Below are positions 1-64,000 of a stretch of 64,000 nt of DNA, piece after piece. Origin of the DNA: Jannaschia pagri (GTDB taxonomy: Bacteria; Pseudomonadota; Alphaproteobacteria; Rhodobacterales; Rhodobacteraceae). The stretch is taken from contig NZ_BPFH01000007.1 of NCBI RefSeq assembly GCF_019655435.1, forward strand, positions 124,001 to 188,000. Reading direction: 5' to 3'. The notes under the pieces were generated by a model. The model saw only the letters and a list, made by a program, of their open reading frames with translations. It had not been told where the DNA came from and did no database searches. Both the position numbers and the translations under genes were made by a program. Position 1 is the stretch's first letter, and each line of letters begins with the position of its first letter.

Positions 1-568
1 CGTCGGAGCCGACAAACATTTCGCCGTCTCCGTGGCCGATGGCCAAGGGGGGTCCTTGGCGGCCGCACACCAGCAGGTCACCTTCGCCCTCAAACAGGAA
101 ACACAGCGCATAGGCGCCCCTGAGCCGGTCGATGGTGGCAAAGGCGGCATCGCGAGGCGCCAGGCCCTCGGCCATGAACCGCTCGCACAGGCGGACGACG
201 GTTTCGGTGTCCGTCTGGCTTTCCCAGGGGCCGTCCAACTCGGCGCGCAACTCCTGAAAGTTCTCGATGATCCCATTGTGGACGACCGCGACGCGGCCCG
301 CGCGATGGGGGTGGGCGTTGTCATGGGTGACGCCGCCATGGGTGGCCCAGCGGGTGTGTCCGATACCCGCGAAGCCCGGCAGGGGATCGGTCACCAGCAG
401 GTCCGCCAGGTTCACCAGCTTGCCGACCGCGCGCCGCCGATCCAACACGCCATCCTGGACGGTTGCGATCCCCGCGCTGTCATAGCCGCGATACTCCAGC
501 CGCCGCAGCGCTTCGACCATCATCGGGGCGGCTTGGTGGTTGCCCAGGATGCCGATAATCCCACACAT
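1..568 (-). CDS. glmS: Glutamine--fructose-6-phosphate aminotransferase (isomerizing), N-terminal part
   Basis: The visible part is the amino-terminal glutaminase (class II amidotransferase) domain of GlmS, which makes glucosamine-6-phosphate for peptidoglycan and LPS. The protein begins MCGIIGILGN, with the nucleophilic Cys2 exposed after Met removal, and contains the family segments RRLEYRGYDSAG, GHTRWATHG and HNGIIENF. About 189 codons are present; the isomerase half lies beyond the left edge, so the gene is truncated by the window and not broken. The start codon overlaps the glmU stop by one base (TGATG), which fits a glmU-glmS operon supplying UDP-GlcNAc. Confidence 0.95.
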   Translation of the reverse strand, partial: MCGIIGILGNHQAAPMMVEALRRLEYRGYDSAGIATVQDGVLDRRRAVGKLVNLADLLVTDPLPGFAGIGHTRWATHGGVTHDNAHPHRAGRVAVVHNGIIENFQELRAELDGPWESQTDTETVVRLCERFMAEGLAPRDAAFATIDRLRGAYALCFLFEGEGDLLVCGRQGPPLAIGHGDGEMFVGSD

Positions 569-1917
569 CAGTTCGTCGTCCTTGCTTTTGCTGCCTTCAG
601 TCGGGCCATCAGCCGCGCGCCGAACCCATCTTTGTTGACCTGTTTGGACCGCGCGAGGGCCAGATCCCCATCGGGCACGTCCATGGTCACGACACTTCCC
701 GAGCCTGTCATGGCGCCGTGGCCCACGCGCACAGGCGCCACCAGGGAGGTATTCGAGCCAATAAAGGCCCCGTCCCCGATGTCCGTGCGGTGCTTGAAGA
801 CGCCATCATAGTTGCACGTGATGGTGCCAGCGCCGATGTTCGCCTTTGCGCCGACGCGGGCGTCGCCCACATAGCTGAGATGGTTGATCTTGGCCCCAGC
901 CGCGACCTGTGCGGCTTTGACCTCCACGAAGTTGCCCACGCGGGCATCCCGGTCCAGTTCCGCGCCAGGTCGGAGACGTGCGTAGGGGCCGACGACGCAG
1001 CCGTCCGACACATGGCAGCCTTCCAGATGGCTAAAAGCGCGGATGGTCGCGCCGCTTTCGATGGTCACACCTGGGCCGAAGACCACGTTCTGTTCCACGA
1101 CCACGTCGCGGCCAATTTCGGTGTCGAAGGCGAAGAACACCGTTTCAGGTGTGGTCAGCGTCACGCCCCGATCCAGGGCCGTCGCGCGCGCGCGCGACTG
1201 GAACGCCGCCTCAGCGGCGGCGAGGTCCGCGCGCGTGTTGACGCCCAGCGTTTCTTCCTCAGTGCAGGTCACGACCCGGGCAGAGAGGCGTGCCGCCCGA
1301 GCGAGGCGCGGCACATCGGTCAAATAATACTCGCCCGCCGCATTATCGTTGCCCACCTGATCCAGCAGATCGAATAGGGTGCCCGCATCCGCCGCCAGCA
1401 CGCCCGAATTGCATAGGGTGATCGCCAGTTCCTCCGGCGAGGCATCCTTGGCTTCGACGATCTTTTCCAGGCGATCACCGTCGGCGACCAGGCGACCGTA
1501 CCGCCCCGGATCCGCCGCCTCAAACCCCAGGACCACGATATCGGCACCATCCCGGCGCGCCGCCACCATCGCCTCCAGGGTTTCGGGCTGAATGAAGGGT
1601 GTATCGCCGTACAGGACGATGGCGTCCCCCTCGAAACCCGCGAGCGACTCTCGTGCCTGAAGCATGGCATGACCGGTGCCCAATTGTTCGGTCTGGCGGA
1701 CCACAACGGCCGCCGGGTCTAGCTCGCTCACTTCGCGCGCCACCTTGTCTCCGCCGTGGCCCGCAACGACCACGGTTCGGTCTGGCTCCAACGACGCACC
1801 AGATGCCAGCGCATGCTGCAGCAGACTGGCGTGGGCGACCCTATGCAACACCTTGGGGCGGTCGGAGTGCATGCGGCTGCCCTGCCCAGCGGCCAGCACG
1901 ATCAAAGCTGTTGGCAT
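568..1917 (-). CDS. glmU: Bifunctional GlcNAc-1-P uridyltransferase / glucosamine-1-P acetyltransferase
   Basis: GlmU acetylates glucosamine-1-phosphate and then couples it to UTP, giving UDP-GlcNAc in the cytoplasm. The 449-residue length is normal. The N-terminal pyrophosphorylase domain opens with the nucleotide-binding signature LAAGQGSRM followed by a conserved Lys in RPKVLH. The C-terminal third is a left-handed beta-helix of hexapeptide repeats ending in the acetyltransferase segment around GNFVEVK, INHLSYVGD and IGAGTITCNYDG. It is the first gene of a glmU-glmS operon and is divergent from the HAD phosphatase gene. Confidence 0.96.
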   Translation of the reverse strand: MPTALIVLAAGQGSRMHSDRPKVLHRVAHASLLQHALASGASLEPDRTVVVAGHGGDKVAREVSELDPAAVVVRQTEQLGTGHAMLQARESLAGFEGDAIVLYGDTPFIQPETLEAMVAARRDGADIVVLGFEAADPGRYGRLVADGDRLEKIVEAKDASPEELAITLCNSGVLAADAGTLFDLLDQVGNDNAAGEYYLTDVPRLARAARLSARVVTCTEEETLGVNTRADLAAAEAAFQSRARATALDRGVTLTTPETVFFAFDTEIGRDVVVEQNVVFGPGVTIESGATIRAFSHLEGCHVSDGCVVGPYARLRPGAELDRDARVGNFVEVKAAQVAAGAKINHLSYVGDARVGAKANIGAGTITCNYDGVFKHRTDIGDGAFIGSNTSLVAPVRVGHGAMTGSGSVVTMDVPDGDLALARSKQVNKDGFGARLMARLKAAKARTTN

Positions 1918-2001
1918 CTTCGGCCTTTCTTTCCTGATGGCTCCGTTCTACCTGCGCCGGAGGGTGTCGCAAGGGCGGCGTCGGCGAAAGGACACCGAGC
2001 C

Positions 2002-2673
2002 ATGAAACGATCTGTCATTTTCGACCTGGACGGAACGTTGTGCGATACATCTGGCGATCTTTTGGCTGCGGCAAACGTCGCCTTGGCCCGTTTGGACCGC
2101 CCCGAGCGTTTGGACCCGGCCCGGACCGAAGACAAGGCCACTGCCCTGCGCGGGGGACGCGCCATGCTGCGGCTGGCGTTGTCCCGCAGCGGGCCGGTGG
2201 ACGAAACGCTGGTGGATGCCGGATACCGCCCTCTGCTTGAGGCCTATGGCGCGGCCATTGCCGAACACACGGAGTTCTACCCTGGCGCGCGGGATGCGGT
2301 GGCCCGTTTGCGGGACCGAGGCGATGGCGTGGCAATTTGTACCAACAAGCCAGAAGGCTTAGCGGTGAACCTGATGGCGGAACTGGGTGCGACCGATCTG
2401 TTCGACGCGCTTGTTGGCGCCGATACCCTGCCCGTGCGCAAGCCCGACCCGGCCCCTCTGGTCGAAGCCGTCCGCCGGATCGGAGGCGACATGGGGCGCA
2501 CGGTTTTGATCGGCGACACGGAGACCGACCGCAAAACCAGCGCAGCCGCTGGCGTGCCCTCGATCTTGGTCACCTTTGCGCCGGGTGGTATGGATGTGGC
2601 GGGGCTCCACCCAGAGGCGCTTTTGGATCACTTCGATCAGCTGGAAGACGCGCTGTCGGTCGTCGGTCTGTAG
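2002..2673 (+). CDS. gph: HAD-superfamily hydrolase, phosphoglycolate phosphatase-like
   Basis: A 223-residue haloacid-dehalogenase phosphatase, most like phosphoglycolate phosphatase, which salvages 2-phosphoglycolate. The sequence has motif I FDLDGTLCDT near the N terminus, motif II around CTNKPEG, the motif III Lys in RKPDP, and motif IV as GDTETD. The ATG at 2002 places motif I at residues 6-15, where it belongs; the open frame extends far upstream but that part is antisense to glmU. Substrate specificity within the HAD family cannot be read by eye, so the Gph label is provisional. Confidence 0.8.
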   Translation: MKRSVIFDLDGTLCDTSGDLLAAANVALARLDRPERLDPARTEDKATALRGGRAMLRLALSRSGPVDETLVDAGYRPLLEAYGAAIAEHTEFYPGARDAVARLRDRGDGVAICTNKPEGLAVNLMAELGATDLFDALVGADTLPVRKPDPAPLVEAVRRIGGDMGRTVLIGDTETDRKTSAAAGVPSILVTFAPGGMDVAGLHPEALLDHFDQLEDALSVVGL

Positions 2674-2690
2674 CCAGACCGACTCGGGGA

Positions 2691-2746
2691 GGGGGCTCTG
2701 CCCCCGCGCCTGCGGCGCCCCCCCGGAGGTATTTTTGCCGAGAAGA
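2691..2746 (+). terminator. Double-hairpin intergenic element followed by a T-run
   Basis: Directly after the HAD gene lie two adjacent perfect hairpins: GGGGGC-TCT-GCCCCC (2691-2705) and GCGCC-TGC-GGCGC (2706-2718). They are followed by CCCCGGAGGTATTTTTGCCGAGAAGAA. The T-run and position suggest a terminator. From memory, closely related elements ending in GGAGTATTTTT and a purine-rich tail recur after genes in many Rhodobacteraceae genomes, so this may be a member of a dispersed family. Confidence 0.6.
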
Positions 2747-2866
2747 AACGGTAGGGCGCTATGGTTCTGGTGGGTAACGTGCTGCGGCGCCGAGGTTAGG
2801 GGCCCGTCTCGCGGGTCTTTTGATTGTCGCATTGACGGAGGTCTCACTTGGCGCCTAGCTGGCGCA

Positions 2867-4036
2867 ATGGAGACCTTCACAAAACCTTTCACGCGGCAGG
2901 AGCCGATCCCGGAAGAGGCCATTGCCGCCGCTGTCGAGGTGATGCGTGGTGGGGCCCTGCATCGCTACGGTGCGGACCCCAGCCATGTGGCCGCGTTGGA
3001 GGCTGAGTTCGCTGCTCAGACGGGGGCAGCGCATGCGCTGGCGGTGGCCTCTGGCGGGTATGCCATGGGGTGCGCTTTGCGCGCGTTGGGGGTCCAGCCT
3101 GGTGACGGCGTTCTGACGAACGCCTTTACCTTGGCCCCGGTGCCAGGTGCGATTGCTGCGGTGGGCGCGCGGCCTGTCTTGGTCGAGGTGACCGAGGATC
3201 TGGTGCTCGACCTGGAGGATTTGGCGGTCAAGGTGGACCGCGCGGATGTTCTGATGCTGTCGCACATGCGGGGCCATATCGTCGATATGCCTGCTTTGAT
3301 GGAAATTTGCGATGCCGCCGGGGTCGTGGTGGTCGAGGACTGCGCGCATACGATGGGCGCCGCCTGGGCGGGACATCCGTCGGGGCGATGGGGCGCGATT
3401 GGTTGCTATTCCTGCCAGACGTATAAGCACGTCAATTCCGGGGAGGGCGGCCTGATCGTCACCGATGATCCTGATTTGGCGGCGAAGATGACCCTGCTGT
3501 CGGGCAGTTACATGCTCTATGCGCGCAATGGCACCGCGCCCGAAGAAGCCGTGTTCGCCCGGCACAAGGGCCTGATGCCCAATGTCTCGGGGCGCATGGA
3601 TGAGCTACGCGCCGCGATCTTGCGCCCGCAACTGCGTGATTTGCAGACCCAGGCAGAGCGTTGGAATACCCGCTACCGGGCTTTGGAACATGCGTTTCGC
3701 GAGGCCGCTGGCCTGACGGTCATCGAACGTCCCCAGGCAGAGGCGTTTGTGGGGTCTTCCATCCAATTGTTGGCGCAAGATCCGGGTCGTCTTGGGGCAT
3801 TTGTGGATGGCTGCGCGGCGCGGGGCGTGGAATGGAAGTGGTTCGGGGCGGAGCGCGCCCAGGGTTTTACCTCCGCACATCACCATTGGGAGTATGTGCC
3901 CGCCCATGATTTGCCACGCACCGATGGGATCTTGGCGCGGTTGATCGATCTGCGGGTGCCGTTGACTTTCGATCTGGAGGATTGCGCCCAGATTGGGCGG
4001 ATTGTGGTGTCGGAAGCAGAGCGGGCGTTCGCCTGA
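2867..4036 (+). CDS. DegT/DnrJ/EryC1/StrS-family PLP aminotransferase
   Basis: A 389-residue fold-type I PLP enzyme of the sugar aminotransferase (DegT/DnrJ/EryC1/StrS) family, which aminates keto-sugars or similar substrates. Visible family features are the phosphate-contact region AHALAVASGGYAMG, the Asp of VVVEDCAHTMGA that pairs with the pyridine nitrogen, and the Schiff-base Lys in CQTYKHVNSGEGG. The ATG at 2867 was chosen because translation further upstream runs through the hairpin element. The gene stands alone and is followed by a strong terminator. There are no sugar-nucleotide genes beside it, so the substrate is not inferable. Confidence 0.85.
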   Translation: METFTKPFTRQEPIPEEAIAAAVEVMRGGALHRYGADPSHVAALEAEFAAQTGAAHALAVASGGYAMGCALRALGVQPGDGVLTNAFTLAPVPGAIAAVGARPVLVEVTEDLVLDLEDLAVKVDRADVLMLSHMRGHIVDMPALMEICDAAGVVVVEDCAHTMGAAWAGHPSGRWGAIGCYSCQTYKHVNSGEGGLIVTDDPDLAAKMTLLSGSYMLYARNGTAPEEAVFARHKGLMPNVSGRMDELRAAILRPQLRDLQTQAERWNTRYRALEHAFREAAGLTVIERPQAEAFVGSSIQLLAQDPGRLGAFVDGCAARGVEWKWFGAERAQGFTSAHHHWEYVPAHDLPRTDGILARLIDLRVPLTFDLEDCAQIGRIVVSEAERAFA

Positions 4037-4043
4037 TGCTGTG

Positions 4044-4072
4044 CGGGCCCGGGCAAAGACCGGGCCCGTTTG
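4044..4072 (+). terminator. Rho-independent-type terminator after the aminotransferase gene
   Basis: A 9-bp perfect GC stem, CGGGCCCGG and CCGGGCCCG, with a 7-nt loop, is followed by GTTTGT. It starts eight bases after the aminotransferase stop codon. Confidence 0.75.
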
Positions 4073-4254
4073 TCAGGCGGGACATGCGTTTGTGGGTATC
4101 GCTGTTGGGACGTTGCTCCGTTTCGTTACCTGTCGGCGAGGAAGCCTATCGCAGAGTGCGGTCAGGACGCCGCTTTCGCCGGTAGTACGCAGGCTGAGTT
4201 TGCGTGTTGTGGCGCTTTACCGTGACGCAGGCGCGCCGGTCCTCGTTTGCGGGA

Positions 4255-4274
4255 GGGCGGACGAAGGTCCGCCC
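4255..4274 (-). terminator. Hairpin downstream of the small membrane protein gene
   Basis: An 8-bp perfect stem, GGGCGGAC and GTCCGCCC with a 4-nt loop, lies 12 bases past the stop of the minus-strand gene ending at 4286. There is no clear T-run, so it may act with Rho or only stabilise the 3' end. The rest of 4073-4285 shows no convincing gene. Confidence 0.4.
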
Positions 4275-4285
4275 GGCCACATGCT

Positions 4286-4657
4286 CTAACGGGCGGTGCT
4301 GCGGTGAGCTGAGCCACGGAGTGCGCAGGCCACAACGGCTCCGGCAGCCGCCATACCCAAGCATACCGAGGGCCAGATACCCGCGATTTGCGCATCCAAC
4401 AGTTTGTGTGGGCCATAGCTGACCAGGGCCATGAGAGCCGCAAGCCCAGCGACGCTCCGCCCAAGACCGGACGATGTTGGCCCCAGTATCAGTGCCGCAG
4501 CGGCCAAAGCTAAGGCCGCGCCAAGCCAGGGCGCCATGGCAAAGAGCGGCGTCGCAGCCGGCGGGTGGGGCGGCACCCCGGCATAGAGCGCGGTCAACAT
4601 GACGGCTTGCAAGATGATCAATGCGCTCAGTCCGGCGCGGGCAATGGGGTCTGACAT
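4286..4657 (-). CDS. Small multi-pass membrane protein, function unknown
   Basis: A 123-residue hydrophobic protein with about four predicted membrane segments (for example AGLSALIILQAVMLTALYAG, MAPWLGAALALAAAALILG and VCLGMAAAGAVVACAL). I do not recognise the family. The start at MSDPIARAG (4657) is preferred over an upstream ATG because the upstream codons fall inside the palindromic operator. It is divergent from a TetR regulator and shares the operator region with it, so it is the likely regulatory target, but the inducer and role are unknown. Confidence 0.65.
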   Translation of the reverse strand: MSDPIARAGLSALIILQAVMLTALYAGVPPHPPAATPLFAMAPWLGAALALAAAALILGPTSSGLGRSVAGLAALMALVSYGPHKLLDAQIAGIWPSVCLGMAAAGAVVACALRGSAHRSTAR

Positions 4658-4669
4658 GGGCTGGATATC

Positions 4670-4713
4670 CGTAATTGTGTGTACGCTTGCGCCTATCCGT
4701 AATTGCAATTACG
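4670..4713. promoter_or_regulatory. Twin palindromic operator, probably for the TetR regulator
   Basis: A perfect 16-bp palindrome, CGTAATTGCAATTACG, occupies 4698-4713. An imperfect copy, CGTAATTGTGTGTACG (12 of 16 bases shared), sits at 4670-4685, 28 bp away, and both are preceded by TATC. They lie between the divergent membrane-protein and tetR genes, a typical place for an autoregulatory TetR-family operator. Confidence 0.65.
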
Positions 4714-4739
4714 CCTCTGGTCAACCGTTGAGAGGACCC

Positions 4740-5360
4740 ATGGACGACACAACCCGCCGCGCGCGTCAGGATCAGATCGAAGCCGCTGCCTATGACGTGC
4801 TTGAGCAGAAGGGCTACGACGGCGCGTCGATGCTGGCTGTTGCAAAGCAGGCGCGTGCATCGAATGAGACGCTGTACCGTTGGTATGGCGATAAGCGTGG
4901 CCTCTTCGCGGCCCTCGTTGTGCGGAACGCGCGCGACGTGACGGAACTGCTGCGGGGCGTGACGGACGGGGACGATCCCATGGCCGTATTGCGCGATCTT
5001 GGGCCGCTGCTGGTCAGGTTGGTGACCAGTGACCGGGCTGTTGCGCTCAATCGGGCGGCGGCTGCGGATGGGTCTGGCGCCCTGGGGGCGGCCATAGCTG
5101 AACATGGTCGAGAGACGGTCCAGCCACTGCTGGTGTCGTGCCTTTTGCGGGCGCGCGACCGGGGTCTGCTTCGGTTCGACACGCCGGACGCCCCGACGGC
5201 GCTCTATTTGGATTGCCTGATCGGAGACTTGCAGATCCGCCGGGTGATTGGCCGCGCCGCTGCCCCCGATGCGGAAGCCTGTGCCGCGCGGTCGGAGCGG
5301 GCGTTGGCCGTTCTGATGGCGCTGTACGGCCCTGGTGATCCGGGTGCCGGTCGGGGCTAG
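4740..5360 (+). CDS. TetR/AcrR-family transcriptional regulator
   Basis: A 206-residue repressor-type protein. The N-terminal helix-turn-helix is clear: RQDQIEAAAYDVLEQKGYDG, then MLAVAKQARASNETLYRWYGDKRGLFAAL, the classic YRWYGDK-type recognition end. The remaining two thirds are a helical ligand-binding domain without recognisable specificity. The ATG at 4740 follows the operator and a purine stretch (GAGAGGACCC). The gene is divergent from the small membrane protein and overlaps the convergent YiiX-like gene by 3 bp at its end. Confidence 0.88.
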   Translation: MDDTTRRARQDQIEAAAYDVLEQKGYDGASMLAVAKQARASNETLYRWYGDKRGLFAALVVRNARDVTELLRGVTDGDDPMAVLRDLGPLLVRLVTSDRAVALNRAAAADGSGALGAAIAEHGRETVQPLLVSCLLRARDRGLLRFDTPDAPTALYLDCLIGDLQIRRVIGRAAAPDAEACAARSERALAVLMALYGPGDPGAGRG

Positions 5361-5884
5361 GTGGCCGGGGACAGATCCTCGTCGTCTTCTTCTGCTGTGT
5401 CGGGGCGGCGTGCGGCGGCCACTCGTTCGAGGACCAGCTTGTAGGTGTCGGTATGGTCGTCGATGTCCCGCAACAGATCACCAGGCGATTTCGCATGGGG
5501 CATGTTCAGGCCGAGCGCATAGGCGATGAGTTCGGAGCAGAACCATTTGCCCCGATCTTGGCGGCGGAAGTTGAAGAGCTGCGACAGCACCATGGACCAA
5601 AGCTCATAGGGCTTGCCGACATGGGCGACGGCCCGGTCCCAGGCATCGTCCGGCGCCCAGGGCACGGCATAGATGTCCCATTTCGCAGGGGTCAGGGTGA
5701 TTTCTTTGATGCGGACGCCTTTGTCGCGGCCCGACGCGCTGACGCAGCGGACGGTATCGCCCCGGCGGGGCGTCACATCTGTGTGGATCAATTCGCAATG
5801 GGAAAAGGGGGACCGCGTGGCGTAGCGCACAATCCGATCCGCCACCGTGCCGCGCCCGCGATAGAACGCCACGTAGTATCGCAT
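5357..5884 (-). CDS. Permuted papain-like (YiiX/YebB-type, NlpC/P60-related) protein
   Basis: A 175-residue protein with the layout of circularly permuted NlpC/P60 (YiiX/YebB-like) domains: a His in RSPFSHCELI near residues 25-34, and the likely catalytic Cys in GKWFCSELIAYALG near residue 115. Members of this group act as amidases, transferases or lipid-modifying enzymes, so a reaction should not be assumed. No signal peptide is obvious. It ends in an acidic tail and converges on tetR with a 3-bp overlap. Confidence 0.7.
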   Translation of the reverse strand: MRYYVAFYRGRGTVADRIVRYATRSPFSHCELIHTDVTPRRGDTVRCVSASGRDKGVRIKEITLTPAKWDIYAVPWAPDDAWDRAVAHVGKPYELWSMVLSQLFNFRRQDRGKWFCSELIAYALGLNMPHAKSPGDLLRDIDDHTDTYKLVLERVAAARRPDTAEEDDEDLSPAT

Positions 5885-6020
5885 GTCGCTGTCTCCCTCT
5901 GCTCATGCCGGCGTCCCACGGTCTTTGTCTGACGCCACCACGTCAAGTAGGGCAAACCGGACCGTCGGGCATGCGGGGCAATCGCACGACTGGACGAACG
6001 ACCTTCTGGGCGCTAAGAAC

Positions 6021-6034
6021 TGAACAAGCGTTCA
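6021..6034. promoter_or_regulatory. Palindromic operator-like site upstream of ivd
   Basis: TGAACAAGCGTTCA has perfect 5-bp arms (TGAAC/GTTCA) around a 4-bp centre. It ends 22 bp before the ivd start and just upstream of the GGGAGGG ribosome binding site. GAAC-N4-GTTC symmetry is typical of TetR-family operators; the cognate regulator is not in this operon. Confidence 0.45.
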
Positions 6035-6056
6035 ATTCCGGGGAGGGAATCGTCCG

Positions 6057-7220
6057 ATGTTTACAGCTTCCATGACCTTTGACGTCGGCGAGGACGTCAC
6101 CGCGCTGCGCGAGATGGTTCACCGTTGGGCGCAGGAGCGGGTCAAGCCGATGGCCGCCGAGATAGACGCCACCAACGCCTTTCCCCCCGCCCTTTGGCGC
6201 GAGATGGGAGAGCTTGGCCTGCTGGGGATCACCGTGCCCGAGGCGGATGGCGGTGCGGGCATGGGCTACCTCGCCCATACCATCGCCATCGAGGAAATCG
6301 CGCGGGCCAGTGCCTCGGTGTCCTTGTCCTATGGCGCCCATTCCAATCTTTGTGTGAACCAGATCGCCCTGAACGGGACCGACGCACAAAAGGCGCAGTA
6401 CCTGCCTGGTCTGATCTCGGGTGAGAACGTGGGCGCCTTGGCCATGTCCGAAGCCGGGGCAGGGTCGGACGTCGTGGGCATGAAGCTGCGCGCCGAAAAG
6501 CGCAACGACCGCTATATTCTGAACGGCACCAAGTATTGGATCACCAACGGCCCCGACGCGGATACTCTGGTGGTCTATGCCAAGACCGACCCGGAGGCGG
6601 GGTCCAAGGGGATCACGGCCTTCCTGATCGAGAAGACCATGGCAGGGTTCAGCACCTCGCCCCATTTCGACAAGCTGGGGATGCGTGGCTCCAACACAGC
6701 CGAGTTGGTGTTCGAGGATGTCGAAGTGCCGTTCGACAACGTCTTGGGAGAAGAGGGCGGCGGCGTCGCGGTCCTGATGTCTGGCCTCGATTATGAGCGC
6801 GTGGTCCTGTCGGGGATCGGCACCGGCATCATGGCCGCCTGCCTGGACGAGGTGATGCCCTACCTGGCGGACCGCAAGCAATTCGGCAAACCCATCGGGT
6901 CGTTCCAACTGATGCAGGGGAAGATCGCCGACATGTATACGGCGATGAACTCCGCCCGCGCTTACGTCTATGAGGTCGCCAAGGCCTGCGACCGGGGCGA
7001 GGTCACCCGCCAGGATGCCGCCGCTTGCGTCCTCTATGCCTCCGAGGAGGCCATGAAACAGGCGCACCAGGCGGTGCAGGCCATGGGCGGGTCGGGTTTC
7101 ATGAATGACAGCCCCGTGTCCCGCATCTTCCGCGACGCGAAGCTTATGGAGATCGGGGCTGGCACGTCCGAGATCCGCCGGATGCTCGTCGGGAGGGAAC
7201 TGATGGGGGCGATGGGGTGA
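6057..7220 (+). CDS. ivd: Isovaleryl-CoA dehydrogenase
   Basis: This acyl-CoA dehydrogenase oxidises isovaleryl-CoA to 3-methylcrotonyl-CoA in leucine breakdown, passing electrons to ETF. The 387 residues include the FAD/substrate region [18 protein letters not shown], the [18 protein letters not shown] stretch and the carboxy-terminal [30 protein letters not shown] region in conserved order. The ATG at 6057 has GGGAGGG nine bases upstream. Its place at the head of a gene set with methylcrotonyl-CoA carboxylase, enoyl-CoA hydratase and HMG-CoA lyase fixes the substrate. Confidence 0.93.
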
Positions 7221-7792
7221 ACGGGCAGCTGCGACACCAACAGGTCCGAGCGCGCCATAATGGCCTCGCCTGCTTTATGGCAATCGTGCTTGCCGCTGCG
7301 CCGACGCACGCCCAACGCGTGGCTGCGGATATAACTGACTATGACCCGGCGATCTTGTCGTCTTGCCTTGCGTCGAAACCGGCACCTGAATGCATCGGGG
7401 TGGGGGTGCACGACTGCGTCGAGGCGACCCCGAACCTGGCATCTTTCCCTTGTGGCAGTTTTGAGCGCGATCAATGGAACGAGGAACTCGATCAAGCGTA
7501 CGCGCGTGCCTTTGCTTTCTTTGCACGCTATGACTTAAAAGAGCCCAGGCCAGAAGACGTGGAACGCTCCAGAGAGCAGGCGTTACGGGACTCGAAAGCG
7601 GCTTGGGAGGTCTGGCAAAGCACCACATGCGATTACGACGGGCCGTACCACGGGACGGACCACTTCGAATTTGTTGGCCTCACTATGGCGCGATGTACTA
7701 CTGAAACAACTGCAGCCCATTTCGAATGGCTGTCAGATATGATGGCGCCCCAATACGACTACAAGAATGAATACGACGTGTACCAGCCATGA
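7217..7792 (+). CDS. Exported LprI/DUF1311-like protein, copy 1
   Basis: A 191-residue cysteine-rich protein, exported by a signal peptide (hydrophobic core [14 protein letters not shown], probable cleavage after THA). It resembles the LprI/DUF1311 layout: paired cysteines in the N-terminal half (SSCLAS, PECIG, HDCVE, FPCGS), a long helix with a W near [11 protein letters not shown], and a last Cys in MARCTTE. The GTG start at 7217 overlaps the ivd stop (GTGA), implying translational coupling to ivd. Function is unknown; lysozyme inhibition is known for mycobacterial LprI only and should not be transferred. Confidence 0.7.
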
Positions 7793-8011
7793 ATGGCTCT
7801 ACCGTCAACGGCATCCAGTTTTCTCCGATCCGGCAGCATCGTCTCCTGATCCAGAGTGTTCTCGCTCGGAACGTTTCCGGAAAACGCAGCCATGGACCAG
7901 GAAACCGAAGGACCTGTCCGCTTCCGCGATTACTTATGCGATGTAAGCCTCCCACATGGCGACGTGGAATGGCCCACCCATGCGACGGATTGCGGGGACG
8001 CGGCCATCGAC

Positions 8012-8398
8012 ATGACCCGCGGCGCGCGGTTGATCCGGGGGTATCTTTGGGCCGAGCGCAGTCGGGAGGGGGAGCGCCGCGTGCGGCGTATCAAGCCCAA
8101 GCGGTTGGAACTGGGTCGCTACGTTCTGGCGGGGCCGGAGTTGCTGATCGCATCGGACATCATTCGCGCGGCGCTCAGCTTGGCCATGGTGGACCTCTTG
8201 TACCTCAGGCCGCTGGTCGTCATCCGGGCGGTGATTTCATACTACCTCGACCGCGAACCCGCCGAGGTAGAGCGGGGGCTTCCGGAATGGCCGGGATCAG
8301 CATTGCCGCTCCGGTCTCCGAGGCAGGCGTTCCGTTTGACCCCGCCGACGTTGACGCTTGCCTCAAGACCGATCCACCTGTCGACTGCGTCATGGTAG
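8012..8398 (+). pseudogene. Relic of a DUF1622-type membrane protein
   Basis: One frame encodes PKRLELGRYVLAGPELLIASDIIRA followed by DLLYLRPLVVIRAVISYYLDRE, which strongly recalls the two conserved membrane helices of DUF1622 proteins. The usual first membrane helix is missing upstream. Prolines sit inside both remaining helices (LAGPELLI, LYLRPLVV) where the family has hydrophobic residues. The frame then runs into the next LprI-like relic. I therefore call it a decayed fragment. The 5' boundary is uncertain: the frame is open from about 7856, but upstream residues look non-coding. Confidence 0.5.
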
Positions 8399-8661
8399 CC
8401 GCTGAGGCCTGTCTCGAGGTCCCGACGCCCGAGACGTTTGCCAATGTCGCAATCCGCACGTGTCATGGACGGGCCCATACCATATGCGCCGAACGGCTGG
8501 AGGCTGCGGGGATTGCCGCGCGCTTCGGTTCCGTGCCGTTGACTGCACAGCTAGACGTCATGGCCACCAAATGGCCCGACGTTTTAGGAGCCGTCGACGA
8601 TGTCGAACGCACCGGGGGCGGATCAGCGTATATTGCTCGCAAGGAAAGGGATGCCGAGTGA
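8287..8661 (+). pseudogene. Truncated LprI/DUF1311-like copy 2
   Basis: The 124-residue frame starting at ATG 8287 matches the amino-terminal half of copy 1 in pattern: FDPADVDACLKTDPPVDC, then AAEACLEV and a later Cys pair. It has no signal peptide and stops at IARKERDAE, just where the family motif RDAEC would supply the conserved Cys. The carboxy-terminal half is missing. Its stop overlaps the GTG of the next paralog. It looks like a remnant left by deletion or recombination between tandem paralogs, though a short functional protein cannot be excluded. Confidence 0.5.
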
Positions 8662-9167
8662 TCCGCGCGCTTCTCATCTTGCTCCTATCCGCGCTCCCCG
8701 CGCTGGCCCAAGCCCCGGATGCCGGTCCGTGGTCCGGGCGCTTCGCCGAGTGCGTCCACGGGATGGACGCGCCGGCCCATATGCGTGCCTGTATTGGGCA
8801 GGCCGCGCGGCTGTGCATGGATGAGACCGAAGGCGGCCACACGACCATCGGACAGACCGGCTGCCAGGCCATGGAAAAGGGCCTTTGGGACGATCTGCTC
8901 AATTCCGACTGGCCGGAGCATCGCAGATGGGCCGAAGCCGCCGATGCCGCGGAGCGGGAGGTCTTTGGGGACACTTTCTCCAAACGGGCCGAAGCCCTGC
9001 GGTCCGCGCAACGGGCCTGGATCGCCTTTCGCGATGCGGAGTGCGGGCTGGCCTATGCGCTATGGGGCTCCGGCTCCATGCGCAACATCGCGGCCTCGGC
9101 CTGCGAGATGCAGATGACCGCGGAACGGGTGATTGACCTGCGGGAGATGTCGGAGGGGATGCGATGA
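8658..9167 (+). CDS. Exported LprI/DUF1311-family protein, copy 3
   Basis: A 169-residue protein with a clean signal peptide (IRALLILLLSALPALAQA, cleavage near ALA) and the best LprI/DUF1311 match of the series: Cys-containing repeats ECVHG, RACIGQ, RLCMDE, GCQAME, then the signature SAQRAWIAFRDAECGLAY and a final SACEMQM. The start is GTG at 8658, with GGAAAGG eight bases upstream, and it overlaps the stop of the truncated copy 2 (GTGA). Probably periplasmic and disulfide-bonded; role unknown. Confidence 0.75.
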   Translation: MIRALLILLLSALPALAQAPDAGPWSGRFAECVHGMDAPAHMRACIGQAARLCMDETEGGHTTIGQTGCQAMEKGLWDDLLNSDWPEHRRWAEAADAAEREVFGDTFSKRAEALRSAQRAWIAFRDAECGLAYALWGSGSMRNIAASACEMQMTAERVIDLREMSEGMR

Positions 9168-9661
9168 TACGCCTTGGACTTGTTCTTAGTCTGCTGGCCA
9201 CGGCTTCCCCCGCCCAGGAGATCGACCCTGATCCCTATCGTGCACTGTGGTCCGACTGTGCGGCCAGTGGGGCCGAGGCTTGTACGGGGCAAGCGGCTGC
9301 CGCATGTACCGAGGCTGAGACGGCCATGGGGGGCGGTTCCTGGGCCGAGGTCGCGTGCCTCGGGCTGGAAACCGACCTTTGGCTGGACCGGATCGCGGCG
9401 GATAGCCGTGCGCTGGCTCTGCGTGCCTTGGCCGAAGACCAGTCCCGCGCGGCGCTCGACGGTCCGGCGGTGACAGGGATCGCGGCCTCCTTTGCCACGG
9501 CGCAGGCGCTTTGGCAGATGCATCGTGATGCCGATTGCGTGCTGACAGGGGTGCGGTCAGGCTCCGGCATGGCCGCCACGGTGGCGCAGGCTCGGTGCAC
9601 CCTTGCGGAGACGGCGGCGCGGGCGCGCTGGCTCCGCGCTTGGCTCAACGAAGGACCTTAA
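9164..9661 (+). CDS. Exported LprI/DUF1311-like protein, copy 4
   Basis: A 165-residue exported protein (signal peptide IRLGLVLSLLATASPAQ) with the same cysteine spacing as copy 3: SDCAAS, EACTGQ, AACTEAE, VACLGLE, a helix ending ALWQMHRDADC, and QARCTLAE. It starts at ATG 9164, overlapping the previous stop (ATGA), and is followed 28 bases later by mccB. Together with copies 1 and 3 it forms a translationally coupled group inside the leucine operon. Function unknown. Confidence 0.7.
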   Translation: MIRLGLVLSLLATASPAQEIDPDPYRALWSDCAASGAEACTGQAAAACTEAETAMGGGSWAEVACLGLETDLWLDRIAADSRALALRALAEDQSRAALDGPAVTGIAASFATAQALWQMHRDADCVLTGVRSGSGMAATVAQARCTLAETAARARWLRAWLNEGP

Positions 9662-9689
9662 GGATGACTGGACCCGCTGAGGTGACCCC

Positions 9690-11294
9690 ATGAAGCTGAC
9701 CTCCTCCCTGATCGCCACCTCAGACCAGGCGCGCGCCAATCGGGCCGCGCACGAGGCCGCCCTGGCCGAGGTCCGTGCCGCCGCCGAACACGCAGCACTG
9801 GGCGGCGGCGAGCGGTCGCGTGCCCGACATTTGTCACGGGGCAAACTGCTGCCTCGTGATCGGGTGGCGGGCCTGCTGGACCCCGGCTCTCCGTTTCTGG
9901 AGGTGGGGGTCTTCGCGGGCCACGACATGTACGATGGGGCCGCGCCCGGTGGAGGGGCCATCGCGGGCGTAGGGCGGGTCCACGGGCGCGACGTCATGGT
10001 TGTCTGCAACGATGCCACGGTGAAGGGCGGCACCTACTATCCGATCACCGTCAAAAAACACCTGCGCGCCCAAGAGATCGCAGAGGAATGCCATCTGCCC
10101 TGCGTTTATCTGGTGGACTCCGGTGGGGCCAATCTGCCCAACCAGGATGAGGTCTTCCCCGACCGCGACCACTTCGGGCGCATCTTCTACAATCAGGCGC
10201 GGATGTCCGCGAAGGGCATCGCTCAGATTGCGGTCGTCATGGGGTCTTGCACGGCGGGCGGCGCCTATGTCCCGGCCATGTCCGACGTCTCGATCATCGT
10301 GCGCGAGCAGGGGACGATTTTCCTCGCCGGGCCACCGCTGGTCAAAGCCGCAACTGGGGAGGTCGTGACGGCCGAGGATCTGGGTGGCGGCGATGTGCAT
10401 ACGCGGTTGTCTGGCGTCGCGGACTACCTGGCCGAGGACGATACCCATGCGCTGGCCCTGGCGCGGGAGGCTGTCCGTAACGTGCAGACGTGCTGCGCGC
10501 CCGCGTTTACTGAGACGACCTTCGACGCGCCCGCCTACGACCCGGAGGAGTTGTTCGACGTCGTCCCCGGAGACTTGCGCACCCCCTATGACATCCGGGA
10601 AGTGATCGCACGGCTGGTCGATGGCTCTCGGTTTGATGAGTTCAAAGCCCGATTTGGCGAGACCCTGGTGACCGGTTTTGCCGAGGTGCAGGGCATCCAC
10701 GTTGGGATCGTCGCCAACAATGGGGTCTTGTTCTCCGAGGCGGCGCAGAAGGGCGCGCATTTCGTGGAACTCTGCTCCCAACGGAAGATCCCTCTGGTGT
10801 TCTTGCAGAACATCACGGGTTTTATGGTCGGACGCCGGTATGAGAACGAGGGCATCGCCCGCCATGGGGCCAAGATGGTGACGGCTGTCGCGTCGACCTC
10901 AGTGCCCAAAATTACTATGCTGGTGGGCGGCAGCTTTGGCGCGGGCAACTACGGCATGGCCGGTCGCGCGTACCAACCGCGCTTCCTCTGGACCTGGCCC
11001 AATTCGCGTATCTCGGTCATGGGCGGCGCCCAAGCGGCGGGTGTTCTGGCCACGGTCAAGCGAGATGCTCTGGAGCGGGCTGGGGAGACCTGGAGCGCCG
11101 AGGACGAAGCCGCCTTCAAACGCCCCACGGAAGAGATGTTCGAGCGCCAGTCGCACCCACTCTATGCGAGCGCCCGCCTTTGGGACGACGGGATCATCGA
11201 CCCCCGCAAGTCACGCGACGTGCTGGGCCTGTCGCTCCGCGCGGCGATGAATGCCCCCATCGAAGAGACACGCTTCGGCGTGTTTAGGATGTGA
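9690..11294 (+). CDS. mccB: Methylcrotonyl-CoA carboxylase, carboxyltransferase (beta) subunit
   Basis: The 534-residue carboxyltransferase transfers CO2 from carboxybiotin to 3-methylcrotonyl-CoA. It has the two crotonase-like halves of acyl-CoA carboxylase beta subunits: an N half with [35 protein letters not shown] and [15 protein letters not shown], and a C half with [29 protein letters not shown] and [19 protein letters not shown]. Together with mccA and ivd this assigns it to methylcrotonyl-CoA, not propionyl-CoA. Its stop codon abuts the first unit of the 90-bp repeat array. Confidence 0.93.
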
Positions 11295-11297
11295 CGA

Positions 11298-11657
11298 GCG
11301 GTCCCGCAGGGATCGGAGGCGCCAGTGGCGCGTCCGAAGCGAGGAACCGTCGGGCGCAAGCCCGTCGGCGGATGCGGAGCATACGAAGCGGTCCCGCAGG
11401 GATCGGAGGCGCCAGTGGCGCGTCCGACGCGAGGAAGCGGCAGGCGCAAGCCCGTCGGCGGATGCGGAGCAGACGAAGCGGTCCCGCAGGGATCGGAGGC
11501 GCCAGTGGCGCGTCTGACGCGAGGAACCGTCGGGCACAAGCCTGTCGGCGGATGCGGAGCATACGAAGCGGTCCCGCAGGGATCGGAGGCGCCAGCGGCG
11601 CGTCTGACGCGAGGAACCGGCAGGCGCGAGCCTGTCGGCAAATGCCAAGTGAGCGGT
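11298..11657 (+). repeat. Four tandem 90-bp repeats rich in short hairpins
   Basis: Four near-identical 90-bp units begin at 11298, 11388, 11478 and 11568; the last is degraded after about 11640. Each unit contains short inverted repeats: TCCC-GCA-GGGA, GCGCC-AGT-GGCGC, CGGGC-GCAA-GCCCG and ATGC-GGA-GCAT (positions 11302-11312, 11319-11331, 11351-11364 and 11372-11382 in unit 1). The third stem varies compensatorily, CGGGC/GCCCG in unit 1 and CAGGC/GCCTG in unit 4, and keeps a GNRA-type loop (GCAA, GCGA) in three of four units. The array fills the 420-bp gap between mccB and the ASCH gene. Because 90 is a multiple of 3, long frames stay open through it on both strands, but none looks like a protein. 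Confidence 0.85.
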
Positions 11658-11714
11658 ACGACCGAGGTCCTCTGCTTGCCTTAGAGAACCACCCCGATCG
11701 GAGGTTTTGAGACG

Positions 11715-12140
11715 ATGCCGTCCCTTCAAGAGATCATCGACGCGAACCCCGATGCCGAGACCTTCCGGTTTGGCGACACCCAGGTGCTCTGTGATGAGAT
11801 CCTGGCGCTCGTTCGAAGCGGGCGGAAGACCGCGACCTGCGAAGCGATGCGTGTCTATGGCGACGGGGGCGATGCCTTCCCTGAGGTTGGCCGCCGAGAC
11901 ATCGCGCTGGAGTGGGACGGGCGCCCCGCCGTCATGGTCGAAACCACCGAGGTGACCATCCGCCGCTGGCACGACATGGATGCCGCCTTCGTCGCCGCCC
12001 AGGGCGAGTTCCGTGATTTGGCCCATTGGCAGACGGGCTACCGCGCGTACTTCGAGCGCACGGGCGGGTGGTCGGATGACATTGAAATCATGTGCGAACG
12101 GTTCCGTGTCGTGACGGACTACGCTGCTCAGGGGGCCTGA
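11715..12140 (+). CDS. ASCH-domain protein
   Basis: A 141-residue protein with the ASCH fold signature. The RSGRKTATCEA segment near residues 34-45 provides the conserved GRKTAT motif. It is followed by the beta-strand ALEWDGRPAVMVETTEVTI and the C-terminal GWSDDIEIMCERFRVV strand. ASCH domains (related to PUA) are proposed RNA-binding modules, and some members hydrolyse N4-acetylcytidine. The gene lies just after the repeat array and its stop overlaps the mccA start (TGATG), so it is translationally coupled to mccA. Confidence 0.75.
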   Translation: MPSLQEIIDANPDAETFRFGDTQVLCDEILALVRSGRKTATCEAMRVYGDGGDAFPEVGRRDIALEWDGRPAVMVETTEVTIRRWHDMDAAFVAAQGEFRDLAHWQTGYRAYFERTGGWSDDIEIMCERFRVVTDYAAQGA

Positions 12141-14071
12141 TGTTTCAGAAAATCCTTATTGCAAACCGTGGTGAGATTGCCTGTCGAGTCATCGACACCT
12201 GCCGTCTGCTGGGTGTGCGAACGGTGGCGGTGTACTCGGACGTGGATGCCCAGGCACGGCACGTTGTGATGGCCGATGAAGCGGTTTCCCTGGGGGGGGC
12301 GGCCCCGGCGGACAGCTATCTGCGGGGCGACGCCATCATCGCGGCCGCGCTGCAAACAGGCGCGCAGGCGATCCATCCCGGTTACGGATTTCTGTCTGAA
12401 AACCCCGCGTTCGTTGAGTTGGTCGAGGCGGCAGGGCTCACGTTTATCGGACCATCTGCCCAGGCAATCCGGGCCATGGGCCTGAAGGATGCCGCCAAGG
12501 ACCTGATGGAGACGGCGGGTGTCCCCGTTGTGCCGGGGTATCAGGGGGACAATCAGGATCCGGCGTACCTGGCCGAGCGGGCTGCGGGCATCGGCTATCC
12601 GGTCCTGATCAAGGCTGTCGCCGGGGGTGGCGGCAAGGGGATGCGCAAGGTCGATACGCCTGAGGCCTTCGGGGACGCTTTGGATGCCGCAGTGTCAGAG
12701 GCGCAAAAGGCCTTTGGCAACGGCCATGTGTTGATCGAAAAGTGGGTGACCACGCCCCGCCATATCGAAGTGCAGGTCTTCGGCGATGGCACCCGCGCGG
12801 TGCATCTGTTCGAGCGTGATTGCTCGCTCCAACGGCGCCACCAGAAGGTCATCGAAGAGGCCCCTGCGCCGGGCATGACCGAGGAGATGCGTGCGGCCAT
12901 GGGGGCCGCCGCCGTGCGCGCGGCCGAGGCCATTGGCTATGCCGGCGCGGGCACCGTGGAGTTTATCGTGGACGGCTCCGACGGGCTGCGCGCGGACCGC
13001 TTCTACTTCATGGAGATGAACACGCGCCTTCAGGTGGAACACCCGGTGACAGAGGCGATCACAGGTGTGGATCTGGTCGAATGGCAATTGCGCGTAGCCT
13101 CAGGCGAGGCGCTGCCAGCGGCGCAGGAGGATCTGACGCTCACGGGTCACGCCTTTGAGGCGCGTCTCTATGCGGAGGATGTGCCCGCCGGGTTTCTCCC
13201 TGCCACGGGGCGGTTGACCCACCTGGCCTTCCCGGATGGCGCCCGGGCCGACACGGGCGTGCGACCGGGTGATGTGATTAGCCCGTGGTATGACCCGATG
13301 ATTGCGAAGGTCATCGTCCATGGCCCGACGCGGTCCACGGCCCTTTTGCAATTGGAGCGGGCGCTGGCATCGACACAGGTGGCGGGCACGGTGACGAACC
13401 TGTCCTTTCTGCGCAAACTGTCGCGGCAAGCTGAGTTCGTGGCCGGTGACGTCGACACCGGTCTGATTGAGCGTGACTTGGACGCGCTGGCGGCGGCCCC
13501 GGTGCCTTGCAGCCGGGCGCGGTCCCTCGCGGCGCTGGGCGCGCTGGGTCTCGACAGGGCGCAGCCGGCAGAGGGGCTGCATCTCTGGGCGCCACTTGGG
13601 TGGACGCAGGTCCTGATGCTTGGGGAGGAGACGGTGTCGGTCCGGGTGGAGGCCCTCGGGGCCGGGCGGTTTCGGTGTGCCGTGGGTGAGGCGATCCATG
13701 ACGTGCGCCGCAACGACGGCTGGGTCATCGACGGCACCCGCATTCCTGCCGAAATCGCACGTGAACCAGGCGCCGTGCATGTGTTCTGGGGGAATGTGTA
13801 TTCGTTCGGCATTCCAGACCCATTGGCCGTCGCCGCCGAGGCTGGCGGGGCCTCTGGTGTGGTAGAGGCGCCCATGCCCGGCCTGGTGAAGGCGGTCTTT
13901 GTCGAGGCCGGGGCGGAGGTCAGTGCAGGGGACCGTCTGGCCGTTCTGGAAGCGATGAAAATGGAGCACACGCTGGTGGCGCCCCGTGACGGGCGCGTCG
14001 AGGAGGTTCTGGTGGCGGCTGGCGCTCAGGTCGAAGCGGGCGCGGCCCTCGTGCGGATGGACGAAGCGTGA
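12140..14071 (+). CDS. mccA: Methylcrotonyl-CoA carboxylase, biotin carboxylase/biotin carrier (alpha) subunit
   Basis: The 643-residue biotin-containing subunit carboxylates its own biotin with ATP and bicarbonate. Visible in order: the biotin carboxylase N domain FQKILIANRGEIACRV, the ATP-grasp glycine loop AVAGGGGKGMRKV, catalytic FERDCSLQRRHQKVIEEAPAP and FMEMNTRLQVEHPVTE, a divergent middle domain, and the biotinyl domain with the biotin-accepting Lys in LEAMKMEHTLVAP near the end. ATG 12140 overlaps the ASCH stop. It is the partner of mccB in leucine catabolism. Confidence 0.94.
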   Translation: MFQKILIANRGEIACRVIDTCRLLGVRTVAVYSDVDAQARHVVMADEAVSLGGAAPADSYLRGDAIIAAALQTGAQAIHPGYGFLSENPAFVELVEAAGLTFIGPSAQAIRAMGLKDAAKDLMETAGVPVVPGYQGDNQDPAYLAERAAGIGYPVLIKAVAGGGGKGMRKVDTPEAFGDALDAAVSEAQKAFGNGHVLIEKWVTTPRHIEVQVFGDGTRAVHLFERDCSLQRRHQKVIEEAPAPGMTEEMRAAMGAAAVRAAEAIGYAGAGTVEFIVDGSDGLRADRFYFMEMNTRLQVEHPVTEAITGVDLVEWQLRVASGEALPAAQEDLTLTGHAFEARLYAEDVPAGFLPATGRLTHLAFPDGARADTGVRPGDVISPWYDPMIAKVIVHGPTRSTALLQLERALASTQVAGTVTNLSFLRKLSRQAEFVAGDVDTGLIERDLDALAAAPVPCSRARSLAALGALGLDRAQPAEGLHLWAPLGWTQVLMLGEETVSVRVEALGAGRFRCAVGEAIHDVRRNDGWVIDGTRIPAEIAREPGAVHVFWGNVYSFGIPDPLAVAAEAGGASGVVEAPMPGLVKAVFVEAGAEVSAGDRLAVLEAMKMEHTLVAPRDGRVEEVLVAAGAQVEAGAALVRMDEA

Positions 14072-14120
14072 GCGGGGGTGACGGCATATTTTTGGAACAT
14101 CGAAAGGGGGAGGCGCGCCC

Positions 14121-14789
14121 ATGGTTAATGAAGGGTTGAGCGAGCTTGGGCCAATCCTGCTGCACCATGTGCCCCAGAGCCGCTCTCAACGGGTGCTGTG
14201 GTTGCTGCATGAACTGGGCATCCCGTTTGATGTGCGTGTCTGGCCGTTTGACAAGACCTTGCGCGGGCCTGAATTCCTGGCATTGAACCCGGCGGGGCGG
14301 GTGCCTGCGCTCGAAATGGATGGGCGCAGCCTGTGGGAGACGGGCGCGATCATTGAGGTGCTGTGCGAGCGCACGGGACGGCTGGGTCGTGCGGCGGACC
14401 ATAGGGAGCGGGCGGATTGGCTGATCTGGGTGCATTTTAGCGAAACGATCAGTCAGCATGCTGCCGCCCTGACCCAGCAGCACGTGGCCCTGCGGGAAGA
14501 GTGGATGCGCTCGCCCACCATCATGAAGCTGGAGGCGGCGCGGGTGGGGAAATGCTTCGATGCCCTTGAGGCGCGCCTCAAGGGAGATTGGTTGCTCACT
14601 GAGTTCTCGGCTGCGGATGTGGCCGTGGGACAGGCCGTTTTGATGGCGCGTCGGTTTCACATGGTGGGAGAACGCCCCCGGATGGCGGCTTGGATGTCGC
14701 GGTTGGAGGCTCGGCCCGCCTACCGCGCCGCCTGCGATGAGGGGCAAGGGCTCTATGCCCAGGACTTCTACGAGGTGCCCCATGTCTGA
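14121..14789 (+). CDS. Glutathione S-transferase family protein
   Basis: A 222-residue GST-fold protein. The thioredoxin-like N domain carries LLHHVPQSRSQRVLWLLHELGIPF, the cis-proline region NPAGRVPALEMDG, and the glutathione-contact LWETGAIIEVL. The C domain is all helical and holds the FSAADVAVG motif. It sits between mccA and hmgL and overlaps hmgL by 8 bp, so it is co-transcribed with the leucine pathway. Whether it conjugates glutathione or serves the pathway is unknown. About 14090-14108, before the gene, is a TATTTTTGGAACATCGAAA stretch resembling the tail of the dispersed element at 2691. Confidence 0.85.
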   Translation: MVNEGLSELGPILLHHVPQSRSQRVLWLLHELGIPFDVRVWPFDKTLRGPEFLALNPAGRVPALEMDGRSLWETGAIIEVLCERTGRLGRAADHRERADWLIWVHFSETISQHAAALTQQHVALREEWMRSPTIMKLEAARVGKCFDALEARLKGDWLLTEFSAADVAVGQAVLMARRFHMVGERPRMAAWMSRLEARPAYRAACDEGQGLYAQDFYEVPHV

Positions 14790-15636
14790 GGCCGTTGAGA
14801 TCTTTGAGGTGGGGCCGCGGGACGGGTTGCAGAACGAAGCCCGTACGATTCCTGCGGCTGAGAAGATTGCTCTGGTCGATCTGCTCAGCCGTGCGGGATT
14901 TCGCCGGATCGAAGTGGCGAGTTTCGTCAGCCCGAAATGGGTGCCGCAGATGGCGGATGGGGCCGAGGTTCTGGCTGGGCTCACGCGGGCGCCGGGGGTG
15001 CGCTATGCGGCGCTGGCCCCTAACCTGCGCGGATACCAGGGGGCTGTGGCGGCGGGGGCCGATGAGGTGGCGATCTTTGCCTCGGCCTCAGAAGGATTCT
15101 CCCAGGCCAATCTGAATGCGACCATCGACGAAAGTCTGGCGCGGTTTGTGCCGGTGATTGAGGCGGCCCGCGCAGATGGGGTGCTGGTCCGGGGCTATGT
15201 TTCTTGCGTCACGGTTTGCCCGTTCGACGGGGCGGTGCCGCCGGGGGATGTTGCGCGGGTCGTCGCGGCGTTGCGGGACTTTGGCTGCTACGAGGTGTCG
15301 CTAGGCGATACCATCGGACGGGGCACGCCCGAGGCCGTGGATGGGATGCTGGGCGCGGTGTTGGACGAGATGCCAGCCGCGCAGCTTGCCGGGCATTTCC
15401 ATGACACGGCCGGGCGGGCATTGGAGAATGTCGATGTGGCCCTGGCGCGGGGTCTGCGGGTGTTTGACGCCGCAGTCGGCGGGCTGGGCGGGTGCCCCTA
15501 TGCGCCAGGTGCATCGGGGAACGTGGCGACCGAGGCGGTCCTGGCCCATCTGGAGGCTGCTGGGTTCGAGACGGGGCTGGATGCTGAGATCGTGGCGCAG
15601 GCCGGGCGATTGGCACAATCCATGCGGACGGGCTGA
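14782..15636 (+). CDS. hmgL: Hydroxymethylglutaryl-CoA lyase
   Basis: This 284-residue TIM-barrel lyase cleaves HMG-CoA to acetyl-CoA and acetoacetate, the last step of leucine degradation. Signatures are VGPRDGLQNEARTI at the N terminus, ASFVSPKWVPQMAD, YVSCVTVCPFDG, VSLGDTIGRGTPE and HFHDTAGRALEN with metal-binding His residues, and the catalytic Cys in GGLGGCPYAPGASGNVATE. The ATG at 14782 overlaps the GST gene by 8 bases. Confidence 0.94.
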   Translation: MSEAVEIFEVGPRDGLQNEARTIPAAEKIALVDLLSRAGFRRIEVASFVSPKWVPQMADGAEVLAGLTRAPGVRYAALAPNLRGYQGAVAAGADEVAIFASASEGFSQANLNATIDESLARFVPVIEAARADGVLVRGYVSCVTVCPFDGAVPPGDVARVVAALRDFGCYEVSLGDTIGRGTPEAVDGMLGAVLDEMPAAQLAGHFHDTAGRALENVDVALARGLRVFDAAVGGLGGCPYAPGASGNVATEAVLAHLEAAGFETGLDAEIVAQAGRLAQSMRTG

Positions 15637-15637
15637 C

Positions 15638-16144
15638 ATGGACATCTACAGGGCGGCCGAACGGCTTATGACCATGGACGATCGCGCTTGGCTGCGCCAT
15701 GCGAACCCTTGGTCCGGTTGGACGCGGTTCACGGGGCTTCCGCTCCTGGTTTTGGCCATTTGGAGCCGGGTTTGGGTGGGGTGGTGGTCCCTCCTGCCAG
15801 TTGCCTTGGCTGTCGCTTGGATTTGGCTCAACCCACGCGTCTTTGGGCCGCCGAAAGTCTTCGACCATTGGATGACGCGGGCCGTTTTGGGAGAGCGGAT
15901 CTTTCTCACCCACAGGGACGGGATCGCGGCCCACCACCTCAGGGCCGCGCATGTTTTGACGTGGCTATCCTTGCCGGGGCTCTGCCTGATGGGGATTGGT
16001 CTTGGGCTATTGTGGTGGGAGGGGGCGGTCTTTGGTACCATCCTCACGATGCTGCCAAAGGTTTGGTTTTGTGACCGCATGGTCTGGATTCACGACGATT
16101 GGGTGCGCGCTGGCCGTGCGGTGCCCGGGAGGGAGAGCGCATGA
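15638..16144 (+). CDS. Four-helix membrane protein in the leucine operon (possibly DUF6653)
   Basis: A 168-residue, tryptophan-rich membrane protein. Hydrophobic stretches occur around FTGLPLLVLAIWSRVW, WWSLLPVALAVAWIWL, VLTWLSLPGLCLMGIGLGLL and AVFGTILTMLPKVW. The N-terminal MDDRAWLRHANPWSGWTR and C-terminal WFCDRMVWIHDDW recall DUF6653-type proteins from memory, but this is not verified. It starts two bases after hmgL and overlaps the enoyl-CoA hydratase gene by 4 bp (ATGA), so it belongs to the operon. Function unknown. Confidence 0.75.
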   Translation: MDIYRAAERLMTMDDRAWLRHANPWSGWTRFTGLPLLVLAIWSRVWVGWWSLLPVALAVAWIWLNPRVFGPPKVFDHWMTRAVLGERIFLTHRDGIAAHHLRAAHVLTWLSLPGLCLMGIGLGLLWWEGAVFGTILTMLPKVWFCDRMVWIHDDWVRAGRAVPGRESA

Positions 16145-16923
16145 CCTATGAGACGCTAGGGGTGGACCGTGATCCGCGCGGTGTTGTCACTGTGACGCTG
16201 AAGCGCCCGGAGGTGCATAACGCGCTGTCGGCGCGCATGATGGATGAACTGACGGAGCTTGCGGTGCAATTGTCGGGCGACGATAGCCGCGCCGTGATCC
16301 TGACCGGTGAGGGGGCGTCGTTTTGCGCAGGCGGTGACCTGGGATGGATGCGCAATCAGTTCGGCGCCCCGTCAGAGGTGCGCGCGCGGGAGGGACGGCG
16401 CTTGGCTGGGATGTTGCAGGCGCTCAATACGCTGGACAAACCACTTATCGGCCGCGTTCAAGGAAATGCCTTTGGGGGTGGCGTGGGCCTCTGTTGCGTC
16501 TGTGACGTGACCGTTGGCGTCGAGGGGGCGCTGTTCGGGTTGACCGAGACGCGGCTTGGTCTGATCCCAGCCACGATTGGGCCTTACGTGATCGCCCGGA
16601 TTGGTGAGGGGATGGCCAGGCGGGTGTTCATGTCGTCCCGGCGGTTTGGGGCGCCCGAGGCCGTGACGCTCGGGGTGTTGGCCCATGCGGTGCCAGAGGC
16701 CGATTTGGACGCTGCGGTCGAGGCGGAGGTGCGGCCCTATCTGTCCTGCGCACCCGGAGCGGTTGCCGAGGCAAAACGGTTGGCGCGCAGCTTGGGACCG
16801 GTGATTGACCAGACAGTGATTGAGGAGACCATTGCGGCGCTGTCCAAGCGCTGGGCCTCGGATGAGGCGGTCGAGGGCATTGGCGCCTTCTTCGACAAGC
16901 GGAAATCTAGCTGGGTGACGTAG
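16141..16923 (+). CDS. Enoyl-CoA hydratase/isomerase family, probable methylglutaconyl-CoA hydratase
   Basis: A 260-residue crotonase-fold enzyme. It has the oxyanion-hole segments EGASFCAGGDLGWM and GNAFGGGVGLCCVCDVTV, and LFGLTETRLGLIPATIGPYV with the catalytic Glu. In this operon the expected reaction is hydration of 3-methylglutaconyl-CoA to HMG-CoA, between MccAB and HmgL; sequence alone would say only crotonase superfamily. ATG 16141 overlaps the membrane-protein stop. It ends the leucine gene set. About 190 bp with no visible gene separate it from the next coding region. Confidence 0.85.
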   Translation: MTYETLGVDRDPRGVVTVTLKRPEVHNALSARMMDELTELAVQLSGDDSRAVILTGEGASFCAGGDLGWMRNQFGAPSEVRAREGRRLAGMLQALNTLDKPLIGRVQGNAFGGGVGLCCVCDVTVGVEGALFGLTETRLGLIPATIGPYVIARIGEGMARRVFMSSRRFGAPEAVTLGVLAHAVPEADLDAAVEAEVRPYLSCAPGAVAEAKRLARSLGPVIDQTVIEETIAALSKRWASDEAVEGIGAFFDKRKSSWVT

Positions 16924-17113
16924 CACCGCCTCGCCGACCAGGGTTACAATCATCTCAACCGTCTGGGCGTTATTGGCCCCTTGGCCCAAGCTCTGTGCCC
17001 GTTGGGGCCTTGATAGGCGGTCGGCAGGGCACTGCCCATAGGGACAGCCATGCTTGTGTCGTGGCTGCGGTGAGCTAATCTTCGCCCAATCCTCGATAGA
17101 AGGTTTGCAGGCT

Positions 17114-18238
17114 ATGATTTCCAGACGTGTCTTTTCGACCTCAATAGCGGCGGTCGCCTTGACCGGTTGCGCCGGGACCGGGCCCGCGACGTCCGTCGCG
17201 CCTGTGGCGCGATCCACTGATCCTGATCTGGTGCCGCGCACCACGCCCGGTTGGTCCGCCTGGGTTGACCGCTTCAAGGCCCGGGCTGGCGCCCAGGGGT
17301 TGCGTGCGGATGTGGTCGAGACGGCCTTTCGGGGGCAAGGCTTCGTCCCTGGTGTCATTGCTCGGGACCGCAATCAGACCGAATTCACTCGGTCATTTGA
17401 GGATTACTTGGCCATCGTCGCCTCCCCCAAACGGGTCGAGGCAGGGCGAGCGGCCTTTGCCGAGCAGCGGGGACGGCTGCGTGCCATCGAGGATCGCTAT
17501 GGCGTGCCGGCCCAGATCGTGGCCGCCATCTGGGGCGTCGAGAGCAACTTTGGCGCCCGGAGAGGGTCGATTCCGGTGATTTCGTCCACGTCCACCTTGG
17601 CCTTCGATGGGCGGCGCGGGGAGTTCTTTGAAAAGCAGCTGGTTGCGGCGCTCAAGATCCTCCAGACCGGCGACACCACGCCCCGCCAGCTTGTCGGCAG
17701 CTGGGCGGGCGCCATGGGACACACGCAGTTTATCCCGACCAGTTACCAAGCCTATGCGGTTGATTTTACCGGCGATGGCCGACGTGACATCTGGTCGGAC
17801 GATCCGTCCGACGCATTGGCCTCCACGGCGGCCTATTTGTCCCGGTCCGGTTGGCAAACCGGCGCCTCTTGGGCGGTAGAAGACGCGGGCGGCAACCTTC
17901 AGCCGGATGCCGGGGGACCGGTGTTCCGGACGGGGCCGAACTTCCGCGCGATCAAGCGCTACAACAATTCGGACAACTATGCGCTCGGCGTCGGATACCT
18001 GGCCGACCGGATCGCAGGTGGGGGTCCGCTGAGGCAGGAGTTCGGGCCAGACCGCTTTGGCCTCCGCCTGTCCCAACGGCAGGAGTTGCAGCGCAGGTTG
18101 ACCGCGGCTGGTTTTGACACCGATGGCGCCGATGGGGTCATCGGGCCCAAAAGTCGCGCGGCCATCGAGGCATACCAGCGGTCGCGCGGGTTGCCTGTCA
18201 CCGGCGATCCGTCGTTGGAGTTGCTGCGGAGCCTGTGA
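17114..18238 (+). CDS. Lytic murein transglycosylase (MltB type) with peptidoglycan-binding domain
   Basis: A 374-residue lipoprotein enzyme that cleaves peptidoglycan glycan strands to anhydromuropeptides. The signal ends in a lipobox-like VALTGC near residue 18. The soluble-lytic-type domain shows FVPGVIARDRNQTEF, the catalytic Glu in AAIWGVESNFGARRG, and GSWAGAMGHTQFIPTSYQ. A carboxy-terminal PG_binding_1 repeat ends in DGVIGPKSRAAIEAYQRSRGL. The ATG at 17114 puts the signal sequence at the terminus. It stands alone between the leucine operon and nuoA. Confidence 0.92.
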   Translation: MISRRVFSTSIAAVALTGCAGTGPATSVAPVARSTDPDLVPRTTPGWSAWVDRFKARAGAQGLRADVVETAFRGQGFVPGVIARDRNQTEFTRSFEDYLAIVASPKRVEAGRAAFAEQRGRLRAIEDRYGVPAQIVAAIWGVESNFGARRGSIPVISSTSTLAFDGRRGEFFEKQLVAALKILQTGDTTPRQLVGSWAGAMGHTQFIPTSYQAYAVDFTGDGRRDIWSDDPSDALASTAAYLSRSGWQTGASWAVEDAGGNLQPDAGGPVFRTGPNFRAIKRYNNSDNYALGVGYLADRIAGGGPLRQEFGPDRFGLRLSQRQELQRRLTAAGFDTDGADGVIGPKSRAAIEAYQRSRGLPVTGDPSLELLRSL

Positions 18239-18311
18239 CGTCCCGGGCCGTTGACGCCTGGACGGGCCAAGCCTAAAACCCGCCCAACGACCAACCCCGG
18301 AGAGCCGAGCC

Positions 18312-18677
18312 ATGTCCGACATGCTGATGGAATACCTGCCGATCCTGATCTTTCTCGGTGTGGCCATTGGCCTGGGTCTGGTGCTGATCCTGGCGGCGGT
18401 GGTGGTTGCCGTGCGCGCGCCGGACCCGGAAAAGGTGTCGGCCTATGAATGTGGCTTCAACGCCTTCGACGATGCGCGGATGAAGTTCGACGTGCGGTTC
18501 TACCTGGTTTCGATCCTGTTCATCATCTTCGATCTGGAAATTGCGTTCCTGTTCCCCTGGGCCGTCAGCTTTGCGGGTCTGTCGGACGCCGCGTTCTGGT
18601 CGATGATGGCATTCTTGGCCGTCCTGACGGTTGGTTTCGCTTACGAATGGAAAAAGGGCGCGTTGGAGTGGGAATAA
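18312..18677 (+). CDS. nuoA: NADH-quinone oxidoreductase subunit A
   Basis: A 121-residue complex I membrane subunit with three helices. The conserved loop after helix 1 contains [10 protein letters not shown], which includes the Cys close to the quinone site, followed by [27 protein letters not shown]. It is the first nuo gene but is cut off from nuoB by about 1.7 kb holding a divergent marR/metallo-hydrolase pair. A small hairpin TCCC-GCGA-GGGA follows the stop, so nuoA may form its own transcript. Confidence 0.96.
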
Positions 18678-18700
18678 CGTCCCGCGAGGGATCGCTCACT

Positions 18701-19186
18701 CTATTCGTCTGACCGGGGCGGAGGCGTAAAGACCATAGGCGGTTTCGCGTCCTCCAACTTGGCTCGGATCATGTCGGTCAGTTGCGACAGCGTTCGGGCC
18801 TGGTCTTCGTTGACATCCAAAGCCTGCCACGCGGCGTCAAAGACCTTTGAGGCCTCTGCCAAGACGGCTTCTCCGTAAGGCAGCAACGACAACAAGATCC
18901 GCCGCTCGTCCTCGGGGTCGCGCGTCCGCTCGATCAGGCCGAAGCTGCTCATCTTTTTGACCATCGGTGACAGGGTGTTGGGTTCGACACCCACATGCTG
19001 CGCGAGTTTGCCGAGGGGCATCGCGCCCCCTGCGTGCAACGCCTGCAGGGCGAGAAACTTTTGATAGGTAAATCCAGTCTCGCCAAACGAGGCCTGAAAG
19101 TAGCGGCCGAGCGCGTGATGCAAGGCATAGACATTCGCGACCAAAGCGCGGTCCGTGGTATCAGGTGGAGGTGTGTCACTGGCCAT
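18701..19186 (-). CDS. MarR-family transcriptional regulator
   Basis: A 161-residue winged-helix regulator. The DNA-binding core is PLGKLAQHVGVEPNTLSPMVKKMSSFGLIERTRDPEDERRILLSL, with the wing DPEDER typical of MarR/OhrR proteins. There is no cysteine, so an OhrR-like thiol switch is excluded. It is divergent from the metallo-hydrolase gene, with two palindromes in the 103-bp gap, and probably represses both itself and that gene. The pair lies inside the nuo cluster. Confidence 0.9.
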   Translation of the reverse strand: MASDTPPPDTTDRALVANVYALHHALGRYFQASFGETGFTYQKFLALQALHAGGAMPLGKLAQHVGVEPNTLSPMVKKMSSFGLIERTRDPEDERRILLSLLPYGEAVLAEASKVFDAAWQALDVNEDQARTLSQLTDMIRAKLEDAKPPMVFTPPPRSDE

Positions 19187-19241
19187 GGCGCTCCACGATA
19201 TGGTCGAGGTTTCGGAAAAGAAAGGCTTGACCCAATTTGTA

Positions 19242-19267
19242 TCGTATACGAATAGTTCGTATACGAA
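19242..19267. promoter_or_regulatory. Twin palindromic MarR operator
   Basis: TCGTATACGA (19242-19251) and TTCGTATACGAA (19256-19267) are both perfect palindromes with centres 15 bp apart, and together they form a longer symmetrical array around TAG. They sit between marR and the metallo-hydrolase gene, about 22 bp before the latter's start, and are AT-rich against the local background. Confidence 0.75.
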
Positions 19268-19289
19268 TTAAATTCAAAAGGAGATCCCC

Positions 19290-20240
19290 ATGACGATGCT
19301 GTCTCGACGTGCCTTTGGTCTTTCCCTTGCCGCCGGGGGCGTTGTCCTCGGCGCCGCTGCGACGCCCCTCTTTGCGCAGACGTCGACCGCTCTGCCGCCA
19401 GCCGTCGCGGGGGCGTCTTTGGGGGCTTATCGGATCACGGCCATTCTTGACGGGATCGTGCCCCTCGGGCGTCCGTTCTTCCAGGGTGGCGAAGAGGTTG
19501 ATGCTTTCCTCGCGAGCGAGGGGTTGGGGCCAGAGGCTTTGCCTGCGCCGATCTCGGCGTTTTTGCTGCAATCGGCGGACCGCACGATCTTGATCGATGC
19601 TGGTATGGGCGATGTCGAAGCCTTTGGGCCCGGCTTCGGTCGCTTGACCGCAGGTCTGGCGGCACTGGGTGTCGAGGCGTCTGACGTGGATACGGTTATC
19701 CTAACCCATGCTCACCCGGACCATCTGGGCGGTCTCGTCTTGGCGGGCGTTCCAGCCTTTCCAAACGCGGAGCTTGTGCTGAGCGAGGCTGAGTCGGCGT
19801 TTTGGACAGATGCCGCGATGCAGGCGGCGGCGCCCGCCGAGGCGCAGGGCCTGTTCCAATTGGCTGCGGGCACGCTGCAAGCCTACGGCACGCGGGTGAC
19901 CCTGGTGCAGGACGGCGCCGAGGTTGCGCCGGGCGTGACGCTCCATGTGTCGCCTGGCCATACGCCCGGTCACGGCATTCTGCTGATCGACGGCGGTGAC
20001 CGGCAGATGATGATGATCGCGGACACCGTCCATAGCGCGGACCTCCATACGGCTTTGCCGGAAACCGGGTTCGGTTTCGACGTGGACACGGCCCTCGCTA
20101 TCCAGTCTCGCCTGCGCCTGTTCGACGAAATCGCCAGCGATAAGATCCTGGTCACCGGCAGTCACCTGCATTTCCCTGGCTTCGGTCGCATCCTCCCGGC
20201 GGGGGATGCCTATCGTTTCGTCCCTGCAACGCTGGGTTAA
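19290..20240 (+). CDS. Tat-exported metallo-beta-lactamase-fold hydrolase
   Basis: A 316-residue MBL-fold protein. The N terminus LSRRAFGLSLAAGGVVLG has a twin-arginine-type signal ending near FAQ. Metal ligands appear in THAHPDHLGG (HxHxDH), in the His of SPGHTPGHG, in the Asp of IADTVHSAD, and in GSHLHFPGFG. It was probably captured together with its MarR regulator, which suggests inducible detoxification or lactonase/arylsulfatase-like activity, but the substrate cannot be told. An AAAAGGAG ribosome site precedes ATG 19290. Confidence 0.88.
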   Translation: MTMLSRRAFGLSLAAGGVVLGAAATPLFAQTSTALPPAVAGASLGAYRITAILDGIVPLGRPFFQGGEEVDAFLASEGLGPEALPAPISAFLLQSADRTILIDAGMGDVEAFGPGFGRLTAGLAALGVEASDVDTVILTHAHPDHLGGLVLAGVPAFPNAELVLSEAESAFWTDAAMQAAAPAEAQGLFQLAAGTLQAYGTRVTLVQDGAEVAPGVTLHVSPGHTPGHGILLIDGGDRQMMMIADTVHSADLHTALPETGFGFDVDTALAIQSRLRLFDEIASDKILVTGSHLHFPGFGRILPAGDAYRFVPATLG

Positions 20241-21525
<1,285 letters not shown>

Positions 21526-21529
<4 letters not shown>

Positions 21530-21612
21530 CGGCCCTCGTGAACGGATGCGTGCTCGCTTTGTTTGGGCCATTCTATGTCGTGCCCGCGCTCTGGCGCCAC
21601 GCAACCCGATGA
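21526..21612 (+). CDS. Possible 28-residue single-helix membrane peptide
   Basis: A GTG overlapping the nuoC stop (GTGA) opens a 28-codon frame encoding a hydrophobic peptide, with [18 protein letters not shown] as the likely membrane span and a basic end. The overlap geometry is the same as for many true gene joints in this cluster. The length is too short for confidence, and conservation in related nuo clusters would decide it. Confidence 0.35.
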
Positions 21613-21624
21613 CCGGAGCCTGAG

Positions 21625-22053
21625 ATGGCCGAGACACTGACCGGACGCTGTCTCTGCGGGGCCTGCACCTTCACGGCGCAGGAAGGACCGCAGGGCGCAG
21701 GCGTGTGCCATTGCGGCATGTGCCGGAATTGGTCCGGTGGCATCTTCCTATCGGTCGATTGCGGGACTTCGGTGGAATTTGCCGAAGGATCGCCCGTCGG
21801 ATCCTACAAAGGCAGCGCCTGGGGCGAGCGCATCTTTTGCAAAGACTGTGGATCATCTTTGCTCTGGCAAACCCAGGACGGCGCGAACCAACATGTGTCG
21901 ATCCAGTGTTTTGAAGATCCGTCGCGGTTTGACTTGGGCATCGAATTGTTCATCGACCGCAAGCCAGCCAATTACGCCCTGATGGGTGAGAGACAGACGA
22001 TGACGGAGGCCCAGGTCTTCGCAATGTTCGCTCCTGAAGGAGAAGCCAAATGA
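21625..22053 (+). CDS. GFA-family (Mss4-like) zinc protein
   Basis: A 142-residue protein of the glutathione-dependent formaldehyde-activating enzyme (GFA/CENP-V) family. Zinc ligands are clear: CLCGAC at the N terminus, [11 protein letters not shown] in the middle and [10 protein letters not shown] after it. Family members are named for one enzyme whose activity is disputed, so a formaldehyde role is not implied. It lies between nuoC and nuoD and overlaps the nuoD start (ATGATG/TGA), so it is transcribed with complex I. Confidence 0.85.
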
Positions 22054-23282
22054 TGGATGGTGACCTGAGCCCACGCGGCTACGAAGATGCTCTGACCGGT
22101 GAGCAGAAGATCCGTAACTTCAACATCAATTTCGGGCCCCAGCACCCGGCGGCCCACGGCGTGTTGCGCCTGGTGCTGGAGTTGGACGGCGAGATCGTGG
22201 AACGCTGCGACCCGCATATCGGTCTGCTGCACCGTGGCACCGAAAAGCTGATGGAGAGCCGGACGTACCTTCAGAACCTGCCGTATCTGGACCGGTTGGA
22301 TTACGTCAGCCCCATGAACCAGGAACACGCCTGGTGTTTGGCGATTGAGCGCCTGACCGGGACCGAGGTGCCCCGGCGCGCCCAGTTGGTCCGCGTGCTA
22401 TACTCGGAAATTGGCCGTATCCTGAGCCATATCCTCAACATCACGACCCAAGCCATGGACGTGGGTGCGCTGACGCCACCCCTGTGGGGCTTTGAGGAAC
22501 GCGAAAAGCTTATGGTCTTCTACGAGCGGGCCTGCGGTGCGCGCTTGCATGCGGCGTACTTCCGCCCCGGTGGCGTCCACCAAGATCTGCCGCCGGACCT
22601 GATCGACGACATCGAGGCCTGGTGCGAGGATTTCCCTCGGGTCATGGCCGATATCGATGGCCTGCTGACCGAAAATCGGATCTTTAAGCAGCGGAACGTG
22701 AACATTGCGGTGGTCTCCGAGGAGGAGATCATGGAATGGGGCTTCTCTGGCGTGATGGCGCGCGGGTCTGGCCTGGCCTGGGATCTGCGCCGCGCCCAGC
22801 CCTATGAATGCTACGACGAGTTCGACTTCCTGATCCCCACGGGCAAGAACGGCGATTGCTATGATCGCTACTTGGTTCGCATGGAAGAGATGCGCCAGTC
22901 GGTCTCGATCATGAAGCAGGCGATTGCCAAGCTGCGGGAGCCGGAAGGTCAGGGCGATGTTCTGGCCCGTGGTAAGCTAACACCGCCCAAGCGGGGCGAT
23001 ATGAAGACCTCGATGGAGAGCCTGATCCATCACTTCAAGCTTTATACCGAAGGGTTCCACGTTCCCGCCGGTGAGGTCTACGCCGCTGTCGAGGCGCCCA
23101 AAGGTGAGTTTGGCGTCTACATGGTGTCGGATGGCACGAACAAACCCTACCGCGCCAAGCTGCGCGCGCCTGGGTACCTGCATCTGCAAGCCATGGACCA
23201 TATCGCCAAGGGCCACCAACTGGCCGACGTCGCTGCGATCATCGGGACCCTGGACGTGGTGTTTGGAGAAATCGACCGATAG
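22050..23282 (+). CDS. nuoD: NADH-quinone oxidoreductase subunit D
   Basis: The 49-kDa quinone-site subunit, 410 residues. Signatures are [55 protein letters not shown] and the C-terminal DVVFGEIDR. The His of PQHPAAHG and the Tyr in the YLDRLDYV segment lie in the quinone pocket in known structures. Start at 22050, with GAAGGAGAAG upstream; a second ATG follows directly at 22053. Confidence 0.97.
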
Positions 23283-23408
23283 GCGGTTCCTCGGAATGGT
23301 TCGAGTACCGGTCCGATCCCGTGATAGGCTATACCGGCGCCGCCCTTGCGCCTGGCCTAACGCGTTGGGGCCGTCGTCCCCGCTTCTACGAACCGTAGGG
23401 CACACGGG

Positions 23409-23621
23409 ATGACGGGCGGTTCACCTGAGGCGGTGGTGTCCTTTGCCTGGGCGCTTTACATAATCACTCCGCTGGCTGTGGTGCTGTTTCTCACCACGTT
23501 CTTGGTGAACCTTTATCAGGCGGCCGACCGGTCGTGGTTCATGCGCTTTTGTCATGTGGCCCAATGGCCATCCTTTGGGTTGGTGCTGGTCTGCGTAGTG
23601 CTCACGGCCCGATACTTCTGA
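23409..23621 (+). CDS. Small two-helix membrane protein in the nuo cluster
   Basis: A 70-residue protein with two membrane spans (VSFAWALYIITPLAVVLFLT and PSFGLVLVCVVLTARYF) joined by a polar loop with VNLYQAADRSWFM. I do not recognise the family. It lies between nuoD and nuoE in a region with 126 bp before and 80 bp after it that show no other gene. Possibly a complex I assembly or accessory peptide, by location only. Confidence 0.6.
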   Translation: MTGGSPEAVVSFAWALYIITPLAVVLFLTTFLVNLYQAADRSWFMRFCHVAQWPSFGLVLVCVVLTARYF

Positions 23622-23701
23622 GGCCCTGCGACGCGGGTGACCTTTCCCATCGGCTGCGTGTCGTCTAAAGACGGCCCTGCCAGACCAGACGCGAGGATGA
23701 G

Positions 23702-24928
23702 ATGCTCCGCCGCCTCCACAAAGACCAACCCGAAAGCTTTGCCTTCACGCCCGCCAACCAGGCTTGGGCCGAGGCGCAGATCACCAAGTATCCAGAGGGG
23801 CGTCAGGCCAGTGCCGTGATCCCTCTGCTGTGGCGCGCGCAGGAGCAGGAGGGCTGGTTGACCCGCCCCGCGATGGAACATGTCGCTGAAATGCTCGGCA
23901 TGGCCTACATCCGCGTGCTTGAGGTCGCGACCTTCTATTTCATGTTCCAGCTGCAGCCCGTGGGCAGCGTCGCGCATATTCAGATTTGCGGCACGACCTC
24001 CTGCATGATTTGTGGGGCCGAAGATCTGGTCGCGGTTTGCAAGGACAAGATCGCCAAGCGCGCCCATGAGATCAGCGAGGATGGCAAGCTGAGCTGGGAA
24101 GAGGTCGAATGCTTGGGCGCTTGTGCCAACGCGCCCATGGCTCAGATTGGCAAGGATTATTACGAAGATCTAACTGCCGAGCGGTTCAGCGAGATGCTCG
24201 ACGAATTCCGCGCCGGTGAGGTGCCTGTACCTGGGCCGCAGAATGGCCGCTACACGTCGGAGCCTTTGGGCGGCGCGACGTCTTTGACCGATCATGCGGC
24301 TCAGCCCGATCACTCGCAAAACGCATCCGTCGCGCTCGCCACGGGCATTGGTGACACGGTGAAGCGGATCGACGGCACCGAGGTGCCCTTGCGGGCGCCG
24401 TGGCAAGGTGCCGATGCCGCCGATGCCAATCCCGTCGCTGCTGAGCGGGATCCGTTGTTGCCGCCTTCGGGACCCGATGGAAACCAAGCTGGCAGGGTCG
24501 CTGGCGACGATCCAGCGCCGCGGGACCGAGGCGACGCCAGCGACGGCGTGGCCAACGTGCGTGGATCGGACGCAGAGGCCATTGGCACCCCCGAAGAGGG
24601 GACCGTTGCACCCGACGAATCAGCAGCGACGCCCAGTGAGGCCGACCGACCCGCTGCGTTGGAGGCTGCGCGCGACGGCGAAGCCGACGATTTGAAGCGG
24701 ATTAAGGGCATCGGTCCAAAGCTGGAAAAGCTCTGTAACACCATGGGCTTCTTTCACTTTGATCAGATCGCAGCCTGGACAGATCGCGAAATCGCCTGGG
24801 TCGATGCGAACCTGGAAGGCTTCAAGGGACGCGTGACGCGTGACGAATGGGTCAAACAGGCTACACTGCTTTCAGAGGGAGGAGAAACGGAGTTCTCCGC
24901 CCGCGTGAAGAAGGGGGATGTCTACTGA
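23702..24928 (+). CDS. nuoE: NADH-quinone oxidoreductase subunit E with long C-terminal extension
   Basis: The first ~200 residues are the 24-kDa thioredoxin-fold subunit holding the [2Fe-2S] cluster N1a, with ligands in [14 protein letters not shown] and [12 protein letters not shown]. The protein is 408 residues, nearly twice the usual length. After NuoE comes a low-complexity Asp/Ala/Pro linker (about 200-328). The 80-residue C-terminal domain (329-408) begins [17 protein letters not shown] and contains HFDQIAAWT and [15 protein letters not shown], a helix-hairpin-helix type module. The same domain ends the neighbouring protein at 61 of 80 identical positions. Confidence 0.93.
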
Positions 24929-24963
24929 CGTTCAGCGCCCCCTGACCTTGGGGAGTTGACGTT

Positions 24964-25896
24964 ATGGACAAGAAAATTCAGTCAATCGGGCCGATGGAGA
25001 GCGCGGCAACGATTTTTGTCGTGGCCGGCATGGCTGGTGTCGCGTCATTCGCGCTTTTGATGCTGATCGGTGGCTGGACGTTCCTTCAGGCATTTTTCGG
25101 CGGGTTTGTGGTCTTTGTGCTCCTGCTGATCCTGTTGATGCTGACCGTGGGCAGGGCGGTTCCCAGCGAGGCGTCCACGGGTACGAAGATGGCGCCGCCT
25201 CAGCCCGGGCCGGTTGGGGCAGAGGTGGACCTAACCAAGTTGCGCCCGCGTGATGTGAACGGCGCCTCCCCCACGCGGGACAGCATCGAACCCATGCAGG
25301 TCTCGGACACGTCGTCGGGCCCGCGTTTTGCGGGTGCGGATGAACGTTCGGCCACGGTGGGTCTTGTCGGAGCCGGTGCCACGACCCGCAGCGCCGAGCC
25401 TGCGCCTATGGCCGCGCCTGTTGAGCCTATTCCGCCAGTCGAGACAGTCGCCCCCGCTGCCGCGCCGGCCGTGGCAGAGCCAGCGGTGGAGGCCGCACCG
25501 GAGCCCGCCGCACCCGAACCTGCTGCACCGGAACCGACGCCTGTGGCGGAGACACCAGCGCCCACGCCAGAGCCTGCACCCGCCGCAGCAGCGGCGCCAC
25601 AGGAAGCCGGAACGAAACCCCAGGCCTTGGATGGCCCGCGTGAGGGCGGAGCGGACGACCTGAAGCGGATCAAGGGCATCGGGCCGAAGCTGGAAAAGCT
25701 GTGTCACTCGCTCGGCTTCTATCACTTCGACCAGATCGCCGCTTGGACCGCTGACGAGGTGGCCTGGGTCGATCAAAACCTGGAAGGGTTCAAGGGGCGC
25801 GTGACGCGCGATGCCTGGGTGGCGCAGGCCACTCAACTGGCCTCCGGGGAAGAGACCGACTTCTCCAAGAAAGTCGACAAGGGCGGCGTCTACTGA
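24964..25896 (+). CDS. Membrane-anchored protein with the NuoE-type C-terminal helix-hairpin-helix domain
   Basis: A 310-residue protein in three parts. Two N-terminal membrane helices span about residues 14-62 (ATIFVVAGMAGVASFALLML and FGGFVVFVLLLILLMLTVG). A Pro/Ala/Glu-rich linker follows (about 70-225). An 80-residue C-terminal domain (231-310) begins [17 protein letters not shown] and is 76% identical to the end of NuoE. Related domains occur, from memory, at the end of some alphaproteobacterial ribosomal L21 proteins. The anchor plus shared domain suggests it tethers or mimics the NuoE tail at the membrane; this is inference. Confidence 0.8.
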   Translation: MDKKIQSIGPMESAATIFVVAGMAGVASFALLMLIGGWTFLQAFFGGFVVFVLLLILLMLTVGRAVPSEASTGTKMAPPQPGPVGAEVDLTKLRPRDVNGASPTRDSIEPMQVSDTSSGPRFAGADERSATVGLVGAGATTRSAEPAPMAAPVEPIPPVETVAPAAAPAVAEPAVEAAPEPAAPEPAAPEPTPVAETPAPTPEPAPAAAAAPQEAGTKPQALDGPREGGADDLKRIKGIGPKLEKLCHSLGFYHFDQIAAWTADEVAWVDQNLEGFKGRVTRDAWVAQATQLASGEETDFSKKVDKGGVY

Positions 25897-25966
25897 CCCC
25901 CAGGTGATCTAAGGCGCGCGCCGCTCCTTGACGGGGCGGCGCGCGACCTATTGAAGGGGCCTCGGA

Positions 25967-26194
25967 ATGACCGAACCGACCCCACATGACCGGCAAATCG
26001 CCAGGATCCAGCGCAATGCGGCGTTGGTGATTCTTGGAACGTTTGCCGTGTGGTTGCCCGCCCAGGGTTTGGCCGCTTGGCTTGATTTGCCCGTGCGGCT
26101 GATGGGGTTGCTCGATTTGGTCGCATTGGCGGCGCTGGCCTGGGCGCTGATATTGTTGTGGCGCGTCCGGCGGATGCGACGCAAAGAGGAGTGA
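25967..26194 (+). CDS. Small membrane protein, DUF5337-like
   Basis: A 75-residue protein with two hydrophobic helices ([21 protein letters not shown] and [18 protein letters not shown]) and a basic C terminus ([10 protein letters not shown]). Size, topology and place just before nuoF match the DUF5337 proteins of Rhodobacterales nuo clusters as I remember them. Role unknown, presumably connected with complex I. Confidence 0.7.
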
Positions 26195-26198
26195 CAGC

Positions 26199-27491
26199 AT
26201 GCTGCAAGATCGCGACCGGATCTTTACCAATATCTATGGGATGCATGACAGATCCCTGCGCGGCGCCCAGGCGCGCGGCCATTGGGACGGTACAAAAGAC
26301 CTGATTGGCCTTGGTCGGGATAAGATTGTCGAGATCATGAAGGCATCTGGCTTGCGCGGTCGCGGCGGTGCAGGCTTTCCCACCGGTCTGAAGTGGTCGT
26401 TCATGCCCAAGGAAAGCGACGGTCGTCCGGCCTACCTAGTCATCAACGCCGATGAGTCGGAGCCTGGGACCTGCAAAGATCGGGAGATTATGCGCCATGA
26501 TCCCCATACCTTGATCGAAGGCGCGCTGATTGCGTCCTTCGCCATGGGGGCCCATGCCTGCTACATCTATATTCGCGGCGAATACATCCGCGAGAAAGAA
26601 GCGCTCCAGAACGCAATCGACGAAGCCTACGACGCTGGTTTGCTCGGGAAGAACGCCGCCAAGTCGGGGTGGGATTTTGACCTGTACCTGCACCATGGGG
26701 CGGGCGCCTATATCTGCGGCGAAGAGACCGCGCTGATTGAAAGCCTCGAAGGCAAAAAGGGCATGCCCCGGATGAAGCCGCCGTTCCCAGCGGGCGCGGG
26801 GCTTTATGGCTGCCCGACGACGGTGAATAACGTGGAATCCATCGCCGTGGTGCCAACGATCTTGCGTCGTGGGGCCGAATGGTTCGCGGGCTTCGGGCGT
26901 CCGAACAACGCGGGCACGAAGCTGTTTGCTATCTCGGGCCACGTGAACCGGCCCTGTGTCGTCGAAGAGGAAATGTCGATCTCCTTTGAAGAGTTGATCG
27001 AGACCCATTGCGGCGGGATCCGGGGTGGATGGGACAACCTTAAGGCGGTGATTCCCGGTGGCTCCTCGGTGCCGATGATCCCAGGCAAGGACATGCGCGA
27101 CGCGATCATGGACTTCGACTATCTGCGGGAGCAGAGATCAGGCCTGGGCACGGCAGCAGTGATCGTCATGGACAATTCCACCGACATCATCAAAGCGATC
27201 TGGCGTCTGTCCGCGTTCTACAAGCACGAGAGCTGTGGCCAATGCACGCCGTGCCGTGAAGGCACAGGCTGGATGATGCGCGTGATGGATCGCCTTGTGA
27301 AAGGCGAGGCGGAGGTCGAAGAAATCGACATGCTGCTCGACGTCACCAAACAAGTCGAAGGGCATACCATCTGCGCCCTTGGCGATGCGGCGGCTTGGCC
27401 CATCCAGGGCTTGATCCGGCATTTCCGCGACGAAATCGAAGATCGGATCAAGCATAAGCGCGGCATCAGACCGGCGGTTGCGGCCGAGTGA
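26199..27491 (+). CDS. nuoF: NADH-quinone oxidoreductase subunit F
   Basis: The 51-kDa NADH-binding subunit with FMN and [4Fe-4S] cluster N3, 430 residues. The FMN/NADH loop [19 protein letters not shown], the [22 protein letters not shown] stretch and the cluster motif [16 protein letters not shown] are all present, with the fourth Cys in [13 protein letters not shown]. It starts five bases after DUF5337 and overlaps the following exported-protein gene by 4 bp. Confidence 0.97.
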
Positions 27492-27943
27492 TCCGGATTG
27501 CATCGGTTTGCATCCTCCTCACACTGGTAGGCTGCAACGCGTCGAACTTCTCTGACGCGGCAACGCGCGAACCTGGTGCGCCACGGACGGCAAGACCGTC
27601 GGCGGACCTTCTGGAACGGTCCTATGTCATCCTGCGCGATGTGGCTTTTGCCAAGGCCATCGCGAATGACTGCCCGCGCTATCGCCTGAACACTGCGCAA
27701 GAGCGCCAGACCGAGGAACGGATTCGCGTCATGGGGCGAGCGGAAGAGGTGCCCGCCCAAAACCTGAGATCGGGCCTGCATAATTTCCGTCTGTCCGAGC
27801 GCGCAAGGATCCAGCGGGATATGATCAACTGGATCGAAACCCGCGATGTCGTGCTGACCGACCCGGCAACTCTCTGTGCTGCGGGTGACGTTGAGCGAGC
27901 AGAAGGCACTCTGGTCGGGGCCCACCTGATCCCGAGGGGCTGA
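27488..27943 (+). CDS. Lipoprotein, DUF5333-like
   Basis: A 151-residue protein with a lipobox-type signal (LLTLVGC near residue 16). The mature part has the layout of DUF5333: a helix [25 protein letters not shown] with a Cys, a long charged helix, and a closing segment [19 protein letters not shown] with a second Cys. Similarity is by pattern only. It overlaps the nuoF stop by 4 bp and is the first of three such proteins between nuoF and nuoG. Confidence 0.6.
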
Positions 27944-28029
27944 CAGGGATGGCCGCCGACGCGCGCTGAGATTGCATCCCGGGAACCAGCCTCTATGGTC
28001 GCAGCAACTTTAGCAGGCCGGACCCACAG

Positions 28030-28440
28030 ATGATTGCCTTCGACGCCTATGCCCATGCCCTCGCCTCCTTGGCGGGGTGGGCAATTCTGATGTTGATCCT
28101 TCTCCCGCTCTCGATCATGGGCAAGCCTTTGGCTAAGTCCGACAGCGGCCATCCAGTGCGGAACTACGCCGATCCGGCCTATCGTCGGAGCCGGGCGTTC
28201 CTAAACGCCATCGAGATGACCGGCCCATTCGTTGCGGCGACCTTGGCGGCGATCCTGCTGGGGGTGTCCCCATTTTGGGTCAACCTCCTGACCACGCTGT
28301 TCCTTGTGTCGCGGGTCGCCATGGCCGTTGTCCACATCGGGACCGAGAATCAACCGCTGCGCTCCGCTTGCTGGTTTGTGGGCATGATCTGCGTCTTTAT
28401 CTTGGCAGTGATGGCCTTCATCGGAGCGTTCTTCCTATGA
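28030..28440 (+). CDS. MAPEG-family membrane protein
   Basis: A 136-residue four-helix membrane protein resembling the MAPEG family (microsomal glutathione transferase/leukotriene synthase fold). It has the central RRSRAFLNAIEMTGPFVAATLA segment with the N-E-x-x-x-F/P motif, and SRVAMAVVHIGTENQPLRSACWFVG. A bacterial function cannot be assigned. It lies 86 bp after the DUF5333-like lipoprotein gene and overlaps the next one (ATGA). Confidence 0.8.
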   Translation: MIAFDAYAHALASLAGWAILMLILLPLSIMGKPLAKSDSGHPVRNYADPAYRRSRAFLNAIEMTGPFVAATLAAILLGVSPFWVNLLTTLFLVSRVAMAVVHIGTENQPLRSACWFVGMICVFILAVMAFIGAFFL

Positions 28441-28835
28441 GGCTGCTCACCACTTTGGCCTGTTGTCTGGCTACGCCCGTCGCGGCGGAGGATCTGCGTC
28501 CGGCCCCTGAGTATTTCGTCACGGCAGCCATGGAGACCTCCACGGCGCAGATTTTGGCGGTGAACTGTTCCACGCTGTCGGTTGATCTGGGTGCTATGGC
28601 GCGCCGTTCTGAGGCGACCTTGGTGCGGCTGACCGAAGACGGGTTCACACCCCAGGCCTTGGCCGAAGGGATGGAAGATCCTTCGGATGCGATTGCTGTT
28701 CTGCAACAGGCCTTCCTGTCGAAACACGGCCTGTCCGATGGCGCGGCAGAGTCCGTCGTCTGTGACGCTGGCCTCGCGGAAATCGCCGAAGAGACCGGGA
28801 TTGGCGCCCTATTGTTGGAGGTGGAGGGGGGATGA
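28437..28835 (+). CDS. Exported DUF5333-like protein, second copy
   Basis: A 132-residue protein with a short signal peptide (LLTTLACCLATPVAA). The mature region YFVTAAMETSTAQILAVNC and the end SVVCDAGLAEIAEETGIGALLLEV fit the DUF5333 pattern: helix with Cys, long amphipathic helix, then C-x-x-G-x-x-E-I-x-x-x-x-x-I-G-x-L-L. ATG 28437 was picked over the longer frame because it gives the signal sequence and overlaps the MAPEG stop. It overlaps the next lipoprotein gene by 4 bp. Confidence 0.65.
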   Translation: MRLLTTLACCLATPVAAEDLRPAPEYFVTAAMETSTAQILAVNCSTLSVDLGAMARRSEATLVRLTEDGFTPQALAEGMEDPSDAIAVLQQAFLSKHGLSDGAAESVVCDAGLAEIAEETGIGALLLEVEGG

Positions 28836-29218
28836 CTCACCGCTTGTTCATCACGTTGACGGCGGCTGCGCTGTCCTTGTCCGCCTGCGGATCCTCAGGG
28901 ATCGGCTCCGGCGACAGTGGTCTGTTCAGCCAGGGCGGCTTGCGCGGGTCTAGCCAAGACGTCCAAGGCATTCGCTTCCGGTCGCGGGTGCGGGCCGATG
29001 GCGACGATGACCGCTTTTTCACCGTCTCAACCGCCGGGGCGGGACGGGCCATCGGCTCCGCCCAGGAGGCCGGGCGAACAGAAGCGACGCGCTATTGCCT
29101 GACGCGGTTCGGGGGCTCCCAGATTGCTTGGACCGTCGGCCCAGATGTCCCGGCGGAGCAGGTGTCGCTGACCGAAAGGGGCGCTCTGGTCCTGACAGGG
29201 CAGTGTCTGGCGCGGTGA
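28832..29218 (+). CDS. Small lipoprotein of unknown function
   Basis: A 128-residue protein with a lipobox (ITLTAAALSLSAC), then a Gly/Ser-rich stretch and a compact domain with FRSRVRADGDDDRFFTVSTAGAGRAIGSA, GRTEATRYCLTRFGGSQIAW and VLTGQC. The two Cys residues could form a disulfide. I do not recognise a named family. It is coupled to the upstream gene by an ATGA overlap and lies within the nuoF-nuoG interval. Confidence 0.65.
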   Translation: MTHRLFITLTAAALSLSACGSSGIGSGDSGLFSQGGLRGSSQDVQGIRFRSRVRADGDDDRFFTVSTAGAGRAIGSAQEAGRTEATRYCLTRFGGSQIAWTVGPDVPAEQVSLTERGALVLTGQCLAR

Positions 29219-29322
29219 GGCCTCTGTTACAGGTCTGACAAGAGGTGTCATTGCCCTGTTATTGAATGTCAGGCGGTGAATGCCGACCTCGATGGCGTGT
29301 CGCTGACCCGGAGGTCCCTGCC

Positions 29323-29715
29323 ATGCGCCCATTGCTTGTTGCCTGCCTGCTTCCTGCGTTCGCGTCCGCCGCGCAGGCTGGTTTGGAAGATGAGGCCCGG
29401 ATCACCGAGGGGCTGATCGCCGTTGGTATCGCGTATGAGATTTCTGAGGTCTGCCCCAGATTGGACGGCCGGACGCTGCGCGGATTGCAGTACCTGTTGG
29501 CGTTAAAATCAGCGGCACGGGATTTGGGATACAGCGCCGCCGAGATCGAAGCCTTCATTGACGACGATGCTGCCAAGGACCGGCTAGAGGCCGTTGCCCG
29601 GCGTCGCCTAGCTCAAAAGGGGGCGCGGCGCGGGGATGTGGAGGCCCATTGTCGGGTGGGAGAGGCTGAACTCGCAGCCGACAGCCAGATCGGACGGCTG
29701 TTGGAACGGGACTGA
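29323..29715 (+). CDS. Exported DUF5333-family protein, third copy
   Basis: A 130-residue exported protein (signal LLVACLLPAFASAAQA). It is the clearest DUF5333 member here: ITEGLIAVGIAYEISEVCPRL, ARDLGYSAAEIEAFIDDDAAKDRLEAVARRRL and VEAHCRVGEAELAADSQIGRLL. The family sits in nuo clusters of Rhodobacterales, as I recall. A CCGGAGG site precedes ATG 29323. Likely periplasmic with one disulfide; no biochemical role known to me. Confidence 0.75.
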   Translation: MRPLLVACLLPAFASAAQAGLEDEARITEGLIAVGIAYEISEVCPRLDGRTLRGLQYLLALKSAARDLGYSAAEIEAFIDDDAAKDRLEAVARRRLAQKGARRGDVEAHCRVGEAELAADSQIGRLLERD

Positions 29716-29841
29716 CGCAAAGGGCGCTTGGGCCGCTCAAAGTGGTGCGAAATCGGCATCCTGCGGCGTTCCGCTTCTGGTCATGGGCGCGCACTGGCGT
29801 TAAACCCCGCCAAAACGTCTCAGACCCGGAGCGACCCCGCC

Positions 29842-31860
29842 ATGAGCGACCTGAAGAAAATCGTCATCGACGGCAACGAGATCGAAGTGCCCGGCGCCAT
29901 GACCCTCATCCAGGCCTGCGAAGAGGCCGGGATCGAGATCCCCCGGTTCTGCTACCACGAACGTTTGTCCATCGCGGGCAATTGTCGGATGTGCCTGGTC
30001 GAGGTCGTGGGTGGCCCGCCCAAACCCGCCGCCTCTTGTGCGATGCAGGTGAAGGACCTGCGCCCTGGCCCCGAGGGTCAGCCGCCGGTGGTCAAGACGA
30101 ACTCCCCCATGGTCAAGAAGGCCCGTGAGGGGGTGATGGAGTTTCTGCTCATCAACCACCCCTTGGATTGTCCGATTTGCGACCAAGGCGGCGAATGCGA
30201 CCTTCAAGACCAAGCGATGGCCTACGGCGTCGACTTCTCTCGCTTCCGGGAGCCGAAGCGAGCGGCAACCGACTTGGACCTGGGCCCTCTGGTTGAAACC
30301 CATATGACGCGCTGCATTTCTTGCACGCGCTGCGTCCGCTTCACGACTGAGGTCGCGGGCATCACGCAGATGGGTCAGACCGGTCGCGGTGAGGACAGCG
30401 AAATCACCAGCTATCTGGGCGAGACGCTGAAATCCAACATGCAGGGGAACATCATTGACCTGTGCCCCGTCGGCGCATTGGTGTCGAAGCCCTATGCCTT
30501 CACCGCCCGTCCGTGGGAACTGACCAAGACCGAGACCGTCGACGTGATGGATGCGCTCGGCGCGTCGATCCGGGTGGACACCAAGGGTCGGGAAGTCATG
30601 CGCATTTTGCCGCGCAACCACGACGGCACGAACGAGGAATGGATCAGCGACAAGACGCGGTTCGTCTGGGACGGCTTGCGGCGCCAGCGCCTGGACCGCC
30701 CCTATGTGCGCGTCGACGGTAAGTTGAAGCCCGCCACTTGGCCCGAGGCGCTGGACGCCGCCGCCAAGGCGATGAAGGGCAAATCGGTCGCCGGTCTTGT
30801 GGGTGATCTTGTCTCCACCGAGGCGGCCTTTGCCCTGCGTTCGTTGATGGACAAGATGGGCGGCCTGACCGAATGCCGGACCGATGGTGCCAAGCTGCCC
30901 GCAGACGACCGCGCCGGATACGTTGGGACGGCGGCCATCGAAGATATCGACGACGCCGATATGATACTGCTGATCGGCACGGACCCCTCGGTCGAGTCGC
31001 CGGTTTTGAACGCGCGGATTCGCAAGGCCTGGTTGCGCGGGGCCAAGGTGGCCCGCATCGGCGCGCCTGCGGATCTGTCCTATGAACCTATTGAGTTGGG
31101 GACAGGACGGGAAGCGCTGTCGAAACTGGCGGCGATGGACCATACGGACAAGCAGGACGTCAAAGGCGTGACCATCGTCGGACAGGGCGCCCTGCGCGGC
31201 GATGACGGCGCTGATGTGCTGGCGGTCATCCGCGCCATGGCTGAGGCGGCGCAGTCCAACATTCTCGTTCTGCACACTGCTGCCGGACGCGTCGGCGCCA
31301 TGGACGTGGGCGCCACCTGCGATGGCGGGATTGAGGCCGCCTTGGGCGCAGCTGTGATCTACAACCTTGGCGCGGATGAGGTGACGATCCCCGATGGGCC
31401 CTTCGTGATCTACCAGGGCAGCCACGGTGACCGTGGCGCGCACCGCGCAGATATCATTTTGCCCAGTGCCGCCTGGACCGAAGAGCAGGGGCTGTTCGTC
31501 AATACCGAAGGCCGTCCGCAGCTCGCCCTGCGTGCGGGGTTTGCACCGGGCGAGGCGAAGGAAAACTGGGCGATTCTCCGGGCGCTGTCGGCCGAAGTCG
31601 GGTTCCAACTGCCGTTCGACAGCCTGGCGCAACTGCGCAGCGCCATGGTGCAGGCGGCGCCTGAACTGGCCGAGTTGGACGCCGTGCCGATCAACAAGCA
31701 AAAGGCTCTGCCGCCGGTTCCAACTCTGGGATCGGGGGATTTTGAGGCCGCAGTGCGCGACTTCTACCTCACGAACCCTGTCGCACGGGCGTCAGAGTTG
31801 ATGGCCGAGCTTTCGGCTCAAGCGCGCGCCCGTGACACGCAGCCCATCGCCGCCGAGTGA
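29842..31860 (+). CDS. nuoG: NADH-quinone oxidoreductase subunit G
   Basis: The 75-kDa iron-sulfur subunit, 672 residues. The N-terminal ferredoxin domain ([20 protein letters not shown]) binds N1b, [18 protein letters not shown] belongs to N5, and [17 protein letters not shown] to N4. The rest is the molybdopterin-oxidoreductase-like domain without cofactor, ending with the [10 protein letters not shown]-type tail. Start at [11 protein letters not shown] (29842), as the upstream part of the frame is not NuoG-like. The stop overlaps the next lipoprotein gene (TGATG). Confidence 0.96.
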
Positions 31861-32255
31861 TGGGGCAGCGTGCCGCCAGTCTTGCGCTGGCGGCGGTGGC
31901 CCTGGCCGGATGCCAAACGGCTGAAACTCCCCGTGTCGACGTGTTTCGCCCCGCTTATGCCGGGGTGGAGACGCGTTTGTTGGAGGGGGATCTGGTGAAT
32001 TTCATCGTCGCGATGCGTGGCGCGCGCGACGATAAAGACGTGACCGACTATGCGGAATGTGCGGCAGCACAATATGCGTTGATCCGAGGCTTCGGATTCG
32101 CGCGTCATGTGCGCACAACCGTGCAGGAAGAGGGTGGCCTTTGGAGCGGAGATGCGGTTTACACCGTCTCGCCGGACCTCCCTCGGGGGTTAAGAACGAT
32201 CGATGCCGAAGTTGTGGTAGACAACTGCCTCGCCCAAGGCATCCCGACCGTATGA
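31860..32255 (+). CDS. Small lipoprotein between nuoG and nuoH
   Basis: A 131-residue protein with a lipobox (LALAAVALAGC) and a mature domain containing LLEGDLVNFIVAMRGARDDKDVTDYAECAAAQYALIRGFGFARHV and a C-terminal VVDNCLAQG. Two Cys residues are candidates for a disulfide. Family not recognised. ATG 31860 gives a TGATG joint with nuoG; a GTG one codon earlier is also possible. It ends 9 bp before nuoH. Confidence 0.65.
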   Translation: MGQRAASLALAAVALAGCQTAETPRVDVFRPAYAGVETRLLEGDLVNFIVAMRGARDDKDVTDYAECAAAQYALIRGFGFARHVRTTVQEEGGLWSGDAVYTVSPDLPRGLRTIDAEVVVDNCLAQGIPTV

Positions 32256-32264
32256 GGACATGAC

Positions 32265-33302
32265 ATGGCGGACTTTCTGGCATCACCGGCGGGCATCGGC
32301 CTGACGATACTGGCGCAGTGCCTAGCGGTCGTCGCCTTTGTGATGATCTCGCTGCTGTTCCTTGTCTATGGCGACCGCAAGATCTGGGCCGCTGTTCAAA
32401 TGCGGAAAGGTCCGAACGTTGTTGGTGTCTTCGGTCTACTCCAAACGGTAGCTGATGCGCTGAAGTATGTTGTCAAGGAGATCGTGATTCCTGCAGGGGC
32501 GGACCGGACGGTCTTCATGCTCGCACCGCTGATTTCCTTCGTCTTGGCGATCCTGGCCTGGGCTGTGATCCCGTTCGGTGACACCTGGGTTCTATCGGAC
32601 ATCAATGTCGCGATCCTGTTTGTTTTCGCCGTGTCTTCGTTGGAGGTCTACGGCGTGATCATGGGCGGTTGGGCGTCGAATTCCAAATACCCGTTCCTCG
32701 GCTCGCTCCGCTCTGCCGCGCAGATGATCTCCTACGAGGTCTCGATCGGTCTCATCATCATCGGAGTGATCCTGTCGACGGGCTCGCTGAACTTTGGCGA
32801 TATTGTCCGGGCGCAAGATACTGGGTTCGGGTTCTTCGGCTGGTACTGGCTGCCGCACCTGCCGATGGTCTTCCTGTTCTTCATCTCGGCCCTGGCCGAG
32901 ACCAACCGTCCGCCTTTCGACCTGCCCGAGGCGGAGTCGGAACTCGTGGCGGGATACCAGGTCGAGTATTCCTCCACGCCCTTCCTGCTGTTCATGGCAG
33001 GCGAGTATATCGCCATCTTCCTGATGTGCGCGCTGATCACGCTGCTGTTCTTTGGCGGCTGGCTGTCGCCCATCCCATTCCTGCCGGACAGCCCGCTGTG
33101 GATGGTCGCCAAGATGGCATTCTTCTTCTTCCTCTTCGCCATGGTGAAGGCCATCGTGCCCCGCTACCGCTACGACCAGCTCATGCGCCTCGGTTGGAAA
33201 GTCTTCCTGCCATTTTCGCTGGGCTGGGTCGTGTTGGTAGCGTTCCTGGCGAAGTTCGAAGTCTTCGGTGCCTTCTGGGCCCGCTACGCGATGGGAGCCT
33301 GA
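32265..33302 (+). CDS. nuoH: NADH-quinone oxidoreductase subunit H
   Basis: The 345-residue membrane subunit that links the peripheral arm to the proton-pumping arm and forms much of the quinone tunnel. Visible are [46 protein letters not shown] and the acidic loop [29 protein letters not shown]. Eight or so membrane helices. The stop is followed one base later by nuoI. Confidence 0.97.
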
Positions 33303-33303
33303 T

Positions 33304-33798
33304 ATGACGCAGATCGACTGGACCCGTTCCGCAAAATACTTCCTGCTGGCCGATATGTGGGCCGGGATGAAGCTTGGTTTGAAGTACTTCTTCGCGCCCA
33401 AGGCCACCGTGAACTACCCCCATGAAAAGGGCCCACAAAGCCCGCGGTTCCGGGGCGAACACGCTCTGCGCCGGTATCCGAACGGTGAAGAACGCTGCAT
33501 CGCCTGCAAGCTGTGCGAAGCGGTGTGCCCGGCCCAGGCCATCACCATCGACGCCGAGCCGCGCGAGGACGGCAGCCGCCGGACCACGCGCTACGATATC
33601 GATATGACCAAGTGCATCTACTGCGGCTTCTGCCAAGAAGCCTGCCCTGTGGATGCCATCGTCGAGGGGCCAAATTTTGAATACGCCACCGAGACGCGGG
33701 AAGAGCTGTTCTATGACAAGGAAAAGCTGCTCGATAACGGCGAACGGTGGGAAGCGGTCATCGCCAAGAACCTCGAATTGGACGCGCCCTACCGATGA
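33304..33798 (+). CDS. nuoI: NADH-quinone oxidoreductase subunit I
   Basis: The 164-residue 23-kDa ferredoxin-like subunit with two [4Fe-4S] clusters (N6a, N6b), ligated by [12 protein letters not shown] and [12 protein letters not shown]. The N-terminal amphipathic helix and the [17 protein letters not shown] region are normal. The ATG at 33304 was chosen because the longer frame overlaps nuoH. It overlaps the following CMD gene by 4 bp. Confidence 0.97.
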
Positions 33799-34190
33799 GC
33801 GACCCGGCGAACCCCTTTGCCCTTTGGATGGGCCAAATGCAGGAGATGGCCAAGGCCATGAACCCTGCCTTGGAGCATTTTACGCCGACGGGGTTCGAGA
33901 AGCTGTGGCCGACCATGCCCGCAGAGGTGATGGAGCAATTCGCCGGTAAGGGGATGAACCCTGAGGGACTGGACGCCAAGACCAAGATGTTGTTGACGCT
34001 CGCTGGGCTGACCGTCTTGGGGGCGCAGGCCGAGGCGCAGGTGCGCATGACCGTGCGACAGGCCGCTGAACAGGGCGCCACCAAGCAGGAGATCGCCGAG
34101 ACCATCGGTCTCATGGGTCTGTTTGGTGGGTTGCCCGCGATGAATAAGGCCATGGAACTGGCCAACGACGTCCTGGAGGACACGGAATGA
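33795..34190 (+). CDS. Carboxymuconolactone decarboxylase-like (CMD) protein lacking cysteines
   Basis: A 131-residue all-helical protein. Its C-terminal half, [62 protein letters not shown], matches the CMD/AhpD-fold repeat. The CxxC peroxidatic pair of AhpD is absent, and there is no Cys in the whole protein, so thiol-peroxidase activity is excluded. It is coupled on both sides by ATGA overlaps (nuoI and nuoJ). Its function with complex I is unknown. Confidence 0.75.
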
Positions 34191-34801
34191 CCGTTCTCGA
34201 TCTCTCCTTTTACCTATTCGCCATCCTCACGGTGACGGGCGGTTTGATGACCGTGGTGTCGCGCAACCCGGTGCACTCGGTGCTGTGGTTGATCCTGACT
34301 TTCCTGTCGACGGCGGGGTTGTTCGTGCTGATTGGGGCGGAGTTCGTCGCGATGCTGCTGATCATCGTCTACGTGGGCGCGGTCGCGGTGCTGTTCCTGT
34401 TTGTCGTGATGATGCTGGACATCGATTTCGCGGCGCTGAAGGCCGAGATGGCGAAATATGTGCCGCTCGCTGGGCTGATCGGGATCGTCTTGCTGATGCA
34501 GTTGGTAATTGCCTATGGCGTCTGGGATGTGGCCGAAGGGGTTACCGTGGCCGATGGCCTGGCGGCGATCCCAACCCCGCCCGAGCTGAACACGACGGCC
34601 TTGGGCCTCGTGCTCTACGACCAGTACTTCCTGATGTTCCAACTCTCCGGCTTGATCCTGTTGGTCGCTATGATCGGGGCCATTGCCCTGACCCTGCGCC
34701 ACCGCCGGGACGTGAAGCGCCAGAACGTGTTGCAGCAGATGTGGCGCGACCCGGCCAAGGCCATGGATGTGCATGACGTGAAGCCGGGGCAGGGGCTCTA
34801 G
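34187..34801 (+). CDS. nuoJ: NADH-quinone oxidoreductase subunit J
   Basis: A 204-residue membrane subunit with five helices. It includes the pi-bulge helix region [22 protein letters not shown] that takes part in coupling, and the C-terminal [15 protein letters not shown] tail. It overlaps the CMD gene by 4 bp. A strong hairpin lies in the 127-bp gap before nuoK. Confidence 0.95.
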
Positions 34802-34838
34802 GCGACACACGCCCTCCACCGGGGGCGATAGACAGACG

Positions 34839-34861
34839 GTCCGGGGGGCACGCCCCTGGAC
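34839..34861 (+). other. Intra-operon hairpin between nuoJ and nuoK
   Basis: A 9-bp stem, GTCCGGGGG and CCCCTGGAC, with one G-T wobble and a 5-nt loop lies in the 127-bp gap between nuoJ and nuoK, the longest gap inside nuoG-N. It lacks a T-run. It may protect a processed 3' end or attenuate transcription. Confidence 0.45.
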
Positions 34862-34928
34862 GACGACCGACCCGCTGGCCTCGCGCTGGCACAGACCAAG
34901 GCCCGCAAACAGGGTCAGAGGGACGACG

Positions 34929-35234
34929 ATGATAGGATTGGAACATTACCTAACGGTCGCGGCGGCGCTGTTCGTCATCGGGATCTTCGGCATCTTCCTC
35001 AACAGAAAGAATGTCATCATCATCCTGATGTCGATCGAGCTGATGTTGTTGGCGGTGAACATCAACTTCGTTGCGTTCTCGGGCTTCCTTGGCGATCTGA
35101 CGGGCCAGGTGTTCACGCTGTTCGTCCTGACGGTCGCCGCGGCAGAGGCCGCCATCGGCTTGGCCATCCTGGTCTGCTTCTTCCGCAACCGAGGCACCAT
35201 CGATGTCGAAGACGTCAACGTGATGAAGGGCTGA
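34929..35234 (+). CDS. nuoK: NADH-quinone oxidoreductase subunit K
   Basis: A 101-residue three-helix antiporter-type subunit. The conserved membrane glutamates appear in [15 protein letters not shown] (helix 2) and [15 protein letters not shown] (helix 3). Length and position before nuoL are standard. Starts with ATG after GGACGACG. Confidence 0.96.
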
Positions 35235-35238
35235 ACCC

Positions 35239-37314
35239 ATGGCAACCATCATCCTCTTCGCGCCTCTGATCGGGGCCATCATCTGTGGCTTCGGCTGGAA
35301 GATCATTGGCGAGAAAGCCGCAATGGTCACAGCTACGAGCTTGCTGTTCCTATCGGCCCTTTTGTCCTGGGTTGTCTTCCTGGCCCATGATGGCGTGACC
35401 GAAACGATCCCGCTCATGACCTGGATCGAGAGCGGCACCCTCGCCACCGATTGGGCGATCCGCATGGATCGGTTGACGGCCACGATGCTGATCGTGGTCA
35501 CCACGGTGTCGGCGCTCGTGCATCTCTATAGCTTCGGTTACATGGATCACGATCCGCAGTGGAAAGAGGGCGAGACCTACAAGCCGCGCTTCTTCGCCTA
35601 TCTGTCGTTCTTCACCTTCGCAATGCTGATGCTGGTGACGGCGGACAACCTGCTACAGCTTTTCTTCGGCTGGGAAGGTGTGGGCGTCGCCTCCTATCTG
35701 CTCATTGGGTTCTACTGGCGTAAGCCGAGCGCGGGTGCAGCCGCCATGAAGGCCTTTATCGTCAACCGCGTTGGCGACTTTGGGTTCCTGCTGGGGATCT
35801 TCGGGATCTTCCTGCTGACTGACAGCATCGACTTCGCGACGATCTTCGCGCTCACACCAGAAATCGCCGAGACCAGCATTCGCTTCCTCTGGACCGATTG
35901 GAACGCGGCGGAGTTGCTGGCCTTCCTGCTGTTCATCGGCGCCATGGGCAAATCGGCCCAGCTTGGTCTGCACCCCTGGCTGCCTGATGCGATGGAGGGG
36001 CCGACGCCGGTGTCCGCCCTGATCCACGCCGCGACCATGGTGACGGCGGGTGTCTTCCTGCTGTGCCGGATGTCGCCCCTCATGGAATATGCCGACGCGG
36101 CGATGGGCTTCGTGGTGGTGATCGGCGCCGCCTCGGCCTTTGTCGCCGCCACGATTGGTCTGGTGCAGACCGATATCAAACGCGTCATCGCCTATTCGAC
36201 CATGTCGCAGCTGGGCTACATGTTCGTGGCCGCAGGCCTGGGCGCCTATTCGGTGGCCATGTTCCACCTGCTGACCCACGCCTTCTTCAAGGCGATGCTG
36301 TTCCTTGGTGCCGGCTCGGTCATCCACGCGATGCACCATGAGCAGGACATGCGGAACTATGGCGGGTTGAAGGACAAGATCCCCTATACCTTCTGGGCCA
36401 TGATGATCGGGACACTGGCGATTACGGGCGTCGGTATTCCGCTGCTCTACATCGGGTTCCCGGTGGGTTTCGCTGGCTTCGTGTCCAAGGACGCGATCAT
36501 CGAGGTAGCCTATGTGGGCTCCACCGGTGCGTTCTGGATCCTCGTGGCCGCCGCGCTGATGACCAGCTTCTATTCCTGGCGTCTGATGTTCCTGACCTTC
36601 TACGGCGCGCCCCGTGGCGACAAGCATACCCATGACCATGCTCACGAGAGCCCCGCTGTCATGACCGTGCCCCTGGCCGTGCTGGCCGTTGGTTCGGTCC
36701 TGGCGGGAATGGTTTTCTACGGACCCTTCTTCGGCAGCCAAGAGAAGGTCGATGCGTTCTTCGGGATCTCCCAATCGGAGGTCGCCGCAAACGTGCTCGT
36801 GGCCCCAGGCGCAGCTTACGCCGCAGGCGACGACCACAGCTACGACCGACCGGTGCAGGAGCCTGGGACCGGCGCCTTGTACTACGCCGAAGGCAACACC
36901 ATCACCGACGACGCACATGCGGTGCCTGTGTGGGTCAAGCTGTCGCCGTTCTTTGCGATGCTGCTGGGCCTGGGCGCTGCTTGGGTTGCCTACATCCGCA
37001 AACCGGAACTCCCCGGCATTTGGGCCGCGAACCTGGCGCCGCTGTACCAGTTCTTGATGAACAAGTGGTACTTTGACGAGATCTACGACGCGGTCTTCGT
37101 TCGCACCGCTAAATGGCTTGGCAAGTTCCTGTGGAAGCGCGGGGATGGCGATGTCATCGACGGCGGCATCAACGGGCTGGCCATGGGGATCGTGCCCTTC
37201 GCCACGAAGTGGCTGAACAAGGCCCAGTCGGGATACATCTTCACCTATGCCTTCGCCATGGTCATCGGGATTGTCATCCTGATCACCTGGACGACCATCG
37301 GCGCAGGCAACTGA
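35239..37314 (+). CDS. nuoL: NADH-quinone oxidoreductase subunit L
   Basis: The distal antiporter-like subunit, 691 residues with a long C-terminal lateral helix. Signatures are [57 protein letters not shown] and [17 protein letters not shown]. The His-rich stretch KHTHDHAHE (about residue 460) lies in a solvent loop. It follows nuoK after four bases and ends 18 bases before nuoM. Confidence 0.97.
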
Positions 37315-37332
37315 GAGGCGTGAGCTGAGACC

Positions 37333-38880
37333 ATGGACAACCTCCTCTCCATCGTGACCTTCACGCCGCTGATTGCGGCTCTGATCATGGCGGTCTTCCT
37401 TCGGGGCGACGACGAGGCCGCGCAACGCAACGCCAAATGGCTGGCCCTTGCGGCGACGACATTCACCTTCGTGGTGTCGATCTTCATTCTGACGGGCTTC
37501 GACCCGCAGAACACCGGTTTCCAGTTCGTTGAGGAACGCGAGTGGCTGCTGGGCCTGACCTACAAGATGGGTGTTGACGGGATCTCCGTCACCTTCGTTC
37601 TGCTGACGACCTTCCTGATGCCGCTGGTCATTGCGGCCTGTTGGGACGTGACGCACCGGGTGAAGGACTACATGATCGCGCTTCTGGTGCTTGAGACGCT
37701 GATGATCGGCGTGTTCTGCGCGCTCGATATCATCCTGTTCTACCTCTTCTTCGAGGCGGGCCTGATCCCGATGTTCTTGATCATCGGCATCTGGGGTGGG
37801 GCGAACCGGATCTACGCGTCGTTCAAGTTCTTCCTCTACACGCTGATCGGCTCTGTCCTGATGCTGGTGGCTATGATCGCCATGTATCTGGACGCGGGCA
37901 CCACCGATATTCCGACACTGCTGACCCATGAGTTCAGCTATGCGCCGCTGAACGTGCTAGGCATCAATGTGCTGGGCGGAGCGCAGACGCTGATGTGGCT
38001 GGCGTTCTTTGCCTCCTTTGCCGTGAAGATGCCCATGTGGCCGGTTCACACCTGGCTGCCAGACGCCCACGTGCAGGCGCCGACCGCTGGCTCGGTCGTG
38101 CTGGCCGCGATCCTTCTGAAGATGGGGGGCTACGGCTTCCTGCGCTTCTCGCTGCCCATGTTCCCTGTCGGGTCGGAGGTGATGGGGCCGCTGGTTCTGT
38201 GGCTGTCGGCCATTGCCATCGTCTATGCGTCGCTGGTGGCGATGATGCAGGACGATATGAAGAAGCTGATCGCTTATTCCTCGGTCGCCCATATGGGCTT
38301 TGTCACCATGGGGATCTTTGCGGCGAACCAGCAAGGCGTCGATGGCGCGATTTTCCAGATGATTTCCCACGGGTTCATTTCCGGTGCGCTCTTCCTCTGT
38401 GTGGGCGTCGTCTACGACCGGATGCATACGCGCGAGATCGACGCCTATGGCGGCCTTGTGAACCGGATGCCCGCCTATGCGCTGATCTTCATGCTGTTCA
38501 CCATGGCCAACGTGGGCCTGCCCGGCACATCTGGCTTCGTGGGTGAATTCCTGACGCTGATGGGTGTGTTCCAGGTCAATACCTGGGTCGCGCTGGTGGC
38601 CTGTACGGGTGTGATTTTCTCGGCGGGCTACGCCCTATGGCTCTACCGCCGCGTCGTGTTTGGCGATCTGATCAAGGAGAGCCTGCGGTCGATCACCGAC
38701 CTCACGACCCGCGAAAAGGCAATCTTTGCGCCGCTGGTGGCCTTCACGCTGCTGCTGGGCATCTACCCGTCGCTGCTGACCGACATCATCGGCCCCTCGG
38801 TTGAGGCTCTGGTCGAGAACTATGACGTCGCCACCGCAGACCTCGTGCTGAGCCACGCGGTCGCGGATGCGGGACACTGA
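37333..38880 (+). CDS. nuoM: NADH-quinone oxidoreductase subunit M
   Basis: A 515-residue antiporter-like subunit with about 14 helices. It shows [42 protein letters not shown] (conserved Glu), [30 protein letters not shown] (conserved Lys and His) and [15 protein letters not shown]. Normal length for the family; between nuoL and nuoN. Confidence 0.97.
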
Positions 38881-38892
38881 GGGGGACCGGAG

Positions 38893-40329
38893 ATGGTTGC
38901 ATCCGATCTGAATATCATCCTGCCGGAAATCCTGCTGGCACTCTTCTCGATGGCGGCCCTGCTAGGTGCAGTCTACACGAGCAAGGACGCTCTGGCGCGG
39001 CCCTTGGTCTGGCTGACCGCTGCTGTGCTGACGCTGGTGGCGATCTGGATCGCCCTGGCGAGCCCTGGCGGCACCGGCTTCGACGGTATGATTGTTAAGG
39101 ACGGCTTTGCCCAATTCGCGCAAGTGACGATCCTGTTGTCCGCCGCTGTCGTGCTCATCATGGGGCAGGACTATATGGAGCGGACCGGGCTGATGAAGTT
39201 CGAGTACCCGATCCTGATCACCCTGGCGTCCATCGGGATGATGGTCATGGTGTCCTCGGGCAACTTGCTGACCCTCTACATGGGGTTGGAGCTTCAGTCC
39301 TTGTCGCTCTATGTCGTTGCCTCGCTGCGTCGTGACAACGTGAAATCGACCGAGGCCGGTCTGAAGTACTTTGTGCTGGGCGCGCTGTCCTCGGGTCTGC
39401 TGCTCTACGGGATTTCGCTGACCTACGGCTACACCGGTACGACCGATTTCGCGGGCGTCATTGCTGCTGCCCAAGACGGAGAGATCCCAATCGGTCTGCT
39501 GTTTGGTCTCGTCTTCATGATCTCGGGCCTTGCGTTCAAGGTCTCGGCCGCGCCGTTCCACATGTGGACGCCTGACGTCTACGAAGGCTCGCCCACGCCG
39601 GTCACTGCGTTCTTCGCGACGGCCCCTAAGGTCGCGGCGATGGGCATGTTCGCACGGGTCGTGCATGATGCCTTCGGTGGCGTGGTTGGCGATTGGCAGC
39701 AGATCGTGGCGCTCTTGTCGGTGTTGTCCATGTTCCTGGGGGCCGTCGCGGCCATTGGCCAGCGGGACATCAAACGTCTGATGGCCTATTCGTCCATTGC
39801 CCACATGGGCTATGCGCTGATGGGGCTGGCCGCCGGAACGGCTGGCGGGGTCGAGGCGATGCTCCTCTACATGGCGATTTACGTTGTGATGAATATCGGG
39901 ACGTTTGCCTTCATCCTGTCCATGTCCCGCGATGGGGTCGAGACAACGGACATCGCCTCCCTCAAGCAGTTTTCGGACAAGCAACCTGGCAAGGCGCTGG
40001 CTCTGCTCGTCTTGATGTTCTCGCTTGCAGGGATCCCGCCCATGTTGGGTTTCTTCGCCAAGCTGGCCGTCTTGCAAGCCGCGGTTGACGCAGGCCTCGT
40101 GTGGCTAGCCGTGTTGGGCGTGATCGCTTCGGTCATTGGCGCGTTCTACTACCTGCGCATCGTGTACTTCATGTACTTCGGCGAGGCAGAAGACACTGTC
40201 GACGGCGACATGCCAGCCGTGCAATGGGTCGCACTGTCTGGCGCTGCGATCATTATGGTGATCGGCATCGTCAACCTGTTCGGTTTGGAAGGTATCGCCG
40301 CCGCCGCTGCCGCGACCTTGGTGAACTGA
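38893..40329 (+). CDS. nuoN: NADH-quinone oxidoreductase subunit N
   Basis: A 478-residue antiporter-like subunit. It has [19 protein letters not shown] with the conserved Glu, [55 protein letters not shown] and [16 protein letters not shown]. It closes the complex I gene set; the next coding region (birA) starts three bases later, so the transcript probably continues. Confidence 0.97.
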
Positions 40330-40332
40330 CGC

Positions 40333-41073
40333 GTGGCGTGGCCCGAGGGCGTCGCGCGGGTCATCCTGCCGAGCATCGACAGCACGTCGCTTGAGGCGGT
40401 GCGGCAAATGCCGCAGGTGCCCACATGGTTCCTGGGCCTTCAGCAAACCGCCGCCAAGGGCCGTCGGGGGCGGGCGTGGTCCATGCCCGCAGGAAACTTC
40501 GCCGCGTCCTTGATCTGGCGCCCCGCTGGCAACCCGGGCGACCTGGCCCTGCGCAGTTTTGTGGCGTCCCTGGCCCTCCATGACGTGCTGAGCGGTATGG
40601 GCGTGCAAGGCCTGTCGTTGAAGTGGCCCAATGACGTGCTGCTCAATGGCGGAAAACTTGCCGGGATCTTGCTGGAGAGCCCGGCGCCTGGCTTCCTCGT
40701 CCTCGGTATGGGGATAAACCTGATTGCCGCGCCCGCGCCTGCCCAGGTGGAGGCCGGTGCCCTGGCGCCTGTGTCTCTGCTAGAGGCGTCGGGCTTGCGC
40801 GTGACGCCTGACGCGATGCTAGAGGCCCTGGCCGCCGCTTTCGCCACAAGAGAGGCGCAGCTTGCCACCTGGGGGTTTCCACCCATCCGCACCGCCTGGA
40901 TGCAGCACGCCGCGCGGGTCGGCCAGCCGGTGACGGCCCGGATGGTGACCGAAACGGTCGAGGGGATCTTTGAGGATGTGGACGACGATGGTCACCTCGT
41001 CCTGCGCACGGCCACGGGCCAGCGGCGGATCACGGCCGCCGATGTCTTTTTCGGAGGTGCGCCATGCTCCTGA
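40333..41073 (+). CDS. birA: Biotin--[acetyl-CoA-carboxylase] ligase
   Basis: A 246-residue biotin protein ligase that charges carboxylase carrier domains such as MccA in this window. The biotinyl-AMP loop appears as AAKGRRGRAWSMPAGNFAAS, followed by SLKWPNDVLLNGGKLAGILLES. There is no N-terminal DNA-binding domain, so it is the monofunctional type and not a repressor. The GTG start at 40333 is used because the frame has no nearer ATG. It overlaps coaX by 10 bp. Confidence 0.92.
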   Translation: MAWPEGVARVILPSIDSTSLEAVRQMPQVPTWFLGLQQTAAKGRRGRAWSMPAGNFAASLIWRPAGNPGDLALRSFVASLALHDVLSGMGVQGLSLKWPNDVLLNGGKLAGILLESPAPGFLVLGMGINLIAAPAPAQVEAGALAPVSLLEASGLRVTPDAMLEALAAAFATREAQLATWGFPPIRTAWMQHAARVGQPVTARMVTETVEGIFEDVDDDGHLVLRTATGQRRITAADVFFGGAPCS

Positions 41074-41831
41074 CGATCGACTGCGGAAACACCAACACGG
41101 TTTTCGCGATCTGGGACGGGACCGAGTTCGTCGCATCCTGGCGGCGGGCGACGAACGCCCATAGCACGGGCGATGAATACTACACCTGGCTGCGAACCTC
41201 GATGACCTTGCGGTCGCTGGATGTGGAGATCACGGAGTGCATCATCTCCTCTACGGTGCCGCGGGTGGTGTTCAACCTGCGGGTGCTCTGTGATCGGTAC
41301 TACGACACACGGCCCCTGGTTGTCGGCAAGCCGGATTGTGCCTTGCCTGTCGCCCCACGTGTGGATGCGGGGACGACCGTCGGTCCGGACCGCTTGGTCA
41401 ATACCGCCGCCGGGTTTGACCGCCATGGCGGAGACCTGATCGTGGTCGATTTCGGCACCGCGACGACCTTCGATGTGGTTGATCACGACGGCGCTTATGT
41501 GGGCGGCGTCATCGCGCCCGGCGTAAACCTGTCGCTAGAAGCGCTGCACATGGCCGCTGCTGCGCTGCCCCACGTGGACATCACCCAGCCGCAGCGGGTC
41601 GTGGGCTCGAACACTGTCGCCTGTATGCAATCGGGCATTTTCTGGGGCTACGTGGGGCTGATCAAAGAGATCGCCGCGCGCATCAAATCCGAGCGATCCC
41701 GTCCGATGAAGGTCGTTTCGACCGGAGGCCTCGCCCCGTTGTTCCAGCAAGCAGATACCCTATTTGACGTCTACGAAGACGATCTCACGATGCACGGACT
41801 GACCGTGATCCATAAGCATAATAAGGAATAA
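41064..41831 (+). CDS. coaX: Type III pantothenate kinase
   Basis: A 255-residue ASKHA-fold kinase that phosphorylates pantothenate in the first step of CoA synthesis. Motifs are LTIDCGNTNTVFAIWDG (phosphate 1), DAGTTVGPDRLVNTAAG and IVVDFGTATTFDVVDHDG (adenosine/phosphate loops), and VVSTGGLAPLF. It overlaps birA and is followed four bases later by the RNase J gene, an arrangement I recall from other Rhodobacteraceae. Confidence 0.94.
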   Translation: MLLTIDCGNTNTVFAIWDGTEFVASWRRATNAHSTGDEYYTWLRTSMTLRSLDVEITECIISSTVPRVVFNLRVLCDRYYDTRPLVVGKPDCALPVAPRVDAGTTVGPDRLVNTAAGFDRHGGDLIVVDFGTATTFDVVDHDGAYVGGVIAPGVNLSLEALHMAAAALPHVDITQPQRVVGSNTVACMQSGIFWGYVGLIKEIAARIKSERSRPMKVVSTGGLAPLFQQADTLFDVYEDDLTMHGLTVIHKHNKE

Positions 41832-41835
41832 CACC

Positions 41836-43509
41836 ATGGCACGGGACCGGCTCATCTACCTCCCCCTGGGCGGGGCGGGCGAAATTGGCATGAACGCCTA
41901 TGTCTACGGCTATGGACCCGAGGGCAAAGAACGGCTGATCCTCGTCGACCTGGGCATCGCCTTTCCGGACATGGACTCCACGCCCGGGGTTGATGTGATC
42001 CTGCCGGATATTTCGTGGCTGTTAGACCGGTTGGACCGCGTCGAGGCCGTGTTCATTACCCATGGTCACGAGGATCACGTGGGCGGCGTCGGGCACCTGT
42101 TCCGCAAGTTGAAAACGCCGATCCATGCGCGTCGGTTCACGGCCAATCTGGCGCGCCGGAAACTGGTCGAAAAGGGCCAGGACCCGAACAACGTCATCAC
42201 CGCCGAAGCCTATCCCGCGATGATCGACGCCGGGCCATTCCGTGTCGGGTTTCTGCCTGTGTCCCACTCCATCCCCGAAAGCGCGGCGCTTGTCATCGAC
42301 AGCCCAGCGGGCCGTATCATTCACACCGGCGATTTTAAGATCGACCCCAGCCCCGTCGTCGGCGAACCCTTTGACGCGGACCTCTGGGCCGAGGCCGCAA
42401 AAGGCGGTGTCCGAGCCCTGGTGTGCGACTCGACGAATGTCTTTTCCAAACATGAGGGGCGGTCCGAGGCGGAGGTTGCGCCCAACCTCAAACCCCTTGT
42501 GGCCAGTGCGACGGGCCTGTTCGTGGCGACGACCTTTGCCTCCAACGTGGCGCGGCTCAGGTCCTTGGCCGAGGCGGGTGAGGCGGCGGGCCGGTCCATT
42601 TGTTTGATGGGGCGGGCCATGCGTCGCATGACGGAGGCTGCGGTGGAGGAGGGGATCTTGACGGACTTCCCGCGCACCGTGTCACCGGAAGAGGCCGCCG
42701 ACATCCCCCGTGAGAACCTGATGTTGATCGTCACCGGGTCCCAGGGCGAGCGGCGCGCTGCCTCGGCTCAGTTGTCGCGCGGCAAGTATTTCGGGATGGA
42801 ATTGAAAGAGGGCGATACCTTCCTGTTTTCGTCCAAGACGATCCCAGGCAACGAAAAGGACGTCGCTCGGATCATGAACAACCTGTCCGAGATGGGGGTG
42901 GACGTCGTGACCGACGCGGACGGGCTGTACCACGTCTCGGGCCACGCGAACCGGCCCGATTTGGAAACGGTCCACCGCCTCACGGACCCGCAGGTGGTCA
43001 TTCCCATGCACGGGGAGCATCGCCATCTGCGCGAACACGCCAAACTTGCCGAAAGCCTGGGCCGCGTGGGTGTGGTTGCGCCGAACGGCACCATGCTGGA
43101 GCTATCGGGCAATGCGCCCAAGGTCGTGGATCACGTGGAGACTGGGCGGACCTACGTCGATGGATCCACCCTAGTTGGGCAGTTTGACGGCGTGGTCCGG
43201 GACCGCATCCGCATGGCGTTGAACGGCTTGGCCGTCGTCGCGGTGATGGTCGACGACGACGATGAAGTGCTCGAAGACACTTGGGTCGACCTGCGTGGCC
43301 TGCCGGAAGTCGCCGGGAACGGCGCCTCCTTGGCGGACATGATGGAAGAACACTTGGCTGGTCAACTGGCCCGCATCGACACTCGCACGGCGGGGGACGA
43401 CGAAAAGCTTGAGGACCTGATCGTGAAGGGTGTGCGCAAGGTTGCCCAGGATGAGGTCGGCAAACGACCCGAAGTCACGGTTTTGATCACGCGCCTGGCG
43501 GCGGAGTAG
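41836..43509 (+). CDS. rnj: Ribonuclease J
   Basis: A 557-residue metallo-beta-lactamase/beta-CASP RNase with 5'-3' exo- and endonuclease activity in RNA maturation. The metal site is VFITHGHEDHVGGVGHLF, then HTGDFKIDPSP and CDSTNVFSKHEGRSE. The beta-CASP part has IVTGSQGERRAASAQL and VSGHANRPDLE, and the C-terminal His is in PMHGEHRHLREHAKLA. AAGGAATAACACC precedes ATG 41836. It converges on the SDR gene, with a 102-bp gap that contains a CTGACC/GGTCAG hairpin (43573-43588). Confidence 0.94.
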   Translation: MARDRLIYLPLGGAGEIGMNAYVYGYGPEGKERLILVDLGIAFPDMDSTPGVDVILPDISWLLDRLDRVEAVFITHGHEDHVGGVGHLFRKLKTPIHARRFTANLARRKLVEKGQDPNNVITAEAYPAMIDAGPFRVGFLPVSHSIPESAALVIDSPAGRIIHTGDFKIDPSPVVGEPFDADLWAEAAKGGVRALVCDSTNVFSKHEGRSEAEVAPNLKPLVASATGLFVATTFASNVARLRSLAEAGEAAGRSICLMGRAMRRMTEAAVEEGILTDFPRTVSPEEAADIPRENLMLIVTGSQGERRAASAQLSRGKYFGMELKEGDTFLFSSKTIPGNEKDVARIMNNLSEMGVDVVTDADGLYHVSGHANRPDLETVHRLTDPQVVIPMHGEHRHLREHAKLAESLGRVGVVAPNGTMLELSGNAPKVVDHVETGRTYVDGSTLVGQFDGVVRDRIRMALNGLAVVAVMVDDDDEVLEDTWVDLRGLPEVAGNGASLADMMEEHLAGQLARIDTRTAGDDEKLEDLIVKGVRKVAQDEVGKRPEVTVLITRLAAE

Positions 43510-43572
43510 GCGTCGGCGTCCCTCCAACGGGGGGCAGACGCGCGATCGGGGCCGGCGCGTCAGACACAGACG

Positions 43573-43588
43573 CTGACCCGCCGGTCAG
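43573..43588. terminator. Hairpin in the convergent gap after rnj
   Basis: CTGACC-CGCC-GGTCAG, a perfect 6-bp stem, lies between the convergent rnj and SDR genes. It could serve either strand. There is no T-run, so confidence is low. Confidence 0.35.
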
Positions 43589-43611
43589 AGGCCCGGCGCC
43601 GCCCCAGGGTG

Positions 43612-44352
43612 TTACCCTTTGCGGGCGAACAGTCCGTACCACAGCCCGTCGGGCAGGAACTGGCCGCCCCGGAACAGCCAGGAAAAGACGGTGGGAAAGC
43701 TGCGCTTGAACCCGTCTGTGCACATCAGTTCGAACATCTCCTGCGCGGCCTCTTCGGGCTCCATCAGGAATGGCATGTCGAAATCGTTCTTCTCGGTGAG
43801 CCGCGTCTTGATGAAGCCAGGGTTCGCGACCTGGACGGTGACGCCCGTCTTGCGAAGATCTGCGTACATCCCCTCGGCCAGCCACATCACACCGGCTTTG
43901 GACGCGCCGTAGCCCGTTGCCCCCGGCAGCCCGCGAAATCCCGAGAGCGATCCGGTCAACACGATGTGCCCCTCGTCCCGCGCCACCATGTCGCCAATGA
44001 TCGCGCCAACCACGCGGGCGCACCCGGTGAAATTGATGTCGCACATGGCCTCGACCTGTTCGGCGTCCCAGTCTTGGGCCTTTTGCGGCCAGTAGACACC
44101 GGCGAGGAACACCATGCCGTCGATTTTGCCCACGGCCTCGGCGGCCTCTGTAACGCTTTCGAGCGAGGAGACATCGACGGGGACGACCTCGGTCTGGCCT
44201 GGCATGTCGGCGGCAAGCTCTTGCAGTTTGTCTGTGCTGCGCGCGCTGAGGATGACCTCGGCGCCCGCGGCACTGATTTTGCGCGCGAGGGCCGCGCCAA
44301 GCCCTTCGGAGGCCCCAACGATCCAGTATCGCTTGCCGGTCCAGTTACGCAT
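43612..44352 (-). CDS. Short-chain dehydrogenase/reductase in the RpoE-ChrR locus
   Basis: A 246-residue classical SDR: cofactor loop WIVGASEGLGAALA, NIG-region variant CDINFTGCARV, catalytic Ser in LTGSLSGFRG and Tyr-Lys in GYGASKAGVMW. Substrate unknown. It is the last gene of the four-gene minus-strand operon that starts beside rpoE, and overlaps the transporter gene by 8 bp. In Rhodobacter sphaeroides a comparable SDR belongs to the RpoE regulon operon, as I recall. Confidence 0.88.
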   Translation of the reverse strand: MRNWTGKRYWIVGASEGLGAALARKISAAGAEVILSARSTDKLQELAADMPGQTEVVPVDVSSLESVTEAAEAVGKIDGMVFLAGVYWPQKAQDWDAEQVEAMCDINFTGCARVVGAIIGDMVARDEGHIVLTGSLSGFRGLPGATGYGASKAGVMWLAEGMYADLRKTGVTVQVANPGFIKTRLTEKNDFDMPFLMEPEEAAQEMFELMCTDGFKRSFPTVFSWLFRGGQFLPDGLWYGLFARKG

Positions 44353-45580
44353 GGGAAGTCTCCTGTTTCAAATCGCGCCCCGATCGGGCCAGCAGCGCCA
44401 AGGCCAGAGCCTTTAGCCCCAGCGGCACACCGGCGTAGAGCAGGGTGAGTGTGGTAAGCGCGCGAGGGGCGTTCTCGGTTCCCGAGGCGAAGCCGCTCGC
44501 CTCCAGGATCGGGAACAGCGTCACGGCCGCAAAGGCCAAGGTGATCTTGTTGACGAAGTTCCAAAGTCCAAAGCCATCGGCGGCGCCGGGGGCGATGACC
44601 TCCATCCGGCGGGCGAAAAGCGCGGGCAACAGCGTGAGATCCGCGCCCACGGCCGCACCGGAGCCGATGCAGATCAGGGCAAAGAGCCAGGTGTCCCCCG
44701 CGCCCAAGGTCAGCGCCCAGGCATAGACCACCATAGCCAGGACCATGGCGGCCATCAGCACGCGCCAAGCCCCCCATCTTGCGGCTGCGCGGCCCCAGAG
44801 GGGGGCTGCAGCGGCCGCTGACAGGAAGAAGACCAGTAGCAGCGGGCCCGCAGCCGGGGCATTGTCTAAGCGGTCCTCGACAAAAAACAAAAAGAGCGTG
44901 GACGATACTGCCACAGGGGTCGCATTCGCCAAGGCGATCAGCAGCAACCGGCGCGCGGGCGGGTCGCCCAGCACCAAGCCCAAGCCCGTGGCGGCGGGTG
45001 GCGTGCCGCGACCGCTCCATTCCGGGGCCATTGCCCAGAGGGCGAGCAAGGCTGCTGCCGCAAAGATCACCGCATAGAGTGCGAAAGGCGCGCCCGTGGG
45101 CGCCAGCAAAGCGGGCAGGGCTGCCGCAAGACAGACCCCCGTTAGGGCACCGGTTTCCCGCCAACTGGCAAGACGCACATGGCCGTCCCCCATGGCGGCG
45201 GCTTTGGCAACGCCCTGGGCGTAGAAGCAGATGGTCAGAAAACTGAACCCGCTGAACAGGGCGGCTAAGGTAACCGCGAACCACCAAATGGGGGGTAATA
45301 GAGGCTCCATGGCGAACAGACCCAGCATGGCGAGCGCCATGATCGCCCCCGCCCCCCAGGCCATCGGTCCACGGACTGAGGCCGTCATCGCGGACAGGCG
45401 GGCCAAAAGCGGGTCTTGTACCACGTCCAAAAGCCGAAGGAGGAACAGTGCAAATGTGAGTTGCGTCAGGGTCACCCCATAGCTGTCCACATAGAACTTC
45501 GGCGCATGGATGTAGATCGGCAGGCCCGCCGCCGCGAGGACCGCCGCGAAGGCTGCGTAGCGCGGCAAGCCCTGTCCCAT
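44345..45580 (-). CDS. MFS-type (GPH-like) transporter
   Basis: A 411-residue twelve-helix transporter. The N-terminal half has PIYIHAPKFYVDSYGVTLTQLTFALFLLRLLDVVQDPLLARLSA, which matches the glycoside-pentoside-hexuronide (GPH/MFS_2) type with its D-x-x-x-D-P motif in loop 2-3. The second half contains FLFFVEDRLDNAPAAGPLLLVFFLSAAAAAPLWGRAAARWG. Substrate unknown. It is the third gene of the operon; one base separates it from the DUF1365 gene. Confidence 0.85.
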   Translation of the reverse strand: MGQGLPRYAAFAAVLAAAGLPIYIHAPKFYVDSYGVTLTQLTFALFLLRLLDVVQDPLLARLSAMTASVRGPMAWGAGAIMALAMLGLFAMEPLLPPIWWFAVTLAALFSGFSFLTICFYAQGVAKAAAMGDGHVRLASWRETGALTGVCLAAALPALLAPTGAPFALYAVIFAAAALLALWAMAPEWSGRGTPPAATGLGLVLGDPPARRLLLIALANATPVAVSSTLFLFFVEDRLDNAPAAGPLLLVFFLSAAAAAPLWGRAAARWGAWRVLMAAMVLAMVVYAWALTLGAGDTWLFALICIGSGAAVGADLTLLPALFARRMEVIAPGAADGFGLWNFVNKITLAFAAVTLFPILEASGFASGTENAPRALTTLTLLYAGVPLGLKALALALLARSGRDLKQETSHA

Positions 45581-45581
45581 A

Positions 45582-46346
45582 TCAGCGCGAGACCTCGGAG
45601 GCGGGCGGCTGGGGACGCGACCGGAAGGTGGCGCCTTTCCACCAGAGTTTGAGCGCCTGCCAATGGATCAGCGCCAAAACCCGGCGCGACCCGAAGGGAC
45701 GGCGCAGGGCAGCGCCAAGCAAGCCTCGACTGGTCAGGGGCTTGCGCGGTCCAGCCAGCGTTGCCAACAGCCGGGCATCCCCGTGGGTGTATTCGATCCA
45801 GATCCCGATCCGTTCCGCCGAAACGTCGAAGCGGAAAGCATAGGCGCCCGTGACCGGCTGGAACGGCGAGACGTGGAAGATCTTTTTGGCCGACAACGTC
45901 ATCTGCGGGGTAATCGGCGCGAAGTCATCCGCATGACACAGATAGCTGTGGCGGTCGCCGAAGGTGTTGTTCACCTCCGCGATGACCACGCGCAGGCGGT
46001 CTTCTGCATCGTGGCAGAGCCAAAAGCTGACCGGGTTGAACACGTGACCCAGGACCCGTGGTTGCGCCAGCAGCAACAGCCGACCGGGTGCCACCGTGAT
46101 TTGATGGTCTCTCAGCGTGTCCCGCACCCAGGCGGCGCCTCGCCCGTCCCCGCGCGCACCACCATGGTCGCGGTCGTGCAGGGACGCCAGGTTCCGGCCG
46201 TTTCGGGAAAACAGTCGTGGCAGGCGCGGGGCTGCGTCCTCGGGGTCGAGCACCACGTAATCGACGCCGTAGCTAAAGGCGTTGCGGACACCTTCGCCAT
46301 CACGTCCATGAAAGGTGCGTCCCGGTATGTGTTCCACCACGCTCAT
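45582..46346 (-). CDS. DUF1365 family protein
   Basis: A 254-residue protein of DUF1365. Typical elements are FSYGVDYVVLDPEDAA near the N terminus, LLLAQPRVLGHVFNPVSFWLCHD, VIAEVNNTFGDRHSYLC, and KIFHVSPFQPVTGAYAFRF. The family regularly sits next to an FAD amine-oxidase-like protein and often a cyclopropane-fatty-acid-synthase-like methyltransferase, and is linked to lipid modification. The start at MSVVEHIPG (46346) overlaps the FAD gene stop. The methyltransferase is not in this operon. Confidence 0.88.
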   Translation of the reverse strand: MSVVEHIPGRTFHGRDGEGVRNAFSYGVDYVVLDPEDAAPRLPRLFSRNGRNLASLHDRDHGGARGDGRGAAWVRDTLRDHQITVAPGRLLLLAQPRVLGHVFNPVSFWLCHDAEDRLRVVIAEVNNTFGDRHSYLCHADDFAPITPQMTLSAKKIFHVSPFQPVTGAYAFRFDVSAERIGIWIEYTHGDARLLATLAGPRKPLTSRGLLGAALRRPFGSRRVLALIHWQALKLWWKGATFRSRPQPPASEVSR

Positions 46347-47641
46347 TCGGCGGCAACGGACAGGCTGCGGTCCCGCTCCAGTCGCGCGACCACGTCCAGG
46401 GCGCTGCGGAAGCCGTCTTCGTGGAACCCATTGTGCATCCAGGCGCCACAGAACCAAGTGTTGCGCGTGCCGTTGATGTCCCGCAGCTTGGCCACAGCCT
46501 CCATCATGGCGAGATCATAGACCGGGTGGCGGAAGGCGACTTGGTCGTAGATCGCCTCCTCCCGGATAGGGGTTTGTGGGTTGAGCGTGACAAACAGGGG
46601 ATCGTCTTGGGGGATCGGTTGCAGACGGTTCATCCAATAGGTCAGGCCAATGTGGTCCGGCTTCGTGCCGCCCGGCTCGGCATAGTTCCAGGCGGCCCAG
46701 ACTTTGCGCCGTTTGGGCATCAACCCGGCATCGCAATGGGTGATGGCCGTGTTCGGTTGATACCGGATGTTGCCCAACAACGCTTGTTCTTCGGCGCTTG
46801 GGTCGCTCAGCAGGGCGAGGCTGTCATCTGAATGGGTCGCCAGGATAACGTCGTCGAAGAATTCCCAGTCGCCCCCGGTGAGTTTGACCTCAGGGCCGGA
46901 GGTCGTGCGGCGGATGCCTTTGACCGGCGAGCCGAGACGGATATCGACGCCCGCGTTCCGTAGGTGAGCTTCCAAACGGCTGACATAGGCGGTGGAGCCG
47001 CCCTCAACCGTGTACCACTGATGCTGACCGGAGGCGGATAAGAGGTGATGGTTGGCGAAGAACTTCACCATTGCCGCTGCAGGAAAATCCATCACGTCCT
47101 GGGACGGTGTGGACCAGATCGCGCCCGATATGGGGCCGAGGTACCAGTCGCGGAAGGATTGCCCCAATCCCATCTCATCCAGAAAGTCGCGAAGGCTCAG
47201 GGAGGTATCCCGCGCAGCATCCGCCGCCTTGGCGTTCCATCGCAGAATGTCCCGCACCATGCGCAGAAACTGAGGCTTCACCAGGTTTCCGCGCTGGGCA
47301 AACATCGTGTCGATCGTTTGCGTGCTGTATTCCAGCGCGCCATTCCCGAAGGAGGCCGCGAAAGACATATCGCTGTCTGCGATTGGGACGGACAGCTCTT
47401 CGAACAATCGTGTCAGGTTTGGGTAATTCACCTTGTTGAACACGATGAAGCCAGTGTCGACAGGTTGGTCGCCGCGCTTGCCCGCCATGATGGTCCGCGC
47501 GTGGCCGCCCAACCGCGGCTCAGCCTCAATCAAGGTGACAGAAGCGGTTCGCGACAGGGCATGGGCAGCGGCCAGACCGCTGATGCCGCCGCCCACCACC
47601 GCGATACGGCGGGGGGACGGCGAAGAAAGTTCAAATGGCAC
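46343..47641 (-). CDS. FAD/NAD(P)-binding amine-oxidase-like protein of the singlet-oxygen operon
   Basis: A 432-residue flavoprotein. The dinucleotide fold is at residues 12-40 (RIAVVGGGISGLAAAHALS), followed by EAEPRLGGHARTI and DTGFIVFNKVNYPNL, and the C terminus WFCGAWMHNGFHEDGFRSALDVV. It corresponds in kind and position to the oxidoreductase next to rpoE in R. sphaeroides, whose homolog takes part in furan fatty acid formation under singlet-oxygen stress (from memory). First gene of the minus-strand operon, divergent from rpoE. Confidence 0.87.
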   Translation of the reverse strand: MPFELSSPSPRRIAVVGGGISGLAAAHALSRTASVTLIEAEPRLGGHARTIMAGKRGDQPVDTGFIVFNKVNYPNLTRLFEELSVPIADSDMSFAASFGNGALEYSTQTIDTMFAQRGNLVKPQFLRMVRDILRWNAKAADAARDTSLSLRDFLDEMGLGQSFRDWYLGPISGAIWSTPSQDVMDFPAAAMVKFFANHHLLSASGQHQWYTVEGGSTAYVSRLEAHLRNAGVDIRLGSPVKGIRRTTSGPEVKLTGGDWEFFDDVILATHSDDSLALLSDPSAEEQALLGNIRYQPNTAITHCDAGLMPKRRKVWAAWNYAEPGGTKPDHIGLTYWMNRLQPIPQDDPLFVTLNPQTPIREEAIYDQVAFRHPVYDLAMMEAVAKLRDINGTRNTWFCGAWMHNGFHEDGFRSALDVVARLERDRSLSVAAE

Positions 47642-47675
47642 GGCTGGGTCAGTCCAATTTGGTGAGCGTCATGTA

Positions 47676-47705
47676 AGAGTACGTCTTGGGCCTAACAGCG
47701 GATCA
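47676..47705 (-). promoter_or_regulatory. RpoE-type promoter for the FAD/DUF1365/MFS/SDR operon
   Basis: On the minus strand TGATCC (47705-47700) is followed by exactly 18 bases and TACTCT (47681-47676), ending 34 bases before the FAD gene start. TGATC with an 18-base spacer is the known form of R. sphaeroides RpoE promoters; the -10 match is imperfect. Confidence 0.6.
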
Positions 47706-47750
47706 TCCGAAGGTCCCGCGCCTTCTGTCGGCCATCGATGCGCGACAATG

Positions 47751-47780
47751 TGATCCAAGCGTCGGGATGGGCCGTAACCC
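47751..47780 (+). promoter_or_regulatory. RpoE-type promoter for rpoE-chrR (autoregulation)
   Basis: TGATCC (47751-47756), 18 bases, then TAACCC (47775-47780), 85 bases upstream of the rpoE start. It mirrors the divergent signal on the other strand with the same -35 hexamer and spacer. The two -35 elements face away from each other, 45 bp apart. Confidence 0.6.
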
Positions 47781-47865
47781 ACGCAGAGTTAGACAAAACG
47801 CGCCTCTGTGCTGTAAGGTCCGAAATCGCGGGATCCCCCGCGCTGACCTCGGAGTGGAGAGTGGC

Positions 47866-48441
47866 GTGACGTACGACACCAAAGACGAGGCTTACTGGAC
47901 TGCCTTGCTCGTTGCCGTCGGGTCCAAAAAGGACCGGGACGCGTTCGAGGAGTTGTTCAGTCACTACGGGCCGCGTGTGAAGGCGTTTTTGATCCGCACT
48001 GGTTTGACCCCCAGTGTGGCGGAGGATTGCATGCAAGACGTGATGGTCACGCTCTGGCGAAAAGCCCACCTTTACGACCCGACTCGGGCGACCGTTGCGA
48101 CGTGGCTTTTCACAATTGCACGCAATCGCAAGATCGACCTGATCCGCAAAGCCAAACGTCCTGAGCCTGAAGATTTGCCCTGGGGTCCACAACCAGAGCC
48201 GGAGCAGGCGGACGTTTTGGCCTTGAGAGACGACACACGACGCCTAGCTGAAGCGGTGGCGCAGTTACCGCCAAAGCAACGGGAGTTAATCGAAAGGGCG
48301 TTTTACGGCGATCTTTCACATAGCGAAATCGCGGCAGAGACGGGGCTGCCGCTGGGGACAATAAAGTCGCGTATCAGGCTGGCGATAGACCGGTTGCGAT
48401 ACACCATGGATTCAGACGTCCAAGGCGCTGCGCGGCAATAG
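47866..48441 (+). CDS. rpoE: ECF RNA polymerase sigma factor RpoE (ChrR-controlled)
   Basis: A 191-residue group IV sigma factor. Region 2 is RDAFEELFSHYGPRVKAFLIRTG, CMQDVMVTLWRKAHLYDPTRATVATWLFTIARNRKIDLIRK; region 4 is LPPKQRELIERAFYGDLSHSEIAAETGLPLGTIKSRIRLAIDRLR. It groups with the R. sphaeroides RpoE that answers singlet oxygen, because it is followed by a ChrR and is divergent from that sigma factor's known target operon. The GTG at 47866 has GGAG six bases upstream; another in-frame GTG lies 12 bases earlier. Confidence 0.9.
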   Translation: MTYDTKDEAYWTALLVAVGSKKDRDAFEELFSHYGPRVKAFLIRTGLTPSVAEDCMQDVMVTLWRKAHLYDPTRATVATWLFTIARNRKIDLIRKAKRPEPEDLPWGPQPEPEQADVLALRDDTRRLAEAVAQLPPKQRELIERAFYGDLSHSEIAAETGLPLGTIKSRIRLAIDRLRYTMDSDVQGAARQ

Positions 48442-48446
48442 CAAAC

Positions 48447-49124
48447 ATGGGACAAGACGTAGGAATGACTGTTACGCATCCAATTAGCGATGAGCTATTG
48501 ATGGGGTACGCAGCGGGTCTTTTGCCCGAGGCGTATGACCTGATGGTGGCGACCGCCGTGTCGCTGGACGATGACGCCCGCGCGCGCCTGTCCGGCTACG
48601 AAGCCATGGGCGGTGCCCTTATGGACGAAGGTGAGACCGCCGAAGTCGATTGCGGCTCTTTCGACGCCATCATGAACCGCATCGCCGGAACCGCCCCTGA
48701 ACCCACCGTTCACATCGACCATATCACGCCACGCGTGGACGCCGTTTTGCCTCAACCCCTGCGCGAGGCGCTGGGTGGCGACGTGGACAGCCTGCGGTGG
48801 CGCAACATGGGCATGGGTGTCCGTCAGATCGCCATCGGTGCGCCCGAAGACGGCGCAACCGCGCGTCTTCTCAGTATTCCTGCAGGTCAAGCGATGCCCG
48901 ACCATGGCCACCATGGGACCGAGGTCACGCTCGTGTTGAAGGGGGCCTTCCTGGATGGGGAGCGTCGCTACGGTCGCGGTGATATCGAGATCGCCGACGA
49001 CGACGTGGAGCATATGCCGACCGCCGATCTAGGCGATGATTGTATTTGCCTGGTGGTGACGGATGCCCCCCTGCGATTTAACGGGTTGCTGCCGCGGATC
49101 GCGCAGAAGTTCCTCAACATCTGA
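48447..49124 (+). CDS. chrR: ChrR-type anti-sigma factor with a modified anti-sigma domain
   Basis: A 225-residue two-domain protein. The N-terminal helical anti-sigma domain matches ChrR (ELLMGYAAGLLPEAYDLMVAT). The HxxxCxxC zinc motif is replaced: A37, D41 and A44 stand where H31, C35 and C38 are in R. sphaeroides ChrR. The C-terminal cupin keeps all metal ligands: H153, H155 and E159 in DHGHHGTE, and H189 in DVEHMP. So the structural zinc of the sigma-binding domain is probably lost while the sensing domain is intact. ATG 48447 is used; ATG 48465 is an alternative closer to the R. sphaeroides start. Confidence 0.85.
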   Translation: MGQDVGMTVTHPISDELLMGYAAGLLPEAYDLMVATAVSLDDDARARLSGYEAMGGALMDEGETAEVDCGSFDAIMNRIAGTAPEPTVHIDHITPRVDAVLPQPLREALGGDVDSLRWRNMGMGVRQIAIGAPEDGATARLLSIPAGQAMPDHGHHGTEVTLVLKGAFLDGERRYGRGDIEIADDDVEHMPTADLGDDCICLVVTDAPLRFNGLLPRIAQKFLNI

Positions 49125-49140
49125 GGCCCGGAGGCGCGGA

Positions 49141-49611
49141 TCACTCCGCCCTGATCCTCTCCGCACCATACAGGGGGACCGTCGAGATGGACATCTTGGC
49201 GGACCCTTCTGTCAATTCCTGGGAATGCACCAGGTAGATGAGCGTTTGGTTCGCGTCATCGAAGATCCGCTTGATCCGCAAGGATTTCAGGATGATCGAA
49301 CGGCTTTCGCGAAAGACCTGCTCACCATCCTCTGAGGTGTCGATATCGCCCACGGTGATCGGGCCGGTCTGGCGGCAGGCGATGGAGGCATTCGAGGGGT
49401 CTTCGAACCAGCTGCCCTGGGAGAGGCGGTCAATCAGGGATCGCTCAAAATAGGCGATGTGGCAGGTGACGCCTTCGACCTTGGGGTCTGAAATGGCCTC
49501 GATGATGATGTCGTTTCCGACCCAATCGACCCCAACTTCGCCAACCTGCTCGGGCAGAGCGGGACTGGCGCAAAGGGTCGAGACGGCGGCGGCAAGTGCG
49601 ATGTGTTTCAT
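49141..49611 (-). CDS. creA: CreA family protein
   Basis: A 156-residue exported protein (signal KHIALAAAVSTLCASPALP). It is of the CreA family: VGVDWVGNDIIIEAISDPKVEGVTCHIAYFERS, DPSNASIACRQTGPI and QTLIYLVHSQELTEGSAKMSISTVPLYG. The family is conserved but uncharacterised. The ATG at 49611 gives the signal peptide; the longer frame adds unconserved residues. Convergent with chrR with a 16-bp gap. Confidence 0.88.
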   Translation of the reverse strand: MKHIALAAAVSTLCASPALPEQVGEVGVDWVGNDIIIEAISDPKVEGVTCHIAYFERSLIDRLSQGSWFEDPSNASIACRQTGPITVGDIDTSEDGEQVFRESRSIILKSLRIKRIFDDANQTLIYLVHSQELTEGSAKMSISTVPLYGAERIRAE

Positions 49612-49687
49612 AGGAGGATAATACCCGTTCGGGCCATCCTGTTCCATCGACCCATATCATGGGGCGACATGCATCGGAGGGACAGCC

Positions 49688-49885
49688 ATGAAAGACTACG
49701 GGCCAACACGACGCGAAACGCAGCTCTACTTGGGGATCTCATTGGTGGGATTGGTCATTCTCGGCCTTGCGGTCGGGCTGCGTGGGGTGGGCGGGATCGC
49801 GGCCATTGAGGTCGTTGGCATTGCCGGAGCGTTCTTTGGCGGAACGACGATCTGGGCCATCCGACGGCTGTGGCGCATGCGATAG
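49688..49885 (+). CDS. Small two-helix membrane protein
   Basis: A 65-residue protein with two hydrophobic spans (LYLGISLVGLVILGLAVGL and GIAAIEVVGIAGAFFGGTTIWAI) and a basic end RRLWRMR. A good GGAGGGAC ribosome site precedes ATG 49688. It is divergent from creA and not assigned to a family. Confidence 0.65.
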   Translation: MKDYGPTRRETQLYLGISLVGLVILGLAVGLRGVGGIAAIEVVGIAGAFFGGTTIWAIRRLWRMR

Positions 49886-49935
49886 GCACAGTGGCTGCCC
49901 TGGTCTCTGCGCCCCGTCCGGGGTAGGGCGCGCCC

Positions 49936-50589
49936 ATGTCTGATGTGAGCACGCCCTATGATCCGCCACAGGGACCTATCCCGGTGGTCTACCAAGACGA
50001 TGACATCCTCGTCGTCGATAAGCCCCAGGGTCTCTTGTCCGTCCCGGGTCGCGGCGCGCATCTGGCCGATTGCCTGCTAAACCGCCTGCAAGCGGATTGG
50101 CCCGAGGTTTTGCTGTGTCACCGCCTGGACAGGGACACTTCGGGGATCATGGTGTTTGCCCTCACCAAAGACGCGCAACGCAAAATGGGCCGCCTGTTCG
50201 AAACCAAACGGGTCAAAAAGAGGTACATCGCGCGGGTGGCCGGTCAGGTGGCGGAGGATCATGGCACCATCGACTTGCCCCTGATCGTGGATTGGCCAAA
50301 CCGTCCGTTGCAGCATGTGAACTTCGAGCGCGGGAAGCCTTCGGTCACGGATTGGCAGAGGATGGCCATTGAGGACGGCACGACCCGGATGCGTCTGTTG
50401 CCACGCACGGGGCGCAGCCATCAGTTGCGGGTTCATATGCAGTCCTTGGGGCACCCCATTCTGGGAGACCCGTTTTATTCAACCGACCATGCTCACTGGC
50501 CGCGCATGATGCTCCACGCCGAGGGGCTGAAGTTCGAACACCCCACCCAAGAGCGGATGCTGCGGCTAGAGGCGCCCTGTCCCTTCTGA
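49936..50589 (+). CDS. rluA: RluA-family pseudouridine synthase
   Basis: A 217-residue enzyme isomerising uridine in rRNA and/or tRNA. The catalytic motif is CHRLDRDTSGIMVFALT with the essential Asp. It is preceded by ILVVDKPQGLLSVPGRG and followed by KRYIARVAGQV, TRMRLLPRTGRSHQLRVHMQSLGHPILGDPFY. There is no S4 domain, and the short form and LLSVPGR suggest RluA itself (23S 746 / tRNA 32), but the target is inferred. Confidence 0.88.
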   Translation: MSDVSTPYDPPQGPIPVVYQDDDILVVDKPQGLLSVPGRGAHLADCLLNRLQADWPEVLLCHRLDRDTSGIMVFALTKDAQRKMGRLFETKRVKKRYIARVAGQVAEDHGTIDLPLIVDWPNRPLQHVNFERGKPSVTDWQRMAIEDGTTRMRLLPRTGRSHQLRVHMQSLGHPILGDPFYSTDHAHWPRMMLHAEGLKFEHPTQERMLRLEAPCPF

Positions 50590-50603
50590 CGGCGCTGGTC
50601 GCC

Positions 50604-51206
50604 TCACCACATGCGCGTCTTGGCGTATTCGGGGTATTCGGCGTCGAAGGCGTCCCCATCGAACCCATCTTTCGCCTCACGTAGGAGATCCCCGGCGCTG
50701 GGCACATCTTCGCTTCGGTCGCTGTCGGTCCAGAGTTCGGAGCGCATCAGGGCCTTGGGACATTGGAAATAGACCTCAGCCACAGTGACGACGATAACGC
50801 TGCGCGGAGAGATGCCTTTGTGTTCAAACCCGCCGGTGACCTCTGTGTCCGCAGTCAGAACCGCGCGGCCATTGATCCGTACAACAATCTTGCTGCCCGG
50901 CACCATGAACATCAGGCTGACCCGACCGTCCCGCACGATGTTGCGCAAGGTGTCCAGACGGTTGTTCCCGCGCCAATCGGGAATCCAGAGCGTCTGCGGG
51001 TCCACCACGTGGGCAACAGGGCCCAGGTCGCCCCGGGGGCTGGCGTCCGTGCCCTCTGGTCCGACGGTCGAGACGATGACGAAGCGCGACCCTTCGATCC
51101 AACGGCGATACTCCGGCGTGAGGCGCTGGGCGACTTTGTCCAGTGAGAGCGGGTTCACGATGTCATAGAGGGCGTCGAGGGTTTCAATATCGTCGATGGT
51201 CTGCAT
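50604..51206 (-). CDS. Pyridoxamine 5'-phosphate oxidase-like flavin protein
   Basis: A 200-residue split-barrel protein of the PPOX class. The core SRFVIVSTVGPEGTDASPRGDLGPVAHV, LWIPDWRGNNRLDTLRNIVRDGRVSLMFMVPGSKIVVRINGRAVLTAD and VIVVTVAEVYFQCPKALMRSELW fits the MSMEG_1061 subgroup of FMN-binding PPOX proteins. Probably a flavin reductase-type enzyme with unknown substrate. Divergent from the AraC regulator gene. Confidence 0.8.
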   Translation of the reverse strand: MQTIDDIETLDALYDIVNPLSLDKVAQRLTPEYRRWIEGSRFVIVSTVGPEGTDASPRGDLGPVAHVVDPQTLWIPDWRGNNRLDTLRNIVRDGRVSLMFMVPGSKIVVRINGRAVLTADTEVTGGFEHKGISPRSVIVVTVAEVYFQCPKALMRSELWTDSDRSEDVPSAGDLLREAKDGFDGDAFDAEYPEYAKTRMW

Positions 51207-51251
51207 GGGTGGGCTCCTTTCCCAGGCCGTCTACCTTGTCCCGATCGCGCA

Positions 51252-52043
51252 ATGGGGCCAGTATCGACGCAAATGGGCCAATCATCTCACCTCCGCTCCA
51301 GCGGCACGACGGTGGCGCCGCTTCTCCATCGGGCGGAGGCTATCGTCAGCATCCAAAAGACCTATGCCGATGGCCATGTGTCGGCACGGCATAGCCACGA
51401 CCGGCACCAGGTTATCTATGCCACCACGGGCTTGATGATGGCGGAGACGGAGACGGCGTCTTGGGCGGTGCCCGCAGGTTACGGCCTGCTGATGCCTGCG
51501 GGGACGGGCCATGGCACACGATTTGTGGGGAAGGTTCGGCTGCAATCGCTCTACGTCCGGCCCGAGGCCCTCTCGAGCGTTTTCGACACCTGCCGCATCG
51601 TTTCCGTTGGGCCGCTGCTCGCACAATTGATTGCGGCGTTCTGCGCCATAGCGCCGGGGGCCGAGCCTGCCCGCGCGCACCATCTGTCGTCTTTGATCCT
51701 GATGGAATTGGCCGCCGCCTCAACCTCTGCCCTGACGCTTCCCTATCCGCGCGATGGTGGTCTGCGTCGGGTGTGCGACGCCCTGATGGCTCAACCCGCG
51801 CAGGCGCCACACATCGACCGCTGGGCGGACGATATCGGCCTCAGTCGCCGGGCATTCACGCGCAATTTCAGGGATCAGACCGGCCTGAGCTTTGGTCAGT
51901 GGAGCCAACGTTTACGCGCGCAGCGGGCTTTGCAGGCGTTGGCGGCTGGCCAGCCCAAGGCCGCCGTGGCCCATGATCTGGGCTATGGTAGCGCCTCGGC
52001 CCTCAACGCCATGATGCGCCGCTTGATGCCAGAGGCCCTTTAA
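51252..52043 (+). CDS. AraC-family transcriptional regulator
   Basis: A 263-residue regulator: an N-terminal cupin sensor (HVSARHSHDRHQVIYATTGLMMAE, WAVPAGYGLLMPAGTGHGTRFVG) and a C-terminal pair of helix-turn-helix motifs (IDRWADDIGLSRRAFTRNFRDQTGLSFGQWSQRLR, AAVAHDLGYGSASALNAMMRRLM). The start is uncertain; ATG 51273 is an alternative. It is divergent from the PPOX gene, a likely target. Confidence 0.85.
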   Translation: MGPVSTQMGQSSHLRSSGTTVAPLLHRAEAIVSIQKTYADGHVSARHSHDRHQVIYATTGLMMAETETASWAVPAGYGLLMPAGTGHGTRFVGKVRLQSLYVRPEALSSVFDTCRIVSVGPLLAQLIAAFCAIAPGAEPARAHHLSSLILMELAAASTSALTLPYPRDGGLRRVCDALMAQPAQAPHIDRWADDIGLSRRAFTRNFRDQTGLSFGQWSQRLRAQRALQALAAGQPKAAVAHDLGYGSASALNAMMRRLMPEAL

Positions 52044-52100
52044 CCCCCAAGACGCGATCCTTAAACTAGGCGCAACGTAACATCACGCTCGGAGGGGCCC

Positions 52101-52757
52101 ATGAGCCTGCGTATCAACCAAGTCGTTCCCGATTTCGAAGCCGACACCAGCGATGGTCCGATCAAGTTTCACGACTGGATCGGTGACAGCTGGGCCATCC
52201 TGTTCAGCCACCCCAAGGACTTTACGCCCGTTTGCACCACTGAATTCGGCGCCGTCGCCCAACTGGCCGACGAATGGGACAAGCGCGGTGTCAAGGTCAT
52301 CGGGATCTCGGTCGATGGGGTCGAAGATCATAAGAAGTGGAAGGGTGACATCGAAACCTTCGGCGGCGCAAAGGCGGGCTTCCCGATCATCGCCGACGAG
52401 GGGCTGGCCGTGTCCAAGGCCTATGACATGCTGCCTGCCGACGCCTATTTGCCCGACGGTCGCACGCCCAACGACACGGCGACGGTGCGCTCGGTCTATA
52501 TCATCGGGCCGGACAAGCAGCTGAAGCTGTCGATGACCTATCCGATGAACGTCGGCCGGAACTTCGCCGAAATCCTGCGGGCGGTAGACGCCTTGCAGAT
52601 GGCGTCCAAGCATGGCGTGGCTGCGCCTGCGAATTGGGAACACGGCAAGGATGTGGTGATTCCCGCGACGGTGTCGAACGAAGATGCGACGGCGAAGTTC
52701 GGGGACTTCACGACGCATTTCCCATACCTGCGGATGACCAAAGACCCGTCGGCCTAA
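52101..52757 (+). CDS. 1-Cys peroxiredoxin (Prx6 type)
   Basis: A 218-residue peroxidase that reduces peroxides. The active site is HPKDFTPVCTTEFGAVAQL, and this Cys is the only one in the protein, so it is a 1-Cys Prx6-type enzyme needing an external thiol. Other family parts are KVIGISVDGVEDHKKW, FPIIADEGLAVSKAYDML, RSVYIIGPDKQLKLSMTYP. CGGAGGGGCCC precedes the ATG. Its last codons overlap the convergent marR gene. Confidence 0.93.
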   Translation: MSLRINQVVPDFEADTSDGPIKFHDWIGDSWAILFSHPKDFTPVCTTEFGAVAQLADEWDKRGVKVIGISVDGVEDHKKWKGDIETFGGAKAGFPIIADEGLAVSKAYDMLPADAYLPDGRTPNDTATVRSVYIIGPDKQLKLSMTYPMNVGRNFAEILRAVDALQMASKHGVAAPANWEHGKDVVIPATVSNEDATAKFGDFTTHFPYLRMTKDPSA

Positions 52758-53191
52758 GCCGAACCCTTACGCGCTTGGTCGAGGCGGTCTAGCAGCGTCT
52801 CGGCCACCCGGGCAAAGGCGGCGCGGTCCTCTTTTGATATATCGTCGAACAGGCGAGACAGGTCGTCCGTGCGGGCCGCGCGGGCGGCCTTTGCCGTTGC
52901 TGCGGCATGGTCGCTGACGCGGATCACGGTTTTTCTGCGGTCTGTTGGGTGTTTCTCGCGCCCCACAAGGCCGTCCGCTTCCAGCGCGTCCACAAGCCCG
53001 GTGATCGCCTGCGGTGACACGCTGAGTTCGGTGGCCAAGTCGCGCATGGTGGCAGGGCCGTCCTTGGCCAGACGCGCCAGGGCCGCCACACGCGGCCCGC
53101 GCGTGGCGCCGCTGCCTTGCAAGCGGAGAAGGGCTGGCGCGAGACGATCAATCAGCTCAACCAGTTGCTTTGGGGAATGTGCTTTTGCCAT
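52754..53191 (-). CDS. MarR-family transcriptional regulator
   Basis: A 145-residue winged-helix regulator: core GPATMRDLATELSVSPQAITGLVDALEADGLVGREKHPTDRRKTVIRVS, with the wing PTDRRKT. No Cys. It overlaps the convergent peroxiredoxin by 4 bp. It is a single gene without a divergent partner, so its targets are not evident. Confidence 0.85.
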   Translation of the reverse strand: MAKAHSPKQLVELIDRLAPALLRLQGSGATRGPRVAALARLAKDGPATMRDLATELSVSPQAITGLVDALEADGLVGREKHPTDRRKTVIRVSDHAAATAKAARAARTDDLSRLFDDISKEDRAAFARVAETLLDRLDQARKGSA

Positions 53192-53253
53192 GGGGCGACC
53201 CTCTCCGGACGGGGAATGGGCGTCAAGATCTGGTCTGAGGGTCCGCCCGAAAT

Positions 53254-53278
53254 GACAAAGACCGCCCTGGGGGCGGCC
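53254..53278 (-). terminator. Rho-independent terminator after rpmJ
   Basis: On the minus strand CCGCCC-CCA-GGGCGG (53276-53262) is followed by TCTTTGTC. A 6-bp GC stem, T-rich tail and position 39 bp past the L36 stop make a standard terminator. Confidence 0.65.
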
Positions 53279-53314
53279 TGTCTTCTTGCAATCCTTCGGG
53301 CGATGCCCGGTGGA

Positions 53315-53440
53315 TCAGCCCTGGCGTGCTTTGAAGCGGCGCTGGGTTTTGTTGATCACGTAAACTCGGCCCTTACGGCGCACGATCCGGCAATCGCGGT
53401 GGCGCTGCTTGAGCGAGCGGAGGGAGTTGCGAACCTTCAT
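53315..53440 (-). CDS. rpmJ: 50S ribosomal protein L36
   Basis: A 41-residue ribosomal protein. [29 protein letters not shown] is the L36 sequence. It has a single Cys, so it is the zinc-independent form, which I recall as usual in alphaproteobacteria. The open frame continues upstream through the tRNA region, but the true start is ATG 53440. Confidence 0.93.
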
Positions 53441-53592
53441 CGGTTGTTCCTTCGGTCGCGGCGCGGCGATGCGCCTTGGGTTGCGTTCGTGCCCGAGCGG
53501 GCGGTTGGTTGGTCGTGGACCCATCAGCTTCCCTAGGGAAGCCGCCTGTGGCCAGAGGACCCCGCCTAACCCTTTCTTGCGAAAGGGGACGG

Positions 53593-53667
53593 TGGTGGGC
53601 GATACTGGGATCGAACCAGTGACCCCTTCGATGTCAACGAAGTGCTCTACCGCTGAGCTAATCGCCC
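53593..53667 (-). tRNA. tRNA-Val (GAC)
   Basis: The minus strand folds as a 75-nt tRNA. The acceptor GGGCGAT pairs with ATCGCCC. The D arm contains AGCTCAGCGGTAGAGC, the anticodon arm CTTCG-TTGACAT-CGAAG reads GAC, and the T arm has CTGGTTCGATCCCAG. CCA is encoded (53595-53593). Confidence 0.95.
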
Positions 53668-53802
53668 CCGCGACACATTGACTGATACGATCGCTCATAT
53701 CCGCCCTTGTGCGTTGGTGCGCGGTGCTTAGAGCCTTTCACGACCCCTTGCAAGAGGGCTTTCCACTGTTTCTGGCGGCGTTTTTCTGCCATGGAGTATG
53801 TC

Positions 53803-54669
53803 ATGACATCCTTCGCCCGACCGCCCTACCGCTTGTATCGGCCGACTGTGTTGGCCGCACCTGTGGTTGTGGCCTCTCCGCATTCGGGGCGTACCTACAA
53901 TTGGGAGTTTCTGTCCCGGTCGGTCCTCGACAAGGATCGGATCCGCTCCTCTGAGGATGCCTATGTCGATTTGCTGCTGACCCGGGTGCCTGACCTTGGG
54001 ATGCCCGTGCTCGCCGCTGAGATGCCCCGCGCATTTCTGGACCTCAACCGCGCCCCAACGGAGTTGGACCCGGCTGTTGTTCAAGACGTCCCTCGTGGGG
54101 TGGCCAATCCGCGCGTAAGTTCCGGCCTGGGCGTGATCCCCCGAGTCGTGGCGCAGGGGCGTGCCATCTACCGTGGTAAGATTTCCCGCGCGGAGGCACA
54201 GCGTCGGATCGACACGATTTGGCACCCCTATCATGCGGCGCTTGATGATCTGCTGAATACCGCGACCCTGACATTTGGGCGGAGTATTCTGGTCGACTGC
54301 CATTCCATGCCCCACGAAGCCATTGAGGGGCTCGGCGGCCCAAACGGTCCACCGGAAATCGTCCTGGGGGATCGTTTCGGGTCGTCCGCGGATGCGGACC
54401 TGGTGGATGGGATCGAGACGATCTTTCGCGATCTCGGCTTCCGCGTTGCGCGTAACACGCCGTTTGCAGGGGCCTATATGACCCAGCACTACGGCAAACC
54501 CGCCCGTGGCCGTCACGCGATCCAGATCGAAATTGATCGGGCGCTTTACATGGATGAGCGGACCGTTCGTCCGAACGACCGTTTCGACAGCATTCGGAAC
54601 CTGCTGACCGAGGCGCTGGCCCGCATTCGCGACATGTCCCGTGGCCAGTTGGGCTTGGCGGCAGAATAG
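53803..54669 (+). CDS. N-formylglutamate amidohydrolase
   Basis: A 288-residue FGase-family hydrolase, which deformylates N-formylglutamate in histidine catabolism or related amides. Motifs are VVVASPHSGRTYNWEFL, SSEDAYVDLLL, FLDLNRAPTELDP, ILVDCHSMPHEAIEG with a metal-type Asp/His pair, and HAIQIEIDRALYMDE. Start at MTSFARPPYR (53803), with GGAG six bases upstream; the Met 12 bases earlier is possible. No hut genes are next to it. Confidence 0.85.
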   Translation: MTSFARPPYRLYRPTVLAAPVVVASPHSGRTYNWEFLSRSVLDKDRIRSSEDAYVDLLLTRVPDLGMPVLAAEMPRAFLDLNRAPTELDPAVVQDVPRGVANPRVSSGLGVIPRVVAQGRAIYRGKISRAEAQRRIDTIWHPYHAALDDLLNTATLTFGRSILVDCHSMPHEAIEGLGGPNGPPEIVLGDRFGSSADADLVDGIETIFRDLGFRVARNTPFAGAYMTQHYGKPARGRHAIQIEIDRALYMDERTVRPNDRFDSIRNLLTEALARIRDMSRGQLGLAAE

Positions 54670-54678
54670 CACGCCAAA

Positions 54679-55932
54679 TCAGCGGAGGGCACGTCCCTTG
54701 CGAATCGCATCGTCACCAAAGCGCGCGCGGATGGCATCTGTCGCCCGCTCTGCTGCCGCGCGCTTGCCTGCGCCTGGGTCCAGCAAGTCATCGGACCGGT
54801 CGGCCAGCGTCTCTGGCACCAGGTCCGACAGGCCCACGCCAATCAGACGACAGCGCCCCACCCGGTCTAGGCCCTGGAACAGCGCACGCGCCTGTCGATA
54901 GATCTTGTCCGCGATCTGCGTCGGGTCCGACAGGGCGTGGCGCCGCGTGACCGTCGTGAAATCCGCCCGTTTCAGCTTGAGGGTGACGACGCGGCCCGCC
55001 AGGCCCTTAGCTTTAGCACGGGCACTGACCTGTTCCGATAGGCGCCATAGGTGTCCATCCAGGACGTCCTGGTCATCGGTGTCCTCGTGAAACGTCGTCT
55101 CCTTGGAGATCGACTTGACGGGGCGGTTGCGACTGACTGGGCGCCGGTCTCGACCGCGCGCCAGATGCCAAAGGCGGTCGCCCATGGTGCCGAAGCGGTG
55201 TCCCAGGTCGCGCCGGTCCCAGCGTCGCAGATCCGCGATGGTCTGGATGCCCGCTTGGCGCAACGCCTCCTGCCCGACGACGCCGACCCCCCAGATGATC
55301 CCCACGGGCTTGTCCGCCAGAAACGTCTCGGTCTCTGCGCGGCCAATGACGGAGAACCCCCGTGGCTTATCCAGATCGCTCGCAATCTTCGCCAAGAACT
55401 TGTTGTGGCTCAGCCCAATGGAGCCGGTGATCCCGATTTCTTCCTGCATCCGTTTGACGAGCTTGGCCAACATCACGGCGGGCGGATGGCCATGTAGCCG
55501 TGTGGTGCCGGTCAGGTCCAAGAAGGCTTCGTCCAGGGAGAGGGGCTCAATGGCGGGGGTCAACTCCTCCATTAGGGCACGGACCTGCCGTGACACCTCA
55601 ACATAGAGCGACATACGCCCCTTCAGCACCACCGCTTCGGGGCAGAGTTCCAACGCCTTGAACATCGGCATGGCTGAGCGCACGCCTCGCACCCGCGCGA
55701 CATAGCAACACGTGGAGACGACCCCGCGCCGCCCCCCGCCGATGATGACCGGCTTGTCCGCCAGTTCGGGGCGGTCCCGCTTTTCCACCGACGCATAGAA
55801 GGCGTCGCAATCCATGTGGGCGATGGACAGATCCAGCAATTCGTCATGGCGTGTAACGCGCGGGCTGCCACAGGCGGGACAGCGGCGCGCAGAGGTAAAT
55901 GTATGCAGGCACTGGCGGCACAACGACGACAT
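54679..55932 (-). CDS. dinB: DNA polymerase IV (Y family) with N-terminal zinc ribbon
   Basis: A 417-residue translesion polymerase. The catalytic region is AHMDCDAFYASVEKRDRPELADKPVIIGGG and PLSLDEAFLDLTGT, then thumb and little-finger domains with IGLSHNKFLAKIASDLDKP and GVGVVGQEALRQAGIQTIADL. About 35 extra residues precede it, with four Cys in CRQCLHTFTSARRCPACGS, a likely zinc ribbon not found in E. coli DinB. The C terminus is short of a clear beta-clamp motif. Convergent with the N-formylglutamate gene. Confidence 0.93.
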   Translation of the reverse strand: MSSLCRQCLHTFTSARRCPACGSPRVTRHDELLDLSIAHMDCDAFYASVEKRDRPELADKPVIIGGGRRGVVSTCCYVARVRGVRSAMPMFKALELCPEAVVLKGRMSLYVEVSRQVRALMEELTPAIEPLSLDEAFLDLTGTTRLHGHPPAVMLAKLVKRMQEEIGITGSIGLSHNKFLAKIASDLDKPRGFSVIGRAETETFLADKPVGIIWGVGVVGQEALRQAGIQTIADLRRWDRRDLGHRFGTMGDRLWHLARGRDRRPVSRNRPVKSISKETTFHEDTDDQDVLDGHLWRLSEQVSARAKAKGLAGRVVTLKLKRADFTTVTRRHALSDPTQIADKIYRQARALFQGLDRVGRCRLIGVGLSDLVPETLADRSDDLLDPGAGKRAAAERATDAIRARFGDDAIRKGRALR

Positions 55933-56112
55933 GTAAGCAGTCTAACCCGTCGTCCCATCGGCTGAAACCTGCCGCTGGCGGGCGCTTGCCGAGGTGTTTC
56001 GCTGTGATCGGCAGGGCGCGGCTCGTTCTCACGCCACCTCGGATCCCCGGTGGTTTCGCTGTCTCGTTTCGTGCCCGATTGGGTCATCCCAACCCTTCCG
56101 TAGGAGGATCCC

Positions 56113-56334
56113 ATGACTGACCCTCACCAACCGCACCACGCCATGGTCGACGAAAGCAGCAGAGGCCGAACCGGCATTATCGTCCTGGTCGTCGTCGCCC
56201 TGTTGATCGTGCTTGGCCTGTTGATGTTCTCTGGCGGCGGCTCCGACGGGGGCGATGGCGCCCCAGCCGGGGCGGAGGCCCCCGCGGGCACCGAAGCGCC
56301 CGTCGCCCCAGAGGCCCCCATCGTCACGGAGTAA
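56113..56334 (+). CDS. Small single-helix membrane protein with acidic Pro/Ala tail
   Basis: A 73-residue protein with one membrane span (GIIVLVVVALLIVLGLLMF) after a His-rich start (DPHQPHHAMVDESS), then Gly/Asp and repeating APAGAEAPAGTEAP. TAGGAGGATCCC gives a strong ribosome site for ATG 56113. Function unknown. Confidence 0.65.
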   Translation: MTDPHQPHHAMVDESSRGRTGIIVLVVVALLIVLGLLMFSGGGSDGGDGAPAGAEAPAGTEAPVAPEAPIVTE

Positions 56335-56457
56335 TCCGGGCGCCCGTTCCGGGTGGTCTCTCCCCCCTTGGGGCCATCCGGGGCAGACCTGTGCCAGCGT
56401 TGCGCCACCTTCGTGGTCGCCCTACATGTTGAGGCGTGACCGACAAAGGGCCCGACC

Positions 56458-57354
56458 ATGGACATTCAAGCAGACCTTCTCGCGTTTGCGGGTCAGAACG
56501 CAGTGATCATCGCGCTGGCGATCTTTGTGATCGTCTGCATTTTGATGGCCGTGCGCATCGTGCCCCAGTCGGACAAATTCGTGGTCGAACGGTTTGGACG
56601 CCTGCGCAGCGTGCTTGGCCCGGGGATCAACCTGATCGTCCCCTTTCTTGACCGGGTGGCCCACAAGGTCTCCATTCTGGAGCGGCAGCTGCCCAACGCC
56701 AGCCAAGACGCCATCACGCGGGACAACGTGCTGGTGCAGGTGGAAACCTCCGTTTTCTATCGCATCCTGCAGCCGGAGCGGACGGTTTACCGTATCCGCG
56801 ACGTGGATGCTGCCATCGCTACGACGGTCGCTGGTATCGTCCGGGCCGAGATCGGCATGATGGAGCTGGATGAGGTGCAGTCCAACCGCGCCCAATTAAT
56901 TCACAAGATCAAAGCCCAGGTCGAAGACGCCGTCGACGACTGGGGGATCGAGGTCACGCGGGCGGAGATCCTGGACGTGAACCTGGACAATGCGACCCGC
57001 GATGCCATGCTGCAGCAGTTGAACGCAGAGCGGGCGCGCCGCGCGCAGGTGACCGAGGCCGAAGGCGCAAAGCGGGCCGTTGAGTTGAACGCCGATGCGG
57101 AGCTGTACGCCGCCGAGCAGACCGCCAAGGCCCGCCGCATCGCCGCCGACGCCGAAGCCTACGCGACGGAGGTCGTGGCCCGTGCCATTGCCGACAACGG
57201 GCTGGAGGCTGCGCAATACCAAGTCGCGCTCAAACAGGTCGAAGCACTCAAGGCGCTGGGCGGCACCAGCGGATCCCAGACGGTCGTGGTCCCTGCCTCT
57301 GCGTTGGATGCCTTTGGTGAGGCGTTTAAGATGTTGAAGGGCCGTGGCCAATGA
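56458..57354 (+). CDS. SPFH/Band 7 membrane protein (stomatin-like)
   Basis: A 298-residue paraslipin/QmcA-like protein. One N-terminal helix (AVIIALAIFVIVCILMAV) is followed by the band 7 domain (IVPQSDKFVVERFGRLRSVLGPGINLIVPFLDRV, DAITRDNVLVQVETSVFYRI) and an Ala/Glu-rich coiled coil (RRAQVTEAEGAKRAVELNADAE). Such proteins scaffold membrane proteins and are usually paired with NfeD, as here; the NfeD gene overlaps it by 4 bp. Confidence 0.92.
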   Translation: MDIQADLLAFAGQNAVIIALAIFVIVCILMAVRIVPQSDKFVVERFGRLRSVLGPGINLIVPFLDRVAHKVSILERQLPNASQDAITRDNVLVQVETSVFYRILQPERTVYRIRDVDAAIATTVAGIVRAEIGMMELDEVQSNRAQLIHKIKAQVEDAVDDWGIEVTRAEILDVNLDNATRDAMLQQLNAERARRAQVTEAEGAKRAVELNADAELYAAEQTAKARRIAADAEAYATEVVARAIADNGLEAAQYQVALKQVEALKALGGTSGSQTVVVPASALDAFGEAFKMLKGRGQ

Positions 57355-57644
57355 TTTGGACGGCCTGGTGGGCCTGGGGCATCGCGGCTTTGATCCTCGG
57401 TGTGTTGGAGGTCTTGGCGCCGGGCTTCATCTTACTGGGCTTCGCCATCGGCGCCGGCCTTGTGGCGTTGGGCCTCGCGACCGGGGTCCTTGGCGGTCTG
57501 GTTGCCATATCGGGCGGCTATGGCGCAGCGGTCCTGTTTCTGATCTTCGCGATTGTGTCCCTGGTCGCTTGGCTGGCCCTGCGCGCGGGTTTTGGCGCCC
57601 CTGGGACGTCGGCCCAGACCTTCGACAAGGATGTAAACGACTGA
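57351..57644 (+). CDS. NfeD-like membrane protein (short form)
   Basis: A 97-residue protein with three hydrophobic segments (WWAWGIAALILGVLEVLAPGFILLGFAIGAGLVALGLA, VLFLIFAIVSLVAWLAL). LEVLAPGF is the NfeD-type motif. It lacks the C-terminal OB domain of longer NfeD proteins. Coupled by overlap to the SPFH gene, its known functional partner. Confidence 0.82.
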   Translation: MIWTAWWAWGIAALILGVLEVLAPGFILLGFAIGAGLVALGLATGVLGGLVAISGGYGAAVLFLIFAIVSLVAWLALRAGFGAPGTSAQTFDKDVND

Positions 57645-57704
57645 TCGCCAGGAACTGAGGCGCGGGTTGCCCGTTGTCCCTGCACAACCGTGCAGGAGAA
57701 AACG

Positions 57705-57920
57705 ATGGTTTCCGAACCCAACGACGCCCCCGTGCCCAATGCCAGTAAAGGCAGGTATTACATCGGTCTGGCCGTCGCCATTGTCCTTGGTGGCCTGCTG
57801 GTGCTGTTCGTCTTTCCGAACTTGGTGGCCCTGACCAACGAAGGCCCTGCCGTAGACGACGATTTTCAGGTGACCTTGCCCTCTGCCGATGGGCTGGAAC
57901 GGGTCGATCCGCTGGACTGA
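57705..57920 (+). CDS. Small single-helix membrane protein
   Basis: A 71-residue protein with one span (YYIGLAVAIVLGGLLVLFVFPNLVAL) and an acidic tail (EGPAVDDDFQVTLPSADGLERVDPLD). AGGAG precedes ATG 57705 by about seven bases. Family not recognised; converges on pyrF with a 7-bp gap. Confidence 0.65.
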   Translation: MVSEPNDAPVPNASKGRYYIGLAVAIVLGGLLVLFVFPNLVALTNEGPAVDDDFQVTLPSADGLERVDPLD

Positions 57921-57927
57921 CGCGGGT

Positions 57928-58638
57928 CTAGTGGTTTGGTCGTCTCGCCTGGTCGGATGACAGTTCCGCCAAAATGGCCTGCGCCGCCTCGCGCGCATCC
58001 GGGGCCCGCGTGATCGGGCGCCCGACGACCACATGATCCGCCCCGGCGCGGATCGCCTCTGCCGGGGTCATCACCCGCTTCTGATCGCCCAGATCCGATC
58101 CGACCGGACGCACGCCCGGTGTCACAATCAGCTTACCGTCCGCCTCGGGCAGGGCGCGGATGAGCGCGGCCTCCTGCGGGGAACAGATTACGCCGTCCGC
58201 CCCGGCCTCCAACGCGCGGGCCGCGCGCGTGGTCACGAGATCGGGGATATCCCCGGCGACGATCAGACCCTCGTCCAGGTCCTGGCGGTCGAGCGAGGTT
58301 AGGATCGTGACCCCGAGGATCTTCATATCGCCCTTGGCCTGGGCCGCGGCACGGACCACATGGGGGTCGCCATGCACGGTCAAGAAATCCAGGTCGAAGC
58401 GGGACAGGCCACGCACCGCCGCTTCGACAGTGTTCCCGATATCGAACAGCTTCATGTCGAGGAAAATGCGCTTCCCGTGGTCGGCCTTCAGCTCATTCGC
58501 AAGGGCCAGCCCGCCCCCCGTCAGCATCCCCAAGCCGATCTTGTAGAAGGAGACGGCCTCGCCCAGGCGGTCGGCGACCTGCAAACCGGTCAGCGCATCC
58601 GCCACATCTAGCGCGACGATCAAACGGTCATCGGACAT
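57928..58638 (-). CDS. pyrF: Orotidine 5'-phosphate decarboxylase
   Basis: A 236-residue TIM-barrel enzyme making UMP. The catalytic array is FLDMKLFDIGNTVEAAVRG (D-K-x-x-D), with VALDVADALTG at the N terminus and VTPGVRPVGSDLGDQKRVMTPAEAIRAGADHVVVGRPI at the phosphate-binding end. Normal length. Start at 58638. It stands alone. The 231 bp upstream (58639-58869) hold a perfect CCTCCGC-TAAC-GCGGAGG hairpin at 58761-58778 and no visible gene. Confidence 0.95.
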   Translation of the reverse strand: MSDDRLIVALDVADALTGLQVADRLGEAVSFYKIGLGMLTGGGLALANELKADHGKRIFLDMKLFDIGNTVEAAVRGLSRFDLDFLTVHGDPHVVRAAAQAKGDMKILGVTILTSLDRQDLDEGLIVAGDIPDLVTTRAARALEAGADGVICSPQEAALIRALPEADGKLIVTPGVRPVGSDLGDQKRVMTPAEAIRAGADHVVVGRPITRAPDAREAAQAILAELSSDQARRPNH

Positions 58639-58760
58639 GGGATTTTCCTCGCGACAATGGATGGAGCGGGGCCTATGGGTCCGGCCCGCGATTGTCTAGG
58701 GATGTTGCATGCCGACCGCCGCGACCGGGCCCGCCTTTGCCGTGTCGCAACTTGGGTTAC

Positions 58761-58778
58761 CCTCCGCTAACGCGGAGG
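58761..58778 (-). terminator. Hairpin downstream of the 65-aa orphan
   Basis: A perfect 7-bp stem CCTCCGC/GCGGAGG with loop TAAC, 92 bp past the stop of the minus-strand orphan gene and upstream of pyrF. It may end the orphan transcript. No T-run. Confidence 0.35.
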
Positions 58779-58869
58779 CGCGCATCGGCTCTCAACCGCT
58801 CTTGCCGATATCAATGGGGCTTTGAGCAAGCCCCTGACGTTCACGGCCAAAGAATGGCGCAGCGCGGGG

Positions 58870-59067
58870 TTAACAGTCAGCGGTTGCGGCCCGCGTCAGC
58901 CGTCGCACCGCCTCATCATGGGTCCGGATCGGCTGCGCAATGCGGAGCTGCATGTGCTGTCGGATCACCTCCCCGTTGGGCCTTCGACGGACCGCTGTGC
59001 CGGACAAGGTTCCCGCCATGGGATCGTGGCGAATGTGTTCGATGTAAATGATCGGGCGGACTGTCAT
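58870..59067 (-). CDS. 65-residue basic protein of unknown function
   Basis: A short Arg-rich protein (VRPIIYIEHIRHDPMAG, AVRRRPNGEVIRQHMQLRIAQPIRTHDEAVRRLTRAA). It is accepted because an AAGGAG ribosome site lies six bases before ATG 59067 and the composition is protein-like; the overlapping plus-strand frame has no ribosome site. No family recognised. Confidence 0.55.
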   Translation of the reverse strand: MTVRPIIYIEHIRHDPMAGTLSGTAVRRRPNGEVIRQHMQLRIAQPIRTHDEAVRRLTRAATADC

Positions 59068-59196
59068 TGCACGCTCCTTCCGGAACGCTAACGCGCCGCC
59101 GCGCGGGGTGGTTCCAGTGACCGGATCGACCGACGCGGGCGGTTCCCCCCTCAGCCTTGTCAGAGCCTAGCGGACCGGAGCCTAAGAGTTCGTAAA

Positions 59197-59616
59197 CTAT
59201 GGCTCGGTCTGTCCCATTTCGCAGATCAGGGCCCATTCAGCGGCCGTGACCGGTTGCACGGACAGGCGGCTGTTGCGCACGAGGACCATCTCAGCCAAAT
59301 CGTCGCGGCCCTTGATCTCCGCCAGCGTCACGGGCTGGGCAAACGGCCGAACGGCCCGGATATCCACGCAGTCCCACCGGCTGTCGTCCGTGGTGCTGTC
59401 AGGATGGGATTCGGCGCAGACCTCCACGATCCCGACCACCGCCTTTTCCCCTTGGCTATGGTAGAAGAACCCCCGGTCGCCGAGACGCATGTCCCGCATG
59501 AGGTTGCGGGCCTGGTAATTGCGGACGCCGTCCCATTCCTCTCCGACCTCGCCCTTGGCCACCTGATCCTGCCAAGACCAGACGCTGGGTTCGGATTTGA
59601 ACAGCCAGTATCTCAT
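59197..59616 (-). CDS. EVE-domain protein
   Basis: A 139-residue EVE (PUA-like, thymocyte nuclear protein 1 type) domain. It begins YWLFKSEPSVWSWQDQVAKGEVGEEWDGVRNYQARNLMRDMRLGDRGFFYHSQGEKAVVGIVEV, the family signature. EVE domains bind modified bases in DNA or RNA. It is the last gene of the tsaD-gpsA-yciI-EVE operon, overlapping yciI by 4 bp. Confidence 0.92.
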   Translation of the reverse strand: MRYWLFKSEPSVWSWQDQVAKGEVGEEWDGVRNYQARNLMRDMRLGDRGFFYHSQGEKAVVGIVEVCAESHPDSTTDDSRWDCVDIRAVRPFAQPVTLAEIKGRDDLAEMVLVRNSRLSVQPVTAAEWALICEMGQTEP

Positions 59617-59888
59617 CCACCGATCACGCGGTTCCAGGCTTCGATCCGGACGTCTTCGAACAGGCCCGCCTTGGCATAGGGGTCCGACGCGGCGAAGGCC
59701 TCTACGTGGGCGCGGTCGTCCGTGTCAAATAGAATGAGGGAGCCACACATCTCACCCGAGGCATTCACGAAGGGCCCGGCCTGCACGACGTGGGCATCGG
59801 CCTTCAGGTAGTCCACATGGGCCGCGCGGTTGGCTTTGCGGACGTCCAAGTGACCGGGTTTGTCGGTGCAGATCAGCGCGTGCATCAT
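59613..59888 (-). CDS. YciI family protein
   Basis: A 91-residue ferredoxin-like alpha+beta protein of the YciI (YCII) family, with HALICTDKPGHLDVRKANRAAHVDYLKA, GPFVNASGEMCGSLILFDTDDRAHVEAFAASDPYAKAGLFEDV. The His-Asp pair around AAHVDYL and SDPY matches the putative active site. Reaction unknown for most members. The start at 59888 overlaps the gpsA stop. Confidence 0.9.
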   Translation of the reverse strand: MMHALICTDKPGHLDVRKANRAAHVDYLKADAHVVQAGPFVNASGEMCGSLILFDTDDRAHVEAFAASDPYAKAGLFEDVRIEAWNRVIGG

Positions 59889-60844
59889 CGGGCATCTTCC
59901 GTTGTGAGGTCGCGGGCCAACAGGTCCGCCATGGCGTTTTCGACCGTCAGATCTCCGGCGACAAGGGCCACGGTCGCAGCGGTCACCGGCAGGTCTAGGC
60001 CATGTTTGCGGGCGAGCGCCAGGGCCGCCGTCGCGGTGGCAACGCCTTCGGTCGTGGCGGCTGGGCGGGGCGTACCGGCGCCAATGGCCTGGCCCAGGGC
60101 ATAGTTCCGTGACGCGGGCGAGGCGCAGGTCAGCGCCAAGTCGCCCAGGCCCGACAACCCCATGAGTGTCTCCGCCCGTGCACCCAGACACGTCGCGAGG
60201 CGCATCATTTCGGCCATGCCGCGGGTCATCAAGGCCGCGCGGGCCGATTCGCCCAGACCGGCGCCCATGGCGGCCCCACAGGCAATCGCGATCACGTTCT
60301 TTAGCGCCCCGCCCAGTTCGACCCCCATGGTATCCGTCGTTCGATAGAGCCGCAGCGTGGGTGTCGATAGGGCCGCCTGTAGGCTGGCTCCGACGCCATC
60401 ATCCGCGCAACCGAGTGCCAATGCGGTCGGCAGGCCCCCTGCGATGTCCTTCGCAAAGCTGGGCCCGGACAGGACAGCGGCGGGCACCTCCGGCAGATGG
60501 GCGCCGATCACCGTCGTCGGCCCCGTTAGGGTGGCCAGGTCGATGCCCTTACAAGCCGCCACAGTCGCGCCCGGGGACAGGGGCGCGATCAGCGGCAACA
60601 AGGCGCCCAGGCTCTGCATGGGCACGGCCAAGACCAAAAGCGTCGCCCCTCGCAGGTCCGCGAGCGACGACGTTGGTTGGACCGTTTCGGGCAGGGTCAC
60701 TCCAGGCAGGCGCGGGGCGTCGCGGTGTGTCTGCATCCGGGCCACTGCGGCGTCCGACCGGGCCCACAACCGGACCTCGCTGCGCGCGGCGAGGGTGATC
60801 GCCAAGGCGGTCCCGAACGCTCCAGCCCCAACGACACCGATCAT
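59885..60844 (-). CDS. gpsA: Glycerol-3-phosphate dehydrogenase [NAD(P)+]
   Basis: A 319-residue dehydrogenase that reduces DHAP to sn-glycerol-3-phosphate for phospholipids. The Rossmann loop is [37 protein letters not shown] and the catalytic Lys in [17 protein letters not shown] follow, and a long helical C domain with [12 protein letters not shown]. Overlaps tsaD and yciI by 4 bp each. Confidence 0.95.
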
Positions 60845-61923
60845 GCTTTGGCCCCGCGCTTGCCGGAGCCGAGCATCGGCGCCGACGCTGTGTCCAAGGG
60901 CCAGCGGGGTCTGGGCGTTAGGCTCAGATCATCCCGCGCCCCTGCGGCAAAGGCCTCTAGCCCGGCCCAGGCGATCATGGCTGCGTTGTCCGTACACAGG
61001 GCCAACGGCGGCGCGGTAAATGTGACGCCAGCCTCCGTCGCCACGTCTTGCAGGGCCGACCGGAGCGCGCCGTTGGCGGCAACACCACCCGCCACCGCCA
61101 GCGTCGAAACATCGGGGCAGGCGGCCAGCGCCCGGCGCGTCTTTTCGGCCAGCACATCCCGGACGGCCGATTGAAAGCCCAGACACAGGTCCGCACGGGC
61201 CGCCCTCGGCAGCCCCCCATGGGCCGCAATGAGGGTATCCCGCGCGCGCAACACGGCTGTCTTGAGGCCAGAGAAAGACAGATCCATGCCGGGTCGGTCC
61301 AGCAAAGGTCGGGGCAGGGGATGGGCGCGGTCCCCGTCTTTCGCGCAGGCCTCGACCGCCGGGCCGCCGGGTTGTGCCAAGCCCAGAAGGCGCGCGACCT
61401 TATCGAAGGCCTCGCCAGGGGCGTCGTCGATCGTTCCCCCCAACCTGGTAAAGGCCTGCGGCCCGTCTACCCGCAGAAACTGACAATGGCCGCCCGACAC
61501 CAGCAGCATCAGATAGGGATAGGCCGTGCCGTCGGTCAGTCGCGGCGTCAACGCATGCCCCGCCAGGTGGTTTACCCCCACCAGGGGCAGGCCCGTGGCC
61601 AGCGCCAAGCCCTTGGCGCACATCACGGCGGCCATAACGCCGCCGATCAGACCGGGACCGGCGGTGACGGCTATGGCATCGCAGGCCGATAGGTCGAGGC
61701 CCGCTTCGGCCAATGCCGCCTCCACGGCGATGTCGATCTTCTCTGCATGGGCCCGGGCGGCGATTTCGGGCACAACACCACCGAACGCCGCATGGAGCTC
61801 AGACTGACCAAGCACGACATTCGATAGGATGTGCGCAGAGCCGCTCGCGTCCCCGCGCACCACGGCAGCAGCGGTATCATCGCAAGAGCTTTCGAGGCCC
61901 AGAAGGGTCAGGTCTTGTGCCAT
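60841..61923 (-). CDS. tsaD: tRNA N6-threonylcarbamoyladenosine transferase component
   Basis: A 360-residue ASKHA protein (Kae1/YgjD) that transfers threonylcarbamoyl to A37 of ANN-decoding tRNAs. Key parts are [15 protein letters not shown], the AARAHAEKI region, metal-binding [46 protein letters not shown], and [12 protein letters not shown]. Start at MAQDLTLLG (61923). First gene of a four-gene overlapping operon, divergent from hemD with 56 bp between. Confidence 0.95.
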
Positions 61924-61979
61924 GGGGGAATGGGATCCACAGTTTCTGCACCGTCTATCCGTCGCCAAGGAGGGTGACA

Positions 61980-62687
61980 ATGTTGCCCGAAGGCGCGCCG
62001 CCCGTTCTCTTGACCCGCCCCGCCGCCGCGTCGGAGCGGTTGGCCCAATGGCTTCGCGGCAAGGGCGCGCAGGTCATCGTGTCGCCGCTGTTGGCGATCC
62101 GCTACGCGTCGCATTTGCCGGAGGTGCCAGGGGCTTTGGTGTTTACCTCGACCCACGGCGTTGCGGCCTATCGTGCACTGGGCGGGGCCGGGGGGCTACC
62201 CACATGGTGTGTGGGTCCACGGACCGCTGCGTCTGCACGACAGGCGGGGCTTGCCGTGCAGGGTGTGGCGCCCACGGCAGCGGCCCTGGCCAAAGACATT
62301 CCCGACGGTGCGCCCGCCCTGCTGCACCTGCGGGGCGCGGTCCAACGGGGCGATTTTGCTGCTGATCTGCGCGCACGGGGTCTGATCGCCGACAGCGCCG
62401 TTCTGTATCACCAAGACCCTCTGCCCCTGAGCCCGGCTGCTAAAGCGGCCCTGTCAGCGCCGATTGTCGTCCCGCTTTATTCGCCCAGGACGGCGACGCT
62501 CTTTGCCCAGGCCTGTCCCCCCGAGGCGTGGCCCCATGTCCAGGCAATCGGTCTCAGCCAGGCGGTTGTCGATCCCTTGCCAATTTCCGCGCCGATTGCT
62601 CGCAGACCGGACGGATCTGCCATGCGAGACGCGATCATGGTCGTACTCGGTGGATCGGCGGTTGAGGGGCAGCCGCGTTCGCTTTAG
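61980..62687 (+). CDS. hemD: Uroporphyrinogen-III synthase
   Basis: A 235-residue enzyme closing the tetrapyrrole ring. The family is poorly conserved, but [55 protein letters not shown] and [21 protein letters not shown] with [18 protein letters not shown] are the expected landmarks in order. AAGGAGGG precedes ATG 61980. hemC is not next to it here; tsaD lies directly upstream, divergent. Confidence 0.85.
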
Positions 62688-62743
62688 GTGTAAGGCGCCT
62701 GCCCGGGTCCTGCCCCCGGATGTTGCGAGTCGGAGGGAACGCG

Positions 62744-64000
62744 TTGGCGCGCAAGTCAAAGAAGAATACCCGAACATCGAAACCGGACGTGGACCAGCAG
62801 GAGGTCGACACGACCGCCGTTGAGACACCGCCCGAAGACGTCGCTGAAGATACGGCCACCGTCGAAGATGCCATCATCGTGTCAGAGGCCGGTGGTGAAG
62901 ACCAATCCGTGCCTGACAGCCCACCGACAGAGGATCAAGCGAACGCGCTCGATGGGTCCGATGCCGGGACCGAGGCTGCCTCCGAGGGTGAGGCCTCCAC
63001 GCCCGAAGAGGTCACCCCCGAAGGCGGTGCGACCGAAGACACGCCGCCAGCGGATCTACCCGACGACACTGTCGAAGCCGACCCAGCCGAGACCAAAGAC
63101 GCAGACGTAGAGGCGCCGTCGGATGCCGAAGCGCAGCCTGATCAAGACGCGGATGCCGAGGCATCCCGCGACGACGACCAGACCGCTCCGCCCCAGGCGG
63201 AGCAGGAACCGGTCGGATCGCCGTCGCCTGTGCTCGCTCCTACTCCGGCACCCCAAGTGATCGAAAAGCGTGGCCCCGGGTTTGTTCCGCTGGTGCTGGG
63301 CGGCTTGATCGCGGGTGCCATCGGATATGCCATTCCCTTGTTCACCGCGTCGGACGCATCGGGTGATGATGGTCGCATCGCCGCGTTGGAGGCTGAGGTG
63401 GCTGCCATAGAGGTGCCCGAGGCCGTTGACCTTGGGGCATTGGAGGCGGCGCAGGCCGATCTTTCGGCCCGCTTGGATGCTTTGACGGCCCGTGTCGACG
63501 GACTGACTGTCGTCCCAGCATCGAGCGATGGGGACGTGGCTGCGGCCCCTGCGGTGATTGATCTGTCCGGGATCGAAGCGGGCCTCGCCGAGCTTGAGGA
63601 CCTGCCAGAGGCCCTGTCGGCGCTAGAGGCGCGGATAGATGCTCTGCCGCAGCCAGGCCCTGACCTGTCTGACCGGGTTGCCGAGGTTGAGGCGCGGTTG
63701 GATGCGCTCCGCGACGAAACCCAGGCCGTCGAAGCCACGGCCGAAGACTTGGCCCGCGAAGCGGCCCGCAACCAGCTCAAGATCGCCATCGACAGCGGCG
63801 CACCGTTTGCGGAGCCGCTGGCCGTTCTGGGCGATGCCCCTGAGGTTTTGACAGCCAACGCCGAAACCGGTGTGGCCACGGCCCGAACCCTCGCGGATGC
63901 CTTCCCCGAGGCCGCACGGGCCGCCTTGACCGAAGCGCGGCGGGTGGAGCCGGTTGACGGCAACCCGATCACAGCGTTCCTGCGCCGCCAGACCGGCGCC
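62744..64000 (+). CDS. Mitofilin (Mic60)-like membrane protein, N-terminal part
   Basis: Open to the right edge, at least 419 residues. It starts with TTG at 62744, six bases after GGAGGG, in ARKSKKNTRTSKPDVDQQ. A long acidic, proline-containing region (about 15-175) precedes one membrane helix (VPLVLGGLIAGAIGYAIPLF, about 180-200), then a coiled-coil-like helical region rich in ALEAEVAAIE and ALEARIDAL repeats. This layout after hemD is that of the COG4223/mitofilin proteins of alphaproteobacteria, relatives of mitochondrial Mic60 that shape inner membranes. The C-terminal mitofilin signature lies outside the window. Confidence 0.75.
   Translation, partial: MARKSKKNTRTSKPDVDQQEVDTTAVETPPEDVAEDTATVEDAIIVSEAGGEDQSVPDSPPTEDQANALDGSDAGTEAASEGEASTPEEVTPEGGATEDTPPADLPDDTVEADPAETKDADVEAPSDAEAQPDQDADAEASRDDDQTAPPQAEQEPVGSPSPVLAPTPAPQVIEKRGPGFVPLVLGGLIAGAIGYAIPLFTASDASGDDGRIAALEAEVAAIEVPEAVDLGALEAAQADLSARLDALTARVDGLTVVPASSDGDVAAAPAVIDLSGIEAGLAELEDLPEALSALEARIDALPQPGPDLSDRVAEVEARLDALRDETQAVEATAEDLAREAARNQLKIAIDSGAPFAEPLAVLGDAPEVLTANAETGVATARTLADAFPEAARAALTEARRVEPVDGNPITAFLRRQTGA

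Follow-up and report, generated by a model that had tools for sequence, protein, structure and literature searches.

The window analysed here is a stretch of 64,000 nucleotides of the Jannaschia pagri genome (contig NZ_BPFH01000007.1, positions 124,001 to 188,000). Within it, an mccB-like carboxyltransferase gene is followed on the same strand by an ASCH-domain gene and an mccA-like biotin carboxylase gene, and a tandem array of four units lies behind the mccB stop codon. The genes, the units, and the helices of unit 1 are given below, where R2 is a covariance model introduced in the next section.

9690..11294, + strand: mccB-like carboxyltransferase gene, the upstream cistron (Pfam Carboxyl_trans, E 6.6e-152)
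11292..11294, + strand: mccB stop codon TGA, equal to element bases 2-4 and within the basal helix (from the frame and the letters)
11291..11368, + strand: unit 1, the best-preserved copy, overlapping the mccB stop codon (R2 match 11291-11348, E 2.9e-15)
11291-11299 with 11339-11347, + strand: basal helix of unit 1, GUGAC GAGC with GCGA GGAAC (letters read on the copy alignment)
11302-11312, + strand: P2 of unit 1 (letters read on the copy alignment)
11313-11337, + strand: P3 of unit 1, loop AGU (letters read on the copy alignment)
11347-11368, + strand: P4 of unit 1, GCAA loop (letters read on the copy alignment)
11381..11458, + strand: unit 2, core 11381-11438 (R2 E 1.5e-10), basal GTGA decayed, A-C mismatch in the P4 stem
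11471..11548, + strand: unit 3, core 11471-11528 (R2 E 1.1e-10), basal GTGA decayed, P4 loop ACAA
11561..11638, + strand: unit 4, core 11561-11618 (R2 E 3.3e-11), basal GTGA decayed, P4 loop GCGA
11715..12140, + strand: ASCH-domain gene, the next cistron (Pfam ASCH, E 5e-15)
12140..14071, + strand: mccA-like biotin carboxylase gene, a further downstream cistron (Pfam Biotin_carb_N, CPSase_L_D2, Biotin_carb_C, and Biotin_lipoyl)

TRF describes the array as 3.8 copies with a period of 90 bp (positions 11297-11639, 93% matches, 0% indels, score 588), by far the strongest of three TRF arrays in the window, which confirms the tandem organization in four 90-bp units proposed in the initial annotation. 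From the mccB stop, the array extends to about 70 bases short of the ASCH gene at 11715, so that it fills most of the gap between the two genes and not, as had been proposed, the entire gap. Beyond the four units, R2 has no match in the window below E 0.28.

The P4 stem reads CGGGC/GCCCG in unit 1, CAGGC/GCCCG with an A-C mismatch in unit 2, CGGGC/GCCTG with a G-T pair in unit 3, and CAGGC/GCCTG in unit 4, exactly as first noted, and the corresponding loops are GCAA, GCAA, ACAA, and GCGA. These paired changes had been taken to indicate selection on RNA structure. Within the array the argument fails, since the four combinations GC, AC, GT, and AT occur once each and the two sides of the stem are therefore not associated. 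The fold energies of the single units are only partly unusual (z of -1.69, -0.42, -1.22, and -3.18 for units 1 to 4), the whole array has a z of -2.50, and judged from the window by itself, RNA selection would have little support. Open frames of 88 to 271 amino acids run across the array on both strands, as the GC-rich 90-bp unit allows, and neither of the two forward frames tested as protein-coding candidates has a Pfam match. At Rfam gathering scores, no family is reached over the array, the sole match in the whole window being a tRNA (53596-53667, - strand).

Copies in other genomes and their shared fold

Apart from the array itself, a DNA search of the J. pagri genome returns nothing but short, weak matches. 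Plain blastn with the array matches 4 of 20 genomes of the genus and 4 of 295 genomes of the family (one genome per genus; J. pagri is counted in both samples) and none of the plasmid records. Searching the genus at the DNA level reveals another copy in genome G006. An exact-pattern search of the genus yields chance matches for the most part. The family came into view through covariance models. The first model, R1, was built from nine copies from the genus and holds the pairs of the hairpins P2, P3, and P4, no pairs for the helix P1-P1', and no TGA letters; it gives 27 matches at E≤1 in genome G015 and matches at E≤0.01 in 21 of the 295 family genomes, J. pagri included. The second model, R2, holds the GTGAG letters and for this reason favours copies linked to a stop codon. 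A set of 76 matches (A3) was reduced to 65 by dropping 11 reverse-strand or doubtful ones; 43 of those kept were picked by eye and 40 aligned (A4), with 27 of the aligned rows in alignment A5, 9 in A6, and 4 in neither. The 107 genus hits discussed below are the R2 matches listed down to E 8.1e-5 across the 20 genus genomes.

The R1 hits share one plan, composed of the letters GTGAG, a four-base helix strand P1, the hairpins P2, whose length varies, and P3, whose loop has three bases, the return strand of P1, the letters CGAACG, and a hairpin P4. As RNA, the part from GUGAG to CGAAC is a three-way junction, which is then followed by P4. The hairpin described in the initial annotation is thus present, but the folded unit is larger, being the junction plus that hairpin. 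The helix runs on from P1 into the two boxes, where GUGAG and CGAAC pair as G-C, U-A, G.A, A.G, and G-C. P2 is missing from some copies, for example, at loci L172 and L185.

The fold is shown by compensatory changes. In the alignment of 27 curated copies (A5), 93.5% of the cells are paired, and both sides vary in 19 of the 21 pairs. The covariation score of these copies is 0.552, compared to a shuffled mean of 0.158; none of 500 shuffles reaches it, and after sliding the partners the score is at most 0.085. Selection on an RNA fold is therefore supported after all, by copies from many genomes and not by the changes within the array. The pair counts of P2, P3, and P4 lean towards R1, because this model found the copies and already held those pairs, while the covariation of P1 is independent of R1, which held no P1-P1' pairs. 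The unpaired cells of P1 are mainly a G.A plus A.G couple, found in 9 of the 27 copies.

The basal pairs vary as well. Across the genus hits, the pair formed by base 5 is found as G-C, C-G, T-A, and A-T. The pair at base 2 is T-A in all 47 stop-linked hits, whereas among 57 hits not linked to a stop (with the three inner copies of the window omitted) it is T-A in 18 and C-G in 11. These 57 hits have Watson-Crick or G-U pairs in only 75%, 53%, and 65% of cases at bases 1, 2, and 5, a weak basal pairing that is in part due to a subfamily of genome G006 with other letters. Two hits replace the tandem G.A pairs by Watson-Crick letters (GTGAC/GTCAC and GTCTG/CAGAC). When four single copies were folded as single sequences, three formed P1, P2, and P3 together, and the copy at locus L073 did not. 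Of 106 stretches of 40 bases that follow the core, 26 contain a GNRA tetraloop, compared to 3 of equally many control windows, so the GNRA hairpin first seen in the array recurs across copies without being universal.

Two shorter sequences resemble parts of this plan. About 120 nucleotides behind the element at loci L362 and L370, the boxes GTGAG and CGAATG surround a tiny hairpin and are followed by a hairpin with a GCAA loop, which is possibly a minimal form of the element without P2 and P3. In two genera (L096 and L119), a lookalike without P2, GAGCGTGAAG ... TAGCGAAGAACG, reads AIDPVDRS in a long frame and could be either a coding sequence that happens to look like the element or an insertion into a gene.

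R2 at E≤0.1 matches 18 of the 20 genus genomes, with none in G002 and G003, 56 matches in G015, and 24 in G006, and finds no copy in the J. pagri genome beyond the array. At least 113 of the 295 family genomes are matched at E≤0.001, and at least 7 of 385 genomes in a class-wide sample (J. pagri being included in both), where the match in G471 (E 2.7e-4) looks doubtful; counts from searches of more than 40 genomes are lower bounds because filters were stricter there. The element is also found in other alphaproteobacterial families and on Rhizobium plasmids. The plasmid search yielded 33 records with one place each, all from Rhizobium or Neorhizobium, and four plasmid copies scored with R2 each have an E-value below 1e-12. 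Tandem copies occur elsewhere, with five at 72-bp steps in G077, at least four in G085, four at 152-bp steps in G164, and pairs in G311, G166, G059, G054, G030, G201, and G265. Many copies in other genomes are single.

The presence of the element at a given gene end is patchy. It follows sucC in 6 of 20 genomes and mccB in 3 of 19 genus loci, clearly in G000 and G015 and weakly in G010; in G015, mccB is followed at the corresponding position by two shorter units, and a nuoA-like gene by a single copy. The suggested link to the ASCH gene did not hold up: an ASCH homologue is found within 1.5 kb after mccB in 16 of the 19 genus loci, far more than carry the element, and the element also lies beside many unrelated genes. 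Its rarity after mccB and its many unrelated neighbours elsewhere make a role special to the leucine operon unlikely. In the mccB surroundings of 80 named genomes (524 kb), no element was found, the best R2 match having an E-value of 0.83, and four rows flagged near mccB in these genomes by a loose pattern were not confirmed by R2. Other Rhodobacteraceae carry a different recurrent sequence behind mccB (L281, L285, L298, and L040), a GC-rich hairpin with the letters CCTCCGG or CCCCCGG, followed by GTATTTTTG-like letters.

Position at stop codons

The members of this family lie at gene ends in the sense direction, often with the stop codon in the basal helix, where it sits beside the tandem G.A pair. 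In 43 of the 107 listed genus hits, a frame with a minimum length of 150 codons has its stop exactly at element bases 2-4, compared to 27 of 19,726 random positions drawn from these loci; by this count, the other 64 listed hits are not stop-linked. A stricter gene finder links 34 of the 107 listed hits to a stop, compared to 11 of 19,733 random positions. As a control, GTGAG words elsewhere coincide with gene stops in 7 of 112 cases. Among the 65 kept hits of R1, a model that holds no TGA letters, 19 have the stop of such a long frame (150 codons or more) at this offset, with four more shifted by three. The stop is TGA in 39 and TAA in 4 of the 43 linked listed hits, and the final residue is glycine in 32 of the 43 stop-linked frames, compared to 35 of 217 other long frames.

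Between co-directional genes, the element lies in sense in 32 cases and in antisense in 6, and three copies lie between divergent genes. A further 27 elements are classed inside a predicted gene, where some of the frames may be spurious. The next gene is on the same strand for 19 and convergent for 10 of the 34 elements that the gene finder links to a stop. The upstream genes include, by NCBIfam matches above the cut-off, sucC, dnaA, dnaJ, lepA, asd, moaA, and a type I secretion adaptor and, by best matches below the cut-off, nuoA and two sugar-transporter permeases. Some gene ends bear the element in more than one genome, namely sucC in 6, one permease in 4, another permease in 3, and dnaA in 3. 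In 12 of 14 annotated plasmid records, the stop of a gene lies at element bases 2-4, and no annotated stop lies there in the other two; ten of the 12 genes are the same sugar-transporter gene, one is queF, and one is a tricarboxylate-transporter gene.

Relation to known repeats and possible function

Rfam models, searched by E-value at 16 copy-bearing loci, matched none of the copies credibly. BjrC68 (RF02353), a Bradyrhizobium small RNA, is the sole Rfam model to cover one copy on the right strand, at locus L013 (18.6 bits against a gathering score of 39, E 0.62 and 1.1), and leaves the other scanned copies unmatched. A microRNA model matches weakly antisense to unit 1 (E 0.84), and a Brucella model at locus L158 (E 0.019) falls outside the copy. 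A literature search, with most subscription journals outside its coverage, found no title or abstract opening describing the element.

PMC3733652 describes the GTAG- and CGTC-tagged REPs as dispersed short palindromes near 3' ends, between co-directional or convergent genes, and the GTAG REPs as often providing the stop codon of the neighbouring gene. The present element is likewise dispersed and near gene 3' ends, in transcribed space. However, a REP consists of one hairpin and a GTAG or CGTC tag that stays unpaired, whereas here compensatory changes reveal three helices, the GUGAG and CGAAC boxes pair with each other, and a second hairpin follows. We therefore do not file the element under the REP families. 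E. coli REPs within 15 nucleotides of a stop codon are reported in PMC12306157 to stall ribosomes and lower translation; the present element is also near the stop, but here the stop codon itself is part of the predicted helix. The Rhizobium-specific intergenic mosaic elements (RIME), named in PMC2573895, PMC2245857, and PMC2780559, are likewise intergenic structured repeats of Alphaproteobacteria, a likeness that is one of general description.

We lean towards the view that the array consists of four tandem copies, of which units 2 to 4 are decayed at the base, of a dispersed structured repeat that acts on mRNA at stop codons in the manner of a REP. The structure and the position suggest that the function is probably the tuning of message ends. 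A copy would be transcribed together with the upstream gene and would behave as REPs near stop codons do. To read the last codon and the stop, a ribosome would have to melt the basal helix, with the strong P2 and P3 stems opposing it, and termination may be slowed in this way. Once the ribosome has left, the junction could refold and either protect the 3' end of the upstream cistron or set that cistron apart from the following one. The effect would be stronger with the four copies behind mccB, which would shift the balance of mccB versus the ASCH gene and mccA, and repeats may persist where they do little harm or where they help. A bolder version, which we put forward only tentatively and consider unlikely, is that of a widespread, uncatalogued alphaproteobacterial RNA element that holds the UGA stop in its basal helix by means of the tandem G.A pair and closes only when no ribosome is at the stop. 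Such an element would couple termination to message-end stability at dozens of genes, with dnaA, sucC, and moaA among them in some genomes, and tandem copies would tune its strength.

The element does spread in some genomes, as indicated by seven copies examined in G681, which are letter-identical with differing flanks, and by the median identity of copies within G006 (0.783) and G015 (0.706), compared to 0.631 between different sites of different genomes. Together with a copy number ranging from 0 to 56, this fits a selfish mobile repeat without host function, whose fold would serve its own spread, for example, by being recognized as folded DNA, and for which sites after a stop would be the least harmful. 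We regard this as a serious contender of rather low probability, given that the element recurs at the same gene ends in several genomes, in one strand direction and in one exact register. Moreover, copies within G016 (0.613), G017 (0.629), and G007 (0.647) are no or hardly more alike than copies between genomes. The REP transposase Y1_Tnp (PF01797, E≤0.001) is found in only 3 of the 20 genus genomes and is absent from G000 and from G015 with its 56 matches, which argues against this reading and likewise against a REP mobilised by a RAYT. Among the identical G681 copies (L161, L167, L170, L175, L178, L181, and L184), some are nested in a MITE-like sequence with inverted ends, AGTGTTTCCAGGA ... 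GGAAACAC or AGAGCGCATTCAGGA ... GAATGCGC, which shows that another repeat can carry the element along.

The other readings receive little credence. CcsR1-4 of Rhodobacter sphaeroides are four related structured small RNAs in tandem behind a gene. Their letters and conserved loops are not known to match those of the present element. Like them, the array might be a precursor from which small RNAs are released out of the mccB message, or it might be bound by an RNA-binding protein. The tandem arrangement of four similar structured units after a gene, and tandem copies in other genomes, agree with this, but the many single copies elsewhere do not, and we consider the idea improbable. We give slightly less weight still to the idea that the element terminates or attenuates transcription between cistrons: GC-rich hairpins located where genes end would suit it, as would the 10 of 34 stop-linked elements that face a convergent gene, but a same-strand gene comes next in 19 of the 34, and positions 10900-12200 contain no site resembling an intrinsic terminator (GC hairpin and then a T run). 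Least probable by our estimate is a read-through signal, in which the stem directly behind UGA would let some ribosomes go on. The predominance of TGA (39 of 43 linked cases) and the stable structure directly behind it would be expected of such a signal, but the frame after the stop, with a median of 71 codons compared to 108 and 58 in the other two frames, is not longer.

If the favoured reading is true, a large bacterial group carries structured repeats anchored at stop codons, with a fold richer than that of the REP hairpins in the papers cited here. The role of structured repeats at stop codons then becomes testable through comparisons of one gene that carries or lacks the element, that has between one and five copies of it, or that has TGA or TAA in the helix. 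An orthologous copy on plasmid pRL9 of Rhizobium johnstonii 3841 (L370) lacks its middle, about 45 bases between short direct repeats, and this natural deletion can be compared with intact strains.
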